Shown here: piece by piece, positions 1 to 64,000 of the stretch | How positions within the stretch are numbered: position 1 is the first letter of the stretch | Layout of the letters: each line of letters opens with the position of its first letter | Source of the DNA: Streptomyces sp. GS7 | Lineage (GTDB): Bacteria; Actinomycetota; Actinomycetes; Streptomycetales; Streptomycetaceae | DNA length: 64,000 nt | NCBI RefSeq assembly: GCF_009834125.1 | Contig: NZ_CP047146.1 | Span: forward strand, 7,286,501-7,350,500 | Direction of reading: 5' to 3' | Notes under the pieces: generated by a model | What the model was told of the DNA's origin: nothing | The model's database searches: none | The model's input: only the letters and a program-made list of their open reading frames with translations | Position numbers and translations under genes: made by a program

Positions 1-66
1 GTGCCGTTGAATGTCGGCCCACGCGAGCGCCAGCTCGGCGGCGAGAACAGGCGGTGTCGTGCTCAC
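1..66 (-). CDS. N-terminus of a conserved hypothetical protein, cut by the window edge
   Basis: Only the first 22 codons are present. A GTG at 64-66 opens a frame reading MSTTPPVLAAELALAWADIQ, which resembles (from memory) the start of a conserved Streptomyces protein of unknown function. There is no clear Shine-Dalgarno sequence. The GTG overlaps, as GTGA, the stop of a tiny upstream frame that starts near 113, so translation may be coupled. The rest of the gene lies to the left of the window. No function is proposed. Confidence 0.5.
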   Translation of the reverse strand, partial: MSTTPPVLAAELALAWADIQRH

Positions 67-619
67 GTCGTGACAACGAGCCGGGGTCGCCCAGTGTTCC
101 GATTCCGGGGCATCCCAAATAATTTGCACGTACCGGTCAGTTTCTGGTCATCGGCCGTGCCGTGGGCCTGGTGCGCCGATCTGCGGAGAAGGCGCCCGCC
201 GGGCAGCAAGCCGGTACGTACCACCGCGTACCCCCGCGTACACCGCATGGCGTAAGCCGGTCGTACGGCGGGGCAACCATCACGCGGCGATGTTACGGGT
301 GGTGGGGATCGCCCCGGGCGCCGCCCCGCCCCTCCACCGTAGGGCAGCACGACCCGCCCGGGCGCGTGGCCCGGGCGGCGCACGGGTGCCGGGTGGTGCG
401 CGCTGCCGTGGCGGGACCGCGCTCGCCGGGGCACCCTGGAACGACGCTCCGGGGTGCGGGCCCGGCGCACACGGGGGCGCGCGGGAGACAACCCCGGCGC
501 ACCCTCTGGACGGCCGGACGGATGCGCAGTTGTCTGGATTGCGGGGGCGCACAACGCTCGGAAACGGGGGCGGACGGTACGGATCAGCTTCGGGTTCTCG
601 GCGAATAGGGGCGCTTTCG
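67..619. other. Intergenic region, no gene recognised
   Basis: This 553-bp gap separates the leftward partial gene from the rightward methyltransferase gene, so it should hold both promoters. A conspicuously AT-rich patch at about 113-132 in otherwise GC-rich DNA is the likeliest promoter area for the leftward gene. The open frames here have no convincing ribosome binding site or recognisable protein. I see no RNA gene. Confidence 0.5.
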
Positions 620-1486
620 ATGTCACCCACGCTCGTGCGGCACCAGCTTCCGAACACCGGGTCCATGGGCTGCGACGACCCGCCCGCCGCGGCCGGCGCC
701 CGAGCACGCGCCCGTGACTGGGCGGAAATCCAGGAGCGCATGCTGGTCCCCCTCTACGAAGCCGCGTACGACCGTCTCGGCGTCGGGCCCGGCACCCGGC
801 TGCTCGGGCTGGGCTGCGGCTCCGGGCTGGCGCTTTTGCTGGCGGCGGCGCGCGGCGCCCAGGTCAGCGGTGTGGACGCGGACGAGTGCCGGCTGGAGCT
901 GGCCCGCGAGCGGCTCACGCCGGACGGGATGCCGGAGGTGACCCGGCTGGTCAGCGGCGGGCTGGCGGACGCGGCACCGGAGGACGCGGCGTTCACCGTG
1001 GTGACGGCGTTCCACCCGGTGGGCTGCGGGAGCAGCGCCGGGGGGCTGACCGCGTCGCTGACCGCGGCGGCGGCGCTGGCGGAGCGCGGCAGCGCGGTGG
1101 TGCTGGGCGGCTGGGGTCCGGTGGAGCGGTGCGCCACGTCCGGGGTGCTGCGGGTGGCGCAGCGGCTGGCCGACTCCCCCGCCGACTTCGCCGCCGGCTC
1201 CGCGGGATGGCGGCTGGCCGGGCGGGACGATCTGGAGGAACTGGCCGACCGGGCGGGGCTGCGGCCCGACGGGTCGGGGCGGGTGTCCTGCCCGTTCGGC
1301 TACGCGGACATGGCGAGCGCGGTGCGCGGGCTGCTGTCGACGGGGCTGTTCGACGCGGCGCTGGAGGCCACCGAGCCGCGGCAGGTGGAGAAGGAGCTGA
1401 CGGAGGCGCTGCATCCGCATCAGCGTGCGGACGGCACGGTGTGGATGCCGAACGTCTTCCGCTACCTGATCGCGCGCACCCGTTAG
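620..1486 (+). CDS. SAM-dependent methyltransferase
   Basis: The 288-residue protein has a class I methyltransferase fold. Motif I is LLGLGCGSGLALL near residues 61-73, and an acidic residue (VDAD, about residue 86) is placed to bind the ribose of S-adenosylmethionine. The start at 620 was chosen because AGGGG lies about 8 nt upstream; the frame is open further upstream, but that stretch is not coding-like. The substrate cannot be read from the sequence. The gene stands alone, convergent with ffh. A short hairpin (CGCCCT-tac-AGGGCG) just after the stop may end its transcript. Confidence 0.8.
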   Translation: MSPTLVRHQLPNTGSMGCDDPPAAAGARARARDWAEIQERMLVPLYEAAYDRLGVGPGTRLLGLGCGSGLALLLAAARGAQVSGVDADECRLELARERLTPDGMPEVTRLVSGGLADAAPEDAAFTVVTAFHPVGCGSSAGGLTASLTAAAALAERGSAVVLGGWGPVERCATSGVLRVAQRLADSPADFAAGSAGWRLAGRDDLEELADRAGLRPDGSGRVSCPFGYADMASAVRGLLSTGLFDAALEATEPRQVEKELTEALHPHQRADGTVWMPNVFRYLIARTR

Positions 1487-1493
1487 GCCCGAC

Positions 1494-1508
1494 CGCCCTT
1501 ACAGGGCG
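1494..1508 (+). terminator. Short hairpin after the methyltransferase gene
   Basis: A 6-bp stem, CGCCCT/AGGGCG, with a 3-nt loop lies about 10 bp past the stop codon. It has no U-tract, which is usual in Streptomyces. It is a weak terminator candidate. Confidence 0.35.
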
Positions 1509-1663
1509 CGAACTGCCTTCCCTGAAGGCCCGGTTGACGCTCCGGGTCCGGCTGAGGTGAGTTCCCGTAGGGGGTGAGACCTGCCGTGGGGGCGAGACCG
1601 TGGGGGCCTGTGGGGTGCGCTCCTCTTACCCGCCGCCCACCCCGCGCCTAATTTTTTTTCCCG

Positions 1664-1692
1664 CCGCCCACCCCCCTTCGGGGGGTGGGCGG
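1664..1692. terminator. Strong GC-rich hairpin between convergent genes
   Basis: A 13-bp perfect stem (CCGCCCACCCCCC paired with its complement) closes a 3-nt TTC loop. It lies in the gap between the convergent methyltransferase gene and ffh. A run of eight T precedes it on the plus strand, so it does not look like a textbook U-tract terminator in either direction. It could still act as a factor-independent terminator. Confidence 0.45.
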
Positions 1693-1753
1693 GTGAGGAG
1701 GTGCGGAGGGGGCGGGTGGGCGGGCGAGGAGGCGAAGGGGGCTCCGGCAGTCA

Positions 1754-1824
1754 GAAGAGAGCCCCAACCGTCAGAAGAGGCCCCGCAGTCGTGAAGAGAG
1801 CCCCAACCGTCAGAAGAGGCCCCG
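1754..1824. repeat. 39-bp-period tandem repeat in the gap after ffh
   Basis: A 32-nt sequence starting GAAGAGAGCCCCAACCG is present in two exact copies (1754-1785 and 1793-1824). Shorter variants of GAAGAGGCCCC follow to about 1850. The stretch lies between two convergent genes, and no coding frame here is convincing. It may be replication slippage. The rest of 1487-2036 shows no gene. Confidence 0.7.
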
Positions 1825-2036
1825 TCACCATGAAGAGGCCCCCGCAGCCAGACGCAGGGGCCCGGCAGCCAGGAAACGAGGCGAGGAGGGCCGGCGAAGA
1901 GGGCCGGACAGTCAGGCGAGGAAGCGGAGAAGGGCCGGCTGGACGGTCGCCGAGGCCGGTGGGCACGCAAGGAGAGTGAGACGGGGGCGGCCCGGGGGCC
2001 GGGCAAAGAGGGAGAAGCGCCCCCGCCTCGGCGTGC

Positions 2037-3599
2037 TCACCCCATGAACTTCTTGAACTCCTCGGGCAGTTCGAAGTTCTGCGGGTCCTGGCCGGCGCCC
2101 TGCGGGAGGCCCAGCGGGTTGCCCGCCGCCGCGGCCTCGCGGCGCGCCGCCGCGGCCTCTTCATCGGCCTTGCGCTTCATCGGGTTGCCGCTCTTGCGCT
2201 TGCCCTTGGCCTGCTTGAGCTGCTTCTTCTTCCGCGCGGCACCGCCACCCATGCCCGGCATCCCGGGCATGCCGGGCATGCCGGGCATGCCGCCGCCCTG
2301 GGCCATCCGCGACATCATCTTGCGGGCGTCGAAGAACCGCTCGACGAGGTTCTTGACGGTGCTGACGTCCACACCGGAGCCCCGGGCGATACGGGCGCGG
2401 CGCGAGCCGTTGATGATCGTCGGGTCCTGGCGCTCGGCCGGGGTCATCGACTTGATGATCGCGGCCGTGCGGTCGACCTCGCGCTCGTCGAGGTTGTTGA
2501 TCTGGTCCTTCATCTGCGCCATACCGGGCAGCATGCCGAGGAGCTTGGAGATGGAGCCCATCTTGCGGACCTGCTCCATCTGGGCCAGGAAGTCGTCCAG
2601 CGTGAATTCCTTGGGGCCCTTCGCCAGCTTGGCCGCCATCTTCTCGGCCTCTTGCTGGCTGAAGGTCTGCTCGGCCTTCTCGATGAGCGACAGCATGTCG
2701 CCCATGCCGAGGATGCGGGACGCCATGCGGTCCGGGTGGAACGCGTCGAAGTCGTCCAGCTTCTCGCCGTTGGAGGCGAACATGATCTGCTTGCCGGTGA
2801 CGTGCGCGATGGAGAGCGCGGCACCACCGCGGGCGTCGCCGTCCAGCTTGGAGAGCACCACGCCGTCGAAGCCGACGCCGTCGCGGAACGCCTCGGCGGT
2901 GTTGACCGCGTCCTGGCCGATCATCGCGTCGACGACGAACAGGACCTCGTCGGGGCTGACCGCGTCGCGGATGTCGGCGGCCTGCTGCATCATCTCGGCG
3001 TCGATACCGAGGCGGCCGGCGGTGTCGACGATCACGACGTCGTACTGCTTGGTGCGCGCGTGCTCGATGGAGTCCTTGGCGACCTGGACGGGGTCGCCGA
3101 CGCCGTTGCCCGGCTGGGGGCCGTAGAAGGCGACGCCGGCGCGCTCGGCGACGACCTGGAGCTGGTTGACGGCGTTGGGGCGCTGGAGGTCGCAGGCGAC
3201 CAGCAGCGGGGCGTGGCCCTGCGACTTGAGCCAGCGGCCGAGCTTTCCGGCCAGGGTCGTCTTACCGGCACCCTGGAGACCCGCCAGCATGATGACCGTC
3301 GGCGCCGTCTTGGCGAACCGCAGCCGGCGGGTCTCGCCGCCGAGGATGCCGATGAGCTCCTCGTTGACGATCTTGATGACCTGCTGGGCCGGGTTCAGCG
3401 CCTGCGAGACCTCGACACCGGAGGCGCGTTCCTTGACGTGCTTGATGAAGGCGCGGACGGCGGGGAGGGCGACATCGGCCTCGAGAAGGGCGATACGGAT
3501 CTCGCGCGCCGTGGCGTCGATGTCCGCCTCGCTCAGGCGGCCCTTGCCCCGGAGGTTTTTGAAAGTACTCGCCAAGCGGTCGGAAAGCGTATCGAACAC
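2037..3599 (-). CDS. ffh: Signal recognition particle GTPase Ffh (SRP54)
   Basis: Ffh binds signal sequences of nascent membrane and secreted proteins, together with 4.5S RNA, and docks with FtsY at the membrane. The 520 residues show the N domain, then the G domain with P-loop GLQGAGKTT (107-115), DTAGR (192-196) and SKLDGDARGG near 250. From about residue 300 the methionine-rich M domain follows. The C-terminal tail has a GMP tandem repeat and a basic KKKQLKQAKGKRK stretch. The length is typical of actinomycete Ffh. The leftward gene follows the glnD group after a gap of about 143 bp, and its receptor gene ftsY lies 7.4 kb away. Confidence 0.97.
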   Translation of the reverse strand: MFDTLSDRLASTFKNLRGKGRLSEADIDATAREIRIALLEADVALPAVRAFIKHVKERASGVEVSQALNPAQQVIKIVNEELIGILGGETRRLRFAKTAPTVIMLAGLQGAGKTTLAGKLGRWLKSQGHAPLLVACDLQRPNAVNQLQVVAERAGVAFYGPQPGNGVGDPVQVAKDSIEHARTKQYDVVIVDTAGRLGIDAEMMQQAADIRDAVSPDEVLFVVDAMIGQDAVNTAEAFRDGVGFDGVVLSKLDGDARGGAALSIAHVTGKQIMFASNGEKLDDFDAFHPDRMASRILGMGDMLSLIEKAEQTFSQQEAEKMAAKLAKGPKEFTLDDFLAQMEQVRKMGSISKLLGMLPGMAQMKDQINNLDEREVDRTAAIIKSMTPAERQDPTIINGSRRARIARGSGVDVSTVKNLVERFFDARKMMSRMAQGGGMPGMPGMPGMPGMGGGAARKKKQLKQAKGKRKSGNPMKRKADEEAAAARREAAAAGNPLGLPQGAGQDPQNFELPEEFKKFMG

Positions 3600-3742
3600 G
3601 GCGGTCGTCGATCCTCGGGGTCGGGGGCGGGGTGCAGTCGGCTTCTAGGGTATCCGGCCACGCAAGCGGACCGTCCCGGACCCGCTCCCGGCCGTTCACC
3701 GGGCGCCGCCGGGCGGGCGGCGGACAGGCCCGGTACAGAGCG

Positions 3743-6265
3743 CTACCGCAGTGCCTCTTCCAGCGCCTTCGCCAGATCGGCCGCCTCCCCTTCCGGCAGC
3801 AGCGTCCCGTCGTCCCGCGTGACGTACACGGTGTCCACCGCGTTCGCCCCCAGGGTGCTCACATGGGCGCTGCGCACCCAGACCCCGGCCGCCTCCAGCG
3901 CCCGGCCGATCCGGTGCAGCAGCCCGTGCGCGTCCTGGGCGCGGACCTCGATGACGGTGGCCGTACGGGAGCTGCCGGTGGCGACGGTGACGCGCGGCGG
4001 CGGGGCCAGTACGGCGCGGGAGCGGCGGGCGTAGGCGCGTTCGCGTTCGGCGAGGCGGGCGGGGATGTCGAGGGAGCCGTCCAGGGCGCGGACCAGGTCG
4101 GCGCGCAGCCGGTCGGCCTCGGGGAGCGAGCCGTACTCGGCGGCCACCCGCCAGCTGAGCAGCAGGACCGGGCCCTGGCCGATGGGGTCGAGGGCGCACA
4201 GGTCGGCGGCGCGGACGGTGAGCCGGTGCAGGGCCAGCACGCCGGCCGCGGCGGGCAGCACGCCGGCCTGGTCGGGGACGGCGATCAGGAGTTCCACGCC
4301 GATCGGTTCCCGGGCGGTGGCGGTGCCGTCGGCGGCGGCCTGCGGTGTGTTCTCGGGCCTGGTGTGCAGCGCCAGTACCGGGCCGCCGGTACGCCCGGCC
4401 TCGATGGCCAGCCGCTCCTGTTCGGCGGTCGGGCCCTCCGTCTCGCGGGGGTCGGCCGCGGGCTCCCCGGCGAGCCGGTCGGCGACGCGGGCGACCAGGT
4501 CGGTGACCAGGCCGTCGCGCCAGGAGCTCCAGGCGGCGGGCCCGGTGGCCAGCGCGTCGGCCTCGGTGAGGGCGTGCAGGAGTTCCAGGGTGCCGGGGCT
4601 GCCGACGGCCTCGGCGACCGCTGCGACGGTCTCCGGGTCGTCCAGGTCGCGCCGGGTGGCGGTCTCGATGAGCAGCAGGTGGTGCCGCACGAGGGTGGCG
4701 AGCACGGCGGTGTCGCGGCTGTCGAAGCCGAGCCGGGCCGCCACGTCGCGGGCGATGGTCTCGCCGGCCACGGAGTGGTCGCCGGGCCAGCCCTTGCCGA
4801 TGTCGTGCAGCAGTGCGGCGACCAGCAGCAGGTCGGGGCGGTGCACCCGGCGGGTCAGCGCGGCGGCCCGTACCGCGGTCTCGACCAGGTGGCGGTCGAC
4901 GGTCCAGGTGTGCACGGCGTTGCGCTGGGGGCGGCAGCGGACGCGTTCCCAGTCGGGCAGCAGCCGGCCGATGACGCCCTCGGCCTCCAGGGCCTCCCAT
5001 ACGGGCACGGTGTGCGCGCCCGCGCCGAGCAGCGTCACCAGCTGTTCCCGTGCCTCGGCGGGCCAGGGCACGGGCAGCGGCGCGGTGGCGGCGGCCGTGG
5101 CGCAGCGGCGGATGGCGTGGGTGGCGAGCGGCAGTCCGGCCTGGGCGGCGGCGGCCGCGGCGCGCAGGACCAGGACGGGGTCCCGTTCGGGGCGCGCGGT
5201 GCGGGCCAGTACCGCCTCGCCGTCGAGTTCCACGACGCCCTCGGCGAGCGGTGTGCGCTCCCCCTTGGCCGCGGTGCGTCCGGGCAGCAGCCCGCGGAGC
5301 GTCGGTTTGACGGACCGGGCGCGCAGGACCCGGCCGACCTCGCGCCAGGTGACGTCGGCGGCGTAGGAGATGGTGCGGGCGGATTCGTAGGTCTGCCGCA
5401 GCAGCGCGTCGGCGTCGAGCAGGCCGAGGGCGCCGGCGACCTGGTCCTGTTCCTGGAGGGCGAGCCGGTCGGTGGCGCGGCCGGTGGTGAGGTGGAGCGC
5501 GTCGCGGGTGTCCAGGAGCCGGGTGCGGGCGGCTTCGAGGCCGCCGCGTGGGGCGTCGGCGAGCCAGGAGGCGGCGATGGCGCGCAGGGCGGTGGCGTCC
5601 CGCAGTCCGCCCCTGGCCTCCTTGAGGTCGGGTTCGAGGAGGTACTGGAGTTCGCCCTGGCGTGCGGCGCGCTCCTGGCACAGCGCGTGGAGTTCGGGGA
5701 GCCGCTTCGGGGCGCTCTCCCGCCAGCCCGCGTAGGCGGCGGTGCGTACCGCGGCGGTCAGTTCGGGGTCGCCGGCCAGGTGGCGGGCGTCCAGCAGGCC
5801 CAGCTGCACCTTGAGGTCCTCGCGGGCCGCCCTGCGGGCCTCGGAGGGGGTGCGTACGGAGTGGTCGAGGTCCAGGCCGAGGTCCCAGACGGGGTACCAG
5901 AGGCGGTCGGCGAGGGCGGCGAGGTCCGCGGTGGCGGCCCGGCCGTCGTGCAGCAGGAGGAGGTCGAGGTCGCTGCGCGGGGAGAGTTCGCCGCGGCCGT
6001 AGCCGCCGACGGCGACCAGCGCGGTGCCGGTGACGCCGGTCGTGCCCGCCGCCCCGGTCAGCAGGGCGGCGAGCCAGTCGTCGGTGAGCCGGGCGAGGGC
6101 GGCGCGGCGGTCGGGGCCGGTGGGGGTGTCGTCCTGGAGGAGCCGGATCCGGGCGGCGGGGTAGCCGCCTTCGGGGGCGCTGGGCGGCGGGGCCGCGGGC
6201 CGGCCTGCGGTGTCCTCGGCGCTCTCGGTCAACTCGGCTTCTCCTTGGTCGTGTTGTGCCCTCAC
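3743..6265 (-). CDS. glnD: PII nucleotidyltransferase (GlnD)
   Basis: GlnD adds and removes a nucleotide on the PII protein GlnK according to nitrogen status. In Streptomyces the modification is known to be adenylylation rather than uridylylation. The 840 residues contain the nucleotidyltransferase motif GGYGRGE with SDLDL (about 87-102), an HD hydrolase motif LLHDIGKG near residue 487, and two C-terminal ACT domains (about 660-730 and 770-840) that sense glutamine. The GTG start has GGGAGG 5 nt upstream. A second candidate, TTG at 6232, has AAGGAGA ahead of it. It is the last gene of amtB-glnK-glnD, 27 bp after glnK. Confidence 0.95.
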   Translation of the reverse strand: MRAQHDQGEAELTESAEDTAGRPAAPPPSAPEGGYPAARIRLLQDDTPTGPDRRAALARLTDDWLAALLTGAAGTTGVTGTALVAVGGYGRGELSPRSDLDLLLLHDGRAATADLAALADRLWYPVWDLGLDLDHSVRTPSEARRAAREDLKVQLGLLDARHLAGDPELTAAVRTAAYAGWRESAPKRLPELHALCQERAARQGELQYLLEPDLKEARGGLRDATALRAIAASWLADAPRGGLEAARTRLLDTRDALHLTTGRATDRLALQEQDQVAGALGLLDADALLRQTYESARTISYAADVTWREVGRVLRARSVKPTLRGLLPGRTAAKGERTPLAEGVVELDGEAVLARTARPERDPVLVLRAAAAAAQAGLPLATHAIRRCATAAATAPLPVPWPAEAREQLVTLLGAGAHTVPVWEALEAEGVIGRLLPDWERVRCRPQRNAVHTWTVDRHLVETAVRAAALTRRVHRPDLLLVAALLHDIGKGWPGDHSVAGETIARDVAARLGFDSRDTAVLATLVRHHLLLIETATRRDLDDPETVAAVAEAVGSPGTLELLHALTEADALATGPAAWSSWRDGLVTDLVARVADRLAGEPAADPRETEGPTAEQERLAIEAGRTGGPVLALHTRPENTPQAAADGTATAREPIGVELLIAVPDQAGVLPAAAGVLALHRLTVRAADLCALDPIGQGPVLLLSWRVAAEYGSLPEADRLRADLVRALDGSLDIPARLAERERAYARRSRAVLAPPPRVTVATGSSRTATVIEVRAQDAHGLLHRIGRALEAAGVWVRSAHVSTLGANAVDTVYVTRDDGTLLPEGEAADLAKALEEALR

Positions 6266-6292
6266 CGGGCCTCCCCGCCGCCGTGCCGCGGT

Positions 6293-8084
<1,792 letters not shown>

Positions 8085-8163
8085 GAAGGCACCCTCCGTG
8101 TTACGCCCCGGTGAACTCCGAGATCGGCCCGGCACCGCCTGTTCAGCCCGCGGAAACCGTCGC

Positions 8164-9657
8164 TCAGCCGGCCTCCGCCGTCTCCGGGAGCTGCCGGGAC
8201 AGCTCGTCGCCCAGCTGGATCACCTCGGCGACGCCCCCGTACTCCCGCGCCGCGGTGTCCACGGTCTTGCGGAGCCGGGTGTTGACGCGCTCGGAGCGGA
8301 CCTGCCGGGCGAACGGGATCGCGCGCTGCGCCATCTCCGCGCAGGCTTCCGGCTCCTTCTGGAGCAGATGCACGGTCGCCATCCCGATCAGGTTGAGCGC
8401 GTAGGAGCGCTGGTGCTCGGGGTCCCGGCCGAACAGCTCCACGGCGCGCCGCATCACGGGCTCGGCGAGCGAGGCGTACGTGGGGCTGCGGCCCGCCACG
8501 TAGGCGAGGTCGCGGTAGGAGTGGGCGTTCTCGGCGTTCAGCTCGGCCTCGGAGAAGAAGCGGATCCAGTCCGGCTCCGGCTCGCCGGGGGTGACGTCGG
8601 AGAAGGTGTCCTCGGCCATCCGCACCGCCCGCTTGACCTTGCTGGGCTGGCCCATGCCGGCGTACGCGCGCGCCTCCATCGCATACAACATCGCCTGCGT
8701 ACGGGGGGTGGCGGTCTCCCGGCTGCCGTACTGGGCGAGGTGGATCAGCTCCAACGCGTCGTCGGGCCGGCCGAGATGGATCATCTGCCGGCTCATGCTG
8801 GAGAGGATGTACGAGCCCAGGGGGCGGTCGCCGGCCTCTTTGGAGGCGTGCAGCGCCAGCACGAAGTACTTCTGCGCGGTCGGCTGGAGCCCGATGTCGT
8901 AGCTCATCCAGCCGGCCAGCTCGGCGAGTTCGGCGGCGACCTTGAACAGCCGCTTGGAGACCTGCGGCGACTGCGGCTCCTGGAGGAGGTCGGTGACCTC
9001 GTGAAGCTGGCCGACCACCGCCTTGCGCCGCAGCCCGCCGCCGCACTGCGCGTCCCACTGCCGGAACATCGCGGTCGTCGACTCCAGCAGCTCCAGCTCG
9101 GGCTTGGACAGCCTGGCCGGCCGCGGGGCCCGGTCATGCTGCGCCGGTACGTCGCCCGGTGCCGCCGGCACCGGCACCAGCCAGCGCTGCATCGGCTCGA
9201 TGAGAGTCGGTCCGGCGGCCAGCGCCAGGGAGGTGCCCAGGAAGCCGCGGCGCGCCAGCATCAGGTCGCTGCGCGAGAACTCGCTGATGAGGCTGACGGT
9301 TTGGGGCCCGGCCCAGGGCAGGTCGACCCCGGAGACGGACGGGGACTGGTGCGCCGAGCGCAGTCCCAGCTCCTCGATGCCGACCACGCAGCCGAAGCGC
9401 TCCGAGAAGAGTTCGGACAGGATCCGCGGGATGGGCTCGCGCGGCTGCTCGCCGTCCAGCCAGCGGCGTACGCGGGAGGTGTCGGTGCTGATGTGGTGGG
9501 CGCCCATCTGGCGCGCCCGCCGGTTGACCTGTCGCGCCAGCTCGCCCTTGGACCAGCCGCTGCGCATGAACCATGAACCCAACTGCGCGTTGGGACGTTT
9601 GACGGCGTCGGTGCCGCCCGTGCCGATGGAGCCGGCGGTGCCGCCAGTGCCGCCCAC
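8164..9657 (-). CDS. nsdA: NsdA-type negative regulator of sporulation and antibiotic production
   Basis: The protein of about 497 residues has an N-terminal stretch rich in Gly/Thr, a helix-turn-helix-like region (GWSKGELARQVNRRA, STDTSRVRRWLDGEQPR) and a long alpha-helical, TPR-like C-terminal half. Sequence and position beside amtB match S. coelicolor NsdA, whose loss is known to increase antibiotic production and sporulation. The GTG at 9657 is preferred: GGGGG lies about 7 nt upstream and the length fits the family. An ATG at 9747 would add 30 low-complexity residues. The molecular mechanism is not visible in the sequence. Confidence 0.85.
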   Translation of the reverse strand: MGGTGGTAGSIGTGGTDAVKRPNAQLGSWFMRSGWSKGELARQVNRRARQMGAHHISTDTSRVRRWLDGEQPREPIPRILSELFSERFGCVVGIEELGLRSAHQSPSVSGVDLPWAGPQTVSLISEFSRSDLMLARRGFLGTSLALAAGPTLIEPMQRWLVPVPAAPGDVPAQHDRAPRPARLSKPELELLESTTAMFRQWDAQCGGGLRRKAVVGQLHEVTDLLQEPQSPQVSKRLFKVAAELAELAGWMSYDIGLQPTAQKYFVLALHASKEAGDRPLGSYILSSMSRQMIHLGRPDDALELIHLAQYGSRETATPRTQAMLYAMEARAYAGMGQPSKVKRAVRMAEDTFSDVTPGEPEPDWIRFFSEAELNAENAHSYRDLAYVAGRSPTYASLAEPVMRRAVELFGRDPEHQRSYALNLIGMATVHLLQKEPEACAEMAQRAIPFARQVRSERVNTRLRKTVDTAAREYGGVAEVIQLGDELSRQLPETAEAG

Positions 9658-10148
9658 AGGAATGCCCCCATTCCGATAGCGCTTTGCTGCGAACTGCGAA
9701 CCACCCACAGGATGCCGCCTGTTGCGGCGCCCGTTCCGGGGGTACATCTACCCGAGCGCGGATTCCGGCCACACCTCCGGCCGCGGTCCGTCCTCCTGGC
9801 GCATTGCCACCGGCATACCCGTGCGAACGATGCCTCTCCGGGGTTCGTGCACCGAAAGTAATCCTACGATCACGCCCGTCGCGAGGGCGACCGCGGAAAC
9901 GCCACCATTCGCCACCCCTTTGAATGAACTCCCCGGGCTGCACTCGCGATTGACTTGACGCAGGCCGAAGAGGGCCGGGCGGAGCGAAGCACACGAAGGC
10001 GTGCGCGGCGCATCGCACCGCCCGGCGCGCGACGGCTCACCACCGGCACCGCGGGCCGTCGACGGAGCGTGAAGCCCCGCGTGGACACCGCCTCCTCGTC
10101 AATGCGCCGCCTCGTAACCACTCGCACGCACCACCCGTTGGAGGGGGC
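9658..10148. other. Divergent promoter region of nsdA and the PrimPol-like gene
   Basis: This gap of about 490 bp is noticeably less GC-rich than its neighbours at 9830-9960. A TAGGAT hexamer on the minus strand near 9863-9868 is a possible -10 element for nsdA, without a clear -35. No gene, RNA or repeat is recognised here. Confidence 0.35.
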
Positions 10149-10859
10149 ATGGACTTCACGATCGGCGGCATTCGGGACATCCGTTCCGGTTCGCGCCGCC
10201 GCGCCCGCTCGACCGAGAGCACCGTGGTGGCGGAGTACACCGGGTTGTGGGGCTGGGACGTGGCGCCGGGTGCCCGCGCGGTCCGCACCGGCAGCCGCAC
10301 GGACTGCTCGTGCGGCGCCGCCGACTGCCCGTCGCCGGGCGCCCATCCACTGTCCTTCGGCCAGGAGCTGGCTGCCGGCGCGCCCTTGGAGAAGGCGGCG
10401 GCCGCCTGGGCGGACACCCCGGGGGCCGCGGTGCTGCTTCCCGTGGGGCGGTCCTTCGACATCCTCGACGTGCCCGAGGACGCCGGCCGCGGCGCGCTGG
10501 TGCGGCTGGAGCGGATGGGACTGCCGCTGGGGCCGGTGGCCGCCACCCCGACCGGCCGGGCGCTGTTCTTCGTCGCCCCCGGGGCGGCCGGCGCGCTCCC
10601 CGACCTGCTCTACCGCATGGGCTGGGACGACGCCGGTCTGGACCTGCGCTCACTGGGCCGCGGCGACTACGTCACCGCGCCACCCTCGGACTTCGGCGGC
10701 CACGGACCGATGCGCTGGCTGCGCCCGCCCACGCTGGACTCGGCCGGCTGCCCGCCGCAGGCCCGGCTGCTGCTCGGGACGCTGGCGTATGTGTGCAACC
10801 GCTCAGTGGGCAGCCGCCCGGCCGCCCACGGGGCGGGCTGCCCCCGGCCGCCGGTCTGA
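10149..10859 (+). CDS. PrimPol (bifunctional primase/polymerase N-terminal) domain protein
   Basis: The 236-residue protein opens with a basic segment, then shows the fold seen at the N-terminus of plasmid primase-polymerases: AEYTGLWGWDVAPG, a CxC...CPSPGAHPL segment, a FDILDVPED strand, TPTGRALFF, and RGDYVTAPPS. It is common next to nsdA and ftsY in Streptomyces. The second acidic residue of the usual DxD pair seems to be replaced (DVPED), so catalytic activity is doubtful. GGAGGGG sits 2 nt before the ATG. A role in DNA metabolism is only inferred from the fold. Confidence 0.75.
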   Translation: MDFTIGGIRDIRSGSRRRARSTESTVVAEYTGLWGWDVAPGARAVRTGSRTDCSCGAADCPSPGAHPLSFGQELAAGAPLEKAAAAWADTPGAAVLLPVGRSFDILDVPEDAGRGALVRLERMGLPLGPVAATPTGRALFFVAPGAAGALPDLLYRMGWDDAGLDLRSLGRGDYVTAPPSDFGGHGPMRWLRPPTLDSAGCPPQARLLLGTLAYVCNRSVGSRPAAHGAGCPRPPV

Positions 10860-10889
10860 ACCGGGCAAATCGTTTCGTCGTCGCCGTGT

Positions 10890-10920
10890 CCGGGCGCCGC
10901 TCCTGAGGGGCGGCGCCCGG
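10890..10920 (+). terminator. Terminator of the PrimPol-like gene
   Basis: An 11-bp perfect stem, CCGGGCGCCGC/GCGGCGCCCGG, with a 9-nt loop lies 31 bp after the stop codon. Confidence 0.75.
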
Positions 10921-10968
10921 TGTTGCGTACTGCCGTCCGCGCCGCGCGTGCCCATGAGGAGAAGCGAC

Positions 10969-11005
10969 GGCCCCCGGTACCCGACGGGTGCGGGTACCGG
11001 GGGCC
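10969..11005 (-). terminator. Terminator of ftsY
   Basis: A 15-bp perfect stem, GGCCCCCGGTACCCG paired with its complement, closes a 7-nt loop. It lies 35 bp past the leftward ftsY stop codon. With the hairpin at 10890 it forms a back-to-back pair between two convergent genes. Confidence 0.8.
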
Positions 11006-11040
11006 GATGGGGCCGCGGGTGGCGCGGCGGCGCCTGTGCC

Positions 11041-12276
11041 TCAGCTGATGAGCGCGTCGACGAACGCCTCCGGCTCGAACGGCGCCAGGTCGTCCGCGCC
11101 CTCGCCCAGGCCGACGAGCTTGACCGGCACGCCGAGCTCGCGCTGGACGGCGACGATGATGCCGCCCTTGGCCGTGCCGTCGAGCTTGGTCAGCACCACA
11201 CCGGTGATGTCGACGACCTCGGCGAACACCCGGGCCTGGACCAGGCCGTTCTGGCCGGTGGTGGCGTCCAGGACGAGCAGCACCTCGCCGACCGGGCCGT
11301 GCTTCTCGACGACCCGCTTGACCTTGCCGAGTTCGTCCATCAGGCCGGTCTTGGTGTGCAGCCGGCCGGCGGTGTCGATCAGGACGACGTCGGCGGACTC
11401 GGCGATGCCCTCCTTCACCGCGTCGAAGGCGATCGAGGCGGGGTCGCCGCCCTCGGGCCCGCGGACCGTGCGGGCGCCGACCCGCTCGCCCCAGGTCTGG
11501 AGCTGGTCGGCGGCGGCGGCGCGGAAGGTGTCGGCCGCGCCGAGGACCACGGACTTGCCGTCGGCGACCAGCACCCGGGCGAGCTTGCCGGTGGTGGTGG
11601 TCTTGCCGGTGCCGTTGACGCCGACCACCAGCACGACGCCGGGGATCTCGTCGCCGCCGTTGCCGATGCCGTTGGCGGTGTGCACGGTGCGGTCGGCGTC
11701 GGTGCCGATGAGGGTCAGCAGCTCCTCGCGCAGCAGCTCGCGCAGGCCCTCGGGGGTGCGCGTGCCGAGGACCTTGACGCGTTCGCGCAGCCGGTCGACG
11801 AGTTCCTGGGTGGGGGCGACGCCGACGTCGGCGGTGAGAAGGGTGTCCTCGATCTCCTCCCAGGTCTCCTCGTCGAGGTGCTCGCGCGACAGCAGGGTCA
11901 GCAGGCCCTTGCCGAGGCTGTTCTGGGAGCGGGAGAGCCGGGCGCGCAGCCGGACCAGCCGGCCGGCGGTCGGCTCGGGGACCTCGATCTCGGGCGCCGC
12001 GGGCGCCTCGGGTTCGGCGGCCGGCGCCTCCGCCTCGGCCTCGGGGGCCTCGGCAGTGGGCAGCGCGACTTCTTCGATGGTGCGACGTTCTTCGTCGCGT
12101 GGGGTCTCGGCCTCCTCGCCGACCTGCGGTTCGGCGGGGGGCGCGGTGACGGAGGGCTTGGGGGCAGCCGGCGGGGGCGGCGGCAGCTGCTTCTTCTTGC
12201 GGCTGCTGACGACAAGCCCGCTGATCGCGCCGAGCGCGACCACGGCGATCACTACAGCAAGGATGACGAATTCCAT
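11041..12276 (-). CDS. ftsY: SRP receptor GTPase FtsY
   Basis: FtsY recruits Ffh-ribosome complexes to the membrane and hydrolyses GTP jointly with Ffh. The 411-residue form has an N-terminal hydrophobic segment (EFVILAVVIAVVALGAISG, about 2-20). This membrane anchor is typical of actinomycete FtsY. An acidic, Pro/Ala/Glu-rich linker follows, then the NG domain with GVNGTGKTTTTGKL, DTAGRLHT and TKLDGTAKGG. The start at 12276 was chosen over 12297 because GGAGG lies 4-5 nt upstream and the anchor starts at once. It ends at the strong hairpin at 10969. Confidence 0.95.
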   Translation of the reverse strand: MEFVILAVVIAVVALGAISGLVVSSRKKKQLPPPPPAAPKPSVTAPPAEPQVGEEAETPRDEERRTIEEVALPTAEAPEAEAEAPAAEPEAPAAPEIEVPEPTAGRLVRLRARLSRSQNSLGKGLLTLLSREHLDEETWEEIEDTLLTADVGVAPTQELVDRLRERVKVLGTRTPEGLRELLREELLTLIGTDADRTVHTANGIGNGGDEIPGVVLVVGVNGTGKTTTTGKLARVLVADGKSVVLGAADTFRAAAADQLQTWGERVGARTVRGPEGGDPASIAFDAVKEGIAESADVVLIDTAGRLHTKTGLMDELGKVKRVVEKHGPVGEVLLVLDATTGQNGLVQARVFAEVVDITGVVLTKLDGTAKGGIIVAVQRELGVPVKLVGLGEGADDLAPFEPEAFVDALIS

Positions 12277-12327
12277 AACCCCTCCAGTATCAGCCACGGC
12301 CCGCGCCGTGAGGAGGCGCGCGCTGGG

Positions 12328-12422
12328 TCCTGTGCGGTGGGTCGGGCGCCAGGGCCTGCTCGGCCACGCCCCGTCGGCCAGGACCTGGGGTCTGTCCGGT
12401 GGGTCGGGTCGCGGGCCCGGCT
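12328..12422. repeat. Imperfect direct repeat between the zinc-finger gene and ftsY
   Basis: The core CGGTGGGTCGGG occurs twice (near 12340 and 12399), each followed by a similar GC-rich stretch ending in GGCC. No coding frame is convincing here. It may be slippage or part of RNA structure at the end of the small upstream gene. Confidence 0.4.
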
Positions 12423-12441
12423 ATGGCGCACCGGCCAGGCC

Positions 12442-12684
12442 CTAGCTCTCTCTGGGCTCCTGGGCGCGCCAGCGCTCCAGGGTGGGATCGCGGTGCGAGT
12501 CGTACGTGCCCGACCCCCGGCAGTGCCGGCATTCGCCGGCCCGGTGAACGGTCTCGTACGGCCCCCGGAAGGGATCGACGCCGGGGGCGTAGGCGAGGGC
12601 CTGCGACATATAGCCGGTGCCCTGGCACCACTGACACGTCTTGCCGGGCACATCGGCCTCCTGCGAGTACTCGCTCTCGTTCAT
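12442..12684 (-). CDS. Small protein with two DnaJ-type CxxCxGxG zinc-binding motifs
   Basis: The 80-residue protein carries CQWCQGTG (about 17-24) and CRHCRGSG (about 52-59). This is the CxxCxGxG repeat of the DnaJ central zinc finger, and two copies can bind one zinc. The ATG at 12684 has AAGGTGA 5 nt upstream, which settles the start; longer frames upstream are not supported. It lies upstream of ftsY in the same direction, separated by about 165 bp with imperfect direct repeats. No partner or function is known to me. Confidence 0.75.
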   Translation of the reverse strand: MNESEYSQEADVPGKTCQWCQGTGYMSQALAYAPGVDPFRGPYETVHRAGECRHCRGSGTYDSHRDPTLERWRAQEPRES

Positions 12685-13105
12685 CGGGATCACCTTGCAC
12701 CACATACGGCCCCGGATGACCCGGAGCCGGAATATCGCCGTCCGCGGCGGCACCGGAACCCGCCCTAAACGAGACATGCGTCTCTCCGGAGGCACCGCGT
12801 TGGGCGAAACCACGAGGTTGCCGACCGGCGGACCGGCTTCCGTTTCCGCCGCCGGGATCCGGTGCCGTCACACCGTGCCTGTTCAGGAGGGTGTGACTGG
12901 ACTCATCGACAGGAACCGGAAATCTCTGGCATCGTCGAGGAGTCCAAGGGGGCGGACCGGTAGAAGTTGGATCAAAGTACGATGGTGGACGGCTGCGCAA
13001 CGCGCGTAGAGTCCTGGCAACCATTTCTGGCCAGGCACCACGGCCGCTGCCTGCACCTCCTCCCCGGGGGTGCCCCCCAGACCCCGCACGGAGACAGCTG
13101 CACCC
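12685..13105. other. Intergenic region upstream of the NCS1 permease gene
   Basis: This gap of 421 bp carries the promoters of the leftward zinc-finger gene and the rightward permease gene. An imperfect hairpin near 13013-13035 (CCTGGC...GCCAGG) lies about 70 bp ahead of the permease start and could be part of a leader. A purine or cytosine riboswitch is not recognisable. A 39-codon frame from 12893 has poor start spacing and is not called. Confidence 0.4.
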
Positions 13106-14602
13106 ATGGGCACCAGCACCACGTCCGCATCCACGTCCATCCCCGAAGCCGACGGCGCCGTCGAGACCCGTGGCATCGAGCCGGTTCCCGACCACGAACG
13201 CCGGGGCCGGGTCCGCGAGCTGTTCCCCACCTGGGTCGCCGCCAACATCAGCGTGCTGCTGCTCACCATGGGTGCCTCCCTGGTGATCAACAACGGTCTG
13301 AACTTCTGGCAGGTGCTGGTGGTCGCCGCGATCGCCTCCGCGGTCTCCTTCGGGATGGTCGGCCTGCTGTCCGTCTCCGGTAAGTGGGGCGGCGCTCCCG
13401 GCGCGATGCTCTCCCGGGCCGCCTTCGGCGTCCGCGGCAACTACTTCCCGGGCGCGATCCTCTGGGTCGCGCGCTTCGGCTGGGAGACGATCAACGCGGT
13501 CACCGGCGCGTACGCGATCCTGACCGTGCTGCACCTGGTGTTCGGCATCAAGGCCAACAACGTCCTGATCGTCGTCACCCTGCTCGCCTTCGTCGCCTGC
13601 ACCTTCCTGGTCAGCGGGATGGGCCGCAAGGCGCTGAACCTCTGCAACAAGTACTCCACGTACCTCTTCAGCCTGATCAGCGTCGTCGTGCTGATCTACC
13701 TGATCGTCAAGATGCCGTGGAGCGCCATCTTCGCCAAGTCGCCGGGCAGCGGCGCCATGATGATCGCGGGCATCGGCACGATCGCGGCCGGCGGTATCAG
13801 CTGGGTGCCCACCGGCCCGGACTTCGCGCGCTACCTGCCGCACTCCGCGTCCGGCAGGAAGATCGTCGGCACCACCGTCTCCGGTGCGGCCCTGGTGCTG
13901 GTCCCGATGGTGGTCATGGGCGGCGTGATGGCCGTGTCCAACCCGGAGCTGGCCAACCAGAACACCGACCCGATGTCGTTCCTCGGCCAGGCCCTGCCGT
14001 CGGCCATCGCGATTCCGTACCTGATCACCGCGCTGATCGGGATGATGCTGATCAACAGCCTGTCGATGTACTCCGCGGGCTTCACCGCGCAGACCATGGG
14101 CGTCAAGCTGCCGCGCGCCATGGCGGTCAGCATCAACGCGGCCATCAGCCTGATCGGCGGGCTGTTCATGATGCTGGTGGCCAAGGACTTCATCGGCCAG
14201 TTCATCGCCTTCCTGACGCTGCTCGCGGTCTCGTTCTCCGCCTGGATCGGCGTCTACGGCGTCGACATGGCCCGCCGGCACAAGAAGGCGGTGCGCTACG
14301 ACGCGGACAGCCTGATGAACATCAGCCCCACCAGCCGCTACTGGTACAAGGGCGGCTTCTCCTGGCAGGCCATGACCGCCTGGGCGGTCGCCCTGGTCGC
14401 CGGCCTGTGCTTCACGAAGGTGGAGTGGTTCACCGGCCCGCTGGCCGGCACCTGGGTCGGCCGGAACGGCCTGGGCTGGGCGGCCACGATCCTGATCGCC
14501 GCGGTGATCTTCGCCGTGCTGCCGGCCGCCCGGGAGAACGCCCCCGAGCAGGCGCCCGAGCGGGCCGCCGACGAGGACCGGCCGACCGTCGAGGTCGGCT
14601 GA
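13106..14602 (+). CDS. NCS1-family cytosine/purine permease (CodB-like)
   Basis: The 498-residue protein with about 12 transmembrane helices belongs to the nucleobase:cation symporter 1 family, which imports cytosine, purines or related compounds. Family features are the cytoplasmic N-terminus ending in RVRELFPTWVAANISVL, the first helices containing GASLVINNGLNFWQ, the conserved GKWGGAPGAMLSRAAFGVRGNY loop, and an acidic C-terminal tail. The ATG at 13106 follows GGAGA by 11 nt; a GTG at 13070 is the alternative. The exact substrate cannot be decided from the sequence. The gene stands alone. Confidence 0.85.
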   Translation: MGTSTTSASTSIPEADGAVETRGIEPVPDHERRGRVRELFPTWVAANISVLLLTMGASLVINNGLNFWQVLVVAAIASAVSFGMVGLLSVSGKWGGAPGAMLSRAAFGVRGNYFPGAILWVARFGWETINAVTGAYAILTVLHLVFGIKANNVLIVVTLLAFVACTFLVSGMGRKALNLCNKYSTYLFSLISVVVLIYLIVKMPWSAIFAKSPGSGAMMIAGIGTIAAGGISWVPTGPDFARYLPHSASGRKIVGTTVSGAALVLVPMVVMGGVMAVSNPELANQNTDPMSFLGQALPSAIAIPYLITALIGMMLINSLSMYSAGFTAQTMGVKLPRAMAVSINAAISLIGGLFMMLVAKDFIGQFIAFLTLLAVSFSAWIGVYGVDMARRHKKAVRYDADSLMNISPTSRYWYKGGFSWQAMTAWAVALVAGLCFTKVEWFTGPLAGTWVGRNGLGWAATILIAAVIFAVLPAARENAPEQAPERAADEDRPTVEVG

Positions 14603-14691
14603 ACGACCGGGCGGCCGGCGGCGCAGCCGGTGGCCGCCCCGGCCGGATCCGCGCCACCGTCCTGGCCGGTTCCGGCCACCGGCCTGGATAA

Positions 14692-14706
14692 CTGACGAGT
14701 CGTCAG
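14692..14706. promoter_or_regulatory. Operator-like palindrome upstream of the LLM oxidoreductase gene
   Basis: CTGACGA-G-TCGTCAG is a perfect 7-bp inverted repeat about one central base. It lies 44 bp before the start of the flavin oxidoreductase gene. It resembles TetR-family operators, which often control such redox genes. No matching regulator gene is adjacent. Confidence 0.5.
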
Positions 14707-14749
14707 CTAGCGTCCCCTTCGCCATCCGCCCGGCGAAGGGGACGCCGTC

Positions 14750-15820
14750 ATGTCAGCCCGCCCGTCACCCGACCACCACCGCCCGACGAGGCTCCTCCAG
14801 ACTCCGTCCGGGCGGCCCCCCACCGCGCCGCCCCTCTGCACCACGGTCCTGCGCTTCAACCTCGTCGACCCGTCGCCCACCCCCGAAGGGCTCGCCGCGC
14901 GCTACCGGGCCGCCCTGGAGATGGCCGCGTTCGCCGACGACCGCGGCCTGACCATGGTCCAGACCGAGGAGCACCACGCCACCACCAACGGCTGGATGCC
15001 CGCTCCGCTCGCCTTCGCGGGCGCCGTCTTCGGCGCCACCCGGCGCATCGGCGTCACCGTCTCCGCCCTGATCACCCCGCTGCACGACCCGCTGCGGCTG
15101 GCCGAGGACATCGCCGCGCTCGACCTGCTCAGCGGCGGCCGGCTGGTGACCGTCGCCGGCCTCGGCTACCGGCCCGAGGAGTACGCGGCGCACGGCAAGG
15201 ACTGGCGGCGCCGCGGCGCCCTCCAGGACGAGGTGCTGCAGACGCTGCTCTCCGCCTGGACCGGTGAACCGTTCACCTATCAGGGGCGTACGGTCCAGGT
15301 CACCCCGCGCCCGTACACCCGGCCGCATCCGCTGCTGCTGGTCGGCGGCAGTTCGCGGCCGGCGGCCCGGCGCGCCGCCCGGTTCGGGCTGCCCCTCTTC
15401 CCCAGCGACCGCCTGCCGGAGCTGGAGCGCTACTACCACGAGCAGCGCGCCGGGTTCGGCACCGAGGGCTGGGTGATGCAGCCGCCGGAGCGCACCTGCC
15501 TGCTGCACATCTCCGAGGATCCGGACCGGAGTTGGGCCGAGTACGGCGGGCATCTGCTGCACGAGGCGCGGATGTACGCCTCGTGGCAGTCCGCCGGGAT
15601 CCGCTCCGCGGTGCGCTCCACCGCCGGGGACGCCGCGGCGCTGCGCGCGGAGGGCGTGTACCGGATCGTCACACCGGAGGCGTGTGTGAAGCTGGCTCAA
15701 GAGGCGCGCGCCCAGGGCGCGTTGATCCTGCATCCGCTGTGCGGCGGGATGCCGGTCGACGAGGGCTGGCGGTCGCTGCACCTGTTCGCGGAGCGGGTGC
15801 TGCCCGGGCTCGGGGGCTGA
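14750..15820 (+). CDS. LLM-class flavin-dependent oxidoreductase
   Basis: The 356-residue protein is of the luciferase-like monooxygenase type, using FMN or F420 as cofactor. Family traits are the barrel strand FADDRGLTMVQTEEHH, then GVTVSALITPLHDPLRLAEDIAALD, the LLSGGRLVTVAGLGYRPEEY stretch, and PLLLVGGSS. The ATG start has AAGGGGA 8 nt upstream. An inverted repeat in the promoter suggests repression by a TetR-like protein. The substrate is unknown. The window also encodes CofC for F420 synthesis, but F420 use by this enzyme is not shown. Confidence 0.85.
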   Translation: MSARPSPDHHRPTRLLQTPSGRPPTAPPLCTTVLRFNLVDPSPTPEGLAARYRAALEMAAFADDRGLTMVQTEEHHATTNGWMPAPLAFAGAVFGATRRIGVTVSALITPLHDPLRLAEDIAALDLLSGGRLVTVAGLGYRPEEYAAHGKDWRRRGALQDEVLQTLLSAWTGEPFTYQGRTVQVTPRPYTRPHPLLLVGGSSRPAARRAARFGLPLFPSDRLPELERYYHEQRAGFGTEGWVMQPPERTCLLHISEDPDRSWAEYGGHLLHEARMYASWQSAGIRSAVRSTAGDAAALRAEGVYRIVTPEACVKLAQEARAQGALILHPLCGGMPVDEGWRSLHLFAERVLPGLGG

Positions 15821-15892
15821 GGCGGGGCGCCCGGAGCGGCGGCGGCGCGCACGTCACGGCGGATTGTCAGTGGCGGGTGTCACGATCGGTGC

Positions 15893-17617
15893 ATGAGCTT
15901 CTTCGACGGCCTGATCGCTCCCGACCCACCACCCGAACCCCCCGCCGAGACCATGGTGTTGAGCGCCTACGATCCCGGCGGCACCGAGGATTTCGCGCCC
16001 GCCCACTGGTTCGTGCCGGCTCAGCTGCCGCAGGTGGCGGAGGTCGGCGCCGGCCCCGACGTGCGGATCATGCTGACCGGCTGGGAGGTGTGGCCGGCGT
16101 CGGTGACGATGCGGTTGGCGGTCTTCCTGCGGCGGATCGAGCCGGGCGGCCGGACGACGCCGTACGGCCGCCCCGGCAGCGGGGCACTGCGCTGCGGGCT
16201 GCTGCTGGCCGACGGGCGGAAGGTCACCACTCTCGACGGCGAGCCCTGGCCGATGGCCGACGGGAGCCGGCCCACGCTCCGGCTGAGCGGCGGCACGGGC
16301 GGCGCCTTCCACTACCAACTGGAGCTGCACCTCTCGCAGTTGCCGCCCGCCGGGCCGGCCCAGCTGGTGGTCGAGTGGCCGGACGAGGGGGTGCCGGAGA
16401 CGGTCACGGTCCTCGACGCGGCGATCCTGCGGGCGGCGGCCGGCGGCGCGCTGGAGATCTGGCCGGACGCCGCGCCGCCCGCCCGCTCCGGGGCCGGTGA
16501 GGAGCCGCGGGGGTTCCTCAGCGTCAGCCTGGGGCCGTCCGAGATCCTGGCGCGGCCGGCGGCGGCGGGGCTGCCCGCGTGGTCCCCGCCGGCGCCCGAC
16601 CCGGCGCGCGGCGACTGGGAGGAGCTGGCCCCCTTCCACTGGCAGGACACCGAGCTGATCAGGGCGCGCCTGGCGCAGGGGGCCGATCCCGCCGCGCTGC
16701 GGTCCGGTTCCCTGGACGCCCCGCTGCATCTGGCCGCCGCCCACAGTTCCCCGGATGTCGTCGCCGAACTCCTCGCACGGGGACCGGAGGTGGACGTGGT
16801 GGACGACCAGGGCTGCACTCCCTTGTGGCACGCGGTCGTGCACGGCGCCGAGGCGAACGCCGCGCTGCTGCTCGGGGCCGGCGCCGATGCCTGGAGCCCG
16901 CGGATCGGCGGCCGTTCGCCCGGCCGGCTGGCCCTGGCGACGTCCCTGGCCCCGCTGTTCGCCGGGCTGCCGGACGCGGTGCCGCTGACGCCCCGGGAGC
17001 GCGCCGCCCAGCAGGACGCCGACGACCGGGCCGCGGTCTTCGAGGGGGTGGAGACGGACGGCCTCTCGGTCGCCTTCGTCCCCGGTATCGACGAGGAGGA
17101 GGCCGTGCGGCGCCTGGGCCGCGACCCGGCCGAGTGCCCGGTCCTCGACCTGGACGCGGAGCCCGGCCCGCACGGCACCGGCCCGAACGGCTTCGATCCG
17201 TACGCGCCGGAGGAGGCCGAGCGGCAGGTGGGGGTGACGGGCGTGCCCGGCGGATGCGTCCTGGTCCAGCCCGTGTCGTATCGGCTGAGCACCGCCCCGG
17301 TGCTGGACGCGCTCTCCGCCGGCACCACCGCCTACGGCGTCTACTTCAATCCCAGCGGGGGCACCTTCGGCGCGCTCTCCCGGGACGGCCGTACCGAGCT
17401 CACCGAGGAGATCGGCCTCCCGCCGTACGGGGACGAGCCGGACGGCCACTGGCTGTACCGCTTCTGGAGCTGGGACCGGCCGGACGGCATGTACGGCGCC
17501 GCCGAGCTGGCGTACGCCTCCGCGATGGCGGGCCTGCGCCTGACGGACCCGCACGCGGTGGCCGGTGCGCCGCGCCGCTGGGTGGAGATACCGGACGGCA
17601 GCCCGCTGCTGGGCTGA
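15893..17617 (+). CDS. Ankyrin-repeat protein with a C-terminal DUF6461-like domain
   Basis: The 574-residue protein has three parts. Residues 1-230 form a beta-rich domain I do not recognise. Residues 245-365 contain ankyrin-type repeats (DAPLHLAAAHSSPDVVAELLARG, then GCTPLWHAVVHGAEANAALLLGAGADAW). Residues 385-574 resemble DUF6461 (VAFVPGIDEEEAVRRLG). No signal peptide or membrane segment is visible. No clear Shine-Dalgarno sequence precedes the ATG. It is probably a cytoplasmic protein-binding scaffold. The gene stands alone and is convergent with glcP. Confidence 0.75.
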   Translation: MSFFDGLIAPDPPPEPPAETMVLSAYDPGGTEDFAPAHWFVPAQLPQVAEVGAGPDVRIMLTGWEVWPASVTMRLAVFLRRIEPGGRTTPYGRPGSGALRCGLLLADGRKVTTLDGEPWPMADGSRPTLRLSGGTGGAFHYQLELHLSQLPPAGPAQLVVEWPDEGVPETVTVLDAAILRAAAGGALEIWPDAAPPARSGAGEEPRGFLSVSLGPSEILARPAAAGLPAWSPPAPDPARGDWEELAPFHWQDTELIRARLAQGADPAALRSGSLDAPLHLAAAHSSPDVVAELLARGPEVDVVDDQGCTPLWHAVVHGAEANAALLLGAGADAWSPRIGGRSPGRLALATSLAPLFAGLPDAVPLTPRERAAQQDADDRAAVFEGVETDGLSVAFVPGIDEEEAVRRLGRDPAECPVLDLDAEPGPHGTGPNGFDPYAPEEAERQVGVTGVPGGCVLVQPVSYRLSTAPVLDALSAGTTAYGVYFNPSGGTFGALSRDGRTELTEEIGLPPYGDEPDGHWLYRFWSWDRPDGMYGAAELAYASAMAGLRLTDPHAVAGAPRRWVEIPDGSPLLG

Positions 17618-17654
17618 GGCTCCCGGGCTCCCGGGCCGCGTCCGGAGACGACCG

Positions 17655-17684
17655 CTGCCCCCGGCTCGGGTGAGCCGGGGGCAG
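17655..17684. terminator. Bidirectional terminator between the ankyrin gene and glcP
   Basis: A 13-bp stem, CTGCCCCCGGCTC/GAGCCGGGGGCAG, with a 4-nt loop lies between the two convergent stop codons (17617 and 17718). Confidence 0.8.
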
Positions 17685-17717
17685 CAGCCACAACTGAGGA
17701 GACGGACTGGCGGGGGG

Positions 17718-19136
17718 TTAGCCCATCTCCTCCAACGCCTTGCCCTTGGTCTCCTTCACGAACTTGAGCACGAAGGGGATCGAGAGCAGGGCGAAGACCA
17801 TGTAGATCACGTAGGTGCCCGAGAGGTTCCAGTCGGACAGGCTCGGGAAGCTGGCCGTGATGACCCAGTTGGCGATCCACTGCGCGGAGGCGGCGACGCC
17901 CAGCGCGGCGGCGCGGATCTTGTTCGGGAACATCTCGCCGAGGAAGACCCAGACCACGACGCCCCAGGAGAGCGCGAAGAAGAGGACGAAGCCGTGGGCG
18001 GCGATCAGGGCGATGGTGCCTTCGGTGGTCGGCAGGGTGCCGGCGGCAGACTTGGCGGAGAAGGCCCACGCCTCCAGGCCGAGCGCGACGGCCATACCGA
18101 CCGAGCCGATCAGCGCCAGCGGGCGGCGGCCGATCCGGTCGACGAAGATCATCGCGATCACGGTGCCGATGATGTTGATGATCGAGGTGGTGAAGCTGTA
18201 GAAGAACGAGCTCTCGGGGTTGATCCCGACGGACTGCCACAGCGTCGAGGAGTAGTAGAAGGCGACGTTGATGCCGACCAGCTGCTGGAAGACGGAGAGC
18301 CCGATACCGACCCAGACGATCGGCAGGAAGCCCGCCTTGCCGCCGAGCAGGTCCTTGAAGGTCGACTTGTGCTCGCTGCGCATCGCCTCCTCGATCTCGA
18401 CGACCCGGGCGTCGAGGTCGACGGCGTGGCCCTCGACCTCGGCCAGCACCTCCTTGGCGCGGTCGGTCTTGCCGATGGAGATCAGGAAGCGCGGCGACTC
18501 GGGGATCGCGAAGGACAGCAGACCGTAGAGGACGGCCGGGATCACCATCACGCCGAGCATCCACTGCCAGGCTTCCAGGCCGGCGATCTTGCCGCGCTGG
18601 TCGCCGTGGGCGAGGTTGAGGATGCCCCAGTTGACGAGCTGGGAGATGGCGATACCGACGACGATCGCGGCCTGCTGGAAGGAGCCGAGCCGGCCGCGGT
18701 AGGCGGACGGCGAGACCTCCGCGATGTAGGCCGGGCCGATGACCGAGGCCATGCCGATCGCGATACCGCCCAGCACGCGCCACATCGCCAGGTCCCAGAG
18801 GGCGAACGGCAGGGCGGAGCCGATGGCGCTGATGGTGAAGAGCGTCGCGGCGATCTGCATCACGCGGATCCGGCCGATCCGGTCGGCGATCCGGCCGGCG
18901 GTGGCGGCGCCGATGGCGCAGCCGATCAGCGCGATGGCGATCACCTGCGCCAGGCCGGCGGACCCGACGTCGTAGCGGCCGCGGATCGCCTCCACGGCGC
19001 CGTTGATGACGGAGCTGTCATAGCCGAAGAGGAAGCCGCCCATCGCGGCAGCCGCGGTGATGAAGATGACATGGCCGAGGTGGTCGGGGTGGGCCTTGCG
19101 GCCTTCCGGGACCGTCGGCTGCGCGGTGCTGGTCAA
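17718..19136 (-). CDS. glcP: Glucose permease GlcP (MFS sugar:H+ symporter)
   Basis: The 472-residue major facilitator of the sugar porter family has 12 transmembrane segments and is the main glucose uptake system in Streptomyces. Signatures are GGFLFGYDSSVINGA, GRIADRIGRIRVM, PAYIAEVSPSAYRGRLGSFQQ, the central PESPRFLI, GLSVFQQLVGINVAFYYSS, VDRIGRRPL and the C-terminal PETKG-like VKETKGKAL. Length and place beside smc match S. coelicolor GlcP. Translation starts at TTG with GGAG 6 nt upstream. The promoter region carries several inverted repeats (19188-19260). Confidence 0.92.
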   Translation of the reverse strand: MTSTAQPTVPEGRKAHPDHLGHVIFITAAAAMGGFLFGYDSSVINGAVEAIRGRYDVGSAGLAQVIAIALIGCAIGAATAGRIADRIGRIRVMQIAATLFTISAIGSALPFALWDLAMWRVLGGIAIGMASVIGPAYIAEVSPSAYRGRLGSFQQAAIVVGIAISQLVNWGILNLAHGDQRGKIAGLEAWQWMLGVMVIPAVLYGLLSFAIPESPRFLISIGKTDRAKEVLAEVEGHAVDLDARVVEIEEAMRSEHKSTFKDLLGGKAGFLPIVWVGIGLSVFQQLVGINVAFYYSSTLWQSVGINPESSFFYSFTTSIINIIGTVIAMIFVDRIGRRPLALIGSVGMAVALGLEAWAFSAKSAAGTLPTTEGTIALIAAHGFVLFFALSWGVVVWVFLGEMFPNKIRAAALGVAASAQWIANWVITASFPSLSDWNLSGTYVIYMVFALLSIPFVLKFVKETKGKALEEMG

Positions 19137-19187
19137 CGTGAACTCCAGTGGCCCGGCTGCGCTGCCGGGCGTAGGGGGCTGGCACTA

Positions 19188-19260
19188 CAAGTGGTGCATA
19201 GCTTGGGGACACCCACCACTTGAAGGTAAAAGCAACGCTGCAGAGACTATGCCTTCAAGT
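19188..19260. promoter_or_regulatory. Interlocking inverted repeats in the glcP promoter region
   Basis: CAAGTGGTG (19188-19196) is the exact complement of CACCACTTG (19214-19222). The overlapping ACTTGAAGG (19218-19226) is the exact complement of CCTTCAAGT (19252-19260). The region is AT-richer than its surroundings and lies 52-124 bp upstream of the glcP start. Alternative pairings could form operators or mutually exclusive RNA hairpins. The binding protein is not known. Confidence 0.55.
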
Positions 19261-19381
19261 TTCGAAGTCAATAGCGTGTAACTGATTTGTTTCCCACAAG
19301 ACAGCGGCGCGCCTCGTTCAAGTCCTGAATTGATCTTCGAAAGATGTGGCGGGCGGTGACGCGGTGCGGTCTCCCCCTGGC

Positions 19382-22300
19382 TCAGTGCAGCCGCTGGCTG
19401 ATCACCTTCGAGACGCCGTCGCCCTGCATCGAGACGCCGTAGAGCGCGTCGGCGACCTCCATCGTCCGCTTCTGGTGCGTGATCACGATCAGCTGGGAGC
19501 TCTCCTGGAGCTCCTCCATGATCCGGATCAGCCGCTGGAGGTTGGTGTCGTCCAGCGCCGCCTCGACCTCGTCCATCACATAGAACGGGCTGGGCCGCGC
19601 CTTGAAGATCGACACCAGCAGCGCCACCGCCGTCAGCGACCGCTCACCGCCCGACAGCAGCGAGAGCCGCTTGACCTTCTTCCCCGGGGGCCGCGCCTCC
19701 ACATCCACCCCGGTCGCCAGCATGTCGTCCGGGTTCGTCAGCACCAGCCGGCCCTCGCCGCCCGGGAAGAGCCGCGAGAAGACGCCCTCGAACTCCCGCG
19801 CGGTGTCGTGGTACGCCTCCGTGAAGACCTGCTCCACCCGCTCGTCGACCTCCTTGACCACCTGCAGCAGGTCGGCCCGGGTCTTCTTCAAGTCTTCAAG
19901 CTGCTCGCTGAGGAACTGGTGGCGCTCCTCCAGCGCCGCGAACTCCTCCAGCGCCAGCGGGTTCACCTTCCCGAGCTGCTGGTACGCCCGCTCGGCGGCC
20001 CGCAGCCGCTTCTCCTGCTCGGCGCGTACGTAGGGCACGGGCTGGTTGCGCGGGTGCTCGGGGTCCTCCGGCAGCTCCTCGCCCTCAGCCGGCGGCGACG
20101 GCGGAACGGGCTGGTCCGGGCCGTACTCCGCCATCAAAACCGCCGGCTCCACCCCCAGCTCCTCCAGCGCCCGGGTCTCCAACTGCTCGATCCGCAGCCG
20201 CTTTTCGGCCCCCAGCACCTCGCCCCGGTGGACCGAGTCCGTCAGCTTGTCCAGCTCGGCCTTCAGCTCCCGGCCCTGGCCGCGTTCGGCCACCAGCGCC
20301 TGCTCACGCTCGGCCTTGGCCCGTTCCGCGGCGGCCCGCTCCTCCTCGGCCCGTACGAGCGACACCTCGACATGCGCCAGCAGCTGCCGCGCCCCGGACG
20401 CCACCGCCCCGGCCACCGCCGCCTCATGGCGCAGCCGGGCGCGCCGCCGCTCGGCCCGCGCCCGCGCCTCGCGCTCCGCCCGCGCCCCCCGGTCCAGCGC
20501 GTCGGCCCGCCCGGCGAGCCCCTTGACCCGCTCCTCGTGCGTCCGCGCCTGGAGCCGGGCCTCCATCTCCGTCTGCCGGGCATTGGCGCCGTCCGCCGCC
20601 AGCCGGTCACGTACGCCGGTGTCGGGCTCCTCGTCGCCCGGCTCCTCCTCGGCCACCGCGAGCCGCTCGGCCAGCTCCTCGGCCTCCTCGGTGGCCCGCA
20701 CCAGCGCCTCCTCGGCCTGGGCGACCGCCGCGGCGGAACGTTCGGCCTCACCGGCGGCGGCCCGCGCCTGCCCGCCGAGGCGCCCCAGGTCCCCGGCGAC
20801 CTTCGACTTCTCCCGGTCCGCCGCCCGCCGCCGCCCGTCCCACTCCTCGACCAGCGCGGCGCACTCGGTACGCCGCTGCGCCGCCGCCCGCTGCGCCACG
20901 GCCAGCTCCGCGCAGCGGGATCCCAGCTCCGCAAGCTCGGCCGCCGCCTCGTCGACGGACGCCTGCACCTCCAGCAGGCTCGGCGCCCCGGCCGAACCGC
21001 CGTGCGCGAAGTGCGCCCCGAGCAGATCGCCCTCCGCGGTCACCGCCGTCAGCTCGGGCCGGACGGCCACCAGCTCCTCGGCCTCCTCCAGCGTCCCGAC
21101 CACCACCACGTCCCGCAGCAGCCGGGTCACCGCCGCCGTCAACTCCCGCGGCCCGTTGACCAGTTCCTGAGCGGGCACCGGCCCCGCACCGGCGACCGCC
21201 GCCCCCGCCCCGGGCGCGCCCGCGTCCCCACCGGCCGCCTCGGCGCCACCCGCGCCGTCGCCGCCGACCCGCTCGGCGACCTCCACCGCCGCCACGGCCT
21301 CCACCGCGCGCGCCGGCGCCGGTACCCGCACCGCCCGGCTCCCGCCGAGCACCATCGCCGCCCGTCCGGCGTCCTCCTTGCGCAGCAGCCGGATGGCCTC
21401 GGCGGCGGTGGCCGTGTCGGTGACCGCGACCGCGTCCGCCGCCGCGCCGAGCGCCGCCGCCACCGGGACCTCGAACCCGGGGGTGACGGTCAGCAGTTCC
21501 GCCGCCGGGCCGAGCAGCCCGCTCAGCCGGTCGGTGGCCGCCAGCAGCGCACCGGTGCCGTCCTTGCGGCGCAGTCCGAGCGCCAGCGCGTCGTGCCGGG
21601 CCGCCGTCGCGGCGCGCTCGCGCTCGGCCACGGTCAGCGCCTCCCGCGCGGCGGTCAGCGCGGCCTCCGCCGCGGCCAGCTCCCGGCGCGCCGCCCCGTA
21701 CCGCTCCCCGGTCTCCGCGTCGTCCGCGTCCAGCCCGGCGACCTCGCCCTTGAGCTGCTCGTACTCCTCCTGGGCAGCCACCGCCCGGCCCCGGGCCGCG
21801 TCCCGGGCCTCGGTGAGCCGGCCGATCTCCGCCTGCGCCGAGGCGGCCCGGCCGCGCGCCGCGGTGACCTGGCCGCTCAGCCGGGCCAGCCCCTCGCGCC
21901 GGTCGGCGATGGCCCGGGCGGCATCCCGCAGCCGCCGCTCCTCGTCGGCCAACTGCCGCTCCAGCGCGGCCCGGTGCTCGACGGTGTCCTCCAGCGCCCG
22001 GCTCGCCGCCTCCAGCGCGGCGGTCAACTCCGCCTCCTGCTCGCGGATCCGGGCCGCCTCCCGCTCCATGTCCTCCGGGTCGCGGCCCTGCCGCTCGTCC
22101 GGCGGGGCCGCCGAGGCACTCCTGACCCGTGCCTCGGCCAGCGAGATCGTGCCGCGCACCCGCTCGGCGAGCTGCGACAACTCGTACCAGGTCTGCTGGG
22201 CCCGCTGCACCCGCGGCGTGAGGGTGCGCACCTCCTCCTCCAGCACCGCCTCGCGCTGCTGGGCGGTCCGCAGCCGGGCCTCCGCGGCCTCCTTGCGCTC

Positions 22301-23056
22301 CTTGAGCGCCGCCTCGTCGGCGATCTCCGCCGCCAGCGCCCGGCGCAGGGTGACGAGATCGTCGGCGAGCAGCCGCAGCCGGGCGTCGCGGAGATCGGCC
22401 TGGATGACGGCAGCCCGCCGGGCGACCGCGGCCTGCCGCCCCAGCGGTTTGAGCTGCCGCCGCAGCTCGTCGGTCAGATCCTGTACGCGGGCGAGATTGG
22501 CCTTCATCGCGTCCAGCTTCCGCAGCGCCTTCTCTTTGCGCTTGCGGTGCTTGAGGACGCCGGCCGCCTCCTCGATGAACGCCCGGCGGCCCATCGGATC
22601 GGCGTGCAGAACGGAGTCGAGCTGGCCCTGGCCGACGATGACATGCATCTCGCGGCCGATACCGGAGTCGGAAAGGAGTTCCTGGATATCCAGCAGCCGG
22701 CAGGTGTCGCCGTTGATCTGGTACTCGCTGCCGCCATTCCGGAACATGATCCGTGTGATGGTGACTTCGGCGTATTCGATGGGCAGCGCGCCGTCGGAAT
22801 TGTCGATCGTGAGCGAGACCTCGGCCCGGCCCAGCGGCGGCCGGCCGGTCGTCCCGGCGAAGATGACGTCCTCCATCTTCCCGCCGCGCAGCGACTTGGC
22901 ACCCTGCTCGCCCATGACCCAGGACAGCGCGTCCACGACGTTGGACTTGCCGGAACCGTTCGGGCCCACGACGCAGGTGATGCCCGGTTCGAACCGCAGC
23001 GTCGTGGCGGAGGCGAAGGACTTGAAGCCTCGCAGGGTCAGACTCTTGAGGTGCAC
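19382..23056 (-). CDS. smc: Chromosome segregation ATPase SMC
   Basis: SMC dimerises and, with ScpA/ScpB, compacts and segregates chromosomes, notably during sporulation septation. The 1224-residue protein has an N-terminal ATP-binding half with Walker A GPNGSGKSN, a coiled coil, a hinge near residues 500-660 (ATDRLSGLLGPAAELL onward), a second coiled coil, the signature LSGGERSLTAVALL, and Walker B FYVMDEVEAALDD. The GTG at 23056 gives the conserved start HLKSLTLRGFKSFA; upstream in-frame codons are not family-like. The coiled-coil arms are rich in Ala, Glu and Arg. Confidence 0.96.
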   Translation of the reverse strand: MHLKSLTLRGFKSFASATTLRFEPGITCVVGPNGSGKSNVVDALSWVMGEQGAKSLRGGKMEDVIFAGTTGRPPLGRAEVSLTIDNSDGALPIEYAEVTITRIMFRNGGSEYQINGDTCRLLDIQELLSDSGIGREMHVIVGQGQLDSVLHADPMGRRAFIEEAAGVLKHRKRKEKALRKLDAMKANLARVQDLTDELRRQLKPLGRQAAVARRAAVIQADLRDARLRLLADDLVTLRRALAAEIADEAALKERKEAAEARLRTAQQREAVLEEEVRTLTPRVQRAQQTWYELSQLAERVRGTISLAEARVRSASAAPPDERQGRDPEDMEREAARIREQEAELTAALEAASRALEDTVEHRAALERQLADEERRLRDAARAIADRREGLARLSGQVTAARGRAASAQAEIGRLTEARDAARGRAVAAQEEYEQLKGEVAGLDADDAETGERYGAARRELAAAEAALTAAREALTVAERERAATAARHDALALGLRRKDGTGALLAATDRLSGLLGPAAELLTVTPGFEVPVAAALGAAADAVAVTDTATAAEAIRLLRKEDAGRAAMVLGGSRAVRVPAPARAVEAVAAVEVAERVGGDGAGGAEAAGGDAGAPGAGAAVAGAGPVPAQELVNGPRELTAAVTRLLRDVVVVGTLEEAEELVAVRPELTAVTAEGDLLGAHFAHGGSAGAPSLLEVQASVDEAAAELAELGSRCAELAVAQRAAAQRRTECAALVEEWDGRRRAADREKSKVAGDLGRLGGQARAAAGEAERSAAAVAQAEEALVRATEEAEELAERLAVAEEEPGDEEPDTGVRDRLAADGANARQTEMEARLQARTHEERVKGLAGRADALDRGARAEREARARAERRRARLRHEAAVAGAVASGARQLLAHVEVSLVRAEEERAAAERAKAEREQALVAERGQGRELKAELDKLTDSVHRGEVLGAEKRLRIEQLETRALEELGVEPAVLMAEYGPDQPVPPSPPAEGEELPEDPEHPRNQPVPYVRAEQEKRLRAAERAYQQLGKVNPLALEEFAALEERHQFLSEQLEDLKKTRADLLQVVKEVDERVEQVFTEAYHDTAREFEGVFSRLFPGGEGRLVLTNPDDMLATGVDVEARPPGKKVKRLSLLSGGERSLTAVALLVSIFKARPSPFYVMDEVEAALDDTNLQRLIRIMEELQESSQLIVITHQKRTMEVADALYGVSMQGDGVSKVISQRLH

Positions 23057-23387
23057 GCCTTTGGACTCTACCGGCCGCTCCTCGGCGGACGTCCCCAACA
23101 TTCCGGCGCCGGCCCGCCGCCCGGTACGGCCCCCGGGTATCCGCGGACGCCTCTTTTCGGTTTCACCGGTGAAAGTGCAGGGCACATGATGCGGTGAGGG
23201 AGGCACCGGAGGGCTGAAGTGGCCGGACGGCGAGGCGCCGGCCGGCGGAATTCAGGCCGCCGGACGGAATTCCACCACCGGGGAGTACGACGGGAACGAC
23301 GAAGGGACGCCGAAGCGTCCCTTGCAGATCTTGAAGAGCGGTGCCTCAAGCGGCTGGCGAGCAGCCCGACCGACCCTGGGGTTGGGG
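23057..23387. other. Gap upstream of smc, no gene recognised
   Basis: This 331-bp gap separates smc from the small coiled-coil gene, both leftward, so it should hold the smc promoter. I see no gene, convincing hairpin or repeat. Confidence 0.4.
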
Positions 23388-23591
23388 TCAGGTGAGCGCG
23401 GGCTCCGCCTGGGGTACGTCGATGTCGAGCACCGAATCGTCGCGACGTGCGGCAGCCGACAGCATGTCGTTCTCGGCCTGCATCCGAATAAGTTCGGATT
23501 CAAGGTCCTGGACGCGCTGCTGAAGCCGTCGCATCTCGGAGAGGACTCGGGGGTCGGAGCCGCCGACGTAACCGAGAAGCGCCTTTGCCAT
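23388..23591 (-). CDS. Small conserved coiled-coil protein
   Basis: The 67-residue protein starts MAKALLGYVGG. A leucine/arginine/glutamate coiled coil follows (VLSEMRRLQQRVQDLESELIRM, about 16-37), with an acidic C-terminus. GGAGGA lies 7 nt before the ATG, which fixes the start although the frame stays open upstream. A protein like this is, from memory, widely conserved upstream of smc in actinomycetes. Its function is unknown; partnering with SMC is only suggested by position. Confidence 0.85.
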   Translation of the reverse strand: MAKALLGYVGGSDPRVLSEMRRLQQRVQDLESELIRMQAENDMLSAAARRDDSVLDIDVPQAEPALT

Positions 23592-23973
23592 GATGGATGG
23601 TCCTCCACAATGAGTGACCGACCGAAGCGGTGTGGGTCGTGAGGGATTCGCACCCGCGGTGCTTGTCATTCTCCAGGTGCCTTCAATGCCAAACAGCTAA
23701 GGTGCGCGGGGATTCCAGAGTCTCACCAAACGGATGGAGGGTCAACACGATCACACCCCGTATCCTCGGGCACCTGAGAGTGCGCGGCCTCAGGGCACTG
23801 CGCCGACTCCCCAGAAAGGTCCCGCGGGGGCGTGGAGATCATCCGTACAGCGGCAGCCTTGCACGGGTCGGCCGAGTTGGCAACCACCAGGGCTTATCTC
23901 CTGTAAGCAGCTGACAAAGGCATACCGCCAAGATCAGCCACGGCTCCCGGACGGACGGCCTTTCCGGGCCATG
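23592..23973. other. Gap between acylphosphatase and the coiled-coil gene, no gene recognised
   Basis: The gap is 382 bp. On the minus strand a GCGGGTGCGAATCCC segment near 23640-23655 looks like a tRNA T-arm, but no full cloverleaf surrounds it. No protein or RNA gene is supported. Confidence 0.4.
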
Positions 23974-24255
23974 TCAGCGGATCGCGAAGCCGTCGTAGCC
24001 GCCCCGGGGCGTGTCCCATATCTCAGTGACGCCGTCGACGGCCCCGGGCGTGTCCCCGGTGCGGAGCCAGTCCAGCAACTCCTCGCAGCGGCCCCGCGGG
24101 CCCTCGGCGACGACCTGGACCCGGCCGTCGCCGAGATTGACCGCGAAGCCGACGAGTTCGCCGATGCGCAGAGCGTTCGCACGGGTGAACCAGCGGAACC
24201 CAACTCCCTGGACCCGGCCGCGTACCCAGGCGGTCATCCGCACGTCTTCATCCAT
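23974..24255 (-). CDS. acyP: Acylphosphatase
   Basis: The 93-residue enzyme hydrolyses carboxyl-phosphate bonds of acylphosphates. It shows the whole family signature: [16 protein letters not shown] with the catalytic Arg, then [17 protein letters not shown] with the catalytic Asn, and a C-terminal GFAIR-type end. The ATG at 24255 has no obvious Shine-Dalgarno sequence; a second ATG lies 6 codons in. The divergent CAP-domain gene begins 132 bp away. Confidence 0.95.
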
Positions 24256-24335
24256 GTGTGCACGTTAACCGGCCAATTGCTCAGGAGGAACTTCGGCCCC
24301 TTCCGTCATGGCGTACAGTCCCCCGACAGCGAAGG

Positions 24336-24353
24336 CTCACCCTTTCGGGTGAG
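24336..24353 (+). promoter_or_regulatory. Hairpin in the leader of the CAP-domain gene
   Basis: CTCACCC-TTTC-GGGTGAG, a 7-bp perfect stem with a UUUC tetraloop, lies 34 bp before the ATG and upstream of the ribosome binding site. It may stabilise the mRNA or mark an upstream transcript end. It does not match a riboswitch I know. Confidence 0.4.
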
Positions 24354-24386
24354 TCGATATGACGCTGACGGAAGGAACGACCGCGG

Positions 24387-25328
24387 ATGGGCCGCCACCG
24401 ACGCTCTGCTCCCCACGCGCCCGAATCCCCTGGTCCGGGGCCAGTTGACGGACCGGCAGGCGCGCCGCCGGCCGCCCGCCACCGCGCCCACCACGCCGCC
24501 CGGCCCCGCCGGTCGGCCCCGGTGCGCACCGGACTGCTCGGCGCCTCCGCCGCGATGGCGATGGGGGCCGTGGCGGTCGCGTCCGGACTCGTCCCCGGCG
24601 GCGGCCAGTTCGTGGTGGGCGGCGACGGCCACCGTGCCGACCGGATCCGCGCCGGCGCGCTGCCGGACCTGCAGCCCCAGGAGAGCCGCTCGGCGGCACC
24701 GACCGGCGCCACGGATCCGGCGACCGGCAGCAGCGGGGGCGGCGGGCAGCCCGCGTCCCCCGGCACCGGGCAGCCCGCCGCCACCGACTCCCCCTCCTCC
24801 CCCGCCGCCCCCAGCGCCTCCCCGTCGGCGGGCCGGGCCTCCCCGTCCCCCACCGCAACGCCCGGTGCGCCGCAGTCCGCGCAGCCCACCGGCCGGCCCA
24901 CGAGCCCGGCGCCCACGAGCACGGCGACGGCGTCGAAGGCCCCCGAAGCCGGGACGTCCGCCGCGGCGCAGGTGCTCTCGCTGGTCAATCAGCAGCGCGC
25001 CACAGCCGGCTGCTCGCCGGTGGCCGACAGCAGCCAACTGGACGGTCTGGCCCAGCATTTCAGCGAGGACATGGCGCAGCGGGGGTTCTTCGGCCACACC
25101 GATCCGGACGGCCACACCCCGTGGGACCGCGCCCGCGTTCTCGGGATAACCGACCTCGGCGGCGAGAACATAGCCCGCGGCCAGGCCGACGCCCGGGCCG
25201 TGATGGACACCTGGATGAACAGCGCGGGGCACCGTGCCAACATCCTCAACTGCGAGTACCGGACCCTCGGCGTCGGCGCGCACTTCGGGCCGGGCGGCCC
25301 GTGGTGGACCCAGGAGTTCGGCTTCTAA
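24387..25328 (+). CDS. Secreted CAP-domain (SCP/PR-1-like) protein, 3' end rebuilt by an integrated element
   Basis: The 313-residue protein has a basic Arg/Pro-rich N-terminus, then a hydrophobic segment (about 46-68: VRTGLLGASAAMAMGAVAVASG) acting as signal or anchor. A Ser/Pro/Thr-rich linker spans about 85-190. The CAP domain covers about 193-313 (VLSLVNQQRATAGCSPV, HFSEDMAQRGFFGHTDPDG, GENIARGQ, HRANILNCEYRTLGVG). GGAAGGA precedes the ATG. The last codons (TTC GGC TTC TAA) overlap the left attachment core at 25316-25326, so the native 3' end now lies at 32737-32750. The function of bacterial CAP proteins is largely unknown. Confidence 0.9.
   Translation: MGRHRRSAPHAPESPGPGPVDGPAGAPPAARHRAHHAARPRRSAPVRTGLLGASAAMAMGAVAVASGLVPGGGQFVVGGDGHRADRIRAGALPDLQPQESRSAAPTGATDPATGSSGGGGQPASPGTGQPAATDSPSSPAAPSASPSAGRASPSPTATPGAPQSAQPTGRPTSPAPTSTATASKAPEAGTSAAAQVLSLVNQQRATAGCSPVADSSQLDGLAQHFSEDMAQRGFFGHTDPDGHTPWDRARVLGITDLGGENIARGQADARAVMDTWMNSAGHRANILNCEYRTLGVGAHFGPGGPWWTQEFGF
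25316..25326 (+). other. Left attachment core (in the end of the CAP gene)
   Basis: GTTCGGCTTCT overlaps the final Phe-Gly-Phe codons of the CAP gene and is followed by AAG, giving the stop TAA. It lies 22 bp from the integrase stop codon, the usual place for attP of a tyrosine recombinase. The matching copy is at 32737. Confidence 0.75.
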
Positions 25329-25348
25329 GAAAGCCGCAGGTCAGAGGC

Positions 25349-26587
25349 TTATCCAGCTTGCTGGGCCGTCGTGGGGCCGTCATCCGTTGCCCCGCCTTTC
25401 CCGAAGACCCGATCCACAGCGGCCCGAGTACGGGTCTCGCTCATCGGCATCAGGTGCGTATAGGTCCGCAAGGTGAAACCGGGGTCGTGATGGCCCAGGT
25501 ACTCGCTCAGAGCCTTGATGCTCTCGCCGGCATCCAGGAGCACCGAGGCGTAGAAGTGCCGGAGCGCATGCATGCCGTTGTCCCGTCCGGTCGGCACGCC
25601 AGCGGCCCGCAGCGCCGGACGCCACACACGGTCGTTGAAGCGGTTCCGATTCAATGCCAGGCCCTCAGGGCTGCAAAAGATCAGCGTTGCCGTGACCGGC
25701 GCACCTTCGAGCGTCTTCCACGGCAGAGTGATCTCCCGCGGCGGGTACCTGGTGATGTGCGCCGCAAGAGCGAAGCCGACGGACTCAGGCAGCGGCACAT
25801 CCCGCACCTTGCCGCCCTTTGGCGGGGCGTACACAGGGCGCCCGCGGAGTAGCTTGACCTGGCGCACGATGTGGAGCACTCCCCCAAGGAAGTCAGCATC
25901 CTCAACAGCCAGGCCAAAGACTTCGCCCTGGCGCAGGCCGCACCCGGCCGCCGGTTCAACCATCTCTATATAGCGGTCGGGCAGCTTGCCCCGTACCGCG
26001 CTGACCCGCTCGTAGGGCCACGGCTTGATCTTGCGCGGGTCGGGGCGGGGAGCCTTCACGGACCGTGCCCGGCACGGGTTGTCTCGAATGATCCTGTCCT
26101 CTACCGCAGCGGTGAAGACCGTCGAGACGTGCGCAAAGATCCCACGCCGGTAGGCAGCGGACAGGCCCGCGTCCTCCATCGTCCTCATCCATAGGCGAAT
26201 GTGAGACGGCTGGAACGACGCCATAGGCCGAGTGCCCAGATGTGGCGTCGCGTGGAGGCGAAGGCGGCCCTCCACCGATTCACGGGTCGACGGATCGGTC
26301 GTCTGTGTCGTCAACCACGTCGCGACGTACTGAGCGAACGTCAGCTTCCCGGCGCTGGGGTCGATGTAGTCGCCTCGCGACATGTCAGCCTCAACGTTGT
26401 TCAGCCACTGCTCAGCCTTGCGCTTCTGCTTGTCCGGGAAGCTCTTGCTCTTCTCGGTGCCGTCCGGGCCGATGTAGCGGGCGCGGTAGCGAAGGCCGGT
26501 GCCGTAGCGGTCGGTCTTGACCTTGACGGGCTTGCCGTCCGCACCGGTCTCGACCTTGTACCAGCGGTCTTGGATGTGTCCGGCCAT
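25349..26587 (-). CDS. int: Site-specific tyrosine recombinase (integrase)
   Basis: This 412-residue phage-type integrase catalyses integration and excision of the element. An arm-binding N-terminus (about 20-70, RYRARYIGPDGTEKSKSFPDK) and a core-binding domain (about 75-165) precede the catalytic domain. Catalytic residues are Arg in GCGLRQGEVFGL, HALRH (HxxR), the second His in YLGHHDPG, and the nucleophile Tyr in LRTYTHLM. The ATG shares one base with the xis stop codon (TGATG). The stop lies 22 bp from the left attachment core. Confidence 0.95.
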   Translation of the reverse strand: MAGHIQDRWYKVETGADGKPVKVKTDRYGTGLRYRARYIGPDGTEKSKSFPDKQKRKAEQWLNNVEADMSRGDYIDPSAGKLTFAQYVATWLTTQTTDPSTRESVEGRLRLHATPHLGTRPMASFQPSHIRLWMRTMEDAGLSAAYRRGIFAHVSTVFTAAVEDRIIRDNPCRARSVKAPRPDPRKIKPWPYERVSAVRGKLPDRYIEMVEPAAGCGLRQGEVFGLAVEDADFLGGVLHIVRQVKLLRGRPVYAPPKGGKVRDVPLPESVGFALAAHITRYPPREITLPWKTLEGAPVTATLIFCSPEGLALNRNRFNDRVWRPALRAAGVPTGRDNGMHALRHFYASVLLDAGESIKALSEYLGHHDPGFTLRTYTHLMPMSETRTRAAVDRVFGKGGATDDGPTTAQQAG

Positions 26588-26787
26588 CAGGCGGCCCCTT
26601 CCATGAGTTGGGCGACCCAGACGCGGACGTCTTCGGGGTCGTAGCGCAGGTGTCGGCCGACGCGGAAGCCGCGGGGGCCGGTGTGCTTCCGTCGCCACTG
26701 GTAGACGGTTTCGACTGGGACGCCGAGGAGATCGGCCAGGTCCACCGGGGTCAGGTAGCGCTCAGGCAGCGGACGCTTCACGCGCAC
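26587..26787 (-). CDS. xis: Excisionase (MerR-like helix-turn-helix)
   Basis: The 66-residue protein is a single winged helix-turn-helix of the AlpA/excisionase type: YLTPVDLADLLGVPVETVYQWRRK, then the wing RGFRVGRHLRYDPEDVRVWV. Such proteins bend DNA at the attachment site and steer the integrase toward excision. It overlaps rep by 10 nt and int by 1 nt, so the three are probably made from one message. Confidence 0.9.
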   Translation of the reverse strand: MRVKRPLPERYLTPVDLADLLGVPVETVYQWRRKHTGPRGFRVGRHLRYDPEDVRVWVAQLMEGAA

Positions 26788-28202
26788 ACCTCCCAGTCGT
26801 CCGGGTCCGTCAGGTCTGCCAAGGCTTCGCGGGCGGTGTCGCGGTTGGCCTTGATCTCACCTGCGAGCTGTGCGGCGAGCCAGGACTCGCCGGGCGTGTG
26901 GCCCTGTCCGGCATAGGTCCAGTGGGCGAGGACCAGCGTGGAGCCCTCCGCGTCGTCCAGGTCTTCCGAGAAACCGCGTTCGCGGCGGTCCTGGCGTGCG
27001 CGGTAGTCGGCGCGGACCTGGCGGAGTTCACCGAGGGTCGTGGAGTAGCGCGGGGACTTGGTCGAGAAGTGGCCGCGGAAGCCGAGCATGTGCGCCCACT
27101 GCCACAGCTTCCGGTCCGGGTAGGCGTCGTCCAGGCGGTTGCAGGCTTCGATCAGGCGCCGGGTGTGGTCGGGCAGGTCCGGCAGCTTGTCGAGTTCGGA
27201 GAGTTCGCCGATGCGGTGATCGACCATGCCAGTCGTCTCGGCTGCCTTGGTGGCGTACTTGGCCACGTAGGAGGCAACCGCCGCTTCGGTCAGCTCAACG
27301 TCTGCCAGGCCGCCGATCGGCTGGACGTCCACCTGATCACCCCAGCGCAGGACGCGGGCGGGGAAGTCCCCGGACGCCGGCACGGGCACACTGACTCGGT
27401 TCGCCGCAGCGCGGATCGCGTCATCGAGCAGGGCGACGCTGGCCCATGCGGGCGGCTCGCTGTCGGGGCCGTCGGGACCGTCGAGGCGGACGACCGCATG
27501 GAAGTGGACCGCGCCGCGCTTTTGGAACTCGGCGACCTTGCCGAAGGACACCCGGCACGAGTCCGGCAGTTCTTTCTGTGTCAGCCCGGCGCGGGCGGCG
27601 ATCTCCCGGCGCAGGTAGATCGTGAACCGGCGCCACAGGTCGCCCGCGTGGTTGTTCCAGAGCACCGCCCCCGTGTAGTCGTAGCGGGACGGAGCCAGGG
27701 CCGTACCCAGAGCCGGATCGTCCTCGGTGTGCTGGGTGCCGCACCGGCAGCGGCCGGTCTCGGGTCGGTTGTGGACCGGACCGAACGAGGGCGCGGTTAG
27801 GGTCGCGAAGACGCGGGGGTGATCGCGGATCGTGGCCGGGACGCCTTTGCCGCCGGTGATCCCGGCGCGGATCAGGTGGTAGGTGTCGCCCGCGTAGGTC
27901 CAGGCGCACGAAGGGCAGCGCGACGCGCGGCGGTTGCCGCAGGCCACCCGTAGGCAGCCGCCCGGCTCATGCTCGGTGGAGTAGGAGTACAGCACCTGCC
28001 CGGTACGGGCATCGCGCGTGACCGTCTGGCCCATCAGGCGAATGGGGTTCGAGCAGCCGCCGGTGCGGCGGACTTGCTCTTGCCAGCGGTCGAAGCCCGG
28101 CGAGTTGGCCACCCGCAGCATGTCGGCGAGGGTCACGGGGTCGGTGCCCAGGGAGGCCGCAGCGCCAGCCACGGCCTCAGGGGCGACGGGGAAGACCGTC
28201 AC
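26778..28202 (-). CDS. Replication initiator protein (pSAM2 RepSA-like)
   Basis: The 474-residue rolling-circle-type initiator is of the actinomycete element family. Features are a cysteine-rich region (CLRVACGNRRASRCPSCAWTYAGD; CRCGTQH), the histidine-rich metal-binding motif GAVHFHAVVRLDG, and a later segment SYVAKYATKAAE that holds the presumed catalytic Tyr. GTG was chosen as start because GGAGGA lies 6 nt upstream and it overlaps the preceding gene by 4 nt (GTGA). It allows autonomous replication of the excised circle, inferred from pSAM2. Confidence 0.88.
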   Translation of the reverse strand: MTVFPVAPEAVAGAAASLGTDPVTLADMLRVANSPGFDRWQEQVRRTGGCSNPIRLMGQTVTRDARTGQVLYSYSTEHEPGGCLRVACGNRRASRCPSCAWTYAGDTYHLIRAGITGGKGVPATIRDHPRVFATLTAPSFGPVHNRPETGRCRCGTQHTEDDPALGTALAPSRYDYTGAVLWNNHAGDLWRRFTIYLRREIAARAGLTQKELPDSCRVSFGKVAEFQKRGAVHFHAVVRLDGPDGPDSEPPAWASVALLDDAIRAAANRVSVPVPASGDFPARVLRWGDQVDVQPIGGLADVELTEAAVASYVAKYATKAAETTGMVDHRIGELSELDKLPDLPDHTRRLIEACNRLDDAYPDRKLWQWAHMLGFRGHFSTKSPRYSTTLGELRQVRADYRARQDRRERGFSEDLDDAEGSTLVLAHWTYAGQGHTPGESWLAAQLAGEIKANRDTAREALADLTDPDDWEVCA

Positions 28203-28414
28203 AGGTAGTCCTCCCTCGGGTAGCCGTGCCCAAGGGGCGGGTACTGGCCGCCGTGCAGCTTGGCCCACTCCTCCGCGTAGATCGCGTCATCCACCACCGT
28301 GAAGAAGTCGGTGTGCGGCCGGACGTCGTGCTCATCCAGGTACGCGGCGATCATTCCGGTGCGGTCTTCGTCGGCCGCTTCGGCAGCGTGCTGGGGGTCG
28401 TTGAAGTAGGTCAC
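28199..28414 (-). CDS. Small acidic protein of the element
   Basis: The 71-residue, strongly acidic protein (MIAAYLDEHDVRPHTDFFTVVDDAIYAEEW) has no signal peptide or known motif. Its GTG start and its stop both form 4-nt GTGA overlaps with neighbours, which is strong evidence that it is real. It lies just upstream of rep, a place often taken by small genes of unknown function in such elements. No function is proposed. Confidence 0.75.
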   Translation of the reverse strand: MTYFNDPQHAAEAADEDRTGMIAAYLDEHDVRPHTDFFTVVDDAIYAEEWAKLHGGQYPPLGHGYPREDYL

Positions 28415-28635
28415 GCCGCCACCCCCACGAGGACCACGGGCGCGGGAGACAAGGCCGAGGCCGGTCGGACCGACGCGCCGAAGGTGGGGTCGGCCGGGCA
28501 GACCAGGTCACCGTCATGGGTCAGGACATTCCGTCCGTCCATCGGGATCCGGACCCAGCCGGGCGCGTGAGCGTGGCAGCGGGGGCAAGTGGCCGGGCGG
28601 TCCAGCAGGTCCAGGCAGGAGGGAAACAGGCTCAT
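28411..28635 (-). CDS. Small zinc-ribbon-like protein of the element
   Basis: The 74-residue protein has CPRCHAH near residue 18 and a later VCPADP, so a partial zinc-ribbon arrangement is possible. The C-terminus is Ala/Val/Pro-rich. The ATG at 28635 overlaps the preceding gene as ATGA, and its stop overlaps the next gene as GTGA, so it sits in a chain of coupled genes. The function is unknown. Confidence 0.7.
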   Translation of the reverse strand: MSLFPSCLDLLDRPATCPRCHAHAPGWVRIPMDGRNVLTHDGDLVCPADPTFGASVRPASALSPAPVVLVGVAA

Positions 28636-28934
28636 GCCGCCACCTCCGCGAGCCCGGCGATCAGCGTGACTGCGTACTCGCCTTCGATCTCCTTGGCGCC
28701 GCCGCACACCAGGCACCAGATCTGGAACTCGGTGGTGTCGTAGCCGGTGCCGTCGCAGTCCGGGCACGCCATCCAGGTACGGGACTCGTACTCGGCTGCG
28801 CACTCGGCAGCATCCTGGCAGCGGCGCTCAGCGCACACCGGGCAGACCCGGCCGTTGTGCCGACGGACCGGAGCAAGCGCAACAGGAGGTGTAGCAACGG
28901 GCGCGGGGCGCGGGGCAACGAGCGTTGCAGGCAT
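28632..28934 (-). CDS. Cysteine-rich (DnaJ-type zinc finger) small protein, first gene of the rep-int operon
   Basis: The 100-residue protein has a Pro/Ala-rich N-terminus followed by CPVCAERRCQ, CPDCDGTGY and CLVCGG, a set of zinc-binding pairs similar to the DnaJ cysteine-rich domain. GGGAG lies 9 nt before the ATG at 28934. It opens a leftward run of six overlapping genes ending with int. Its promoter lies in the operator region shared with the GntR gene. Confidence 0.72.
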   Translation of the reverse strand: MPATLVAPRPAPVATPPVALAPVRRHNGRVCPVCAERRCQDAAECAAEYESRTWMACPDCDGTGYDTTEFQIWCLVCGGAKEIEGEYAVTLIAGLAEVAA

Positions 28935-29016
28935 GATGGAGGCTCCCTCTATGGGACGAAGGAGGGCGGCGAATCTGCTTGGCGGTAGGAGCGCCGCCCT
29001 CCGGGCCTGGACGAGA

Positions 29017-29093
29017 TGACCAACCTGACTAACCAGATCGACCATGTGGGTAACGTACCCATCCTGGTTAGCCAGGTCAATAGCCTGACCAAC
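29017..29093. promoter_or_regulatory. Operator cluster between the rep operon and the GntR gene
   Basis: TGACYAAC occurs three times in direct orientation (29017-29024, 29026-29033, 29086-29093). An inverted relative, GTTAGCCAGGTCA, lies at 29068-29079. Between them is a perfect palindrome with a 3-nt spacer, TGGGTA-ACG-TACCCA (29047-29061). The cluster lies between divergent promoters, the usual place where KorSA-type GntR repressors bind to control themselves and the replication genes. Confidence 0.7.
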
Positions 29094-29134
29094 TTGGCTG
29101 TCCTAATGCGGGGGCTGGCGCGTACCATCGGGGC

Positions 29135-30001
29135 ATGACCTTCGTTCCCGACCCGCTAGACCCGGACGACGAGCGCCCGCCATACGAGCAGGTGGCAAGC
29201 AGCCTCGGGGCGGCTATCCGGACCAGGAAGATCTCTCCCGGCGAGAAACTCCCGTCGCACGAGAAGCTGACGAAGATGTACGGCTTCGCCCGGGGGACGA
29301 TCCAGCGCGCACTACGTGACTTGGAAGATGAAGGTCTCGTCGTGTCCCGCAAGGGCAGCGGCGTCTTCGTTCGCAACCGGACCGAGCGCCCCGCGGGCCT
29401 GCGCCCGTACGTCGAGCAGGCGTTCTCCAGCAAGGACGTCACAATTGACTTCGCCGGATTCTCCAGCGAGACGCTTCACGGCGCGCTGCAAGAGCCGATG
29501 GACAAAGTCCGGGTGGGGCGACTCACCCCATCAAGCATCACGGTCCGGATACTTGTGCCGGACATGTCAGTACCCCAGGCGGCGCCTGTCCGTCGTGAGG
29601 ACTGCGCGGATGATGCGCGGCTTCGCAATCGGATGCACGACATCATGGTCGGGTACACACGCAGCATCCGAGACTCGATCGCAGAACTTGAGCACCTTGG
29701 CCTAGTGCCGGAGACACACGTAAACGTGCGCGTTCACAGCGGTACGCAGTTCTTCAAGCTGTACGTGATCAACAATGAAGACGCGTTCTTCGGCTACTAC
29801 CCCATCAAACCGAACAAGGTTGTCGCCCAGGGCAAAGCAATCGAGATCTATGACCTGGTTGGCAAGGACACCGTGCTCTTCCATCACTCGATGAACGACG
29901 GTGAGTCCTCCAGCGGCACCCAACAGGTACAGCAGGCTCGCATGTGGTTCGACAGCGTGTGGGAGACGATCGCAAGGGACTTCGATCTTGATGGACAGTG
30001 A
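29135..30001 (+). CDS. GntR-family regulator (KorSA/TraR-like)
   Basis: The 288-residue protein has an N-terminal winged helix-turn-helix (YEQVASSLGAAIRTRKISPGEKLPSHEKLTKMYGFARGTIQRALRDLEDEGLV, about 17-70) and a C-terminal effector region without a clear match. In pSAM2-type elements such repressors keep replication and transfer silent. It is divergent from the rep-xis-int operon with an operator cluster between them. The gene is less GC-rich than chromosomal neighbours. The next gene starts inside its 3' end. Confidence 0.85.
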   Translation: MTFVPDPLDPDDERPPYEQVASSLGAAIRTRKISPGEKLPSHEKLTKMYGFARGTIQRALRDLEDEGLVVSRKGSGVFVRNRTERPAGLRPYVEQAFSSKDVTIDFAGFSSETLHGALQEPMDKVRVGRLTPSSITVRILVPDMSVPQAAPVRREDCADDARLRNRMHDIMVGYTRSIRDSIAELEHLGLVPETHVNVRVHSGTQFFKLYVINNEDAFFGYYPIKPNKVVAQGKAIEIYDLVGKDTVLFHHSMNDGESSSGTQQVQQARMWFDSVWETIARDFDLDGQ

Positions 30002-30674
30002 CGAGCTCAGCAAGACGCTGGCTGGAGCGTCAGCAGTGCTCTTCGACTTCGATGGCCCCCTGTGTGACGTATTCGCCGGTATGCCGGCGCCAAAGGTGGC
30101 AGGCGAGTTGGCCCGGAAGGCCAGCGCTCATGACGCGGCGCTCCGTGCGAAGCTCGCCGCCACGGACGACCCAATCGAAGTACTACGACTTGCCTTCGAT
30201 GCCGACCCCGAAATTGGGTCGGAGGTCGACCAGGCCCTGACTGCGGCCGAGGTTGAGGCCGTAGCAGTCGCAGGAGCTCCCACTGCCGGAGCCGTGGCCG
30301 CACTTGAAGCAGTCAAGGCCGCGGGACGCCGGATTGCCGTGGTGAGCAACAACTCTGCCGAGTGCGTCCGATCGTTCCTTGCACGGCACTTGCTGGATGA
30401 ACACGTGCGTGAAGTCATCGGACGCCCGGTGAATCGTCCAGACCTCATGAAGCCGCACCCGCATTCGTTGCTCCGGGCAGCCGAGCTGCTGGAAGTCAGC
30501 CCGTCTGAATGCGTACTCATCGGCGACTCCATCACGGATATCCAGGCTGCCCACCTGGCTGGAGGCACGGCGATCGGATACGCCAATAAGCCGCATAAGC
30601 GTGATGCGTTCGTAGAGGCGGGCGCCGAGGCAGTCACCGAGTACATGAAGGCCATCGCGGACGCGATGCGCTGA
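29991..30674 (+). CDS. HAD-superfamily phosphatase of the element
   Basis: The 227-residue protein has the four HAD motifs: DFDGPLCD (nucleophile Asp, about 18-25), VVSNNS, a Lys in LMKPHP, and GDSITDI. A cap region lies between motifs I and II. This suggests a phosphoglycolate- or nucleotide-type phosphatase; the substrate is unknown. Its ATG lies inside the GntR gene (11-nt overlap) with AAGGGA upstream, so the two are co-expressed. A hairpin follows at 30713. Confidence 0.85.
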   Translation: MDSDELSKTLAGASAVLFDFDGPLCDVFAGMPAPKVAGELARKASAHDAALRAKLAATDDPIEVLRLAFDADPEIGSEVDQALTAAEVEAVAVAGAPTAGAVAALEAVKAAGRRIAVVSNNSAECVRSFLARHLLDEHVREVIGRPVNRPDLMKPHPHSLLRAAELLEVSPSECVLIGDSITDIQAAHLAGGTAIGYANKPHKRDAFVEAGAEAVTEYMKAIADAMR

Positions 30675-30712
30675 GGCTGGAGTGCCGTTACAGGTTTCTC
30701 TACCTCATCAAG

Positions 30713-30736
30713 CCCCTCCCTTCGGTCGGGGAGGGG
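30713..30736 (+). terminator. Terminator after the HAD gene
   Basis: An 8-bp stem, CCCCTCCC/GGGAGGGG, with an 8-nt loop begins 39 bp past the HAD stop codon and closes the GntR-HAD transcript. Confidence 0.6.
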
Positions 30737-31431
30737 GAGCCGCCCGAGGCTGCCAACCCCCTTCTACCCGGAGCCCTTTGGCGAAGTGCCGGCGGAAGGA
30801 CTCAGCGCCCCGGCCAGGCAGAACGAAAGGCCGGCGAAGCCCCGGATGCTGACGGGCGTCGCGCAAGCTAGCAGGGCTCCCCTCCCGGCCACTCACCGCC
30901 CGGCAGCCGCCCCACCACGATCAACAGCGCGACCCACGGCACGGCCGCCGGAAGCAGCCCGGGAAAAGGGGCCGACGCGCATAGCGCTTCACCATCCGAC
31001 AACTCAAGGACACAAGGTCTTCTCACACGTTCGAAAGTAGCCGCGCACAGCGCGGCGGCGCCGGCCGGTGCCCGGCGCCCGCCCTGCCTCCCCGTCTTCG
31101 CCGCCGGCTGGGCGTGCGCCGGCCCCCGCCCGCGCCCACAAGGGGCGGAAACACATGCCGGAGGCTAGGAACACAGCTCCAGGCCCCCACCCGCCACACC
31201 TCCGACCGACCGATGACCGCGCGCCGACCAGGCGTGACGCCACCGGCCGCGAAGCCAAAGCCCGCAGCAGCACACCCCGAAGCGCCGAGTACGCCGCCAC
31301 CGAACGCCACCCAGAGCGCGTGCCACCGCCGCACACGCCGCAGCCCCGAACGAGGCGGGGCAGCCCCGGCAAGGAAGGTGCGAGTGTGGGGCGGTGAAGG
31401 GGTGGAGAGTGGCTGGGGCCGGCGGCGCTCC
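30737..31431. other. Non-coding part of the element, no gene supported
   Basis: Frames stay open here because of base composition, but none has a ribosome binding site, a recognisable protein or consistent codon use. The stretch is Pro/Arg/Ala-like in every frame. By position it could hold the transfer locus or replication origin of the element. That is inference only. Confidence 0.4.
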
Positions 31432-31577
31432 GAGACTTTAAGGTCTGGCCCTTGGGGCGAGCCTCTAAGATCTTGGGGCCGATCGGGCTATTGCGGGCAG
31501 GCAAGGAGCCAGCCCGATTCGCGGAGCAGCGTAAGGCCCCAAGATCTCTCACCCCAAGGGCCAGACCTCAAACTCTC
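31432..31577. repeat. Large nested inverted repeat inside the element
   Basis: The outer arms share 17 perfect base pairs (31441-31457 with 31552-31568, AGGTCTGGCCCTTGGGG), with further outer pairs to 31432/31577. The middle arms share 13 (31468-31480 with 31535-31547, AGATCTTGGGGCC). The inner arms share 8 (31482-31489 with 31511-31518, ATCGGGCT). A single strand could fold into one long hairpin of about 146 nt. Such structures are typical of single-strand or double-strand origins of rolling-circle replicons. Confidence 0.8.
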
Positions 31578-31632
31578 TCCACACCACCAGCGCGGGCATG
31601 CGCCGGTCCCGCGGGGCTGCTTCCCTCCTGGG

Positions 31633-31917
31633 CTACGGTCGTGAACGAAGGCCAGGCAGACGATCCAAGAGGAACCTCGCTCCCGTACGCCGCTGCTCAG
31701 TGGTACCCGTAAAAAGCAGGACGTATGCCGCGGCTAGGAAGACGAGGACGGCTGAGCCGACAACGCACACGGCGAGCCATGCGAGGTGAACAGGCAAGGT
31801 CTGTAGGTTGCCCAGGCCGACAACTGCTCCTATGGGGAAGAAGGCCCAAGCTGCAAGCCGCGAAGGCCGAGAAATCTGCCGAGACTTCCGATCAACCGTG
31901 GCCGGCGTACGGTTCAT
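31633..31917 (-). CDS. Small two-helix membrane protein of the element
   Basis: The 94-residue protein has a basic N-terminus and two hydrophobic segments (AAWAFFPIGAVVGLGNL, about 23-39; LAWLAVCVVGSAVLVFLAAAYVLLF, about 46-70), ending in a basic tail. AGGAAG lies about 8 nt before the ATG at 31917; an upstream in-frame start at 31965 is less likely. It has no known family to me. It could be cargo of the element or a remnant spread-type (Spd) membrane protein. Confidence 0.6.
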   Translation of the reverse strand: MNRTPATVDRKSRQISRPSRLAAWAFFPIGAVVGLGNLQTLPVHLAWLAVCVVGSAVLVFLAAAYVLLFTGTTEQRRTGARFLLDRLPGLRSRP

Positions 31918-32124
31918 AACTGCGCTTCCTGCGGCCCCGACCCACGCCCTGACCGCTGTAGACATGCAGCGATAAGGACGCGCGATTCGGAGAACCTTGT
32001 CCGCGTTCCAGGGGCAACGTGGGCACCCCAGCGGAGACAGGCCAGCGCGATCGGCCCGATCAAAGGCTAGCGCAGACCCTGCGGCACAGCAGCTGAGTAC
32101 AGCAACGGTGACGACTTCCAGGCT

Positions 32125-32547
32125 TTATCCGATCGGATGAACGAAAAGTGCCACCGCAAGCGTGACCAGCCCACCTCCCACGAAAAAGAAGGCATTAGCG
32201 ATCAAGCCATCACGAAGGGTGCGCCGGCGCTGTCCTTCAATCTCCGCCTTCACGAGGTCAGCCACCGCCTTCCTCTCCTTTTCCTGAAGCTTTGCTAGCA
32301 CCTGAGCTGACTCTGCTTCTTCTTTAAGTCGCTGAGCCGAGGCTGATCGAGCCTCAAGCTCTGCTGTCACTTGCTCGATCAATCGAGCGGACTCACGCAT
32401 CGATCGACCGAGTTGCTGCACACGCTGGTCTAGTGGCACTGGCTTGAGGGAGGCGTCTACCCGACGCTTCGCAAGTCGTTCGAAGACAATCCCAAGTCCG
32501 GATGCCAGAACACCCGCCAAGGCCACCATCAACGACGCAATATCCAC
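32125..32547 (-). CDS. Membrane-anchored coiled-coil protein of the element
   Basis: The 140-residue protein has an N-terminal hydrophobic segment (SLMVALAGVLASGLGIVF, about 5-22) and a coiled coil of Arg/Glu/Ala-rich heptads (about 40-110). A second hydrophobic segment lies at the C-terminus (ANAFFFVGGGLVTLAVALFV). Local base composition is clearly less GC-rich than the chromosome, a sign of recent transfer. The function is unknown; cargo such as phage exclusion is possible but unproven. Confidence 0.65.
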   Translation of the reverse strand: MDIASLMVALAGVLASGLGIVFERLAKRRVDASLKPVPLDQRVQQLGRSMRESARLIEQVTAELEARSASAQRLKEEAESAQVLAKLQEKERKAVADLVKAEIEGQRRRTLRDGLIANAFFFVGGGLVTLAVALFVHPIG

Positions 32548-32736
32548 GAAACGACCCTAAATCGACTGCGCAGGTCAAGGTCACTTACGGAACTCCGTCC
32601 GAGCGAAGCCGGGCCGTCCTGGGGCCGTGAAAGGGCGCTCAGTAATAACCAACACTGACAACCATCGACCGCTCAACCGCAGGTCACAACGTTGATCGGT
32701 TAGCTGACCGCAGGTGAGACACCTGGTCTGTCACTT

Positions 32737-32747
32737 GTTCGGCTTCT
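32737..32747 (+). other. Right attachment core (original end of the CAP gene)
   Basis: GTTCGGCTTCT is identical to the copy at 25316 and is followed by GAG, so the frame reads Phe-Gly-Phe-TGA. This is the displaced native 3' end of the CAP gene. It is followed 2 bp later by a hairpin that must once have ended the CAP transcript. Confidence 0.75.
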
Positions 32748-32749
32748 GA

Positions 32750-32769
32750 GCCCGCTGCCCGGTGCGGGC
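32750..32769. terminator. Original bidirectional terminator between the CAP gene and mutM
   Basis: GCCCGC-n8-GCGGGC lies just past the right attachment core. A second small hairpin, GAGCCGG-t-CCGGCTC (32774-32788), reaches the mutM stop codon. The element has moved the CAP gene 7.4 kb away from this signal. Confidence 0.6.
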
Positions 32770-32786
32770 CACCGAGCCGGTCCGGC

Positions 32787-33716
32787 TCAGCGCGGCCGGG
32801 GCGGGCGCTGGCAGCGCGGGCAGAAGTAGCTGGAGCGGTTCATCCAGGGGCGGCGGCGGATCGGCGTACCGCAGCGGCGGCACGGTTCGTCCTCGCGACC
32901 GTACGCGTCCAGGGAGCGCTCGAAGTAGCCGGACTCGCCGTTGACGTTGACGTAGAGGCTGTCGAAGCTGGTGCCGCCGACGGCCAGCGCCGCGTTCATC
33001 ACGTCCCGTACGTGCCCCAGCAGCGCGGCGGTGCGCGGGCGGGTGAAGGTGGCGGTCGGCCGCTCGTAGTGGAGCCGGGAGCGCCACAGCGCCTCGTCGG
33101 CGTAGATGTTGCCGACGCCGCTGATCAGCGACTGGTCCAGCAGGGCCCGCTTGACGGTGGTGCGGCGGCGGCGCAGCGCGTCGTGGAAGGCGGCGTCGTC
33201 GAAGGCCGGGTCGAGCGGGTCGCGGGCGATGTGCGCGATGACGTCGGGGAGCAGGTCGGCGTCGCCGGGGACGGTGTCGTGCAGCGAGAGGCCGCCGAAG
33301 GTCCGCTGGTCGACGAAGCGCAGCTCGGTGCCGAGGTCGTCGGCGAAGCGGATCCGGATCCGCAGGTGCTTCTCGTCGGGGGCGTCCTGCGGCTGGACCA
33401 GCAGCTGGCCGCTCATGCCGAGGTGCGCCAGGATCGCCAGGCCGTGGGTGACGGACGGGGTGATGATCGGCGCGATGCCCTCGGCGGCGCTCTGCGCGGC
33501 CGGGCCGCCGCCGGTCACCGGGAGCCAGAGGTACTTGCCGCGCCGGCGGGCGGTGCCGATGCGCAGCCCCTTGAGCCGGTCCGCGAAGTCGGCCGCGCCC
33601 GCGGTGTGCCGGCGGATCGCGCGCGGGTGGCGGACCTCGACGGCGTCGACGGTCCGGCCGCTGACCCAGCGCGCAAGGCCGCGGCGTACGACCTCGACCT
33701 CGGGCAGCTCGGGCAC
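32787..33716 (-). CDS. mutM: Formamidopyrimidine-DNA glycosylase (Fpg/MutM)
   Basis: This bifunctional glycosylase/AP lyase removes 8-oxoguanine and other oxidised purines. The GTG start at 33716 gives the invariant N-terminus PELPEVE after Met removal, where Pro is the nucleophile; GAGGAG lies 7 nt upstream. Other marks are [26 protein letters not shown], and the C-terminal zinc finger [25 protein letters not shown]. The length of 309 residues is a little above the E. coli enzyme. It follows rnc after an 85-bp gap filled by a perfect 24-bp inverted repeat. Confidence 0.95.
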
Positions 33717-33745
33717 GGGACGCTCCTCGTCATCGTCGGGAAAGA

Positions 33746-33794
33746 CCTCTGACCCCGTCCGCGGCGGCCGGGCCGCCGCGGACGGGGTCAGAGG
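33746..33794 (-). terminator. Perfect 24-bp inverted repeat between rnc and mutM
   Basis: Arms 33746-33769 and 33771-33794 are exact complements, beginning CCTCTGACCCCGTCCGCGG from the left, with almost no loop. It begins 8 bp past the rnc stop codon. It could terminate transcription, and an extended duplex of this length is also a plausible substrate for RNase III itself. Confidence 0.75.
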
Positions 33795-33801
33795 AAGTGG
33801 T

Positions 33802-34656
33802 TCAGTGCGCCGGCGACGAGCCGTCGCCGGAAGCCGGAGCCGAGTCGCCGGAAGCCGGGGACTCCTTGGCCTTGGCCGCCTCGTCCGCCGCGGCGCGGAT
33901 CGCACGCCACGCGGACTCGGCCGCCTGCTGCTCGGCTTCCTTCTTGCTGCGGCCGGTGCCGGTGCCGTACGAGACACCACCGACGCGGGCGGCAGCAGTG
34001 AAGGTCTTCTCGTGGTCCGGGCCGGTCTCGGTGACCAGGTACTCCGGAACGCCGAGGCCCTCGGTCGCGGTCAGCTCCTGGAGGCTGGTCTTCCAGTCGA
34101 GGCCGGCGCCCAGGCTGGAGGACTTCTCGATCAGCGGGTCGAAGAGCCGGTGCACCAGCTCGCCGGCCGCGTCGAGGCCCTGGTCGAGATAGACCGCACC
34201 GATCACCGCTTCCAGGGTGTCGGCGAGGATGGACGCCTTGTCCCGGCCGCCCGTGCCCTCTTCGCCCCGGCCGAGGCGGATGAAGGCGCCGAGGTCGAGG
34301 CCGCGGCCCACCTCGGCGAGCGCCCGCGAGTTGACCACCGCGGCCCGCAGTTTGGCCAGCTGGCCTTCCGGCAGGTCGGGGTGGATGCGGTACAGCGTGT
34401 CCGTGACCACCAGGCCGAGCACCGAATCCCCGAGGAATTCGAGCCGCTCGTTGGTGGGCAGACCGCCGTTCTCGTAGGCGTACGAGCGGTGCGTCAGCGC
34501 ACGCACCAGAAGGGCGGACTCAAGTGTGTACCCGAGCCGCCCTTCCAGAAGCGTGAGAGACGAGGCCGTGTCCGCGGGAGCCGTTTCCTCCCCGCGTGCG
34601 CGGGGCGACGAATGAGCGTCTTCCGCCTTCTTGGGGCTAGACACAGTGCCTGTCAC
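33802..34656 (-). CDS. rnc: Ribonuclease III
   Basis: RNase III cuts double-stranded RNA in rRNA precursors and mRNAs. In S. coelicolor the gene is absB, needed for antibiotic production. The 284-residue protein has the signature [12 protein letters not shown] (about 69-80) with its acidic metal ligands, a second acidic site near [13 protein letters not shown], and a dsRNA-binding domain (about 190-260, [14 protein letters not shown] to [16 protein letters not shown]). Low-complexity tails flank both ends. GTG at 34656 begins 8 bp after the rpmF stop; a second GTG lies 4 codons in. Confidence 0.95.
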
Positions 34657-34663
34657 CAGCCGC

Positions 34664-34837
34664 TCAGACCGCGATGACCTGGCGCTTGTTGTAGGTGCCG
34701 CAGCTGGGGCACGCGATGTGCTGCTGCTTCGGCTCGTTGCAGCGCTCGCACGCCACCAGGGTGGGGACCGCAGCCTTCCACTGCGACCGGCGGTGGCGCG
34801 TGTTGCTGCGCGACATCTTCCGCTTCGGAACAGCCAC
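34664..34837 (-). CDS. rpmF: Ribosomal protein L32
   Basis: The 57-residue protein of the large subunit begins [21 protein letters not shown] and holds a zinc finger (CERC...CPSCG), so it is the zinc-binding form. The GTG start has AGGAGA 7 nt upstream. It follows the DUF177 gene by 2 bp and precedes rnc. DUF177-rpmF is a classic bacterial pair. Confidence 0.97.
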
Positions 34838-34839
34838 GG

Positions 34840-35544
34840 CTACTTCTCCTGAGGTTCATCCCCGCCGTCGCGGGGTACGTTGTCCTTCTCGCGGTCCTGG
34901 TTGGTCCCGGCGAGTCCCTGCAGTGCCGCCCAGCGCATGTCGACGGCATCGTGGTGGTGGTCCAGATCGTCCGCGAGCCGCGCTCCGCACTCGGAGCACA
35001 GGCCGGGGCAGTCGTCCTGGCACACCGGCTGCAGCGGCAGTGACAGCACCACCGCGTCCCGCAGCACGGGTTCGAGGTCGAACAGGTCGTCCTCGATGTA
35101 GAGGCTGTCCTCCTCGTCCTCGGCGTCGTCGCCGGACTCCGCGGTGCGGGTCCGGGCATCGGCGTCGGGGTAGGAGAACAGCTCCTGGAAGTCCGCTTCG
35201 AGCACCTGCTCCAGCGGCTCCAGACACCTTACGCACTCCCCCTTGACGGTTGCACGGGCGGTGCCTGTGACAAGCACCCCGTCCATGACCGCTTCCAGGC
35301 GGAGGGCGAGCTCGATCGGTTCGCCCTCGGGCACTCCGATGACCTCGTTGCCGAGGTCCGCGGGGGCCTCGGCGGAGCGGGAGAGCCGCTTGAGCGTGCC
35401 GGGACGACGACCCAGCTCGCGTGTATCGAACACGAGCGGGGAACGGTGGTCGAGGCGGGCGTTGATGGCTTCCTGCTTTCTGTACTGCGGTATCCGCCGA
35501 CCGTCACCGACGAGCGGCAAGCGGGCAGCAGTGATCGCGGACAT
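34840..35544 (-). CDS. DUF177 (YceD-like) protein
   Basis: The protein has about 234 residues from the ATG at 35544. Family traits are [12 protein letters not shown], the CVRCLEPLE zinc-type motif and the later [13 protein letters not shown]. YceD proteins are linked to 23S rRNA and L32 accumulation. Homologues, as I recall, begin close to NARLDHR. Here an AGGAAG-type Shine-Dalgarno sequence lies directly before ATC (35464-35466) at that point, and no ATG, GTG or TTG is there. The true start is therefore uncertain. Confidence 0.85.
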
Positions 35545-35645
35545 ACACGCGACCGAAGAGCCAGGATACTGGACCGGCCCCGATAGGCCCAATCCGCATC
35601 CGGCCGTTCCCGGCTCGCGGGTCGGGCGCCCCGGGGCCGGGACGC

Positions 35646-36752
35646 CTACTGGCGGCCCTCTTCGTACTGCCGCAGCTGGTCGAGGTTGATCAGGCTGGTA
35701 TCGAAGAGGCTGGTCTCGTCCAGTGCGCCGGGGTGCTGCGCGGTGTGCTGGGGCTGCGCGGGCACCTGCGGCGGGAGGTAGCCGGTGTTCGGGTCGTAGC
35801 CCTGCTGGGTCTGCTGCTGGGCCTGCTGCCAGTCGTAGGCGTACGGGTCCTGGTGCTGGGCGTACGAGACCTGCTCGGGCTGCTGCTGGTAGGCGTAGAC
35901 GTCCGGCTGCTGGTAGGCGGCGGCCTGGTCGGTGTAGTAGACGGGCTGCGCCTGCTCGTGGAGCTGCTGCTCATGGTGCTGCTGGGGTGCGGAGTCGTGA
36001 CCGGCGCCGGCGGCGCCGATGCCCGCCAGGCCGGCCAGGTACTCGGCGTCGGCCTGCGGCGCGGTGGCGGACTGCGGGTCGCCCTGGGCCGCCAGGTGGG
36101 CGCCGAGCTCGTCGACGGCGCGGGCGCCCTGGAGCTTGTCGCGGCCCCGGCCGACCGCTTCGAGGGTCTTGGTCAGCACGGCCTGGAAGGCGCCGAACTT
36201 GGTGTCCACGTACTCGTCCGCGCGCCGCCTGAGGGTCTCCGGGTCGGAGCTGCGCTCGGGGGCCTCGGCGTCCGCCTGTGCGTCGTAGTCCGGCCCGTAG
36301 GACCCCGGGTCGAGGCCGAGCAGCTTCTCGCGGCCGCGGTCGACGGATCCGATGGTCTTGGTGAGGACGACCTCGAAGTTCGCGAGCTTGCTGTCCACAT
36401 AGTCGTCGGCCTGGGCGCGGATCTCCTCGGCCTCCCGGCGGGCCTCCGCCAGGATCCGGTCCGCCTCGTCCTGGGACTGCCGGGCGACCTCGGTGTCGGA
36501 GATCAGCGAACCGCGGTGGGCGTGCGCGGACTCGATGATCCGCTCCGCCTCGGCTCGCGCCTCCTCGACCATCTGCTCGCGCCCGCCGAGCAGTTCCTGG
36601 GCCTGCGCGAGGGAGCCGGGCAGGGCCGTGCGCACTTCCTCCAGCATGGCGAGCAGCTCGGCGCGGTTGACCACGCACGAGGCCGACATGGGCACGGACC
36701 GGGCACCGCCGACGGCTGCGACGATGTCGTCGAGCTTCTTCTGGACGTCCAC
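35646..36752 (-). CDS. DivIVA-like coiled-coil cell-division/polarity protein
   Basis: The 368-residue protein has a short N-terminal region (DVQKKLDDIVAAVGGARSVPM), then long coiled coils rich in Glu, Ala and Arg (about 30-200; EQMVEEARAEAERIIESAHA). A Gln/Tyr/Pro-rich tail with repeated QQ and YAY follows. It is usually annotated as a cell division initiation protein or as ATP synthase B-like. The GTG at 36752 is preferred over upstream frames lacking family similarity. The function is not established for this family. It lies between coaD and DUF177. Confidence 0.8.
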   Translation of the reverse strand: MDVQKKLDDIVAAVGGARSVPMSASCVVNRAELLAMLEEVRTALPGSLAQAQELLGGREQMVEEARAEAERIIESAHAHRGSLISDTEVARQSQDEADRILAEARREAEEIRAQADDYVDSKLANFEVVLTKTIGSVDRGREKLLGLDPGSYGPDYDAQADAEAPERSSDPETLRRRADEYVDTKFGAFQAVLTKTLEAVGRGRDKLQGARAVDELGAHLAAQGDPQSATAPQADAEYLAGLAGIGAAGAGHDSAPQQHHEQQLHEQAQPVYYTDQAAAYQQPDVYAYQQQPEQVSYAQHQDPYAYDWQQAQQQTQQGYDPNTGYLPPQVPAQPQHTAQHPGALDETSLFDTSLINLDQLRQYEEGRQ

Positions 36753-36891
36753 CTTGGACTCGCCACTCTCTGCAGGGTTGGAACGAGGGAACGGGACGAC
36801 TGTACGGCCAGGGACCCCCGGCCCGACACCTACTGACGCCCCATCAGAAGGCCTCCGGAGGCAGTCGGCCCGCACCGCGTCGCGGACCGGG

Positions 36892-38010
<1,119 letters not shown>

Positions 38011-38160
38011 TTACGTTGAGCATGGTCGGTGGTGCAGGGGCGGGCGCCCCGGTGGGCTCCCGCTCTCCCACGATATTCCGTCACCTGCGCGGCGGTGCCC
38101 GGCCGCGTCGCCCTCCGGCCGTGATCGATCTCACCCGGCGGGCACTCCCCCGCCCTGCCG

Positions 38161-41100
38161 TCAGCCCTTGTCCAGATACTGCTCCCGTTCGTCGTCCAGC
38201 AGCGCCGACAGCGCGGTGCGCAGCTCCGGATAGCCGGTCAGCTCGGGGTCGGCGGCGACCACCGCGGTGGCCTCCTCGCGGGCCGCCGCGATCACCTCCT
38301 CGTCCTCGATGACGGCGAGCATGCGCAGCGAGGAGCGGACGCCGGACTGGGCCTGGCCGAGGACATCACCCTCGCGCCGCTGTTCGAGGTCGATACGGGA
38401 GAGCTCGAAGCCGTCGAGGGTGGCGGCGACCGCGGCGAGCCGGGCGCGCGCCGGGCTGGCCTCGGGCATCTCGCTGACCAGCAGGCACAGGCCGGGCGCG
38501 GAGCCGCGGCCCACCCGGCCGCGCAGCTGGTGCAGCTGGGAGACGCCGAAGCGGTCCGCGTCCATGATCACCATGGCGGTGGCGTTCGGGACGTTCACGC
38601 CGACCTCGATGACGGTGGTGGCGACCAGCACGTCCAGCTCGCCGGCGGCGAACCGGCGCATCACGGCGTCCTTGTCGTCCGGGGCCATCCGGCCGTGCAG
38701 CGCCGCCACCCGCAGCCCTTCGAGCGGGCCCCTGGCCAGCTGGTCGGCGATCTCGAGGACGGCGAGCGGCGGTCGCTTCTCCGCGATGTCCTCCGGTGAA
38801 CCGGCCGTGGCCGCCCCGCCCTTGGCGCCCGCCGCGCCCTTCTTCCCGCCCTTGGCGGCGACTTCGTCCTCGTCGTCGCCGATCCGCGGGCACACCACAT
38901 ACGCCTGGTGCCCGGCGGCCACCTCTTCGCGGACCCGCTCCCAGGCGCGGGCGAGGAAGTGCGGCTTGTCCTTGGCGGGCACCACATGGCTGGCGATCGG
39001 CGAGCGCCCGGCGGGGAGTTGGTCCAGGACCGAGGTCTCCAGATCGCCGAAGACGGTCATGGCGACCGTGCGCGGAATCGGGGTCGCGGTCATCACCAGG
39101 AGATGCGGCGTGCGCTTCTCCCCCTGGGAGTTGTTCCCCTTGCCGCGCAGGGCGTCGCGCTGCTCGACGCCGAAGCGGTGCTGCTCGTCGACGACGACCA
39201 GGCCCAGGTCGTGGAACTGCACCTTGTCCTCGATCAGCGCATGCGTGCCGATGACGATGCCGGCCTCGCCGGTGACCAGGTCGAGCAGCGCCTGGCGCCG
39301 GGCCGCGACGCCCATCGAGCCGGTCAGCAGCACCACTTTGGTGCCCTGGTCGGAGCCGCCCAGCATCCCGCCCTCGGCCAACTCCCCCATCATCTCCGTG
39401 ACGGAGCGGTGGTGCTGCTGGGCCAGCACCTCGGTCGGTGCGAGCATCGCGGCCTGGCCGCCGCTGTCCACCACGCCGAGCATGGCGCGCAGCGCGACCA
39501 TGGTGTTGTGCGTGACGGTGAAGTGGTCGGTCACGTAGGCGCGGCTCGGGTGGGCGACGCTGATGCACTGGACGGGCTTGCGGCCCACGTGCTCGACGGC
39601 CTCGACGGTGCGCCGGAAGCCGCTGTCGCCCTCGGGGGGCGCCCACGCGCCGCCGGCCTCCCGGAACGGCGGATACGCGGCCGGCAGCGCCACGTGCACC
39701 CTGCAGGAACCGTCCGGCACGCGCGCGATCCGGGCGCAGCCGCCCAGGGAGCGCACCAGCCACGCGAGGTCACCGGCCAGCGGGGCGGGCGCCCCGCGGA
39801 ACACCGCGGCGGCTCCCGCGGGCTCGCCCCCGGCGTCCATCAGGCCCTGCACCAGCGCCAGCCGGTCCTTGAGCGGTGCGTTGCGGCAGGCGTCCGGGAC
39901 CCGGCGTCCGTGCGCGCTCCCGCCGCCCAGGTCCAGCCCCAGGAGGTACGGATCGTGCGGGCGGTCCCCGCCGCCTTCGAGGTCCACCGGCGTGGCCGGC
40001 GCGATGGACCACCGGGGCCGGCCGTCGGGGCCCAGCAGATCGGCCCGCAGCTCGCGGGTGGTCAGCACCCGCTCCCCCGTGCTGCGGGAGCCGACGATCC
40101 ACAGATGCTCGTCGTCGGCCTCGACGCGGCTGCCGTCGGACAGCACCAGCCGCCAGACCTCCCGCTCGCCCTGCGGGAAGACGCCGTCCACCAGGGCGAT
40201 CCCGCCGTCCGGCACCACCACTTCGGTGCCGGGGGCCATCTCCCCCATGGGCCGGAAGCCGCGCGGGGTCAGCACCAGGGCGTCCAGCGGCTGCGCCTTG
40301 CCGGAGCCGACCTCGCCCTGGAGGAGGCGGTGCATGGGGTGTTCCGTCGCCAGGTCGTCGAAGATCTCCCGGCTGACCTTCTGCTGGCCGTCGGTGAGCG
40401 TGAACGGCAGCCGGGCGTCGAACGCGTCGAGGATGCCGCCCTCGGTCACCGCCCGCGCCACGGCGGGGAGTTGGGTCTCGGCGAAGCGGCGCCGGGCCAG
40501 CGCGATCTGGAGGACGAACGCCTCGTCCCACTTCAGCCGGGCGCGCGCGCCCGCGATGTCCGCCTTGCTGCCCGGCCGGTGGATCTTCAGCAGCGCCTCG
40601 GGGAGCGGGATCAGCGCCCGGCCCTCGCGCAGCGCCGCGGGCAGCGGGTCGACGGCGTCCCGGGCGCTGGGCAGCACCGCGTCGACCGCCTTGGCGAGCT
40701 TCCAGGACGCCATTTGCTGGCAGGCCGGGTAGATCGGCATCAGCTGATTGGCGAATGCGTCGACCGCTCCCGCCTCGCTGTCGGCGTCGCGGTCGAGGAG
40801 TTGGTATTCGGGATGGGCGAGCTGGAGTTTGCGGTTGAAGACGGACACCTTGCCCGCGAACATCGCGCGCTTTCCCGGCAGCAGCTCTTTGTGCGGTTTG
40901 TGGATGCCCTTGCCGAAGAAGACCAGCTGGAGACGGCCGCTGCCGTCCGTGAGGGTCACTTCCAGCCGCTGGCCGCGGCCGTGGTTGAACGTGAGGACGC
41001 GGGCGTCGGCGACCTGGGCGACGACGGTGACGTGCTCGTCCAGCGGGAGATCGGCCAGCCGGGTCAGCTCACCGCGCTCGGCATAGCGCCGGGGATAGTG

Positions 41101-41202
41101 GTGCAACAGATCGCCGACCGTATGCAGGTCGAGATGCTCGGCCAGCACCTTCGCGGTGGTGCCGCCGAGGATTTTCTTCAGGGGTTCGTCGAGCGCTGCC
41201 AC
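38161..41202 (-). CDS. recG: ATP-dependent DNA helicase RecG, interrupted by an intein
   Basis: RecG remodels stalled forks and Holliday junctions. The 1013-residue precursor is about 260 residues longer than normal RecG, because an in-frame intein splits motif I (GEVGSGK | TMVALRAML). Extein features are an N-terminal wedge/OB domain, DExH box VVDEQHRFGVEQRDAL, TATPIPRTVAM, and QLRGRVGRG. The GTG at 41202 follows AGG by about 6 nt. Without protein splicing the Walker A Lys-Thr pair would be separated, so activity depends on removal of the intein. Confidence 0.95.
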   Translation of the reverse strand: MAALDEPLKKILGGTTAKVLAEHLDLHTVGDLLHHYPRRYAERGELTRLADLPLDEHVTVVAQVADARVLTFNHGRGQRLEVTLTDGSGRLQLVFFGKGIHKPHKELLPGKRAMFAGKVSVFNRKLQLAHPEYQLLDRDADSEAGAVDAFANQLMPIYPACQQMASWKLAKAVDAVLPSARDAVDPLPAALREGRALIPLPEALLKIHRPGSKADIAGARARLKWDEAFVLQIALARRRFAETQLPAVARAVTEGGILDAFDARLPFTLTDGQQKVSREIFDDLATEHPMHRLLQGEVGSGKAQPLDALVLTPRGFRPMGEMAPGTEVVVPDGGIALVDGVFPQGEREVWRLVLSDGSRVEADDEHLWIVGSRSTGERVLTTRELRADLLGPDGRPRWSIAPATPVDLEGGGDRPHDPYLLGLDLGGGSAHGRRVPDACRNAPLKDRLALVQGLMDAGGEPAGAAAVFRGAPAPLAGDLAWLVRSLGGCARIARVPDGSCRVHVALPAAYPPFREAGGAWAPPEGDSGFRRTVEAVEHVGRKPVQCISVAHPSRAYVTDHFTVTHNTMVALRAMLGVVDSGGQAAMLAPTEVLAQQHHRSVTEMMGELAEGGMLGGSDQGTKVVLLTGSMGVAARRQALLDLVTGEAGIVIGTHALIEDKVQFHDLGLVVVDEQHRFGVEQRDALRGKGNNSQGEKRTPHLLVMTATPIPRTVAMTVFGDLETSVLDQLPAGRSPIASHVVPAKDKPHFLARAWERVREEVAAGHQAYVVCPRIGDDEDEVAAKGGKKGAAGAKGGAATAGSPEDIAEKRPPLAVLEIADQLARGPLEGLRVAALHGRMAPDDKDAVMRRFAAGELDVLVATTVIEVGVNVPNATAMVIMDADRFGVSQLHQLRGRVGRGSAPGLCLLVSEMPEASPARARLAAVAATLDGFELSRIDLEQRREGDVLGQAQSGVRSSLRMLAVIEDEEVIAAAREEATAVVAADPELTGYPELRTALSALLDDEREQYLDKG
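39505..40296 (-). other. Class 3-type intein in the RecG P-loop
   Basis: The insert covers 264 codons. It starts with Ala rather than Cys or Ser (AQPLDALVLTPRGF) and ends in THN before extein Thr. In intein numbering it has Trp66 (DDEHLW), Cys244 (VQCISV) and Thr262 (THN), the W-C-T triad known for class 3 inteins, which start splicing from the block F Cys. The middle keeps two decayed LAGLIDADG-like segments (LLGLDLGGGS at about 118-127, LVQGLMDAGG at about 148-157). Their catalytic acids appear lost or shifted, so the homing endonuclease is probably dead. Confidence 0.9.
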
Positions 41203-41338
41203 GCAACCTATTGCACACCACGCCACTGACAGCGGGCCACAATCACCGCATTCCCCGGCCCGCCGTTCACCGGCGTTCCGCGGAGGCGGTGAGGGATGTT
41301 GAGAGGCGGTGAGAGATGGTGAGAGGCGGCTATTTCGA

Positions 41339-43009
41339 CTATTCGACGCCGATCAGCAGCGGTGCCGCATACTCGCCGCCTTCGTAGACGACGGTGTCCA
41401 CCGCGAGATAGCGCTCCCGTACATGCCGCTCCAGCCGGTCGGCGAGGGAATCGGGAACATCCGCGCCGAGGACCAGGGTGACCATTTCGCCGCCCGCGGA
41501 GAGCATCCGGTCGAGCACCGTCATCGCGGTCCGGGTGAGGTCGGGGCCGATCACCGCGACATCGCCGTCGATCAGGCCGAGGACGTCCCCGGCCTGGCAG
41601 ACCCCGGCCATCGTCCAGGACTGCCGCTCGGCGACCGCCAGCTCGGCGTAGCGGGTGGCGCCGGCCGCCGCGGTCATCGCCACCACGTCCTCGTCGAAGC
41701 TGCGGCCCGGCTCGTGCACGGCCAGCGCCGCCAGGCCCTGCACGGCGGAGCGGGTGGGGATCAGGGCGACCCGCACGCCCTCGGTGCGGGCCTGCTCGGC
41801 GGCGGCCGCCGCGGTGTGCCGCAGCTCGGGGTCGTTGGGCAGCAGCATCACCTCGCGGGCGCGGGCCTGCCGGATCGCCTGCACCAGTTCCCCGCTGGCG
41901 GGCGGCTCCCCGGGGCGTACCGGGACCGGGGTGGCGCCGGCCTGCGCGCAGAGCCCGGCGAGCCCGGCGCCCGGGACCACGGTGACCACGGCGCGGGCCG
42001 CCAGGGCGGGCTCCTCGGCGCGGGTGGCGCCGCCGAAGTGGGTGATCCGGATCCGGTACGGGCGGCCCGCCTCGATACCGGCCTCCACCGCCGCCCCGGC
42101 GTCGTCGACGTGCACGTGGACGTGCCACAGGCCGTCCCCGCCGACCACCACGAGCGAGTCGCCGAGCCGGTCGAGCCGGGCCCGCAGCCGGGCCACTTGG
42201 GCGTCGCCGGCCTCCAGGAGGTAGATCACCTCGAAGGCGGGACCGCCGGCGTGCGGGTCGGCGCAGCCGTCGGCTCCGGGGCCTTCCGGGCGCGGTACCC
42301 CGCAGCCGGCCGCCTCGGGGAGCGGGGCGTCGGCCCGTATGGCGACGGGGGCCGCGGAGACCTCCCCGGACAGCGCGGCGGCGAGCGCGCCCAGCAGGGC
42401 GACGAGTCCGCAGCCGCCCGCGTCCACGACGCCGGCCCGCCCCAGGACCGCGAGCTGCCCCGGGGTGGCCTGCAGCGCGTCGTTCGCACCCCGGTGGGCG
42501 GCCCGGGCGACCTCGGCCGGCTCGGCGGTCTCGGCCACGGCCCGCTCCGCGGCGTCGGCGGCGGCGGTCGCCACCGACAGCACGGTGCCCTCCACGGGGT
42601 GCGCGACCGCCTCGTACGCCGCGGCGGCGGCGCGGCGCAGGGCCCGCCGCAGGGCGTCGGCGGAGCCCGGCCCGGCGTCCGGGGCGACCGCCAGCACCTG
42701 GGTCATGCCGCGCAGCAGCTGGGCGAGGATGGTGCCGGAGTTGCCCCGCGCCCCTATGAGGGCGCCGTGTGCCATGGCGCCGATGGCGTCGGCGAGGGCG
42801 GGGGCGGTGCCCGCGGAGGCGTGGCCGTCGAAGGCGGCCTCGACGGCGCGGGCGGCCGATTCGAGGGTCAGGTAGAGGTTGGTGCCGGTGTCGCCGTCGG
42901 CCACCGGGTAGACGTTGATCGCGTCGATCCGCTCCCGTTCCCGGCCGAGCGCCTCCAGGGCCAGTTCGCACCAGGTGCGGACGGCGGCGGCGTCGAGCGG
43001 GTACGGCAC
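41339..43009 (-). CDS. DAK2 domain / YloV-like (FakA-type) protein
   Basis: The 556-residue protein has an N-terminal DAK2 domain (INVYPVADGDTGTNLYLTLESA, the nucleotide/metal Asp-rich motif; GARGNSGTILAQLLRG) and a C-terminal DegV-linked YloV half (WHVHVHVDDAGAAVEAG, VLGADVPDSLADRL). Relatives include FakA, the kinase for exogenous fatty acids with FakB. The GTG at 43009 follows AGGAGGA. It lies between rpmB and recG, a conserved actinomycete order. The substrate here is not shown. Confidence 0.85.
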   Translation of the reverse strand: MPYPLDAAAVRTWCELALEALGRERERIDAINVYPVADGDTGTNLYLTLESAARAVEAAFDGHASAGTAPALADAIGAMAHGALIGARGNSGTILAQLLRGMTQVLAVAPDAGPGSADALRRALRRAAAAAYEAVAHPVEGTVLSVATAAADAAERAVAETAEPAEVARAAHRGANDALQATPGQLAVLGRAGVVDAGGCGLVALLGALAAALSGEVSAAPVAIRADAPLPEAAGCGVPRPEGPGADGCADPHAGGPAFEVIYLLEAGDAQVARLRARLDRLGDSLVVVGGDGLWHVHVHVDDAGAAVEAGIEAGRPYRIRITHFGGATRAEEPALAARAVVTVVPGAGLAGLCAQAGATPVPVRPGEPPASGELVQAIRQARAREVMLLPNDPELRHTAAAAAEQARTEGVRVALIPTRSAVQGLAALAVHEPGRSFDEDVVAMTAAAGATRYAELAVAERQSWTMAGVCQAGDVLGLIDGDVAVIGPDLTRTAMTVLDRMLSAGGEMVTLVLGADVPDSLADRLERHVRERYLAVDTVVYEGGEYAAPLLIGVE

Positions 43010-43241
43010 GTCGTCCTCCTGGATCGTGGGATGCACCGCACAGTAGCCGCGGTCCGGTGAGGAGGCCGGGGCGGGGGCCGGGAGGTGCGTGATAGTTTCG
43101 CTCTGCGGGAGCGGCCGTTGTATGCTGCTCCGGTTGCCCGATGAAAATCGGGCCATTCCTCTCCTGTCGGCGCCGGCACGGCAATGCACTCGGCCCGGTG
43201 GGATTTCACCGTAAGTGCATCTGAAGTCTTTGGAGTGACCC

Positions 43242-43427
43242 GTGGCTGCCAACTGCGACGTCTGCGGCAAGGGGCCGGGCTTCGGCAAGAGTGTCTCGCA
43301 CTCGCACCGCCGCACCAACCGTCGTTGGAACCCCAACATCCAGACGGTTCGTGCAGTGGTCGGGCGCACGCCGAAGAAGCTGAACGCCTGCACCTCGTGC
43401 ATCAAGGCCGGCAAGGTCTCGCGCTGA
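43242..43427 (+). CDS. rpmB: Ribosomal protein L28 (zinc-binding form)
   Basis: The 61-residue protein begins [28 protein letters not shown] and ends with [12 protein letters not shown]. The two CxxC pairs mark the zinc-containing paralogue. Streptomyces often has a second, zinc-free copy under Zur control, so this one is likely the housekeeping form; that is inference. The GTG start has GGAG upstream. It is divergent from the DAK2 gene and ends at a strong terminator. Confidence 0.96.
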
Positions 43428-43464
43428 CGACTTAGCCGTAGCGCAGCCAAGCCGGTTGCTTGTG

Positions 43465-43496
43465 AAGCCGGTCCACCTCCGTGGTGGGCCGGCTTT
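43465..43496. terminator. Bidirectional terminator between rpmB and thiD
   Basis: A stem of AAGCCGG-tCCACC with GGTGGg-CCGGCTT, 13 bp with one G.U pair, ends in TTT on the plus strand. It lies 38 bp past rpmB and before the convergent thiD stop codon. Confidence 0.85.
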
Positions 43497-43544
43497 CGCC
43501 TTTCCCGGTGGCGGGCCGGACCGGGCCGGCCTCGGGCGGCCGGG

Positions 43545-44375
43545 TCAGCCGCGCAGCCGCCAGCCGTGGTCGACCGGCCCGATGCCGGCGCCCAGCCGGA
43601 AGCCGGCCGCGATCGCGCCGGTGACGTACTCCTTCGCCGCCGCTGCGGCCTGCGGGACGGTGTCCCCCGCGGCGAGCCGGGCGGCGAGCGCGCTGGCGAG
43701 CGTGCAGCCGGTGCCGTGGGTGTGCCGGTTGTCGTGGCGGGGGGCGCGCAGCCAGTGCTCCTCGCTGCCGTCGGTGAGCAGATCGACGGCGTCGACCGCC
43801 GGTGCCGGGCCGCCGTCCGCTTCCGCGGTACCGCCCGGCAGATGGCCGCCCTTGATGAGCGCCCAGCGCGGCCCGAAGGACAGGATCGCGTCGGCCGCGC
43901 GCCGCATGTCGGCCGGTGTGCGGACCCGTACGCCGGTCAGCTGGGCCACCTCGTCCAGGTTGGGCGTGGCCACCGTCGCCGTCGGCAGGAGCGTGCCGCG
44001 GACCGCGTCCAGGGCGGAGGCGGCGAGCAGTGCGTCGCCGTGCTTGGAGATGCCCACGGGGTCGACGACGACCGGCACGGAGAGGCCGGCGAGGAGTTCC
44101 GCGACGGTGGTGACCAGTTCGGCCGAGGACAGCATCCCGGTCTTCACGGCCTGGACGCCGATGTCGTCGACGACGCTGCGGAACTGGGCGCGCACGGCGT
44201 CCGCGGGCAGTTCCCACGCGCCCTGCACGCCCAGCGAGTTCTGTGCGGTGACCGCGGTGAGCACGCTCATGCCGTGGGCGCCCAGGGCCAGCATCGTCTT
44301 CAGGTCGGCCTGGATGCCCGCGCCGCCGCCGGAGTCGGAGCCGGCGACGGTCAGCACGCGGGGAGGTGTGCGCAT
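43545..44375 (-). CDS. thiD: Hydroxymethylpyrimidine/phosphomethylpyrimidine kinase
   Basis: ThiD phosphorylates HMP twice to HMP-PP in thiamine synthesis. The 276-residue ribokinase-like enzyme shows [46 protein letters not shown], and the anion-hole [12 protein letters not shown]. It begins 9 bp after thiL and shares its transcript. No TPP riboswitch is visible upstream of thiL. Confidence 0.95.
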
Positions 44376-44384
44376 GCGGCGAAT

Positions 44385-45353
44385 CTACTCCGCGTCCGCG
44401 GTGTCCCCGAAGTGGTCCCAGCCGGCGCTCGCCCAGGGAGCGCCGTCGACGGTCACCTGGGGCAGCGCGGAGGGGTTGAGGACCTCGCCGATGACCTTCC
44501 AGCGGGCGGGCAGCTTCACGTCGGGCGGGAAGGTGGCCACGATGGCGTGGTCCTCGCCGCCGTTCAGCACCCACTGCATCGGATCCACGCCGACCGCCGT
44601 ACCGATATCGGACATCTGCGAGGGGATGTCGATGCTGGCGGACCGCAGGTCGATACGGACCTTGCTGGCCTCCGCGATGTGCCCGAGGTCGGCGACCAGC
44701 CCGTCGCTGACGTCGGTCATGGCGGTGGCGCCGAGCCCCGCCGCGGCCGGGCCCGCGTGGTACGGCGGCTCGGGGCGGCGGTGCGCCTCCACGAAGGCGC
44801 GCGGGGAGCGGAACCCGCGGGAGAGCACCGCGTGGCCGGCGGCGGACCAACCGAGCCAGCCGGTCACCGCGACGACGTCGCCGGGCTGCGCGCCGGCCCG
44901 GGTGACCGGCTCCTGGTTGCGCAGGTCGCCGAGGGCGGTGATGGCGACGGTGATGGTGTCGCCGCGGACCACGTCCCCGCCGACCACCGCGGCGCCGGCC
45001 ACCTGGCACTCGTCGCGCAGCCCGTCCATCAGCTCGGTGGCCCAGGTCGCGGGCAGCTCCGCGGGGACGACCAGGCCCAGCAGGATGGCGGTGGGCACCG
45101 CGCCCATCGCCGCGATATCGGCCAGGTTCTGCGCGGCGGCCTTGCGGCCCACGTCGTAGGCGGTGGACCAGTCGCGGCGGAAGTGCCGTCCTTCGAGGAG
45201 AACGTCGGTACTGGCGACGACCCTGCGGTCCGGCGCGGTGACCACCGCGGCGTCGTCCCCCGGCCCGATCCGTACGGCGGGGGTGGAGGTGAGCCGGGAG
45301 GTGAGCTCCCTGATCAGCCCGAATTCCCCCAGCTCGCCCACGGTGCCCTTCAT
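44385..45353 (-). CDS. thiL: Thiamine-monophosphate kinase
   Basis: ThiL makes thiamine pyrophosphate from thiamine monophosphate and ATP. The 322 residues begin MKGTVGELGEFGLIRELT and include GPGDDAAVV (metal/nucleotide Asp), DVLLEGRHFRRDW, VGRKAAAQNLADIAAMGA, and GGEDHAIV. GGAAGGG lies about 8 nt before the ATG at 45353. It is the first gene of thiL-thiD and divergent from the RAM-domain gene. Confidence 0.95.
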   Translation of the reverse strand: MKGTVGELGEFGLIRELTSRLTSTPAVRIGPGDDAAVVTAPDRRVVASTDVLLEGRHFRRDWSTAYDVGRKAAAQNLADIAAMGAVPTAILLGLVVPAELPATWATELMDGLRDECQVAGAAVVGGDVVRGDTITVAITALGDLRNQEPVTRAGAQPGDVVAVTGWLGWSAAGHAVLSRGFRSPRAFVEAHRRPEPPYHAGPAAAGLGATAMTDVSDGLVADLGHIAEASKVRIDLRSASIDIPSQMSDIGTAVGVDPMQWVLNGGEDHAIVATFPPDVKLPARWKVIGEVLNPSALPQVTVDGAPWASAGWDHFGDTADAE

Positions 45354-45511
45354 GCTGTTGCCCTTCCCATGTGTACGGACGGTCCGTACGTGGCTGACGA
45401 CTGCGCCGCACTTGCCGTGTTCACCGCGCGGGTCTCCCCGCTCCGCTCGGTGACGCGGTACCGTGGCGTCCCTTCTTCCCACATGATCCTCGTAGCCGCC
45501 CTGGAGGTTCC

Positions 45512-45745
45512 GTGGTACAGGCTTACATCCTGATCCAGACCGAGGTCGGCAGAGCCTCGGCGGTGGCCGAAGTGATCGCGAAGATCCCCGGCGTCCTGCA
45601 GGCCGAGGACGTCACCGGTCCCTACGACGTCATCGTGCGCGCGCAGGCCGACACGGTCGACGAACTGGGGCGCATGGTGGTCGCGAAGGTCCAGCAAGTA
45701 GAGGGCATCACGCGCACGCTCACCTGCCCGGTCGTCCATCTCTAG
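45512..45745 (+). CDS. Stand-alone Lrp/AsnC ligand-binding (RAM) domain protein
   Basis: The 77-residue protein is just the alpha/beta RAM domain: AYILIQTEVGRASAVAEVIAKIPGV, then DVTGPYDVIVRAQADTVDELGRMV. The DNA-binding half of Lrp is absent, so it cannot bind DNA alone. Such proteins can bind amino acids or pair with full-length Lrp regulators. The GTG start has TGGAGG ahead. It precedes the DUF3515 gene by 9 bp and probably shares its transcript. Confidence 0.92.
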   Translation: MVQAYILIQTEVGRASAVAEVIAKIPGVLQAEDVTGPYDVIVRAQADTVDELGRMVVAKVQQVEGITRTLTCPVVHL

Positions 45746-45754
45746 CTCCCCCGT

Positions 45755-46246
45755 ATGCTCGGCCGGGTGATACGTGCACGACGCCGGTACCTGGCCCTGC
45801 CCCTGCTAGCCGTGCTGTTCGGGGCGGTCGGCTGCTCGTCCGCGACGCACGTGGCGGCGCCCTCCCCCGAGGGCGACGCCGCGCAGCACTGCCGGGCGCT
45901 CCACAAGGCGCTGCCGCAGACCGTGAACGGCCTGAAGCGGGGTATCGCCGAGCCGGTCTCGGACTTCACTGCCATATGGGGCGATCCTGCCGTGGAGCTG
46001 CGCTGCGGAGTGCCGAAGCCGGACGTGCTGAGGTACGGGAGTGAACATTACAACGCCAACCCCGACGCGGCGGAAGTCAACGGCGTCCAGTGGCTCTTCG
46101 AGAAGCAGGACGACGGCTACCGCTTCACGACGGTGCTGCGGAAGGTCTACGTCGAGGTGACGGTGCCGGGGAAGTACGCCCCCGAGGTCGATGTGCTCCC
46201 CGACCTCGCGAACGCCGTGAAGAAGGCCATTCCGGCCGGGGTCTAG
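45755..46246 (+). CDS. DUF3515 lipoprotein
   Basis: The 163-residue protein begins with a basic n-region, a hydrophobic core (ALPLLAVLFGAVG) and a lipobox ending in GC (about residue 27), typical of a secreted lipoprotein. The rest matches the actinobacterial DUF3515 family (HCRALHKALPQTVNG; AIWGDPAVELRCGV). The function is unknown. An internal GTG 4 codons in could also start translation. Confidence 0.88.
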   Translation: MLGRVIRARRRYLALPLLAVLFGAVGCSSATHVAAPSPEGDAAQHCRALHKALPQTVNGLKRGIAEPVSDFTAIWGDPAVELRCGVPKPDVLRYGSEHYNANPDAAEVNGVQWLFEKQDDGYRFTTVLRKVYVEVTVPGKYAPEVDVLPDLANAVKKAIPAGV

Positions 46247-46404
46247 GGGCAGCACAGCAAGACGTCCGGGGCCTCTCCGGTCCCGGCCCGTCGCACAGGC
46301 CCTGGGGCTCCGGCCGGGGTCCGGCGTCCGTCCGCCCCTGCCCCGTTCCGCCCCTCACCCATCGGACCGGCCCCCGGGCGGCAGTCCTTGGCGGCAACCC
46401 TGTG

Positions 46405-46421
46405 CGGTGCGCAGCGCACCG
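46405..46421. terminator. Hairpin between the DUF3515 gene and ddl
   Basis: CGGTGCGC-a-GCGCACCG, an exact 8-bp palindrome about one base, lies in the 285-bp gap between convergent genes. Together with the palindrome at 46489 it may end both transcripts. Confidence 0.45.
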
Positions 46422-46488
46422 GACCAGGGCGGCGCGTACCGGAATACGGCCCGGCCGGGCCGCGTTGGGCCCCGCAGGGGGCGCGCGC

Positions 46489-46502
46489 ATCCCCTAGGGG
46501 AT
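46489..46502. repeat. 14-bp perfect palindrome downstream of ddl
   Basis: ATCCCCTAGGGGAT is self-complementary and lies 30 bp past the leftward ddl stop codon. It has no loop, so it looks more like a protein-binding site than a hairpin terminator. The meaning is not known. Confidence 0.5.
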
Positions 46503-46531
46503 CCGTTCGCACGCCCCCGAGGGGCCCGTGC

Positions 46532-47668
46532 TCAGCGCAGGCCCGTGGACCGGCGCAGCGCCGCCTGGAGGAGCCGGTCGATGAGCTCCGGGTAGTCGAC
46601 GCCGCTCTCCTGCCACATCCGCGGGTACATCGAGATGGGCGTGAAGCCGGGCAGCGTGTTGATCTCGTTGATCACGAACTCGCCGTTGTCCTGGAGGAAG
46701 AAGTCCGCGCGGACCAGGCCCTCGCAGGACGCCGCCTCGAAGGCCGCGACGGCCAGTTCCCGCACCTCGGCGGTCTGCTCCGGCGTCAGCGGCGCGGGCA
46801 CGATCCCGTCGGCCGAGTCGATGTACTTGGCCTCGAAGTCGTAGAAGTCGTGCGCGGTGACCGGCGGGATCTCGGCCGGCACGCTGGCCCGGGGGCCGTC
46901 CTCGAATTCCAGCACCCCGCACTCGATCTCGCGTCCGCGCAGCAGCGCCTCCACGATGATCTTCGGGTCGTGGCTGCGGGCCTCCTCGACGGCCTCGTCG
47001 AGCCCGGCGAGGCCGTCGACCTTGCTGATGCCCATGGACGAGCCGGCCCGGGCGGGCTTCACGAACAGCGGCCAGCCGTGCTCGCCGGCGAAGTCCACGA
47101 TCTTCTTGCGGGCGGCGGCGGGGTCGTTCTCCCACTCGCGGGGGCGGATGACCTCGTACGGGCCGACCGGCAGCCCGAAGGAGGCGAACACCCGCTTCAT
47201 GTAGTCCTTGTCCTGGCCGACGGCCGAGGCGAGCACGCCGGAGCCCACGTAGGGCACGCCGGACAGCTCCAGGAGGCCCTGGAGGGTGCCGTCCTCGCCG
47301 TAGGGGCCGTGGAGGACGGGGAAGACGACGTCGACCTCGCCGAGCGCCTTGGGAACCGATCCCGGCTCGCTGTAGACGACCTCGCGGTTGGTGGGGTCCA
47401 CGGGGAGCACCACGGCGCCGTCGGTGGACTCGGCGAGCTGCGCCACGCTGGGCAGCCGCCGGTCCGTGATGGCCATCCGCGCCGGGTCGTCGGCGGTGAG
47501 CGCCCAGCGCCCGTCGGTCGTGATGCCGATCGGCAGCACGTCGTACTTGTCGCGGTCGATGGCGGCCAGCACGGCTCCGGCGGTGACCACGGAGATGGCG
47601 TGCTCGGAGCTGCGCCCGCCGAACACGACGGCGACGCGGGGCTTCTGGGAGGAGGTCTCGCTGCTCAT
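46532..47668 (-). CDS. ddl: D-alanine--D-alanine ligase
   Basis: Ddl joins two D-alanines for peptidoglycan precursors. The 378-residue ATP-grasp enzyme has VAVVFGGRSSEHAISVVT, HGPYGEDGTLQGLLELSGVPYVGSGV, PLFVKPARAGSSMGISKV, and the metal-binding NEINTLPGFTPISMYPRMW. It has no vancomycin-type hallmark I can see. It is leftward, upstream of gpsA transcript-wise on the other side of a 93-bp gap. Confidence 0.95.
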   Translation of the reverse strand: MSSETSSQKPRVAVVFGGRSSEHAISVVTAGAVLAAIDRDKYDVLPIGITTDGRWALTADDPARMAITDRRLPSVAQLAESTDGAVVLPVDPTNREVVYSEPGSVPKALGEVDVVFPVLHGPYGEDGTLQGLLELSGVPYVGSGVLASAVGQDKDYMKRVFASFGLPVGPYEVIRPREWENDPAAARKKIVDFAGEHGWPLFVKPARAGSSMGISKVDGLAGLDEAVEEARSHDPKIIVEALLRGREIECGVLEFEDGPRASVPAEIPPVTAHDFYDFEAKYIDSADGIVPAPLTPEQTAEVRELAVAAFEAASCEGLVRADFFLQDNGEFVINEINTLPGFTPISMYPRMWQESGVDYPELIDRLLQAALRRSTGLR

Positions 47669-47761
47669 ATCGCGTCGAGGGTACCTGCTGACCGGCGCGG
47701 CGTCAGTGCCGCGGCGGCCGTTGGTGGCGTGGCGTACGCGCCGGTCAGGCAGGCGGTGCGC

Positions 47762-48763
47762 TCAGTGCCGCTCGGACTTGGCGGTCCGCGACATCAGCTC
47801 CTTGAGGGCGACGAGGGGCGGCTTGCCCTCGTGGACGATGTCCACGACCGTCTCGGTGAGCGGCATGTCGACTCCGTGCCGGCGGGCCAGATCCAGCACG
47901 GACTCACAGGACTTGACGCCCTCGGCGGTCTGCTTGGTGACCGCGATGGTCTCCTGGAGCGTCATCCCGCGGCCGAGGTTGGTGCCGAAGGTGTTGTTGC
48001 GGGAGAGCGGCGAGGAGCAGGTGGCGACGAGGTCGCCCATGCCGGCCAGGCCCGCGAAGGTGTGCGCGTCGGCGCCCATGGCGAGGCCGAGCCGGGTGGT
48101 CTCGGCGAGACCACGGGTGATCAGGGACGCCTTGGCGTTGTCGCCCAGGCCCATGCCGGTGGCGATGCCGACCGCGAGCGCGATGACGTTCTTGACGGCG
48201 CCGCCCAGTTCGCATCCCACCACGTCGGTGTTGGTGTACGGCCGGAAGTACGAGGTGTGGCAGGCGGTCTGGAGCCGGCGGGCGACCGCCTCGTCGGCGC
48301 AGGCCACGACGGCGGCGGCGGGCTGCCTCGCTGCGACCTCCTTGGCGAGGTTGGGTCCGGTCAGCACGGCCACGCGTTCCGCGGGGACCTTGGCGACCTC
48401 TTCGATGACCTCGCTCATGCGCTTCGCGGTGCCCAGTTCCACGCCCTTCATCAGGGAGACCAGGACCGTCTCGGAGGGCAGCAGGGGCGCCCACTCGGCG
48501 AGGTTGGCACGCAGCGTCTGCGAGGGCACGGCGAGGACCGTGAAGTCCGCGCCGCGGGCCGCTTCCGCCGGGTCGGTGGTGGCGCGTACCCCCGCGGGCA
48601 GCTCCACCCCCGGCAGGTAGTCGGGGTTGGTACGGCCGTTGTTGATGGCGTCGACGAGGGCCGCTCTGCGCCCCCACAGGGTCACCTCGCATCCCGCGTC
48701 GGCGAGCACCATCGCGAATGCGGTGCCCCAGGACCCCGTGCCGAAGACGGCGCAGCGCGTCAC
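47762..48763 (-). CDS. gpsA: Glycerol-3-phosphate dehydrogenase [NAD(P)+]
   Basis: GpsA reduces dihydroxyacetone phosphate to glycerol-3-phosphate for phospholipids. The 333 residues contain the Rossmann motif VFGTGSWGTAFAMVLADAG, VLTGPNLAKEVA, the catalytic Lys in GGAVKNVIALAVGIA, and FAGLAGMGDLVATC. GTG at 48763 overlaps the plsC stop by 4 nt (GTGA). PlsC uses the product, so the coupling makes metabolic sense. Confidence 0.95.
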   Translation of the reverse strand: MTRCAVFGTGSWGTAFAMVLADAGCEVTLWGRRAALVDAINNGRTNPDYLPGVELPAGVRATTDPAEAARGADFTVLAVPSQTLRANLAEWAPLLPSETVLVSLMKGVELGTAKRMSEVIEEVAKVPAERVAVLTGPNLAKEVAARQPAAAVVACADEAVARRLQTACHTSYFRPYTNTDVVGCELGGAVKNVIALAVGIATGMGLGDNAKASLITRGLAETTRLGLAMGADAHTFAGLAGMGDLVATCSSPLSRNNTFGTNLGRGMTLQETIAVTKQTAEGVKSCESVLDLARRHGVDMPLTETVVDIVHEGKPPLVALKELMSRTAKSERH

Positions 48764-49617
48764 TTGCCTTCATCCTCCTGTGCCTGCCGGTTGCTGAGGG
48801 ACTGCGGCGCGGGGGCGGCCGGTGCGGTGGACTCGGCCGGTTCCAGGGCGGCGTCGGCGGCGGCCCGGGCCCTGGCGGCCTCGCGGGCGGCGCGCCGCTC
48901 CCGGGCGATCTCCTTGCGGTAGTCGAACGGTTCGGCCGGCGCGGGCTCGCCGCGGACCTCGGCCAGCTGCGCGGTGATCGCGGCCATGATCGCCTCGGTG
49001 ACGGCCCGCAGCACCTCGGCGGTGGGCTCCTTGCCGTAGAACTCGCCGAGGTCGACCGGCGGTCCCGCCTTGACCCGCAGCGTCTTACGCGGGAAGAGCC
49101 GGAGCTTCTTCTCCTTGGCGTACGGCGGCATCGCGTCGTTCGCGCCCCACTGGGCGACCGGAATGACGGGGGCCTTGGTGAGCAGCGCGACCCGGGCGGC
49201 GCCGGTCTTGCCCTGCATGGGCCACATCTCGGGGTCGCGGGTCAGGGTGCCCTCGGGGTAGAAGGCGACGCATTCGCCCTTCTCGATCGCGTTCACTGCG
49301 GCCCGGAACGCGGTGGCGGCGTCGGTGGTTTCCCGGTAGACGGGGATCTGTCCGGTTCCGCGCATCATCAGGCCCACAAAGCCGCTCTTGAAGAGTCCGG
49401 CCTTGGCGAGGAATCGGGGGACCCGCCCGGTGTTGTACTGATAGTGCGCATAGGAGAGCGGATCAAGATACGAGTTGTGGTTGACCGCGGTGATAAAACC
49501 GCCGTCGGCCGGAATGTGCTCCATTCCTTGCCAGTCCCGCTTGAACAGAACCAAGAGCGGCGGTTTGCAGATGACCGCGGCCAAGCGGTACCAGAAGCCG
49601 ATTCTGCGGCGGGACAC
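48760..49617 (-). CDS. 1-acylglycerol-3-phosphate O-acyltransferase (PlsC-like)
   Basis: The 285-residue membrane-associated acyltransferase transfers fatty acyl groups to lysophosphatidate. Motif I is NHNSYLDPL (NHxxxxD), motif III is FYPEGTLTRDP. An N-terminal hydrophobic stretch (YRLAAVICKPPLLVLF) anchors it. The C-terminal tail is rich in Arg, Ala and Glu. GGAGG lies 8 nt before the GTG at 49617. It is translationally coupled to gpsA. Confidence 0.9.
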   Translation of the reverse strand: MSRRRIGFWYRLAAVICKPPLLVLFKRDWQGMEHIPADGGFITAVNHNSYLDPLSYAHYQYNTGRVPRFLAKAGLFKSGFVGLMMRGTGQIPVYRETTDAATAFRAAVNAIEKGECVAFYPEGTLTRDPEMWPMQGKTGAARVALLTKAPVIPVAQWGANDAMPPYAKEKKLRLFPRKTLRVKAGPPVDLGEFYGKEPTAEVLRAVTEAIMAAITAQLAEVRGEPAPAEPFDYRKEIARERRAAREAARARAAADAALEPAESTAPAAPAPQSLSNRQAQEDEGK

Positions 49618-49778
49618 TGGGACACCCTCCTTGTGGGACCTGCGAAGCTGCTGCGAGCCGGCAGCCGCACAAGTGTCGCCCCAGGTACCCGCTATGTCGA
49701 GAACACCGTAACCCCGCCGCTCCGGAAAGGCGGCGGCAACAGGTGAGAATGATCCCGATGCGAAGAGACGGAGCGGAT

Positions 49779-50471
49779 GTGGGCTGGAGCCTTGTGGTGC
49801 CGCTGAAACCGCTGGTGCGGGCCAAGAGCAGGCTCTCCCCGGCGGCCGGCGACGAGTTCCGGCCGCGGTTGGCGCTGGCATTCGCCCTGGATACCGTCGC
49901 GGGCGCGCTGGCCTGCGCGGACGTGCGGGATGTGGCGGTTGTCACGGACGACCCGCTGGCCGGGGAGCGCTTGGCGGCTCTGGGGGCGCGCATAGTGCCG
50001 GACGCTCCGGCCAACGGACTGAATGCCGCACTGGCCCATGGCGCGGCCGTGGTACGGGCGCGTCGCCCCGGTGCGCCCATCGCCGCGCTGAACGCCGACC
50101 TTCCCGCACTGCGCCCGGCCGAGCTGGCACAGGTGCTCCATTCCGCATCGCTATTTCCCCGCGCATTTCTCGCGGATGCGGCAGATATCGGGACAACACT
50201 TCTGACCGCGACTTCCGGTGTGGAATTGGACCCGGCATTCGGCGGGGCCTCGCGGGTCCGCCACCGGGCCTCCGGGGCGTACGAGATCACCTCACCGGAC
50301 GTGCCGTCGGTACGCCGGGACGTGGACACCGGGGAGGACCTGCGGGCCGCGCTGGTGCTGGGCGTGGGCCCGCACACCGCGCACCAGACGCGCCGGCTGC
50401 CGGCCGCCGCGCGCGGCCGGCACGACCAGGGCGATCAGGCGCCGCCGCAGGTCACAGCGTCTGGAGCGTGA
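49779..50471 (+). CDS. cofC: 2-phospho-L-lactate/PEP guanylyltransferase (CofC/FbiD)
   Basis: CofC activates phospholactate or phosphoenolpyruvate with GTP in coenzyme F420 synthesis. The 230-residue form begins GWSLVVPLKPLVRAKSRL, the family start with its nucleotide-binding Lys/Arg residues, followed by NGLNAALAHGA, IAALNADLPALRP and DPAFGGASRVRH. GTG at 49779 has GGAG 5 nt upstream; starts at 49743, 49749 or 49758 are possible. Its 3' end overlaps the convergent gene by 20 bp. Other F420 genes are not in the window. Confidence 0.88.
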   Translation: MGWSLVVPLKPLVRAKSRLSPAAGDEFRPRLALAFALDTVAGALACADVRDVAVVTDDPLAGERLAALGARIVPDAPANGLNAALAHGAAVVRARRPGAPIAALNADLPALRPAELAQVLHSASLFPRAFLADAADIGTTLLTATSGVELDPAFGGASRVRHRASGAYEITSPDVPSVRRDVDTGEDLRAALVLGVGPHTAHQTRRLPAAARGRHDQGDQAPPQVTASGA

Positions 50472-50655
50472 CGAGCACGATCCGCCGCGCGTCCCCTTCG
50501 CCGGTGACGTCGATCCGGACCCGCTGGCCGGGCCGGAGCAGGCGCAGGCCGCCGGCGTCGAAGGCCGCCGCGTCGAAGGGCAGCGGGGTCCCGTCGTCCA
50601 GCAGCACGCTGCCGGAGCGGGTCTCGTCGTCGTAGGTGTACGCGGTGGCCTGCAT
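50452..50655 (-). CDS. Small conserved OB-fold/cold-shock-like protein
   Basis: The 67-residue protein is mostly beta-strand: AYTYDDETRSGSVLLDDGTPLPFD, then GLRLLRPGQRVRIDVTGEGD. It looks like a CSD- or S1-type OB fold. It is, from memory, common beside the HU gene in Streptomyces. The function is unknown; nucleic acid binding is inferred. Its last 20 bp overlap the convergent cofC gene. Confidence 0.75.
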   Translation of the reverse strand: MQATAYTYDDETRSGSVLLDDGTPLPFDAAAFDAGGLRLLRPGQRVRIDVTGEGDARRIVLVTLQTL

Positions 50656-50695
50656 GGGGGAAGCCTAGACGGCCGCCCGGCGGGCGGCGCACCGC

Positions 50696-50725
50696 GGGCC
50701 GGGCTCCCCGAAGGGAGACCGGCCC
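50696..50725 (-). terminator. Terminator of hupS
   Basis: The outer stem is GGGCCGG/CCGGCCC and the inner stem CTCCC/GGGAG, with a short loop. It lies 24 bp past the leftward hupS stop codon. Confidence 0.75.
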
Positions 50726-50749
50726 GGCGCATGGCGTTCCGCTGCGGAA

Positions 50750-51397
50750 TTACCGCTTGCGGGCGGTGGTCTTCTTGGCGGTCGTCTTGCGCGCCGTGGC
50801 CTTCTTGGCGGGAGCCTTCTTCGCCGTCGCCTTCTTGGCGGGCGCGGTCTTCTTCGCCGTGGCCTTCTTCGCGGCGGCCTTCTTCGCCGGTGCGGCCTTC
50901 TTCGCCGCGGCCTTCGTGGCGGTCTTCTTCGCCGTGACCTTCTTGGCGGTGACCTTCTTCGCGGTGACCTTCTTCGCCGTGACCTTCTTGGCGGTGACCT
51001 TCTTCGCGGCGGCCTTCTTGGCCGCGGCCTTCTTCGCCGCGGCCTTCTTGATGGCCACGCCGCCGGTCAGGCTGCCCTTGGGGGCCTTCTTGACGGAGAC
51101 CTCGCCGCCCTTGGGGAGCTTCTTCGAACCGCTCACCAGGTCCTTGAAGCCCTGGCCCGCGCGGAAACGCGGCACCGAGGTCTTCTTGACCCGCACGCGC
51201 TCACCCGTCTGCGGGTTGCGGGCGTATCGGGCCGGACGGTCGACCTTCTCGAACGAGCCGAATCCGGTAACCGAAACCCGGTCGCCGGCGACAACTGCAC
51301 GGACGACTGCGTCCAGTACGGCGTCCACCGCATCCGCGGCGTTCTGACGGCCGCCGAGCTTGTCGGCAATGGCTTCTACGAGCTGCGCCTTGTTCAC
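50750..51397 (-). CDS. hupS: HU-family nucleoid protein with a lysine-rich tail (HupS)
   Basis: The 215-residue protein has an N-terminal HU domain (about 1-92, NKAQLVEAIADKLGG to GFKDLVSGSKKLP, DNA-binding arm RYARNPQTGERVRVKKTS) and a long histone H1-like tail of KKAAAKK/KKVTAKK repeats (about 105-215). Two-domain HU proteins of this kind are HupS in Streptomyces, which condenses spore DNA. The GTG start has a purine-rich GGGGAAG upstream. A 125-bp AT-rich gap separates it from the next upstream gene. Confidence 0.93.
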   Translation of the reverse strand: MNKAQLVEAIADKLGGRQNAADAVDAVLDAVVRAVVAGDRVSVTGFGSFEKVDRPARYARNPQTGERVRVKKTSVPRFRAGQGFKDLVSGSKKLPKGGEVSVKKAPKGSLTGGVAIKKAAAKKAAAKKAAAKKVTAKKVTAKKVTAKKVTAKKVTAKKTATKAAAKKAAPAKKAAAKKATAKKTAPAKKATAKKAPAKKATARKTTAKKTTARKR

Positions 51398-51522
51398 GTC
51401 TTCCCCTTCGGAGACATTGCTGGAACGAAAGTTTCCAAGCTTTTTCGCACGTTAGGCAGATATATACCGCAAATCAAACACGAAACGGGCTAATCACCCT
51501 TGTGCCGCAACGGACTCGACCT

Positions 51523-51768
51523 TCACGGACTTCCGTCGGCATGCACATCTTCGGGATAACGACCTTCGTCGAGGTCATGCATGAACCACTCCAGACGCCT
51601 TGCCGCGTCCGCAAGATCGTGTTTAGCCGCGGCCGTGATGACGAGCAGCTTCCGGGTCAGCGCCATCCGTACGCCCTCCGGGACTTGCAGTGTCCGCACT
51701 CTTGCGTGTGCGTCCTTGAGTCGGTCGGCGACGAGACCATAGAGCTTGAGTTGGTCGTCGCGTTCCAT
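51523..51768 (-). CDS. Small conserved helical protein
   Basis: The 81-residue protein (ERDDQLKLYGLVADRLKDAHARVRTLQVPEGVRMALTRKL) is predicted to be almost all alpha-helix, without signal or membrane segment. From memory it is conserved between hupS and leuD in Streptomyces. The function is unknown. The start follows a short AT-rich gap with the leuD terminator upstream. Confidence 0.75.
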   Translation of the reverse strand: MERDDQLKLYGLVADRLKDAHARVRTLQVPEGVRMALTRKLLVITAAAKHDLADAARRLEWFMHDLDEGRYPEDVHADGSP

Positions 51769-51833
51769 GCGCTAATTGTGCCATCTGCGGCGAGTTGTCG
51801 CTTCACGGGGCCTCAACAGCTGCCTCGACAAGC

Positions 51834-51870
51834 CGATGCGCCCCCTGCCAACTGCACAGGGGGCGCATCG
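51834..51870 (-). terminator. Terminator of leuCD
   Basis: A perfect 14-bp stem, CGATGCGCCCCCTG/CAGGGGGCGCATCG, with a 9-nt loop lies 35 bp past the leftward leuD stop codon. Confidence 0.85.
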
Positions 51871-51904
51871 TACGCAATAAGGCTTTGAGCCATAAAACCC
51901 GAGG

Positions 51905-52498
51905 TCAGACCTCGATCGTACGCGGCTTGAATCCGGGCCTGTTCGCCTCGTACTCCGCGATGGCGGACTCCTCCCGAAGGGTGAGGCTGATGTCGTCCAG
52001 ACCCTCCAGCAGACGCCAACGGGCGTTCTCGTCCAGCTCGAAGTCCGCGGTGACGCCCTCCGCACGGACCTGCCGTCCGACCAGGTCGACGGTCACCTCG
52101 ACGGTGGGGTCGGCCTCCACCAGCTTCTGCAGGCGGTCCACGGTCTCCTGCGGCAGGACCACCGTCAGCAGGCCGTTCTTGAGGGAGTTGCCGCGGAAGA
52201 TGTCCGCGAACCGCGAGGAGATGACGGCCTTGAAGCCGTAGTTCTGCAGCGCCCAGACGGCGTGCTCGCGCGACGAGCCGGTACCGAAGTCGGGGCCCGC
52301 CACCAGGACGGTGGCGCCCTTGTACGCAGCCTGGTTGAGGACGAACTCGGAGTCCTTGCGCCACGCCTCGAACAGCCCGTCCTCGAAGCCGTCGCGGGTG
52401 ACCTTCTTCAGCCAGTGGGCCGGGATGATCTGGTCGGTGTCGACGTTGCTGCGGCGCAGCGGAACGGCCCGGCCGGTGTGGGTGGTGAAAGCGTCCAT
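51905..52498 (-). CDS. leuD: 3-isopropylmalate dehydratase small subunit
   Basis: With LeuC it isomerises 2-isopropylmalate to 3-isopropylmalate in leucine synthesis. The 197 residues show [19 protein letters not shown] and [17 protein letters not shown], typical of the swivelling domain. It begins 5 bp after leuC, so the two are co-translated. The operon ends at the hairpin at 51834. Confidence 0.97.
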
Positions 52499-52503
52499 GG
52501 TTC

Positions 52504-53931
52504 TCAGACTCCCGCGGGCTCGGCGACGGCGTCGGACAGGTCGGCGGGTGAGGCCAGATGGCCGAGAACCGCCGTTGCGGCGGCCACCTGGGGCGAGACC
52601 AGGTGCGTGCGGCCCCCCTTGCCCTGCCGGCCCTCGAAGTTGCGGTTGGAGGTGGACGCGGAGCGCTCACCGGGCGCCAGCTGGTCGGGGTTCATGCCCA
52701 GGCACATCGAGCAGCCCGCGTGCCGCCATTCGGCGCCGGCCGCGGTGAACACCTTGTCCAGGCCCTCCGCAACGGCCTGGAGGGCGACCCGCACCGAGCC
52801 GGGAACGACCAGCATGCGTACGCCCTCGGCGACCGAACGGCCTTCCAGGATCGCCGCGGCAGAGCGCAGGTCCTCGATCCGGCCGTTGGTGCACGAACCT
52901 ACGAAGACGGTGTCCACGGTGATCTCGCGCAGCGGTTGACCTGCTGTCAACCCCATGTATTCCAGGGCCTTTTCGGCGGCGAGCCGCTCCGAGGCGTCCT
53001 CGTACGAAGCCGGGTCGGGGACGCTGGCCGAAAGCGGCGCACCCTGGCCGGGGTTGGTGCCCCAGGTGACGAACGGCGACAGCGAGGCGGCGTCGATGAC
53101 GACCTCGGCGTCGAAGACCGCGTCGTCGTCGGTGCGCAGCGTCTTCCAGTACGCGACCGCGGCGTCCCAGTCCTCGCCCTCGGGGGCGTGGTCGCGGCCC
53201 TGGAGGTAGTCGAAGGTGGTCCGGTCGGGGGCGATCATGCCGGCCCGGGCGCCCGCCTCGATCGACATGTTGCAGATGGTCATCCGGGCTTCCATCGACA
53301 GCTTCTCGATGGCCTGGCCGCGGTACTCGATGACGTAGCCCTGGCCGCCGCCGGTGCCGATCTTCGCGATGATCGCCAGGATGAGGTCCTTGGCGGTGAC
53401 GCCCTCGGGCAGCTCGCCCTCCACCGTGATCGCCATGGTCCTGAACGGCGCCAGCGGCAGCGTCTGGGTGGCCAGGACGTGCTCGACCTGGCTGGTGCCG
53501 ATGCCGAAGGCCAGCGCGCCGAACGCGCCGTGGGTGGAGGTGTGGCTGTCACCGCAGACCACGGTGGTGCCGGGCTGGGTCAGTCCCAACTGCGGTCCCA
53601 CGACGTGGACAACGCCCTGCTCGACGTCGCCCAGCGGGTGCAGGCGGACGCCGAACTCCGCGCAGTTCTTGCGCAGCGTCTCCAGCTGGGTGCGCGAGAC
53701 CGGGTCGGCGATCGGCTTGTCGATGTCGAGGGTCGGGGTGTTGTGATCCTCGGTGGCGATGGTCAGATCCGTCCGGCGCACCTGTCGGCCGGCCTTGCGC
53801 AGGCCGTCGAACGCCTGCGGGCTGGTGACCTCGTGCAGCAGGTGCAGATCGATGAAGAGGAGGTCGGGCTCGCCTTCCGCGCGCCGGACGACGTGGTCGT
53901 CCCAGACCTTCTCCGCAAGTGTCCGTCCCAT
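52504..53931 (-). CDS. leuC: 3-isopropylmalate dehydratase large subunit
   Basis: The 475-residue aconitase-type subunit carries the [4Fe-4S] cluster: [14 protein letters not shown] and [13 protein letters not shown] hold its three Cys ligands. Other marks are [30 protein letters not shown] and [13 protein letters not shown] at 53931 has GGAGGG about 8 nt upstream. It is divergent from ndgR, whose product is known to control leuCD in S. coelicolor; an operator-like palindrome lies between them. Confidence 0.97.
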
Positions 53932-54071
53932 CGCTTTCCCTCCGGCCGGCCGCTGTGCCGGCCTTGCTCGTCTGTGCGCGATGCCCGCGAATGTCCCCTG
54001 ACGGGCCTGACGCCGGGCCCTGGTCGAGGGCCGCACCTACAGATTGACGACTTCCCTGGAAAATTGAACTT

Positions 54072-54092
54072 GCGTTTCACACTGTGAGACGC
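54072..54092. promoter_or_regulatory. NdgR operator-like inverted repeat
   Basis: GCGTTTCAC-ACT-GTGAGACGC is a 9-bp inverted repeat with one mismatch, 12 bp before the ndgR start, in the gap shared with leuCD. IclR-family repressors of this type (NdgR/AreB) are known to bind between these genes. The AT-rich flank (54058-54070) may hold the leuC promoter. Confidence 0.7.
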
Positions 54093-54104
54093 GAGTATCG
54101 TTGC

Positions 54105-54824
54105 ATGGACAACTCTAGCGGCGTCGGCGTTCTCGACAAGGCAGCTCTGGTTTTGAGCGCTCTGGAGTCCGGTCCGGCCACCCTCGCCGGGCTGGTCGCG
54201 GCGACCGGGCTTGCACGACCCACGGCCCACCGGCTGGCCGTGGCACTGGAACACCACCGGATGGTGGCGAGGGACATGCAGGGCCGCTTCATCCTCGGCC
54301 CCCGGCTCTCCGAGCTGGCCGCGGCGGCCGGCGAGGACCGCCTGCTGGCCACGGCCGGGCCGGTGCTCACGCATCTGCGCGATGTGACGGGCGAGAGCGC
54401 CCAGCTCTATCGCCGGCAGGGCGACATGCGGATCTGCGTGGCGGCGGCGGAGCGGCTGTCCGGACTGCGGGACACCGTCCCGGTCGGCTCCACGCTGCCC
54501 ATGAAGGCCGGCTCGGCCGCCCAGATCCTGATGGCCTGGGAAGAGCCGGAGCGGCTGCACCGCGGCCTCCAGGGCGCCCGCTTCACGGCCACCGCGCTGT
54601 CCGGCGTACGGCGCCGTGGCTGGGCCCAGTCGATCGGCGAGCGGGAGCCCGGCGTGGCGTCCGTCTCCGCGCCCGTACGCGGCCCCTCCAACCGCGTGGT
54701 GGCCGCCGTCTCGGTGTCCGGCCCGATCGAGCGGCTGACCCGCCACCCGGGCCGTATGCACGCCCAGGCGGTCATCGACGCCGCCGCCCGCCTCTCCGAC
54801 GGACTGCGCCGCAACGGCGCCTGA
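54105..54824 (+). CDS. ndgR: IclR-family regulator NdgR
   Basis: The 239-residue protein has an N-terminal winged helix-turn-helix (VLDKAALVLSALESGPATLAGLVAATGLARPTAHRLAVALE, about 9-48) and a C-terminal IclR effector domain. In Streptomyces NdgR controls leucine and other amino-acid genes and affects antibiotic production. ATG at 54105 was chosen for family length; no good Shine-Dalgarno sequence precedes it, so the message may have a very short leader. It is divergent from leuCD. Confidence 0.93.
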   Translation: MDNSSGVGVLDKAALVLSALESGPATLAGLVAATGLARPTAHRLAVALEHHRMVARDMQGRFILGPRLSELAAAAGEDRLLATAGPVLTHLRDVTGESAQLYRRQGDMRICVAAAERLSGLRDTVPVGSTLPMKAGSAAQILMAWEEPERLHRGLQGARFTATALSGVRRRGWAQSIGEREPGVASVSAPVRGPSNRVVAAVSVSGPIERLTRHPGRMHAQAVIDAAARLSDGLRRNGA

Positions 54825-54840
54825 GCGCCCCGCCGGCCGG

Positions 54841-54880
54841 CCGGCCCCCGCGACGACCGGCCGGCCCCCGCGACGACCGG
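54841..54880. repeat. Exact 20-bp tandem duplication after ndgR
   Basis: CCGGCCCCCGCGACGACCGG occurs twice in direct tandem (54841-54860, 54861-54880), starting 17 bp past ndgR. A further direct duplication, GAGCCGGCCCGGTC, lies at 54982-55009. Both look like slippage in a non-coding gap (54825-55062), which otherwise holds no gene. Confidence 0.75.
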
Positions 54881-55062
54881 CCGGCCGCCCCTCGGCGCAC
54901 ACCGGCTCCCGTCGGCGCCAACTGCCCACCGCCCGCGGGCCGCAACCGCCACCGGCGGCCCAACTCGCCGCGGACGGCGCGGAGCCGGCCCGGTCGAGCC
55001 GGCCCGGTCGAGCCGCGGGGGAATCCCGATCCGGGCCCCGCACACGGCGGTTGAGACAGCGA

Positions 55063-55092
55063 GAAGGCCCCTCGCATACGCGGGGGGCCTTC
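55063..55092. terminator. Terminator of the tRNA cluster
   Basis: A 9-bp stem, GAAGGCCCC/GGGGCCTTC, closes a 12-nt loop 7 bp beyond the last leftward tRNA gene. TTCTT follows on the plus strand, so it can also end transcripts running through from ndgR. Confidence 0.75.
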
Positions 55093-55098
55093 TTCTTG

Positions 55099-55171
55099 TA
55101 CCCCCGACCGGATTCGAACCGGCGCTACCGCCTTGAGAGGGCGGCGTGCTAGGCCGCTACACAACGGGGGC
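55099..55171 (-). tRNA. tRNA-Glu (anticodon CTC), copy 1
   Basis: The 73-nt gene has acceptor stem GCCCCCG/CGGGGGT (G1.U72 wobble), anticodon stem CCGCC with loop CTCTCAA, so anticodon CTC, and T-loop TTCGAAT. No CCA is encoded. It is identical to the two other Glu copies and is the last gene of a leftward five-tRNA cluster. Confidence 0.95.
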
Positions 55172-55228
55172 AAGTCTTGCTGCAGTTGAGCGATGTCATC
55201 GAGACACGTGCCGAAGCGACACACTGCG

Positions 55229-55300
55229 CTGGGCTACCAGGACTCGAACCTAGACTAAATGAACCAGAATCACTCGTGCTGCCAATTACACCATAGCCCA
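55229..55300 (-). tRNA. tRNA-Gln (anticodon CTG), variant copy
   Basis: The 72-nt gene has anticodon loop TTCTGGT, hence CTG for CAG codons, and discriminator G73. It differs from the second Gln gene by a swapped acceptor pair (TGGGCTA/TAGCCCA) and by a G.U pair in the anticodon stem (AGTGA/TCATT). Both changes keep pairing. Confidence 0.95.
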
Positions 55301-55316
55301 TGGTGGTTTAGACCAG

Positions 55317-55389
55317 TACCCCCGACCGGATTCGAACCGGCGCTACCGCCTTGAGAGGGCGGCGTGCTAGGCCGCTACACAACGGGGGC
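55317..55389 (-). tRNA. tRNA-Glu (anticodon CTC), copy 2
   Basis: Identical in sequence to the copies at 55099 and 55452, with CTC in the anticodon loop. It begins 16 bp upstream of the variant Gln gene. Confidence 0.95.
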
Positions 55390-55451
55390 CCTAGCGATCC
55401 TGCGTGAGTGACAGTGGGTGCGACCCTGGCTGTCTCCCCGGGAAGGATCTG

Positions 55452-55524
55452 TACCCCCGACCGGATTCGAACCGGCGCTACCGCCTTGAGAGGGCGGCGT
55501 GCTAGGCCGCTACACAACGGGGGC
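55452..55524 (-). tRNA. tRNA-Glu (anticodon CTC), copy 3
   Basis: Identical to the other two Glu genes. It lies 21 bp after the upstream Gln gene in the direction of transcription. Confidence 0.95.
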
Positions 55525-55545
55525 TTTGCAGATGAGCTCTGCGAG

Positions 55546-55617
55546 CTGGCCTACCAGGACTCGAACCTAGACTAACTGAACCAGAATCAGTCGTGCTGCC
55601 AATTACACCATAGGCCA
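55546..55617 (-). tRNA. tRNA-Gln (anticodon CTG)
   Basis: This 72-nt gene is the first of the leftward cluster. Acceptor stem TGGCCTA/TAGGCCA, anticodon stem ACTGA/TCAGT with loop TTCTGGT, and discriminator G73. Its gene lies 88 bp past the HAD stop codon. Confidence 0.95.
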
Positions 55618-55705
55618 TCAAAGCGCAACCCCCGGCTGGGGGCTTGATTTGATCTGCGCTTCCCGGCCGGACCTTTCGGCCCTCTCGGGCGGCGCAGGAA
55701 GAACA

Positions 55706-56431
55706 TTACCTGATCGCGGACGGGGCTCCAAAACCGATAACTCCGCGCAACAGCTCGGGTAGCTCGGCCAGGCCGCCGATCCGGCGCACCCCCGGAGGCG
55801 GCTGTGCGCCACCGGCCGTGCGGTCCAGCCACACGGCCACCAGTCCGGCGTCCCGGGCACCCCGTCCGTCGACGTCGAGGTTGTCCCCCACGTAGAGCAC
55901 CTCGGACGGCGGCAGGGCGAGCGCCGCGCAGGCGCCGAGGAAGGCTTCGGGGGCGGGCTTGGCGTGTCCCAGCTCGTCGGCGCAGAGCACCGCCTCGAAG
56001 CGCTCCCGGATGCCCAGGGTGGTCAGCTTGCGCTCCTGGTTGGCCGTCGAGGAGTTGGAGAGCACCGCCTGGCGGACCAGCGGCGCCAGCTCCTCCAGGG
56101 CGGGGCCGGAGTCCGGGAAGAGCGTCCAGGCGGACTCGTAGTGGGCCACGTAGCGGGCGAACCAGGCGTCCGCCTCGTCGTCGGAGAGCTCGGTGCCCAG
56201 GAACGTCCGGGCGCGGGCCCTGCGGTGGTCGAGAAAGCCGACCTCACCTGCGAGGAAGCGGGCGAACTCGGTCTCCATGGCCGCGCGCCAGCGGGCCAGC
56301 GCCGGCTCCACGCCTCCGTAGGCGTCCACCAGTCCCTCGGCCTCCAGGTGGCGCAGCGCGCCGGTGCGGTCGGAGCCCGTGTAGTCGAAGAGGGTGTCGT
56401 CGATGTCCCAGAGGACGGCGCGGACGGTCAT
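55706..56431 (-). CDS. HAD-superfamily hydrolase
   Basis: The 241-residue protein has motif I WDIDDTLFDY (nucleophile Asp near residue 9), a helical cap, motif II VLSNSST, motif III Lys in GHAKPAPEAF, and motif IV YVGDNLDVDGRGARDAG. The combination fits a haloacid dehalogenase-like phosphatase of the YjjG or PGP type; the substrate is unknown. It lies between gltX and the tRNA cluster and is separated from gltX by a strong terminator. Confidence 0.9.
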   Translation of the reverse strand: MTVRAVLWDIDDTLFDYTGSDRTGALRHLEAEGLVDAYGGVEPALARWRAAMETEFARFLAGEVGFLDHRRARARTFLGTELSDDEADAWFARYVAHYESAWTLFPDSGPALEELAPLVRQAVLSNSSTANQERKLTTLGIRERFEAVLCADELGHAKPAPEAFLGACAALALPPSEVLYVGDNLDVDGRGARDAGLVAVWLDRTAGGAQPPPGVRRIGGLAELPELLRGVIGFGAPSAIR

Positions 56432-56475
56432 GGGCGGCCTTCCCGTTGCCTGTGGGGCCATTGTGCCCGGATACG

Positions 56476-56513
56476 CCTCGGGCCCGGGAGCCGTGCGGCT
56501 TCCGGGCCCGAGG
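56476..56513 (-). terminator. Terminator of gltX
   Basis: A 12-bp perfect outer stem, CCTCGGGCCCGG/CCGGGCCCGAGG, continues into GAGCCG/CGGCTT with a 2-nt loop, about 18 bp in all. It lies 17 bp past the leftward gltX stop codon. Confidence 0.85.
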
Positions 56514-56529
56514 GGGGTGCTTCGCGGGG

Positions 56530-58008
56530 TCAGCCGGCCAGCTTGGCGAGCGCCGCGTCGATGCGCTGGAGGGTGCGCTCCCTGCCGAGGATCTCCAGGG
56601 ACTCGAAGAGCGGGAGGCCGACCGTGCGGCCGGTGACGGCCACCCGGACCGGGGCCTGGGCCTTGCCGAGCTTGAGGCCGTGCTCCTCGCCGGCGGCGAG
56701 GACGGCCTGCTTGAGGGACTCGGGGTCGGCCCAGTCGGCGGCTTCCAGGTTGGCGCGGGCCGTGGTGAGCAGGGCCGCCGGGTCGCCCTTCATCGCCTTC
56801 GTCCAGGACGCCTCGTCCTCGACGGGCTCCTTGCGGAAGAGGAAGTCGACGTTGGCGGTGATGTCGGAGAGGACGGTGAGGCGGGTCTGGGCGTGCGGGG
56901 CGACGGCCTCCCACGCGGCCCGGTCGAAGTCCTCGGGCTCCCAGTTGGCGTACGGCGCCGCGAGCCAGGGCTCGCAGGCCGCGACGAAGTCCTTCGGGTC
57001 CAGCCGGCGGATGTGGTCGGCGTTGATCGCCTCGGCCTTCTTGAGGTCGAAGCGGGCCGGGTTGGCGTTGACGTCGGCGATGTCGAACTTCTCGATCAGC
57101 TCGCCGACGGTGAAGAGGTCCTGGTCCGCCGAGAAGGACCAGCCGAGGAGCGCCAGGTAGTTCAGCAGGCCCTCGGGGAGGAAGCCGCGCTCGCGGTAGA
57201 GGTTGAGGCTCGCCTGCGGGTCGCGCTTGGAGAGCTTCTTGTTGCCCTCGCCCATGACGTACGGGAGGTGGCCGAAGGCGGGGATCGACGTGGCGGTGCC
57301 CAGCTCGATCAGCGCCCGGTAGAGGGCGATCTGGCGGGGGGTGGAGGAGAGCAGGTCCTCGCCGCGCAGGACGTGGGTGATCCCCATCAGGGCGTCGTCC
57401 ACGGGGTTGACGAGCGTGTAGAGGGGCGCGCCGTTGGCGCGGACGATGCCGTAGTCCGGGACGTTCTCCGGGGTGAAGGTCAACTCGCCGCGGACCAGGT
57501 CGGTGAAGGTGATCGGCTCGTCGGGCATCCGGAAGCGGACGATCGAGCTGCGGCCCTCGGCCTCGTAGGCGGCCTTCCGCTCGGCGGTCAGATCGCGGCA
57601 GGCGCCGTCGTAGCCGGAGGGCCTGCCGGCCTTGCGGGCGGCGTCGCGGCGCTCGTCGAGCTCTTCGGTGGTGCAGTAGCAGTGGTAGGCGTGGCCGGCG
57701 GCGAGGAGCTTTTCCGCGACGTCCTTGTAGATGTCCATCCGCTGCGACTGGCGGTACGGGGCGTGCGGGCCGCCGACCTCGGGGCCCTCGTCCCAGTCGA
57801 AGCCGAGCCAGTGGAACGAGTCCAGCAGCTGGTTGTAGGACTCCTCGGAGTCGCGGGCCGCGTCGGTGTCCTCGATGCGGAAGACCAGGGAGCCCTTGTT
57901 GTGCCGTGCGTAGGCCCAGTTGAACAGGGCGGTACGGATCAGGCCGACATGGGGGTTACCGGTCGGGGAGGGACAGAAACGGACGCGGACGGGGGTCGCG
58001 TTAGCCAC
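56530..58008 (-). CDS. gltX: Glutamyl-tRNA synthetase
   Basis: GltX charges tRNA-Glu. In bacteria without GlnRS it also charges tRNA-Gln with Glu, which GatCAB then amidates; that is the expected case here. The 492-residue class I enzyme has the HIGH-type motif [20 protein letters not shown] (HVGL) near residues 12-31 and the KMSKS-type KKLSKRD. The GTG start overlaps the end of the FAH gene by 8 nt. The tRNA-Glu/Gln cluster lies 0.9 kb downstream. Confidence 0.96.
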
Positions 58009-58774
58009 GCTTGATCACCTTGTTGGTGAGAGTGCCGATGCCTTCGATGGTGACGGCGACCTCGTCGCCGACGTTGAGCGGGCCGACCCCGGCCGGGGTG
58101 CCCGTGAGGATGACGTCGCCGGGGAGCAGCGTCATCGCCTCGGTGATGTGGACGATCAGGTCCTCGATCGGGCGGATCATCTCGCTGGTGCGGCCGAGCT
58201 GGCGCTGTTCGCCGTTGACGGTGCACTGGATGGCGAGGCCCGCGGCGATCGCCGCCGGGTCCAGGCCGGTCTCGACCCAGGGGCCCAGGGGGCAGGAGCC
58301 GTCGAAGCCCTTGGCCCTGGCCCACTGCTTCTCGCGCCGCTGGACGTCGCGCGCGGTGACATCGTTGGCGCAGGTGTAGCCGAGGATGACGTCCTTCGCA
58401 CGCTCGCGGGGCACCTCGCGGCACATCCGGCCGATGACGACGGCGAGTTCCGCCTCGTGGTGCACCTCCTGGGAGAAGGAGGGGTACGCGATGGGGTCGC
58501 CGGGGCCGATCACCGAGGTGGACGGCTTGAAGAAGGTGACCGGCACCTCCGGGACCTCGTTGCCCAGCTCGGCGGCGTGCTCGGCGTAGTTGCGGCCGAC
58601 GCCCACGACCTTGTTGGGGAGGACCGGCGGCAGCAGCCGGACCTTGTCGAGGGGGACCTTTTGGCCCGAGCGCTCGAATTCCGCGAAGGGATGCCCCTTG
58701 ATGACGTCGAGTTCGTCGCCTTCGAGGACGCCGAAGCCGACGTTGCCGTCGATGGAGAATCTGGCGATGCGCAC
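58001..58774 (-). CDS. Fumarylacetoacetate hydrolase-family protein
   Basis: The 257-residue protein is of the FAH superfamily, whose members hydrolyse C-C bonds or decarboxylate 2-oxo acids. Features are [31 protein letters not shown], the metal ligands in [14 protein letters not shown], and [18 protein letters not shown] at 58774 gives the family start [15 protein letters not shown] lies about 12 nt upstream. A longer start at 58801 is less likely. It is coupled to gltX by an 8-nt overlap. Confidence 0.88.
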
Positions 58775-58856
58775 GGGTTGCCGCTGCCCCTCATTGATCA
58801 CTGGCCGGAGTTGACACTCCAGGCTATCGCGGGGGCACTGCCGCTCCGCCGACCTT

Positions 58857-59042
58857 TCAGGCCGGGACGTCCTGCTTCGGGGCGTCCATCAGGACGGTGC
58901 GGCGCGGATTGGCGGTCTGGCCGGGCAGGTCGACGGGGTGTTCCTGGACCTCGATGGTGCCGAGCTCGTCGGCGTCCTTGAGGTGGGCCAGGGTGGTGCG
59001 CCGCGGGTTGGCTATGTTGCGGAACATCATCGTCGTCTTCAC
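58857..59042 (-). CDS. 61-residue protein with a duplicated ANPRRT motif
   Basis: The small protein starts KTTMMFRNI and contains ANPRRTTL (11-18) and ANPRRTVL (44-51), separated by an acidic middle (KDADELGTIEVQEH). Codon use is strongly coding-like. GAGG lies about 9 nt before the ATG. No signal peptide, membrane segment or cysteine is present. A related protein is, as I recall, found in the same place in other Streptomyces. The function is unknown; it could be a peptide precursor or a small binding partner. Confidence 0.7.
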   Translation of the reverse strand: MKTTMMFRNIANPRRTTLAHLKDADELGTIEVQEHPVDLPGQTANPRRTVLMDAPKQDVPA

Positions 59043-59651
59043 TGCTGTATGCCTCGCGTCGTGTCAGGGAAGGGTTGCGGAACGTCACGACCACCGCGCC
59101 GTCAGGCGCTTGTCGTTTTACGCAACTGTGTAAAGCGTCAGGCTAAGCGCGCTATTCCCTGGGGAACGCCGGTAAAGTCGGCGATCTTCCTGTGAGTTTC
59201 CTCACGAGCGATGTGACATATGCCGCATTTCCCATGATCAACATCCGTGGGCGAAACGGACATTGATGGATTGAACCGCATGTTCCGCTCCTGATCACCG
59301 CACCTGGGACAGGGGACGGGGGTACGCGACTCGCGGGTAAAAGTCCGAAATCTGGGGCAGCGTCTTCTACAAGTCGTGACACGTCCCGTACATTGCGTCA
59401 CCCATGTCACAGCGACCGGCTCCGCTCTTGTTGGAGATCCGGCACTGTGCTGGAATTCCACGGACCGCCGCACGTTCAAGCCGGCGCGCACGGGCGCGAA
59501 GGAGCGCCGCGCGGTGGTGCCGCTCTCTCGGCCAGAGGGGGCAGCCCGCCGGTCACTCACGACCGCCATGGGGGGCTTTGCGGTCCCCTTCGACTCGACA
59601 CCGTCCCGCCGTTGGCGCGGGGGGACGCCTGGTCCAGAGGTTGCGACGCTA
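59043..59651. other. Long non-coding region upstream of the cvn operon
   Basis: About 609 bp, clearly AT-richer than average in 59105-59280. It should hold the promoters of the leftward 61-residue protein and of cvnA. An inverted repeat, TTTAC-n8-GTAAA, lies at 59117-59134. Frames open across 59376-59651 in phase with cvnA but do not look like the family N-terminus. I see no RNA gene. Confidence 0.5.
59117..59134. promoter_or_regulatory. Inverted repeat in the divergent promoter region
   Basis: TTTAC-n8-GTAAA, AT-rich in a GC-rich genome, lies 75 bp upstream of the 61-residue gene start. It may be an operator. No regulator is assigned. Confidence 0.4.
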
Positions 59652-62600
59652 GTGCAGGGACGTTTCAAGAGGGATGGCAACGCTGCGGCTGACCCGGAGC
59701 TGCGCGGCGAGACCGACCGCGCACAGACTCCGGGCGGGGACGCCGCGGACGGTGGCAAGCCCAAGACCAGCCCCACCGGGCCCGGAAACCGAATAGCGCT
59801 GCGCAACTGGCGCATCAGCACCCGCCTGGTCTCCCTGCTCGCGCTTCCCGTCGTCGCCGCGACCACACTCGGCGGCATGCGCATCGCGACCCAGCTGGAC
59901 AACATCGACCAGCAGGACAAGATGCAGCTGCTCACCGAGATGACGCGTCAGGCGACCGAGCTCGCCGACGCGCTCCAGGTCGAGCGGGACAAGTCGGCCG
60001 GCCCGCTGGCCGGCACGGGCAACGCCAAGGACGACGCCAACGTGGTCGCGCCCCGCGAGGCGACCGACCGCGCCAAAGTGTCGTTCAACCAGGCCACCGG
60101 GGACATCAAGGCCGACGACACCACGATGGCCGGCGTCCGGGCCACCATCCTGGAGATCGGGCGCCAGCTCAACACCCTCAACGAGATCCGCGCCAACGCG
60201 TACAACGACGACAACAACGTCGCGCGGACCGTCACCTCCTACAACCAGCTGATCAACTCCCTGCTCCAGCTGTCCCAGGACATGGCGCTGGCCACCAGCA
60301 ACCCGGACATGATCCGCAGCACCCGCGCACTGGCCGCGTTCTCGTCGGCCAAGGAGTACGCGTCGATGCAGCGCGCCCTGGTCAGCGCGGGCCTGGCGCA
60401 CTCCGGCGGCCCCCAGCTGTCCGCCAACGACCGGCAGGCCGGCCACACCGCCGAGGACGACGAGAAGGCCGCCCGCGACCGCTTCGCGCAGATCTACAGC
60501 GGCAACGCCGGCGCGCTCACCCGCGGTCTGGACGGCAACAACGACGAGATCAAGGCCGCGGTCGCGTTCGCGCACCGCGCGTTCAACAGCCCCAGCGGCA
60601 TCCGCAGCCAGGAGTACAAGTACCTCGACTGGTACGACTCGGACACCGTCAAGATCGACGAGATGTCCCGCATCGAGACCTCGCTGCTGTCCGAGATGGA
60701 CCAGAAGTCCCGCGAGCTGCGCGACGCAGCCACCCAGGACGCCATCATCAACGGTGCGGTGATCCTGCTGGTCCTCGGCGTCTCGCTGGTCGGCGCGTTC
60801 GTCGTGGCCCGGTCCATGGTCCGCTCGCTGCGCCGCCTCCAGGACACCGCGCAGAAGGTTGCCCAGGACCGGCTGCCCGAGCTGGTCAAGCAGCTGTCCG
60901 AGGCCGACCCGCAGGACGTGGACACCTCCGTCGAGTCGGTCGGTGTGCACAGCCGGGACGAGATCGGCCGGGTGGCCGCGGCCTTCGACGACGTGCACCG
61001 CGAGGCGGTCCGGCTGGCGTCGGAGCAGGCGCTGCTGCGGGGCAACGTCAACGCGATGTTCACCAACCTCTCGCGCCGCTCCCAGGGTCTGATCCAGCGT
61101 CAGCTCTCGCTGATCTCCGAACTGGAGTCCCGCGAGGCCGACCCGGACCAGCTCTCCTCCCTCTTCAAGCTCGACCACCTCGCCACGCGTATGCGCCGTA
61201 ACGGCGAGAACCTCCTCGTCCTCGCGGGTGAGGAGCCGGGCCGCCGGTGGACCCGGCCGGTGCCGCTGGTCGACGTCCTCCGCGCCGCCGCGTCCGAGGT
61301 GGAGCAGTACGAGCGGATCGAGCTGAACGCGGTACCGCAGACCGAGGTCGCCGGCCGGGTCGTCAACGACCTCGTGCACCTGCTCGCCGAGCTGCTGGAG
61401 AACGCGACCTCGTTCTCCTCGCCGCAGACCAAGGTCAAGGTGACCGGTCACGCGCTGCCCGACGGCCGCGTCCTGGTCGAGATCCACGACACCGGCATCG
61501 GCCTGTCCCCCGAGGACCTGTCGGCGATCAACGAGCGGCTGGCCAGCCCGCCGACCGTGGACGTCTCGGTGTCCCGGCGGATGGGTCTGTTCGTGGTCGG
61601 CCGGCTGTCGCTGCGGCACGGCATCCGCATCCAGCTGCGGCCGTCCGACTCCGGCGGCACCACCGCCCTGGTCATGCTGCCGGTCGACGTCGCCCAGGGC
61701 GGCAAGAAGCCGGCGCCGAGCAACGCCAAGGGCACCGGCGACGTCGCCGGCGGCCCCTCCAGCCGGCTGGCCGGACTCCAGCCGCGCGGCCAGGTGGGCT
61801 CCGGTCCCGGCGGGCGGCCCGCGCTGCCCGGCCGCGGCGGCCCCGGTGGCGCGCCGAACGCGTTCGGCTCCGCCGCTCCCGACAGCCGTACGGCCCCGGC
61901 CCGCGGCGGCGACGCCCGGTCGGCCGGCGCGCGGCCCGCGCTGCCCACCCGTGGCGCGGACGGCGCCCCGGCCCCGGCCGTGGCCCCGCCCGCCGGCGTG
62001 CCCGGCCGCGACGAGCGGCCCCAGCTGCCGGCGCGGAACGCCGCGGGCGAACTGCCGGGCAGCGGCCCCGGCCAGGACGCCCGGGACCCCCGGGACACCG
62101 CCCGGCCGACGGACGGTTCGCTCGGCGTACGCCGCGACCGCGGCTCCTCCGACGACTGGCCGCTGGCGCCCCGCGAGGCGCAGGACCAGCCGCGCGGCCA
62201 CGAGGACCCCGAGGGCACCGGCAGCTTCGAGCGGCCCGCCCCGGCCGCCGGCCCCGGCGACACCTCGGCGTTCGCCCGTCCCGACTTCGGCGCACCGCGC
62301 CCGGATGCGGCCCGCGGGCCGGCTCCGCGCGCGGGCGGCGGGCGGCCGGCGCGGACCGGTTCGGCCGACGGGCCGGGCGGCACGGGCCAGTTCCCGCTCC
62401 CCGACGGCGACAGCGGGCAGACCGGGCAGTACGCCCGACCCGACAGCGACACCGGCCGGTACGACACCGGGCGGCCGGAGACCGCCGGCAGGTACGGCGC
62501 CGACCCGTTCGCGCCCCGGCAGCCGGAGGCCACCGGGGAGTTCCCGCGCCCCGACGGCGGCAGCGGGCAGACCGGCCAGTACGCCCGACCGGACGGCGAC

Positions 62601-63305
62601 ACCGGGCAGTTCCCGCTCCCCGACGGCGACAGCGGGCAGACCGGGCAGTACGCCCGACCCGACAGCGACACCGGCCGGTACGACACCGGCCAGTTCGCGC
62701 GCCCCGAGGGCGACCGGCCGGCGGCCGGCCCCGCCCCGGCCGGCGGCGATGTGCTCGACGGCGCGGACGCCGGCCCCGGGGACGGCCGTACGCCGATCTT
62801 CGACACCATCGAGTCCAACTGGTTCAACCACCCGGCCTCGGCGGCCGCCGGTGTACCGCCACGGACCGGCGACCGCGCAGACCGCGCGGACCGCGCCGAG
62901 GCGGCGCCGCTGCCGCGCCGCGGGGCCGAGCAGGACGGCGCGGCACCCGCCGCGGGGCCGGCCGGCGGCGCCCGCGATGCCGCGCCGGCGCCGGCCGACG
63001 CCACGGCGCAGTGGCGCACCTCGCCGAACGACGAGACCTGGCGGCAGGCCGAGCAGATACGCCAGCCCGCCTCGGGCGGCGTGACCACGTCCGGGCTGCC
63101 CCGCCGGGTCCCCCGCGCCAACCTCGTCGCGGGCACCGCCCAGCAGCAGTCCCCCCAGAACGGTCCGCAGGTCTCGCGCGCGCCCAGTGAGGTGCGCGGG
63201 CGGCTGACCAATCTCCGCCGCGGTATCCAGCAGGGCCGGCAGGCCGGGACGTCGTCCACCGGCAACCACGGCATTGTCGATCCCACTCACCAGCAGGAGC
63301 GTTAG
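59652..63305 (+). CDS. cvnA: Conservon sensor histidine kinase-like protein (CvnA)
   Basis: CvnA is the membrane sensor of a conservon, a eukaryote-like G-protein signalling unit of actinomycetes (CvnA-D). The 1217 residues hold TM1 (about 58-78), an extracellular nitrate/nitrite-sensing-type domain, TM2 (about 367-390), a HAMP linker, and an ATPase domain with N-box LLENATSF (about 579) and DTGIGLS (about 612). The C-terminal half is a disordered Pro/Gly/Asp-rich tail with tandem repeats. GTG at 59652 gives the family start QGRFKRDG, with AGAGG upstream. Confidence 0.9.
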   Translation: MQGRFKRDGNAAADPELRGETDRAQTPGGDAADGGKPKTSPTGPGNRIALRNWRISTRLVSLLALPVVAATTLGGMRIATQLDNIDQQDKMQLLTEMTRQATELADALQVERDKSAGPLAGTGNAKDDANVVAPREATDRAKVSFNQATGDIKADDTTMAGVRATILEIGRQLNTLNEIRANAYNDDNNVARTVTSYNQLINSLLQLSQDMALATSNPDMIRSTRALAAFSSAKEYASMQRALVSAGLAHSGGPQLSANDRQAGHTAEDDEKAARDRFAQIYSGNAGALTRGLDGNNDEIKAAVAFAHRAFNSPSGIRSQEYKYLDWYDSDTVKIDEMSRIETSLLSEMDQKSRELRDAATQDAIINGAVILLVLGVSLVGAFVVARSMVRSLRRLQDTAQKVAQDRLPELVKQLSEADPQDVDTSVESVGVHSRDEIGRVAAAFDDVHREAVRLASEQALLRGNVNAMFTNLSRRSQGLIQRQLSLISELESREADPDQLSSLFKLDHLATRMRRNGENLLVLAGEEPGRRWTRPVPLVDVLRAAASEVEQYERIELNAVPQTEVAGRVVNDLVHLLAELLENATSFSSPQTKVKVTGHALPDGRVLVEIHDTGIGLSPEDLSAINERLASPPTVDVSVSRRMGLFVVGRLSLRHGIRIQLRPSDSGGTTALVMLPVDVAQGGKKPAPSNAKGTGDVAGGPSSRLAGLQPRGQVGSGPGGRPALPGRGGPGGAPNAFGSAAPDSRTAPARGGDARSAGARPALPTRGADGAPAPAVAPPAGVPGRDERPQLPARNAAGELPGSGPGQDARDPRDTARPTDGSLGVRRDRGSSDDWPLAPREAQDQPRGHEDPEGTGSFERPAPAAGPGDTSAFARPDFGAPRPDAARGPAPRAGGGRPARTGSADGPGGTGQFPLPDGDSGQTGQYARPDSDTGRYDTGRPETAGRYGADPFAPRQPEATGEFPRPDGGSGQTGQYARPDGDTGQFPLPDGDSGQTGQYARPDSDTGRYDTGQFARPEGDRPAAGPAPAGGDVLDGADAGPGDGRTPIFDTIESNWFNHPASAAAGVPPRTGDRADRADRAEAAPLPRRGAEQDGAAPAAGPAGGARDAAPAPADATAQWRTSPNDETWRQAEQIRQPASGGVTTSGLPRRVPRANLVAGTAQQQSPQNGPQVSRAPSEVRGRLTNLRRGIQQGRQAGTSSTGNHGIVDPTHQQER
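62385..62700 (+). repeat. Tandem repeats in the cvnA tail
   Basis: Units encoding DGDSGQTGQYARPDSDTGRY occur about three times in related forms, with GQFPLPDG and DTGRYDTG between them. The nucleotide repeats are nearly identical, so this part can expand or contract by slippage. It lies in the disordered C-terminal tail. Confidence 0.8.
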
Positions 63306-63314
63306 TTGAGTCCG

Positions 63315-63728
63315 ATGAGCCAGGCGGCGCAGAATCTGAACTGGTTGATCACCAACTTCGTGGACAACACCCCCGGGGTGTCCCACACGGTCGTGGTCTC
63401 CGCGGACGGACTGCTCCTCGCCATGTCCGAGGGCTTCCCCCGCGACCGCGCCGACCAGTTGGCGGCGGTGGCCTCCGGCCTCACGTCGCTGACCTCCGGC
63501 GCCTCCCGCATCTTCGAGGGCGGGAGCGTCAACCAGACCGTGGTGGAGATGGAGCGCGGCTTCCTCTTCATCATGTCCGTCTCCGACGGATCGTCGCTGG
63601 CCGTACTGGCGCACCCCGAGTGCGACATCGGCCTCGTCGGTTACGAAATGGCCCTGCTGGTCGACCGCGCGGGCACCGTCCTGACGCCCGACCTGCGCGC
63701 CGAACTGCAGGGCAGCCTGCTGAACTGA
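63315..63728 (+). CDS. cvnB: Roadblock/LC7 protein (CvnB)
   Basis: The 137-residue roadblock-fold protein (LNWLITNFVDNTPGVSHTVVVSADGLLLAMSEGF) is the second gene of the conservon. CvnB is thought to act with the small GTPase CvnD. The ATG at 63315 fits the family, but AGGAG is better spaced for TTG at 63306, three codons upstream. It begins 9 bp after the cvnA stop codon. Confidence 0.93.
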   Translation: MSQAAQNLNWLITNFVDNTPGVSHTVVVSADGLLLAMSEGFPRDRADQLAAVASGLTSLTSGASRIFEGGSVNQTVVEMERGFLFIMSVSDGSSLAVLAHPECDIGLVGYEMALLVDRAGTVLTPDLRAELQGSLLN

Positions 63729-63843
63729 GTGCGCGGCGGCGTCCGCAGCGCCGCACCGCACCCGGTAACCCCTCAACCATTCGCATGCCGCACCCCCCAC
63801 CGGCCCAACCCGACGACAGTCCGCTGTCCCGTCCGGAGGACCC

Positions 63844-64000
63844 ATGACACCGCCACCCGCCACTTCCGGCCCGTACGGCGCCTACAGCTCAGCGCCGTAC
63901 GGGAGCGAAGGTGACCAGCCGCTGGTGCGCCCCTACGCCATGACCGGAGGCCGGACCCGGCCCCGCTACCAGCTCGCCATAGAGGCGCTGGTGAGCACCA
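63844..64000 (+). CDS. cvnC: DUF742 protein (CvnC), truncated by the window end
   Basis: The first 52 codons are present: a Pro/Tyr-rich start and LVRPYAMTGGRTRPRYQLAIEALVST, the DUF742 signature. GGAGGA lies 4 nt before the ATG. In conservons the third gene encodes DUF742 and the fourth the Ras-like GTPase CvnD, which should lie beyond the window. Confidence 0.9.
   Translation, partial: MTPPPATSGPYGAYSSAPYGSEGDQPLVRPYAMTGGRTRPRYQLAIEALVST

Follow-up and report, generated by a model that had tools for sequence, protein, structure and literature searches.

The recG gene of Streptomyces sp. GS7 raises the question of what a 264-residue segment is doing in the middle of the Walker A motif of a helicase, and whether it leaves the protein again. 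We analysed the window of 64,000 nt that holds this gene (NZ_CP047146.1, positions 7,286,501-7,350,500); coordinates below are positions within the window. A table in a 2018 review (PMC5874633) lists RecG among the hosts of inteins, and the P-loop of mycobacterial DnaB is already known to hold class 3 mini-inteins. In a literature search that covered mainly papers available without subscription, the phrase "RecG intein" was not found, nor was any paper with intein, Streptomyces and RecG together as whole words. The points worth following are the spread of the RecG intein and the one-sided erosion of its endonuclease. We propose that the segment is, with high probability, a class 3 intein between the Lys and Thr of the RecG Walker A motif, which should splice itself out and restore the ATP-binding loop.

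An insert between GSGK and Thr in the Walker A motif of RecG

The recG frame on the minus strand stays open over 1021 codons and reads ...GEVGSGK/AQPL...VTHN/TMVALRAML. The segment between GSGK and TMVALRAML, translated as AQPLDALVL...FTVTHN, comprises exactly 264 residues with zero stops and is the sole interruption of the frame. The RecG model of NCBIfam (NF008167) matches the precursor in two stretches with 1109.6 bits against a cut-off of 995, and Pfam places the wedge, OB, DEAD, Helicase_C and RecG_dom3_C domains in the frame. The initial annotation had described an unbroken RecG frame in which 264 residues separate GSGK from Thr, starting with Ala, ending in THN and carrying Trp66, Cys244 and Thr262; the translation bears this out residue by residue. 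Counted from the listed GTG start, the spliced protein would have 757 residues, in agreement with the predicted product of about 750. The insertion lies between the Lys and the Ser/Thr of GK(S/T), as in P-loop inteins, and the empty sites of relatives read GSGKT.

A whole-protein search of the window's own genome found no second RecG copy. The next matches were two pieces of a 1303-codon helicase-like frame (E values of 7e-22 and 5e-20), followed by three weaker ones. Because the GC (0.773) and GC3 (0.958) of the insert are only a little higher than those of its flanks, its composition gives no mark of foreign origin.

Table 1. Features of the interrupted recG gene and of the DnaB intein of the same genome
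Feature	Position	Strand	Evidence
recG open frame (N-extein, intein and C-extein)	38161..41226	-	translation, family models, own-genome search
RecG N-extein: wedge, OB fold and start of helicase domain; ends with GSGK	40297..41226	-	translation, family models
GSGK, first part of Walker A; Lys is the -1 residue	40297..40308	-	translation
Predicted class 3 intein, 264 residues, Ala1-Asn264	39505..40296	-	translation, alignment, conservation, predicted fold
Block B His64-Leu65-Trp66 (His B:10, Trp B:12)	40099..40107	-	His and Trp in 115/115 loci
First LAGLIDADG motif remnant, DPYLLGLDLGGGS; catalytic Asp replaced by Gly, most of remaining half deleted	39916..39954	-	alignment
Retained second LAGLIDADG half, residues 142-206; motif LVQGLMDAGG without catalytic Asp	39679..39873	-	alignment, model
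Cys244, block F position 4, proposed initiating nucleophile	39565..39567	-	115/115 loci
Thr262-His263-Asn264, block G, C-terminal splice junction	39505..39513	-	translation, conservation
Thr+1, proposed splicing nucleophile and Walker A threonine	39502..39504	-	translation, conservation
RecG C-extein	38161..39504	-	translation, family models
DnaB intein of the window's genome	L174:1460-2452 (G000:C1:9029000-9033500)	-	

Signature residues and predicted fold of a probable class 3 intein

Scans against Pfam and NCBIfam gave no accepted intein match for the insert alone. Relatives do match: of the 61 rows of an alignment, 30 hit LAGLIDADG_3, 22 Hom_end and 18 intein-containing models such as GyrA_w_intein. 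As family annotation could not decide, we relied on a residue-by-residue comparison and on structure. Class 3 inteins are defined by Trp B:12, Cys F:4 and Thr G:5, and further carry His B:10, His G:6, Asn G:7 and a Ser or Thr at +1 (described in PMC5222942). The insert has Trp66, Cys244 and Thr262 at the defining positions and His64, His263, Asn264 and Thr+1 at the others, and begins with Ala1 rather than Cys or Ser; Ala1 is invariant in a 20-row intein alignment. At the place of the class 1 threonine stands Asp61, which gives the DxxH form described for DnaBi1 (PMC6195587).

We extracted the RecG insert from 115 loci, 30 of them from a search of the genus Streptomyces, 80 kept as the best of 140 loci from a second search and 5 from a search of the class; the collections overlap and hold 99 distinct inteins. 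In all 115 it sits at the same RecG site, and Asp61, His64, Trp66, the block F Cys, THN and Thr+1 are kept throughout. The extraction pattern demanded Ala1, the final His-Asn and Thr+1, which none of the 115 submitted loci failed, and left Asp61, His64, Trp66, the block F Cys and the Thr of THN free. The predicted structure shows a Hint fold near solved class 3 inteins, with PDB 6bs8 as the best-scoring of these among the matches listed. The fold is that of inteins generally, and class 1 inteins score high as well, so that the class assignment rests on the residues. With every signature residue of PMC5222942 present and conserved across the loci, the class 3 reading first put forward in the initial annotation is supported, and we regard the insert as a putative class 3 intein. 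A class 1 reading was rejected, as it needs Cys, Ser or Thr at position 1, and so was a chance or frameshift artefact, in view of the exact empty sites and the wide distribution.

The only match to the Intein_splicing family in the window's genome (L001; G000:C1:1383031-1383291) is a Hint domain near the C-terminus of a large Ala-rich protein, a layout that presumably resembles the pretoxin Hint arrangement. L001 was not taken as an intein.

Distribution of occupied and empty sites

Among 392 Streptomyces genomes, the RecG site is uninterrupted in 203 by the strict pattern GEVGSGK-x-MVAL, so the proposed comparison with other Streptomyces does find relatives in which the site is exactly joined. 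The insert matches 123 genomes at E <= 0.001 and 71 at E <= 1e-40; none of these 71 has the uninterrupted pattern (lists compared by eye), and 118 genomes show neither a strong match nor the pattern. All 35 strong-match genomes that were fetched have the insert in RecG at the same site. Of the 52 weaker-match genomes, the four opened have the intein in PhoH (three; L033, L034 and L036) or in a UvrD-like protein (one; L032), and PhoH inteins also occur in two of the 71 strong-match genomes (L035 and L038). In a set of 150 proteins including that of the window (two lists, the best 120 of each), 121 carry the insert, 27 are joined and two were left unassigned (P0087 and P0127). The exteins of P0123 (Streptomyces sp. 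NPDC058773) and P0045 are 97.4% identical; P0045 carries an insert of 273 residues, and the empty site of P0123 has the sequence GSGKTMVALRAML.

Beyond the genus Streptomyces, Actinacidiphila (L115) carries the same RecG insert, as do two further loci of the family, L186 (genus code g120) and L191 (genus code g115). L186 probably comes from the same species as L115, since their inteins are identical. By record titles, the best 80 of 140 loci comprise 79 from Streptomyces and one from Actinacidiphila. In a sample of 249 genomes from the family, 29 have a match at E <= 1e-60; the seven that are not Streptomyces comprise two with RecG (L186 and L191), three with a lysin-like host (G665, G806 and G822) and two of genus g127 (G731 and G733). 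In a search of 296 genomes of the class, no RecG insert outside Streptomyces was identified among the matches opened, which included a minority of the weaker ones. In the lysin-like small protein (L190, L192 and L193), a class 3 intein sits at VEGN/T, outside any P-loop; by eye, this host is amidase- or CHAP-like with a peptidoglycan-binding C-terminus.

Among the matches listed, and as judged by eye, insert-bearing proteins are mostly named "helicase-related protein" and in some cases RecG or DEAD/DEAH box helicase, whereas the intein-free proteins that bear a name are called RecG. Automatic annotation can therefore miss recG in these genomes.

One-sided erosion of the endonuclease

The initial annotation had noted two decayed LAGLIDADG segments. 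Both catalytic Asp residues are indeed gone, but the decay is asymmetric: the first repeat is mostly deleted, whereas the second is still a fold. Compared to relatives of 338 residues, motif 1 has changed from GDG to GGG and motif 2 from DTDG to DAGG; an active LAGLIDADG endonuclease has two motifs with a catalytic Asp, and the window has Gly at both. A strict mini-intein lacks the whole endonuclease, whereas here the second half is kept as a confidently modelled segment. With the first half mostly deleted and Gly in place of each catalytic Asp, the endonuclease is almost certainly dead, judging from related inteins, and this copy should consequently not home and should be inherited with its gene.

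The same pattern recurs across the 115 loci, of which 54 have inteins of at most 305 residues (47 distinct), 12 of 306-329 and 49 of at least 330. Counted from alignment columns, both catalytic Asp are present in 41/49 long forms (>=330) and in 5/54 short forms, and neither in 42/54 short forms. Measured against the 338-residue form in L026, and with the first 16 residues excluded from the first-half core, the short forms keep a median of 9% (maximum 48%) of that core and a median of 97% (minimum 80%) of the second half. Among the 12 middle-length forms, six likewise keep only 6-24% of the first half, and at least 80% of the second half is kept in all 115 loci. On a quick tree of the RecG exteins from 92 loci, in which three rows are long and gain cannot be told from loss, the division between forms of <=305 and >305 residues needs 17 changes, at least six of them on well-supported (starred) branches. 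The natural reading is that shortening occurred several times, always on the same side. All 71 strong Streptomyces matches cover the second half in the match or the fetched sequence (by eye), in a genus search that could detect forms without it through the N-terminal blocks. One-sided erosion is not universal in class 3: mycobacterial DnaBi1 has only a linker left, and several rows of a further search that match over no more than about the first 70-80 residues may be minimal forms. Inteins are reported in which removal of the endonuclease harms splicing (PMC8966425), a possible reason for the retention of one half.

A second class 3 intein of the window's genome lies in the P-loop of DnaB; it has 331 residues (GK/ALALDT...THN/ST) and a degraded endonuclease. 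Thirty-three Actinomycete loci with inteins like this one were fetched, ranked by similarity to a short form that retains the second half, and 30 inteins were extracted (all but L176, L208 and L214); the DnaB host was read directly in L174-L176 and assigned by similarity in the others. Fourteen of the 30 have 284-331 residues (L175 and L194 being the same place) and 16 have 403-417. In the shorter group, as read by eye, the second half is kept and parts of the first are missing. Part of this length gap is a cysteine-rich insert in the first half of the long forms; by eye, the 16 long inteins (L198, L204-L206, L210-L213 and L215-L222) bear it as a zinc-ribbon-like CxxC insert inside the first endonuclease half.

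A wider scenario can be sketched from these data, though we hold it as tentative and on balance doubtful: in the class 3 inteins of Actinomycete helicases, decay would follow a single route, the first LAGLIDADG repeat being deleted repeatedly and the nuclease-dead second, which adjoins the C-terminal splicing blocks, kept as a scaffold on which the splicing domain has come to depend, with the short RecG form then passing vertically through a Streptomyces clade and perhaps switching the helicase.

Inheritance within Streptomyces

In a quick tree, the clade of the window comprises 42 of 81 dereplicated RecG proteins (SH-aLRT 97), 41 with short inteins and one with an empty site; over the whole tree of 81 proteins, empty and occupied sites require nine changes. 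Extein and intein distances correlate both in the short forms (62 rows, r = 0.86, permutation maximum 0.45) and in the long forms (18 rows, r = 0.68, permutation maximum 0.67). These results fit a dead-nuclease form that descended vertically and was exactly lost or replaced at least once. Recent homing into the window's genome is unlikely, given the missing catalytic Asp and the agreement between the intein and extein distances of the short forms. The homing-cycle model, as outlined in PMC8966425, expects dead-nuclease forms to lose out to intein-free alleles.

Proposed splicing, selection and alternative explanations

We propose that splicing takes place after translation and is carried out by the Hint domain of the insert. 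Cys244 would attack the Lys(-1)-Ala1 peptide bond and take over the N-extein as a thioester, Thr+1 would in turn take the N-extein from Cys244, Asn264 would cyclise, and an acyl shift would leave GSGK joined to Thr, giving RecG its ATP-binding loop. As Thr+1 is also the Walker A threonine, splicing would both need and restore this residue; in DnaBi1, the P-loop serine is described in the same double role (PMC6195587). The steps themselves are modelled on related inteins, and the proposal as a whole draws on the place and frame of the insert, its signature residues and predicted fold, the empty sites, conservation and selection. By analogy, unspliced RecG would be unable to use ATP: a P-loop intein is described to disrupt the ATPase function of RadA, and the same is assumed for DnaB (PMC6195587).

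Selection was assessed with Nei-Gojobori type counts over the 861 pairs of 42 short inteins, picked from among the 115 for their similarity to the window, a set that mixes clades and whose pairs are non-independent. Pooled dN/dS is 0.22 (residues 1-75) and 0.21 (residues 233-264) in the splicing blocks, 0.46-0.57 across the segments within residues 76-206, and 0.78 in the linker (residues 207-232). The exteins give 0.165 (C-extein) and 0.275 (N-extein, last 300 residues). The purifying selection seen in the splicing blocks speaks for a continuing function. It also bears on the possibility that the frame is open but splicing is dead, with RecG staying interrupted and inactive. Intein pseudogenes are known, the Arthrobacter Arth_1007 intein being described as one (PMC3196547), and the frame of the relative P0087 is altered within the insert, perhaps by an assembly error. 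However, the window has all the catalytic residues, its RecG frame is intact in the only gene copy found, and the splicing blocks evolve within the range of the two exteins, which makes a dead intein very improbable. P0087 itself, a RecG with an insert, lies on a 321 kb contig and changes frame ahead of block F; it is either a pseudogene or an assembly error.

That the insert is a domain of mature RecG, never removed, is less probable still and can hardly be maintained: it is common to many Streptomyces RecG proteins, yet it interrupts the Walker A motif, is missing from close relatives in which the site is exactly joined, and combines a predicted Hint fold with the complete class 3 residue set. 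A regulatory role would add to the splicing intein that we favour rather than oppose it. Splicing might be conditional, for example on redox state or zinc via Cys244, and the short form might be kept as a post-translational switch of the RecG ATPase, much as in Msm DnaBi1, where the class 3 mini-intein of a helicase P-loop is described to sense oxidative stress (PMC6195587). Retention of the short intein in 41 of the 42 dereplicated rows of the window's clade and the presence of Cys60, beside block B, in 108/115 loci point this way. Against it, the window is one of four loci among the 115 with Ala60, one member of its clade has an empty site, and rarity of exact loss could also give retention. 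With Cys60 frequent in the family but Ala in the window, no redox cysteine pair like that of DnaBi1 was assigned in the RecG intein. We consider such a switch unlikely.

On our preferred reading of a self-splicing class 3 intein, RecG would be added to DnaB, PhoH and phage ATPases among the well-documented hosts of this class. Relatives within one genus have long, half-eroded or empty alleles, a good natural series for tracing intein decay, and the repeated loss of one endonuclease half offers a testable case of dependence between endonuclease and splicing domain.

Comparison with known systems and relatives

In 26 of 28 viral-contig loci (L119-L146, some near-duplicates), an intein of class 3 type follows GK and precedes Ser or Thr; the hosts are many different ATPases by eye, L141 has its intein after SK, and L146 is an end only. 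This is in line with the phage origin that has reportedly been proposed. A Streptomyces locus (L032; G316:C65) has a class 3 intein in the P-loop of a UvrD-like helicase (GCGK/SS). In the class search, the best match outside Streptomyces, also the strongest outside RecG, is L152 (G658:C20:15739-16812; E = 2.7e-84), a possible relative of the donor of the RecG intein. It sits at VGAGK/T in a very large helicase-like protein with a 2042-codon frame.

The class 3 inteins of PhoH share with the RecG intein the AQP start, EHLW or DHLW in block B, the block F Cys, THN and Thr+1, but differ in host and in site (MRGR/TLN), which is outside the P-loop. Five of them from Streptomyces (L033-L036 and L038) are 39-43% identical to the RecG intein in the N-terminal half, and others occur in further genera of the class (L153-L155, L158, L160, L163 and L170). 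PhoVMA starts with a nucleophile and belongs to class 1. Like the RecG intein, it is described to have lost the catalytic endonuclease Asp and kept splicing, whereas its partial truncation lies in Block E, the second motif, rather than in the first half (PMC8966425).

The TerL1-a intein of mycobacteriophages is described at a P-loop site between Lys and Thr, in a phage terminase instead of RecG (PMC5050341). The MchDnaB1 intein (PDB 6rix and 6riy; PMC7664689) differs from the RecG intein in its host, in its chains of 145-146 residues and in having no endonuclease half. Msm DnaBi1/Mle DnaB (insertion site b, PDB 6bs8) is like the RecG intein in its class 3 residues, its place in a helicase P-loop, a +1 residue that is the P-loop Ser/Thr, and a non-working endonuclease, as described in PMC6195587. 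In 6bs8, however, the host is DnaB and a linker replaces the endonuclease in a chain of 139 residues, whereas the RecG insert keeps half a LAGLIDADG domain without its catalytic Asp.
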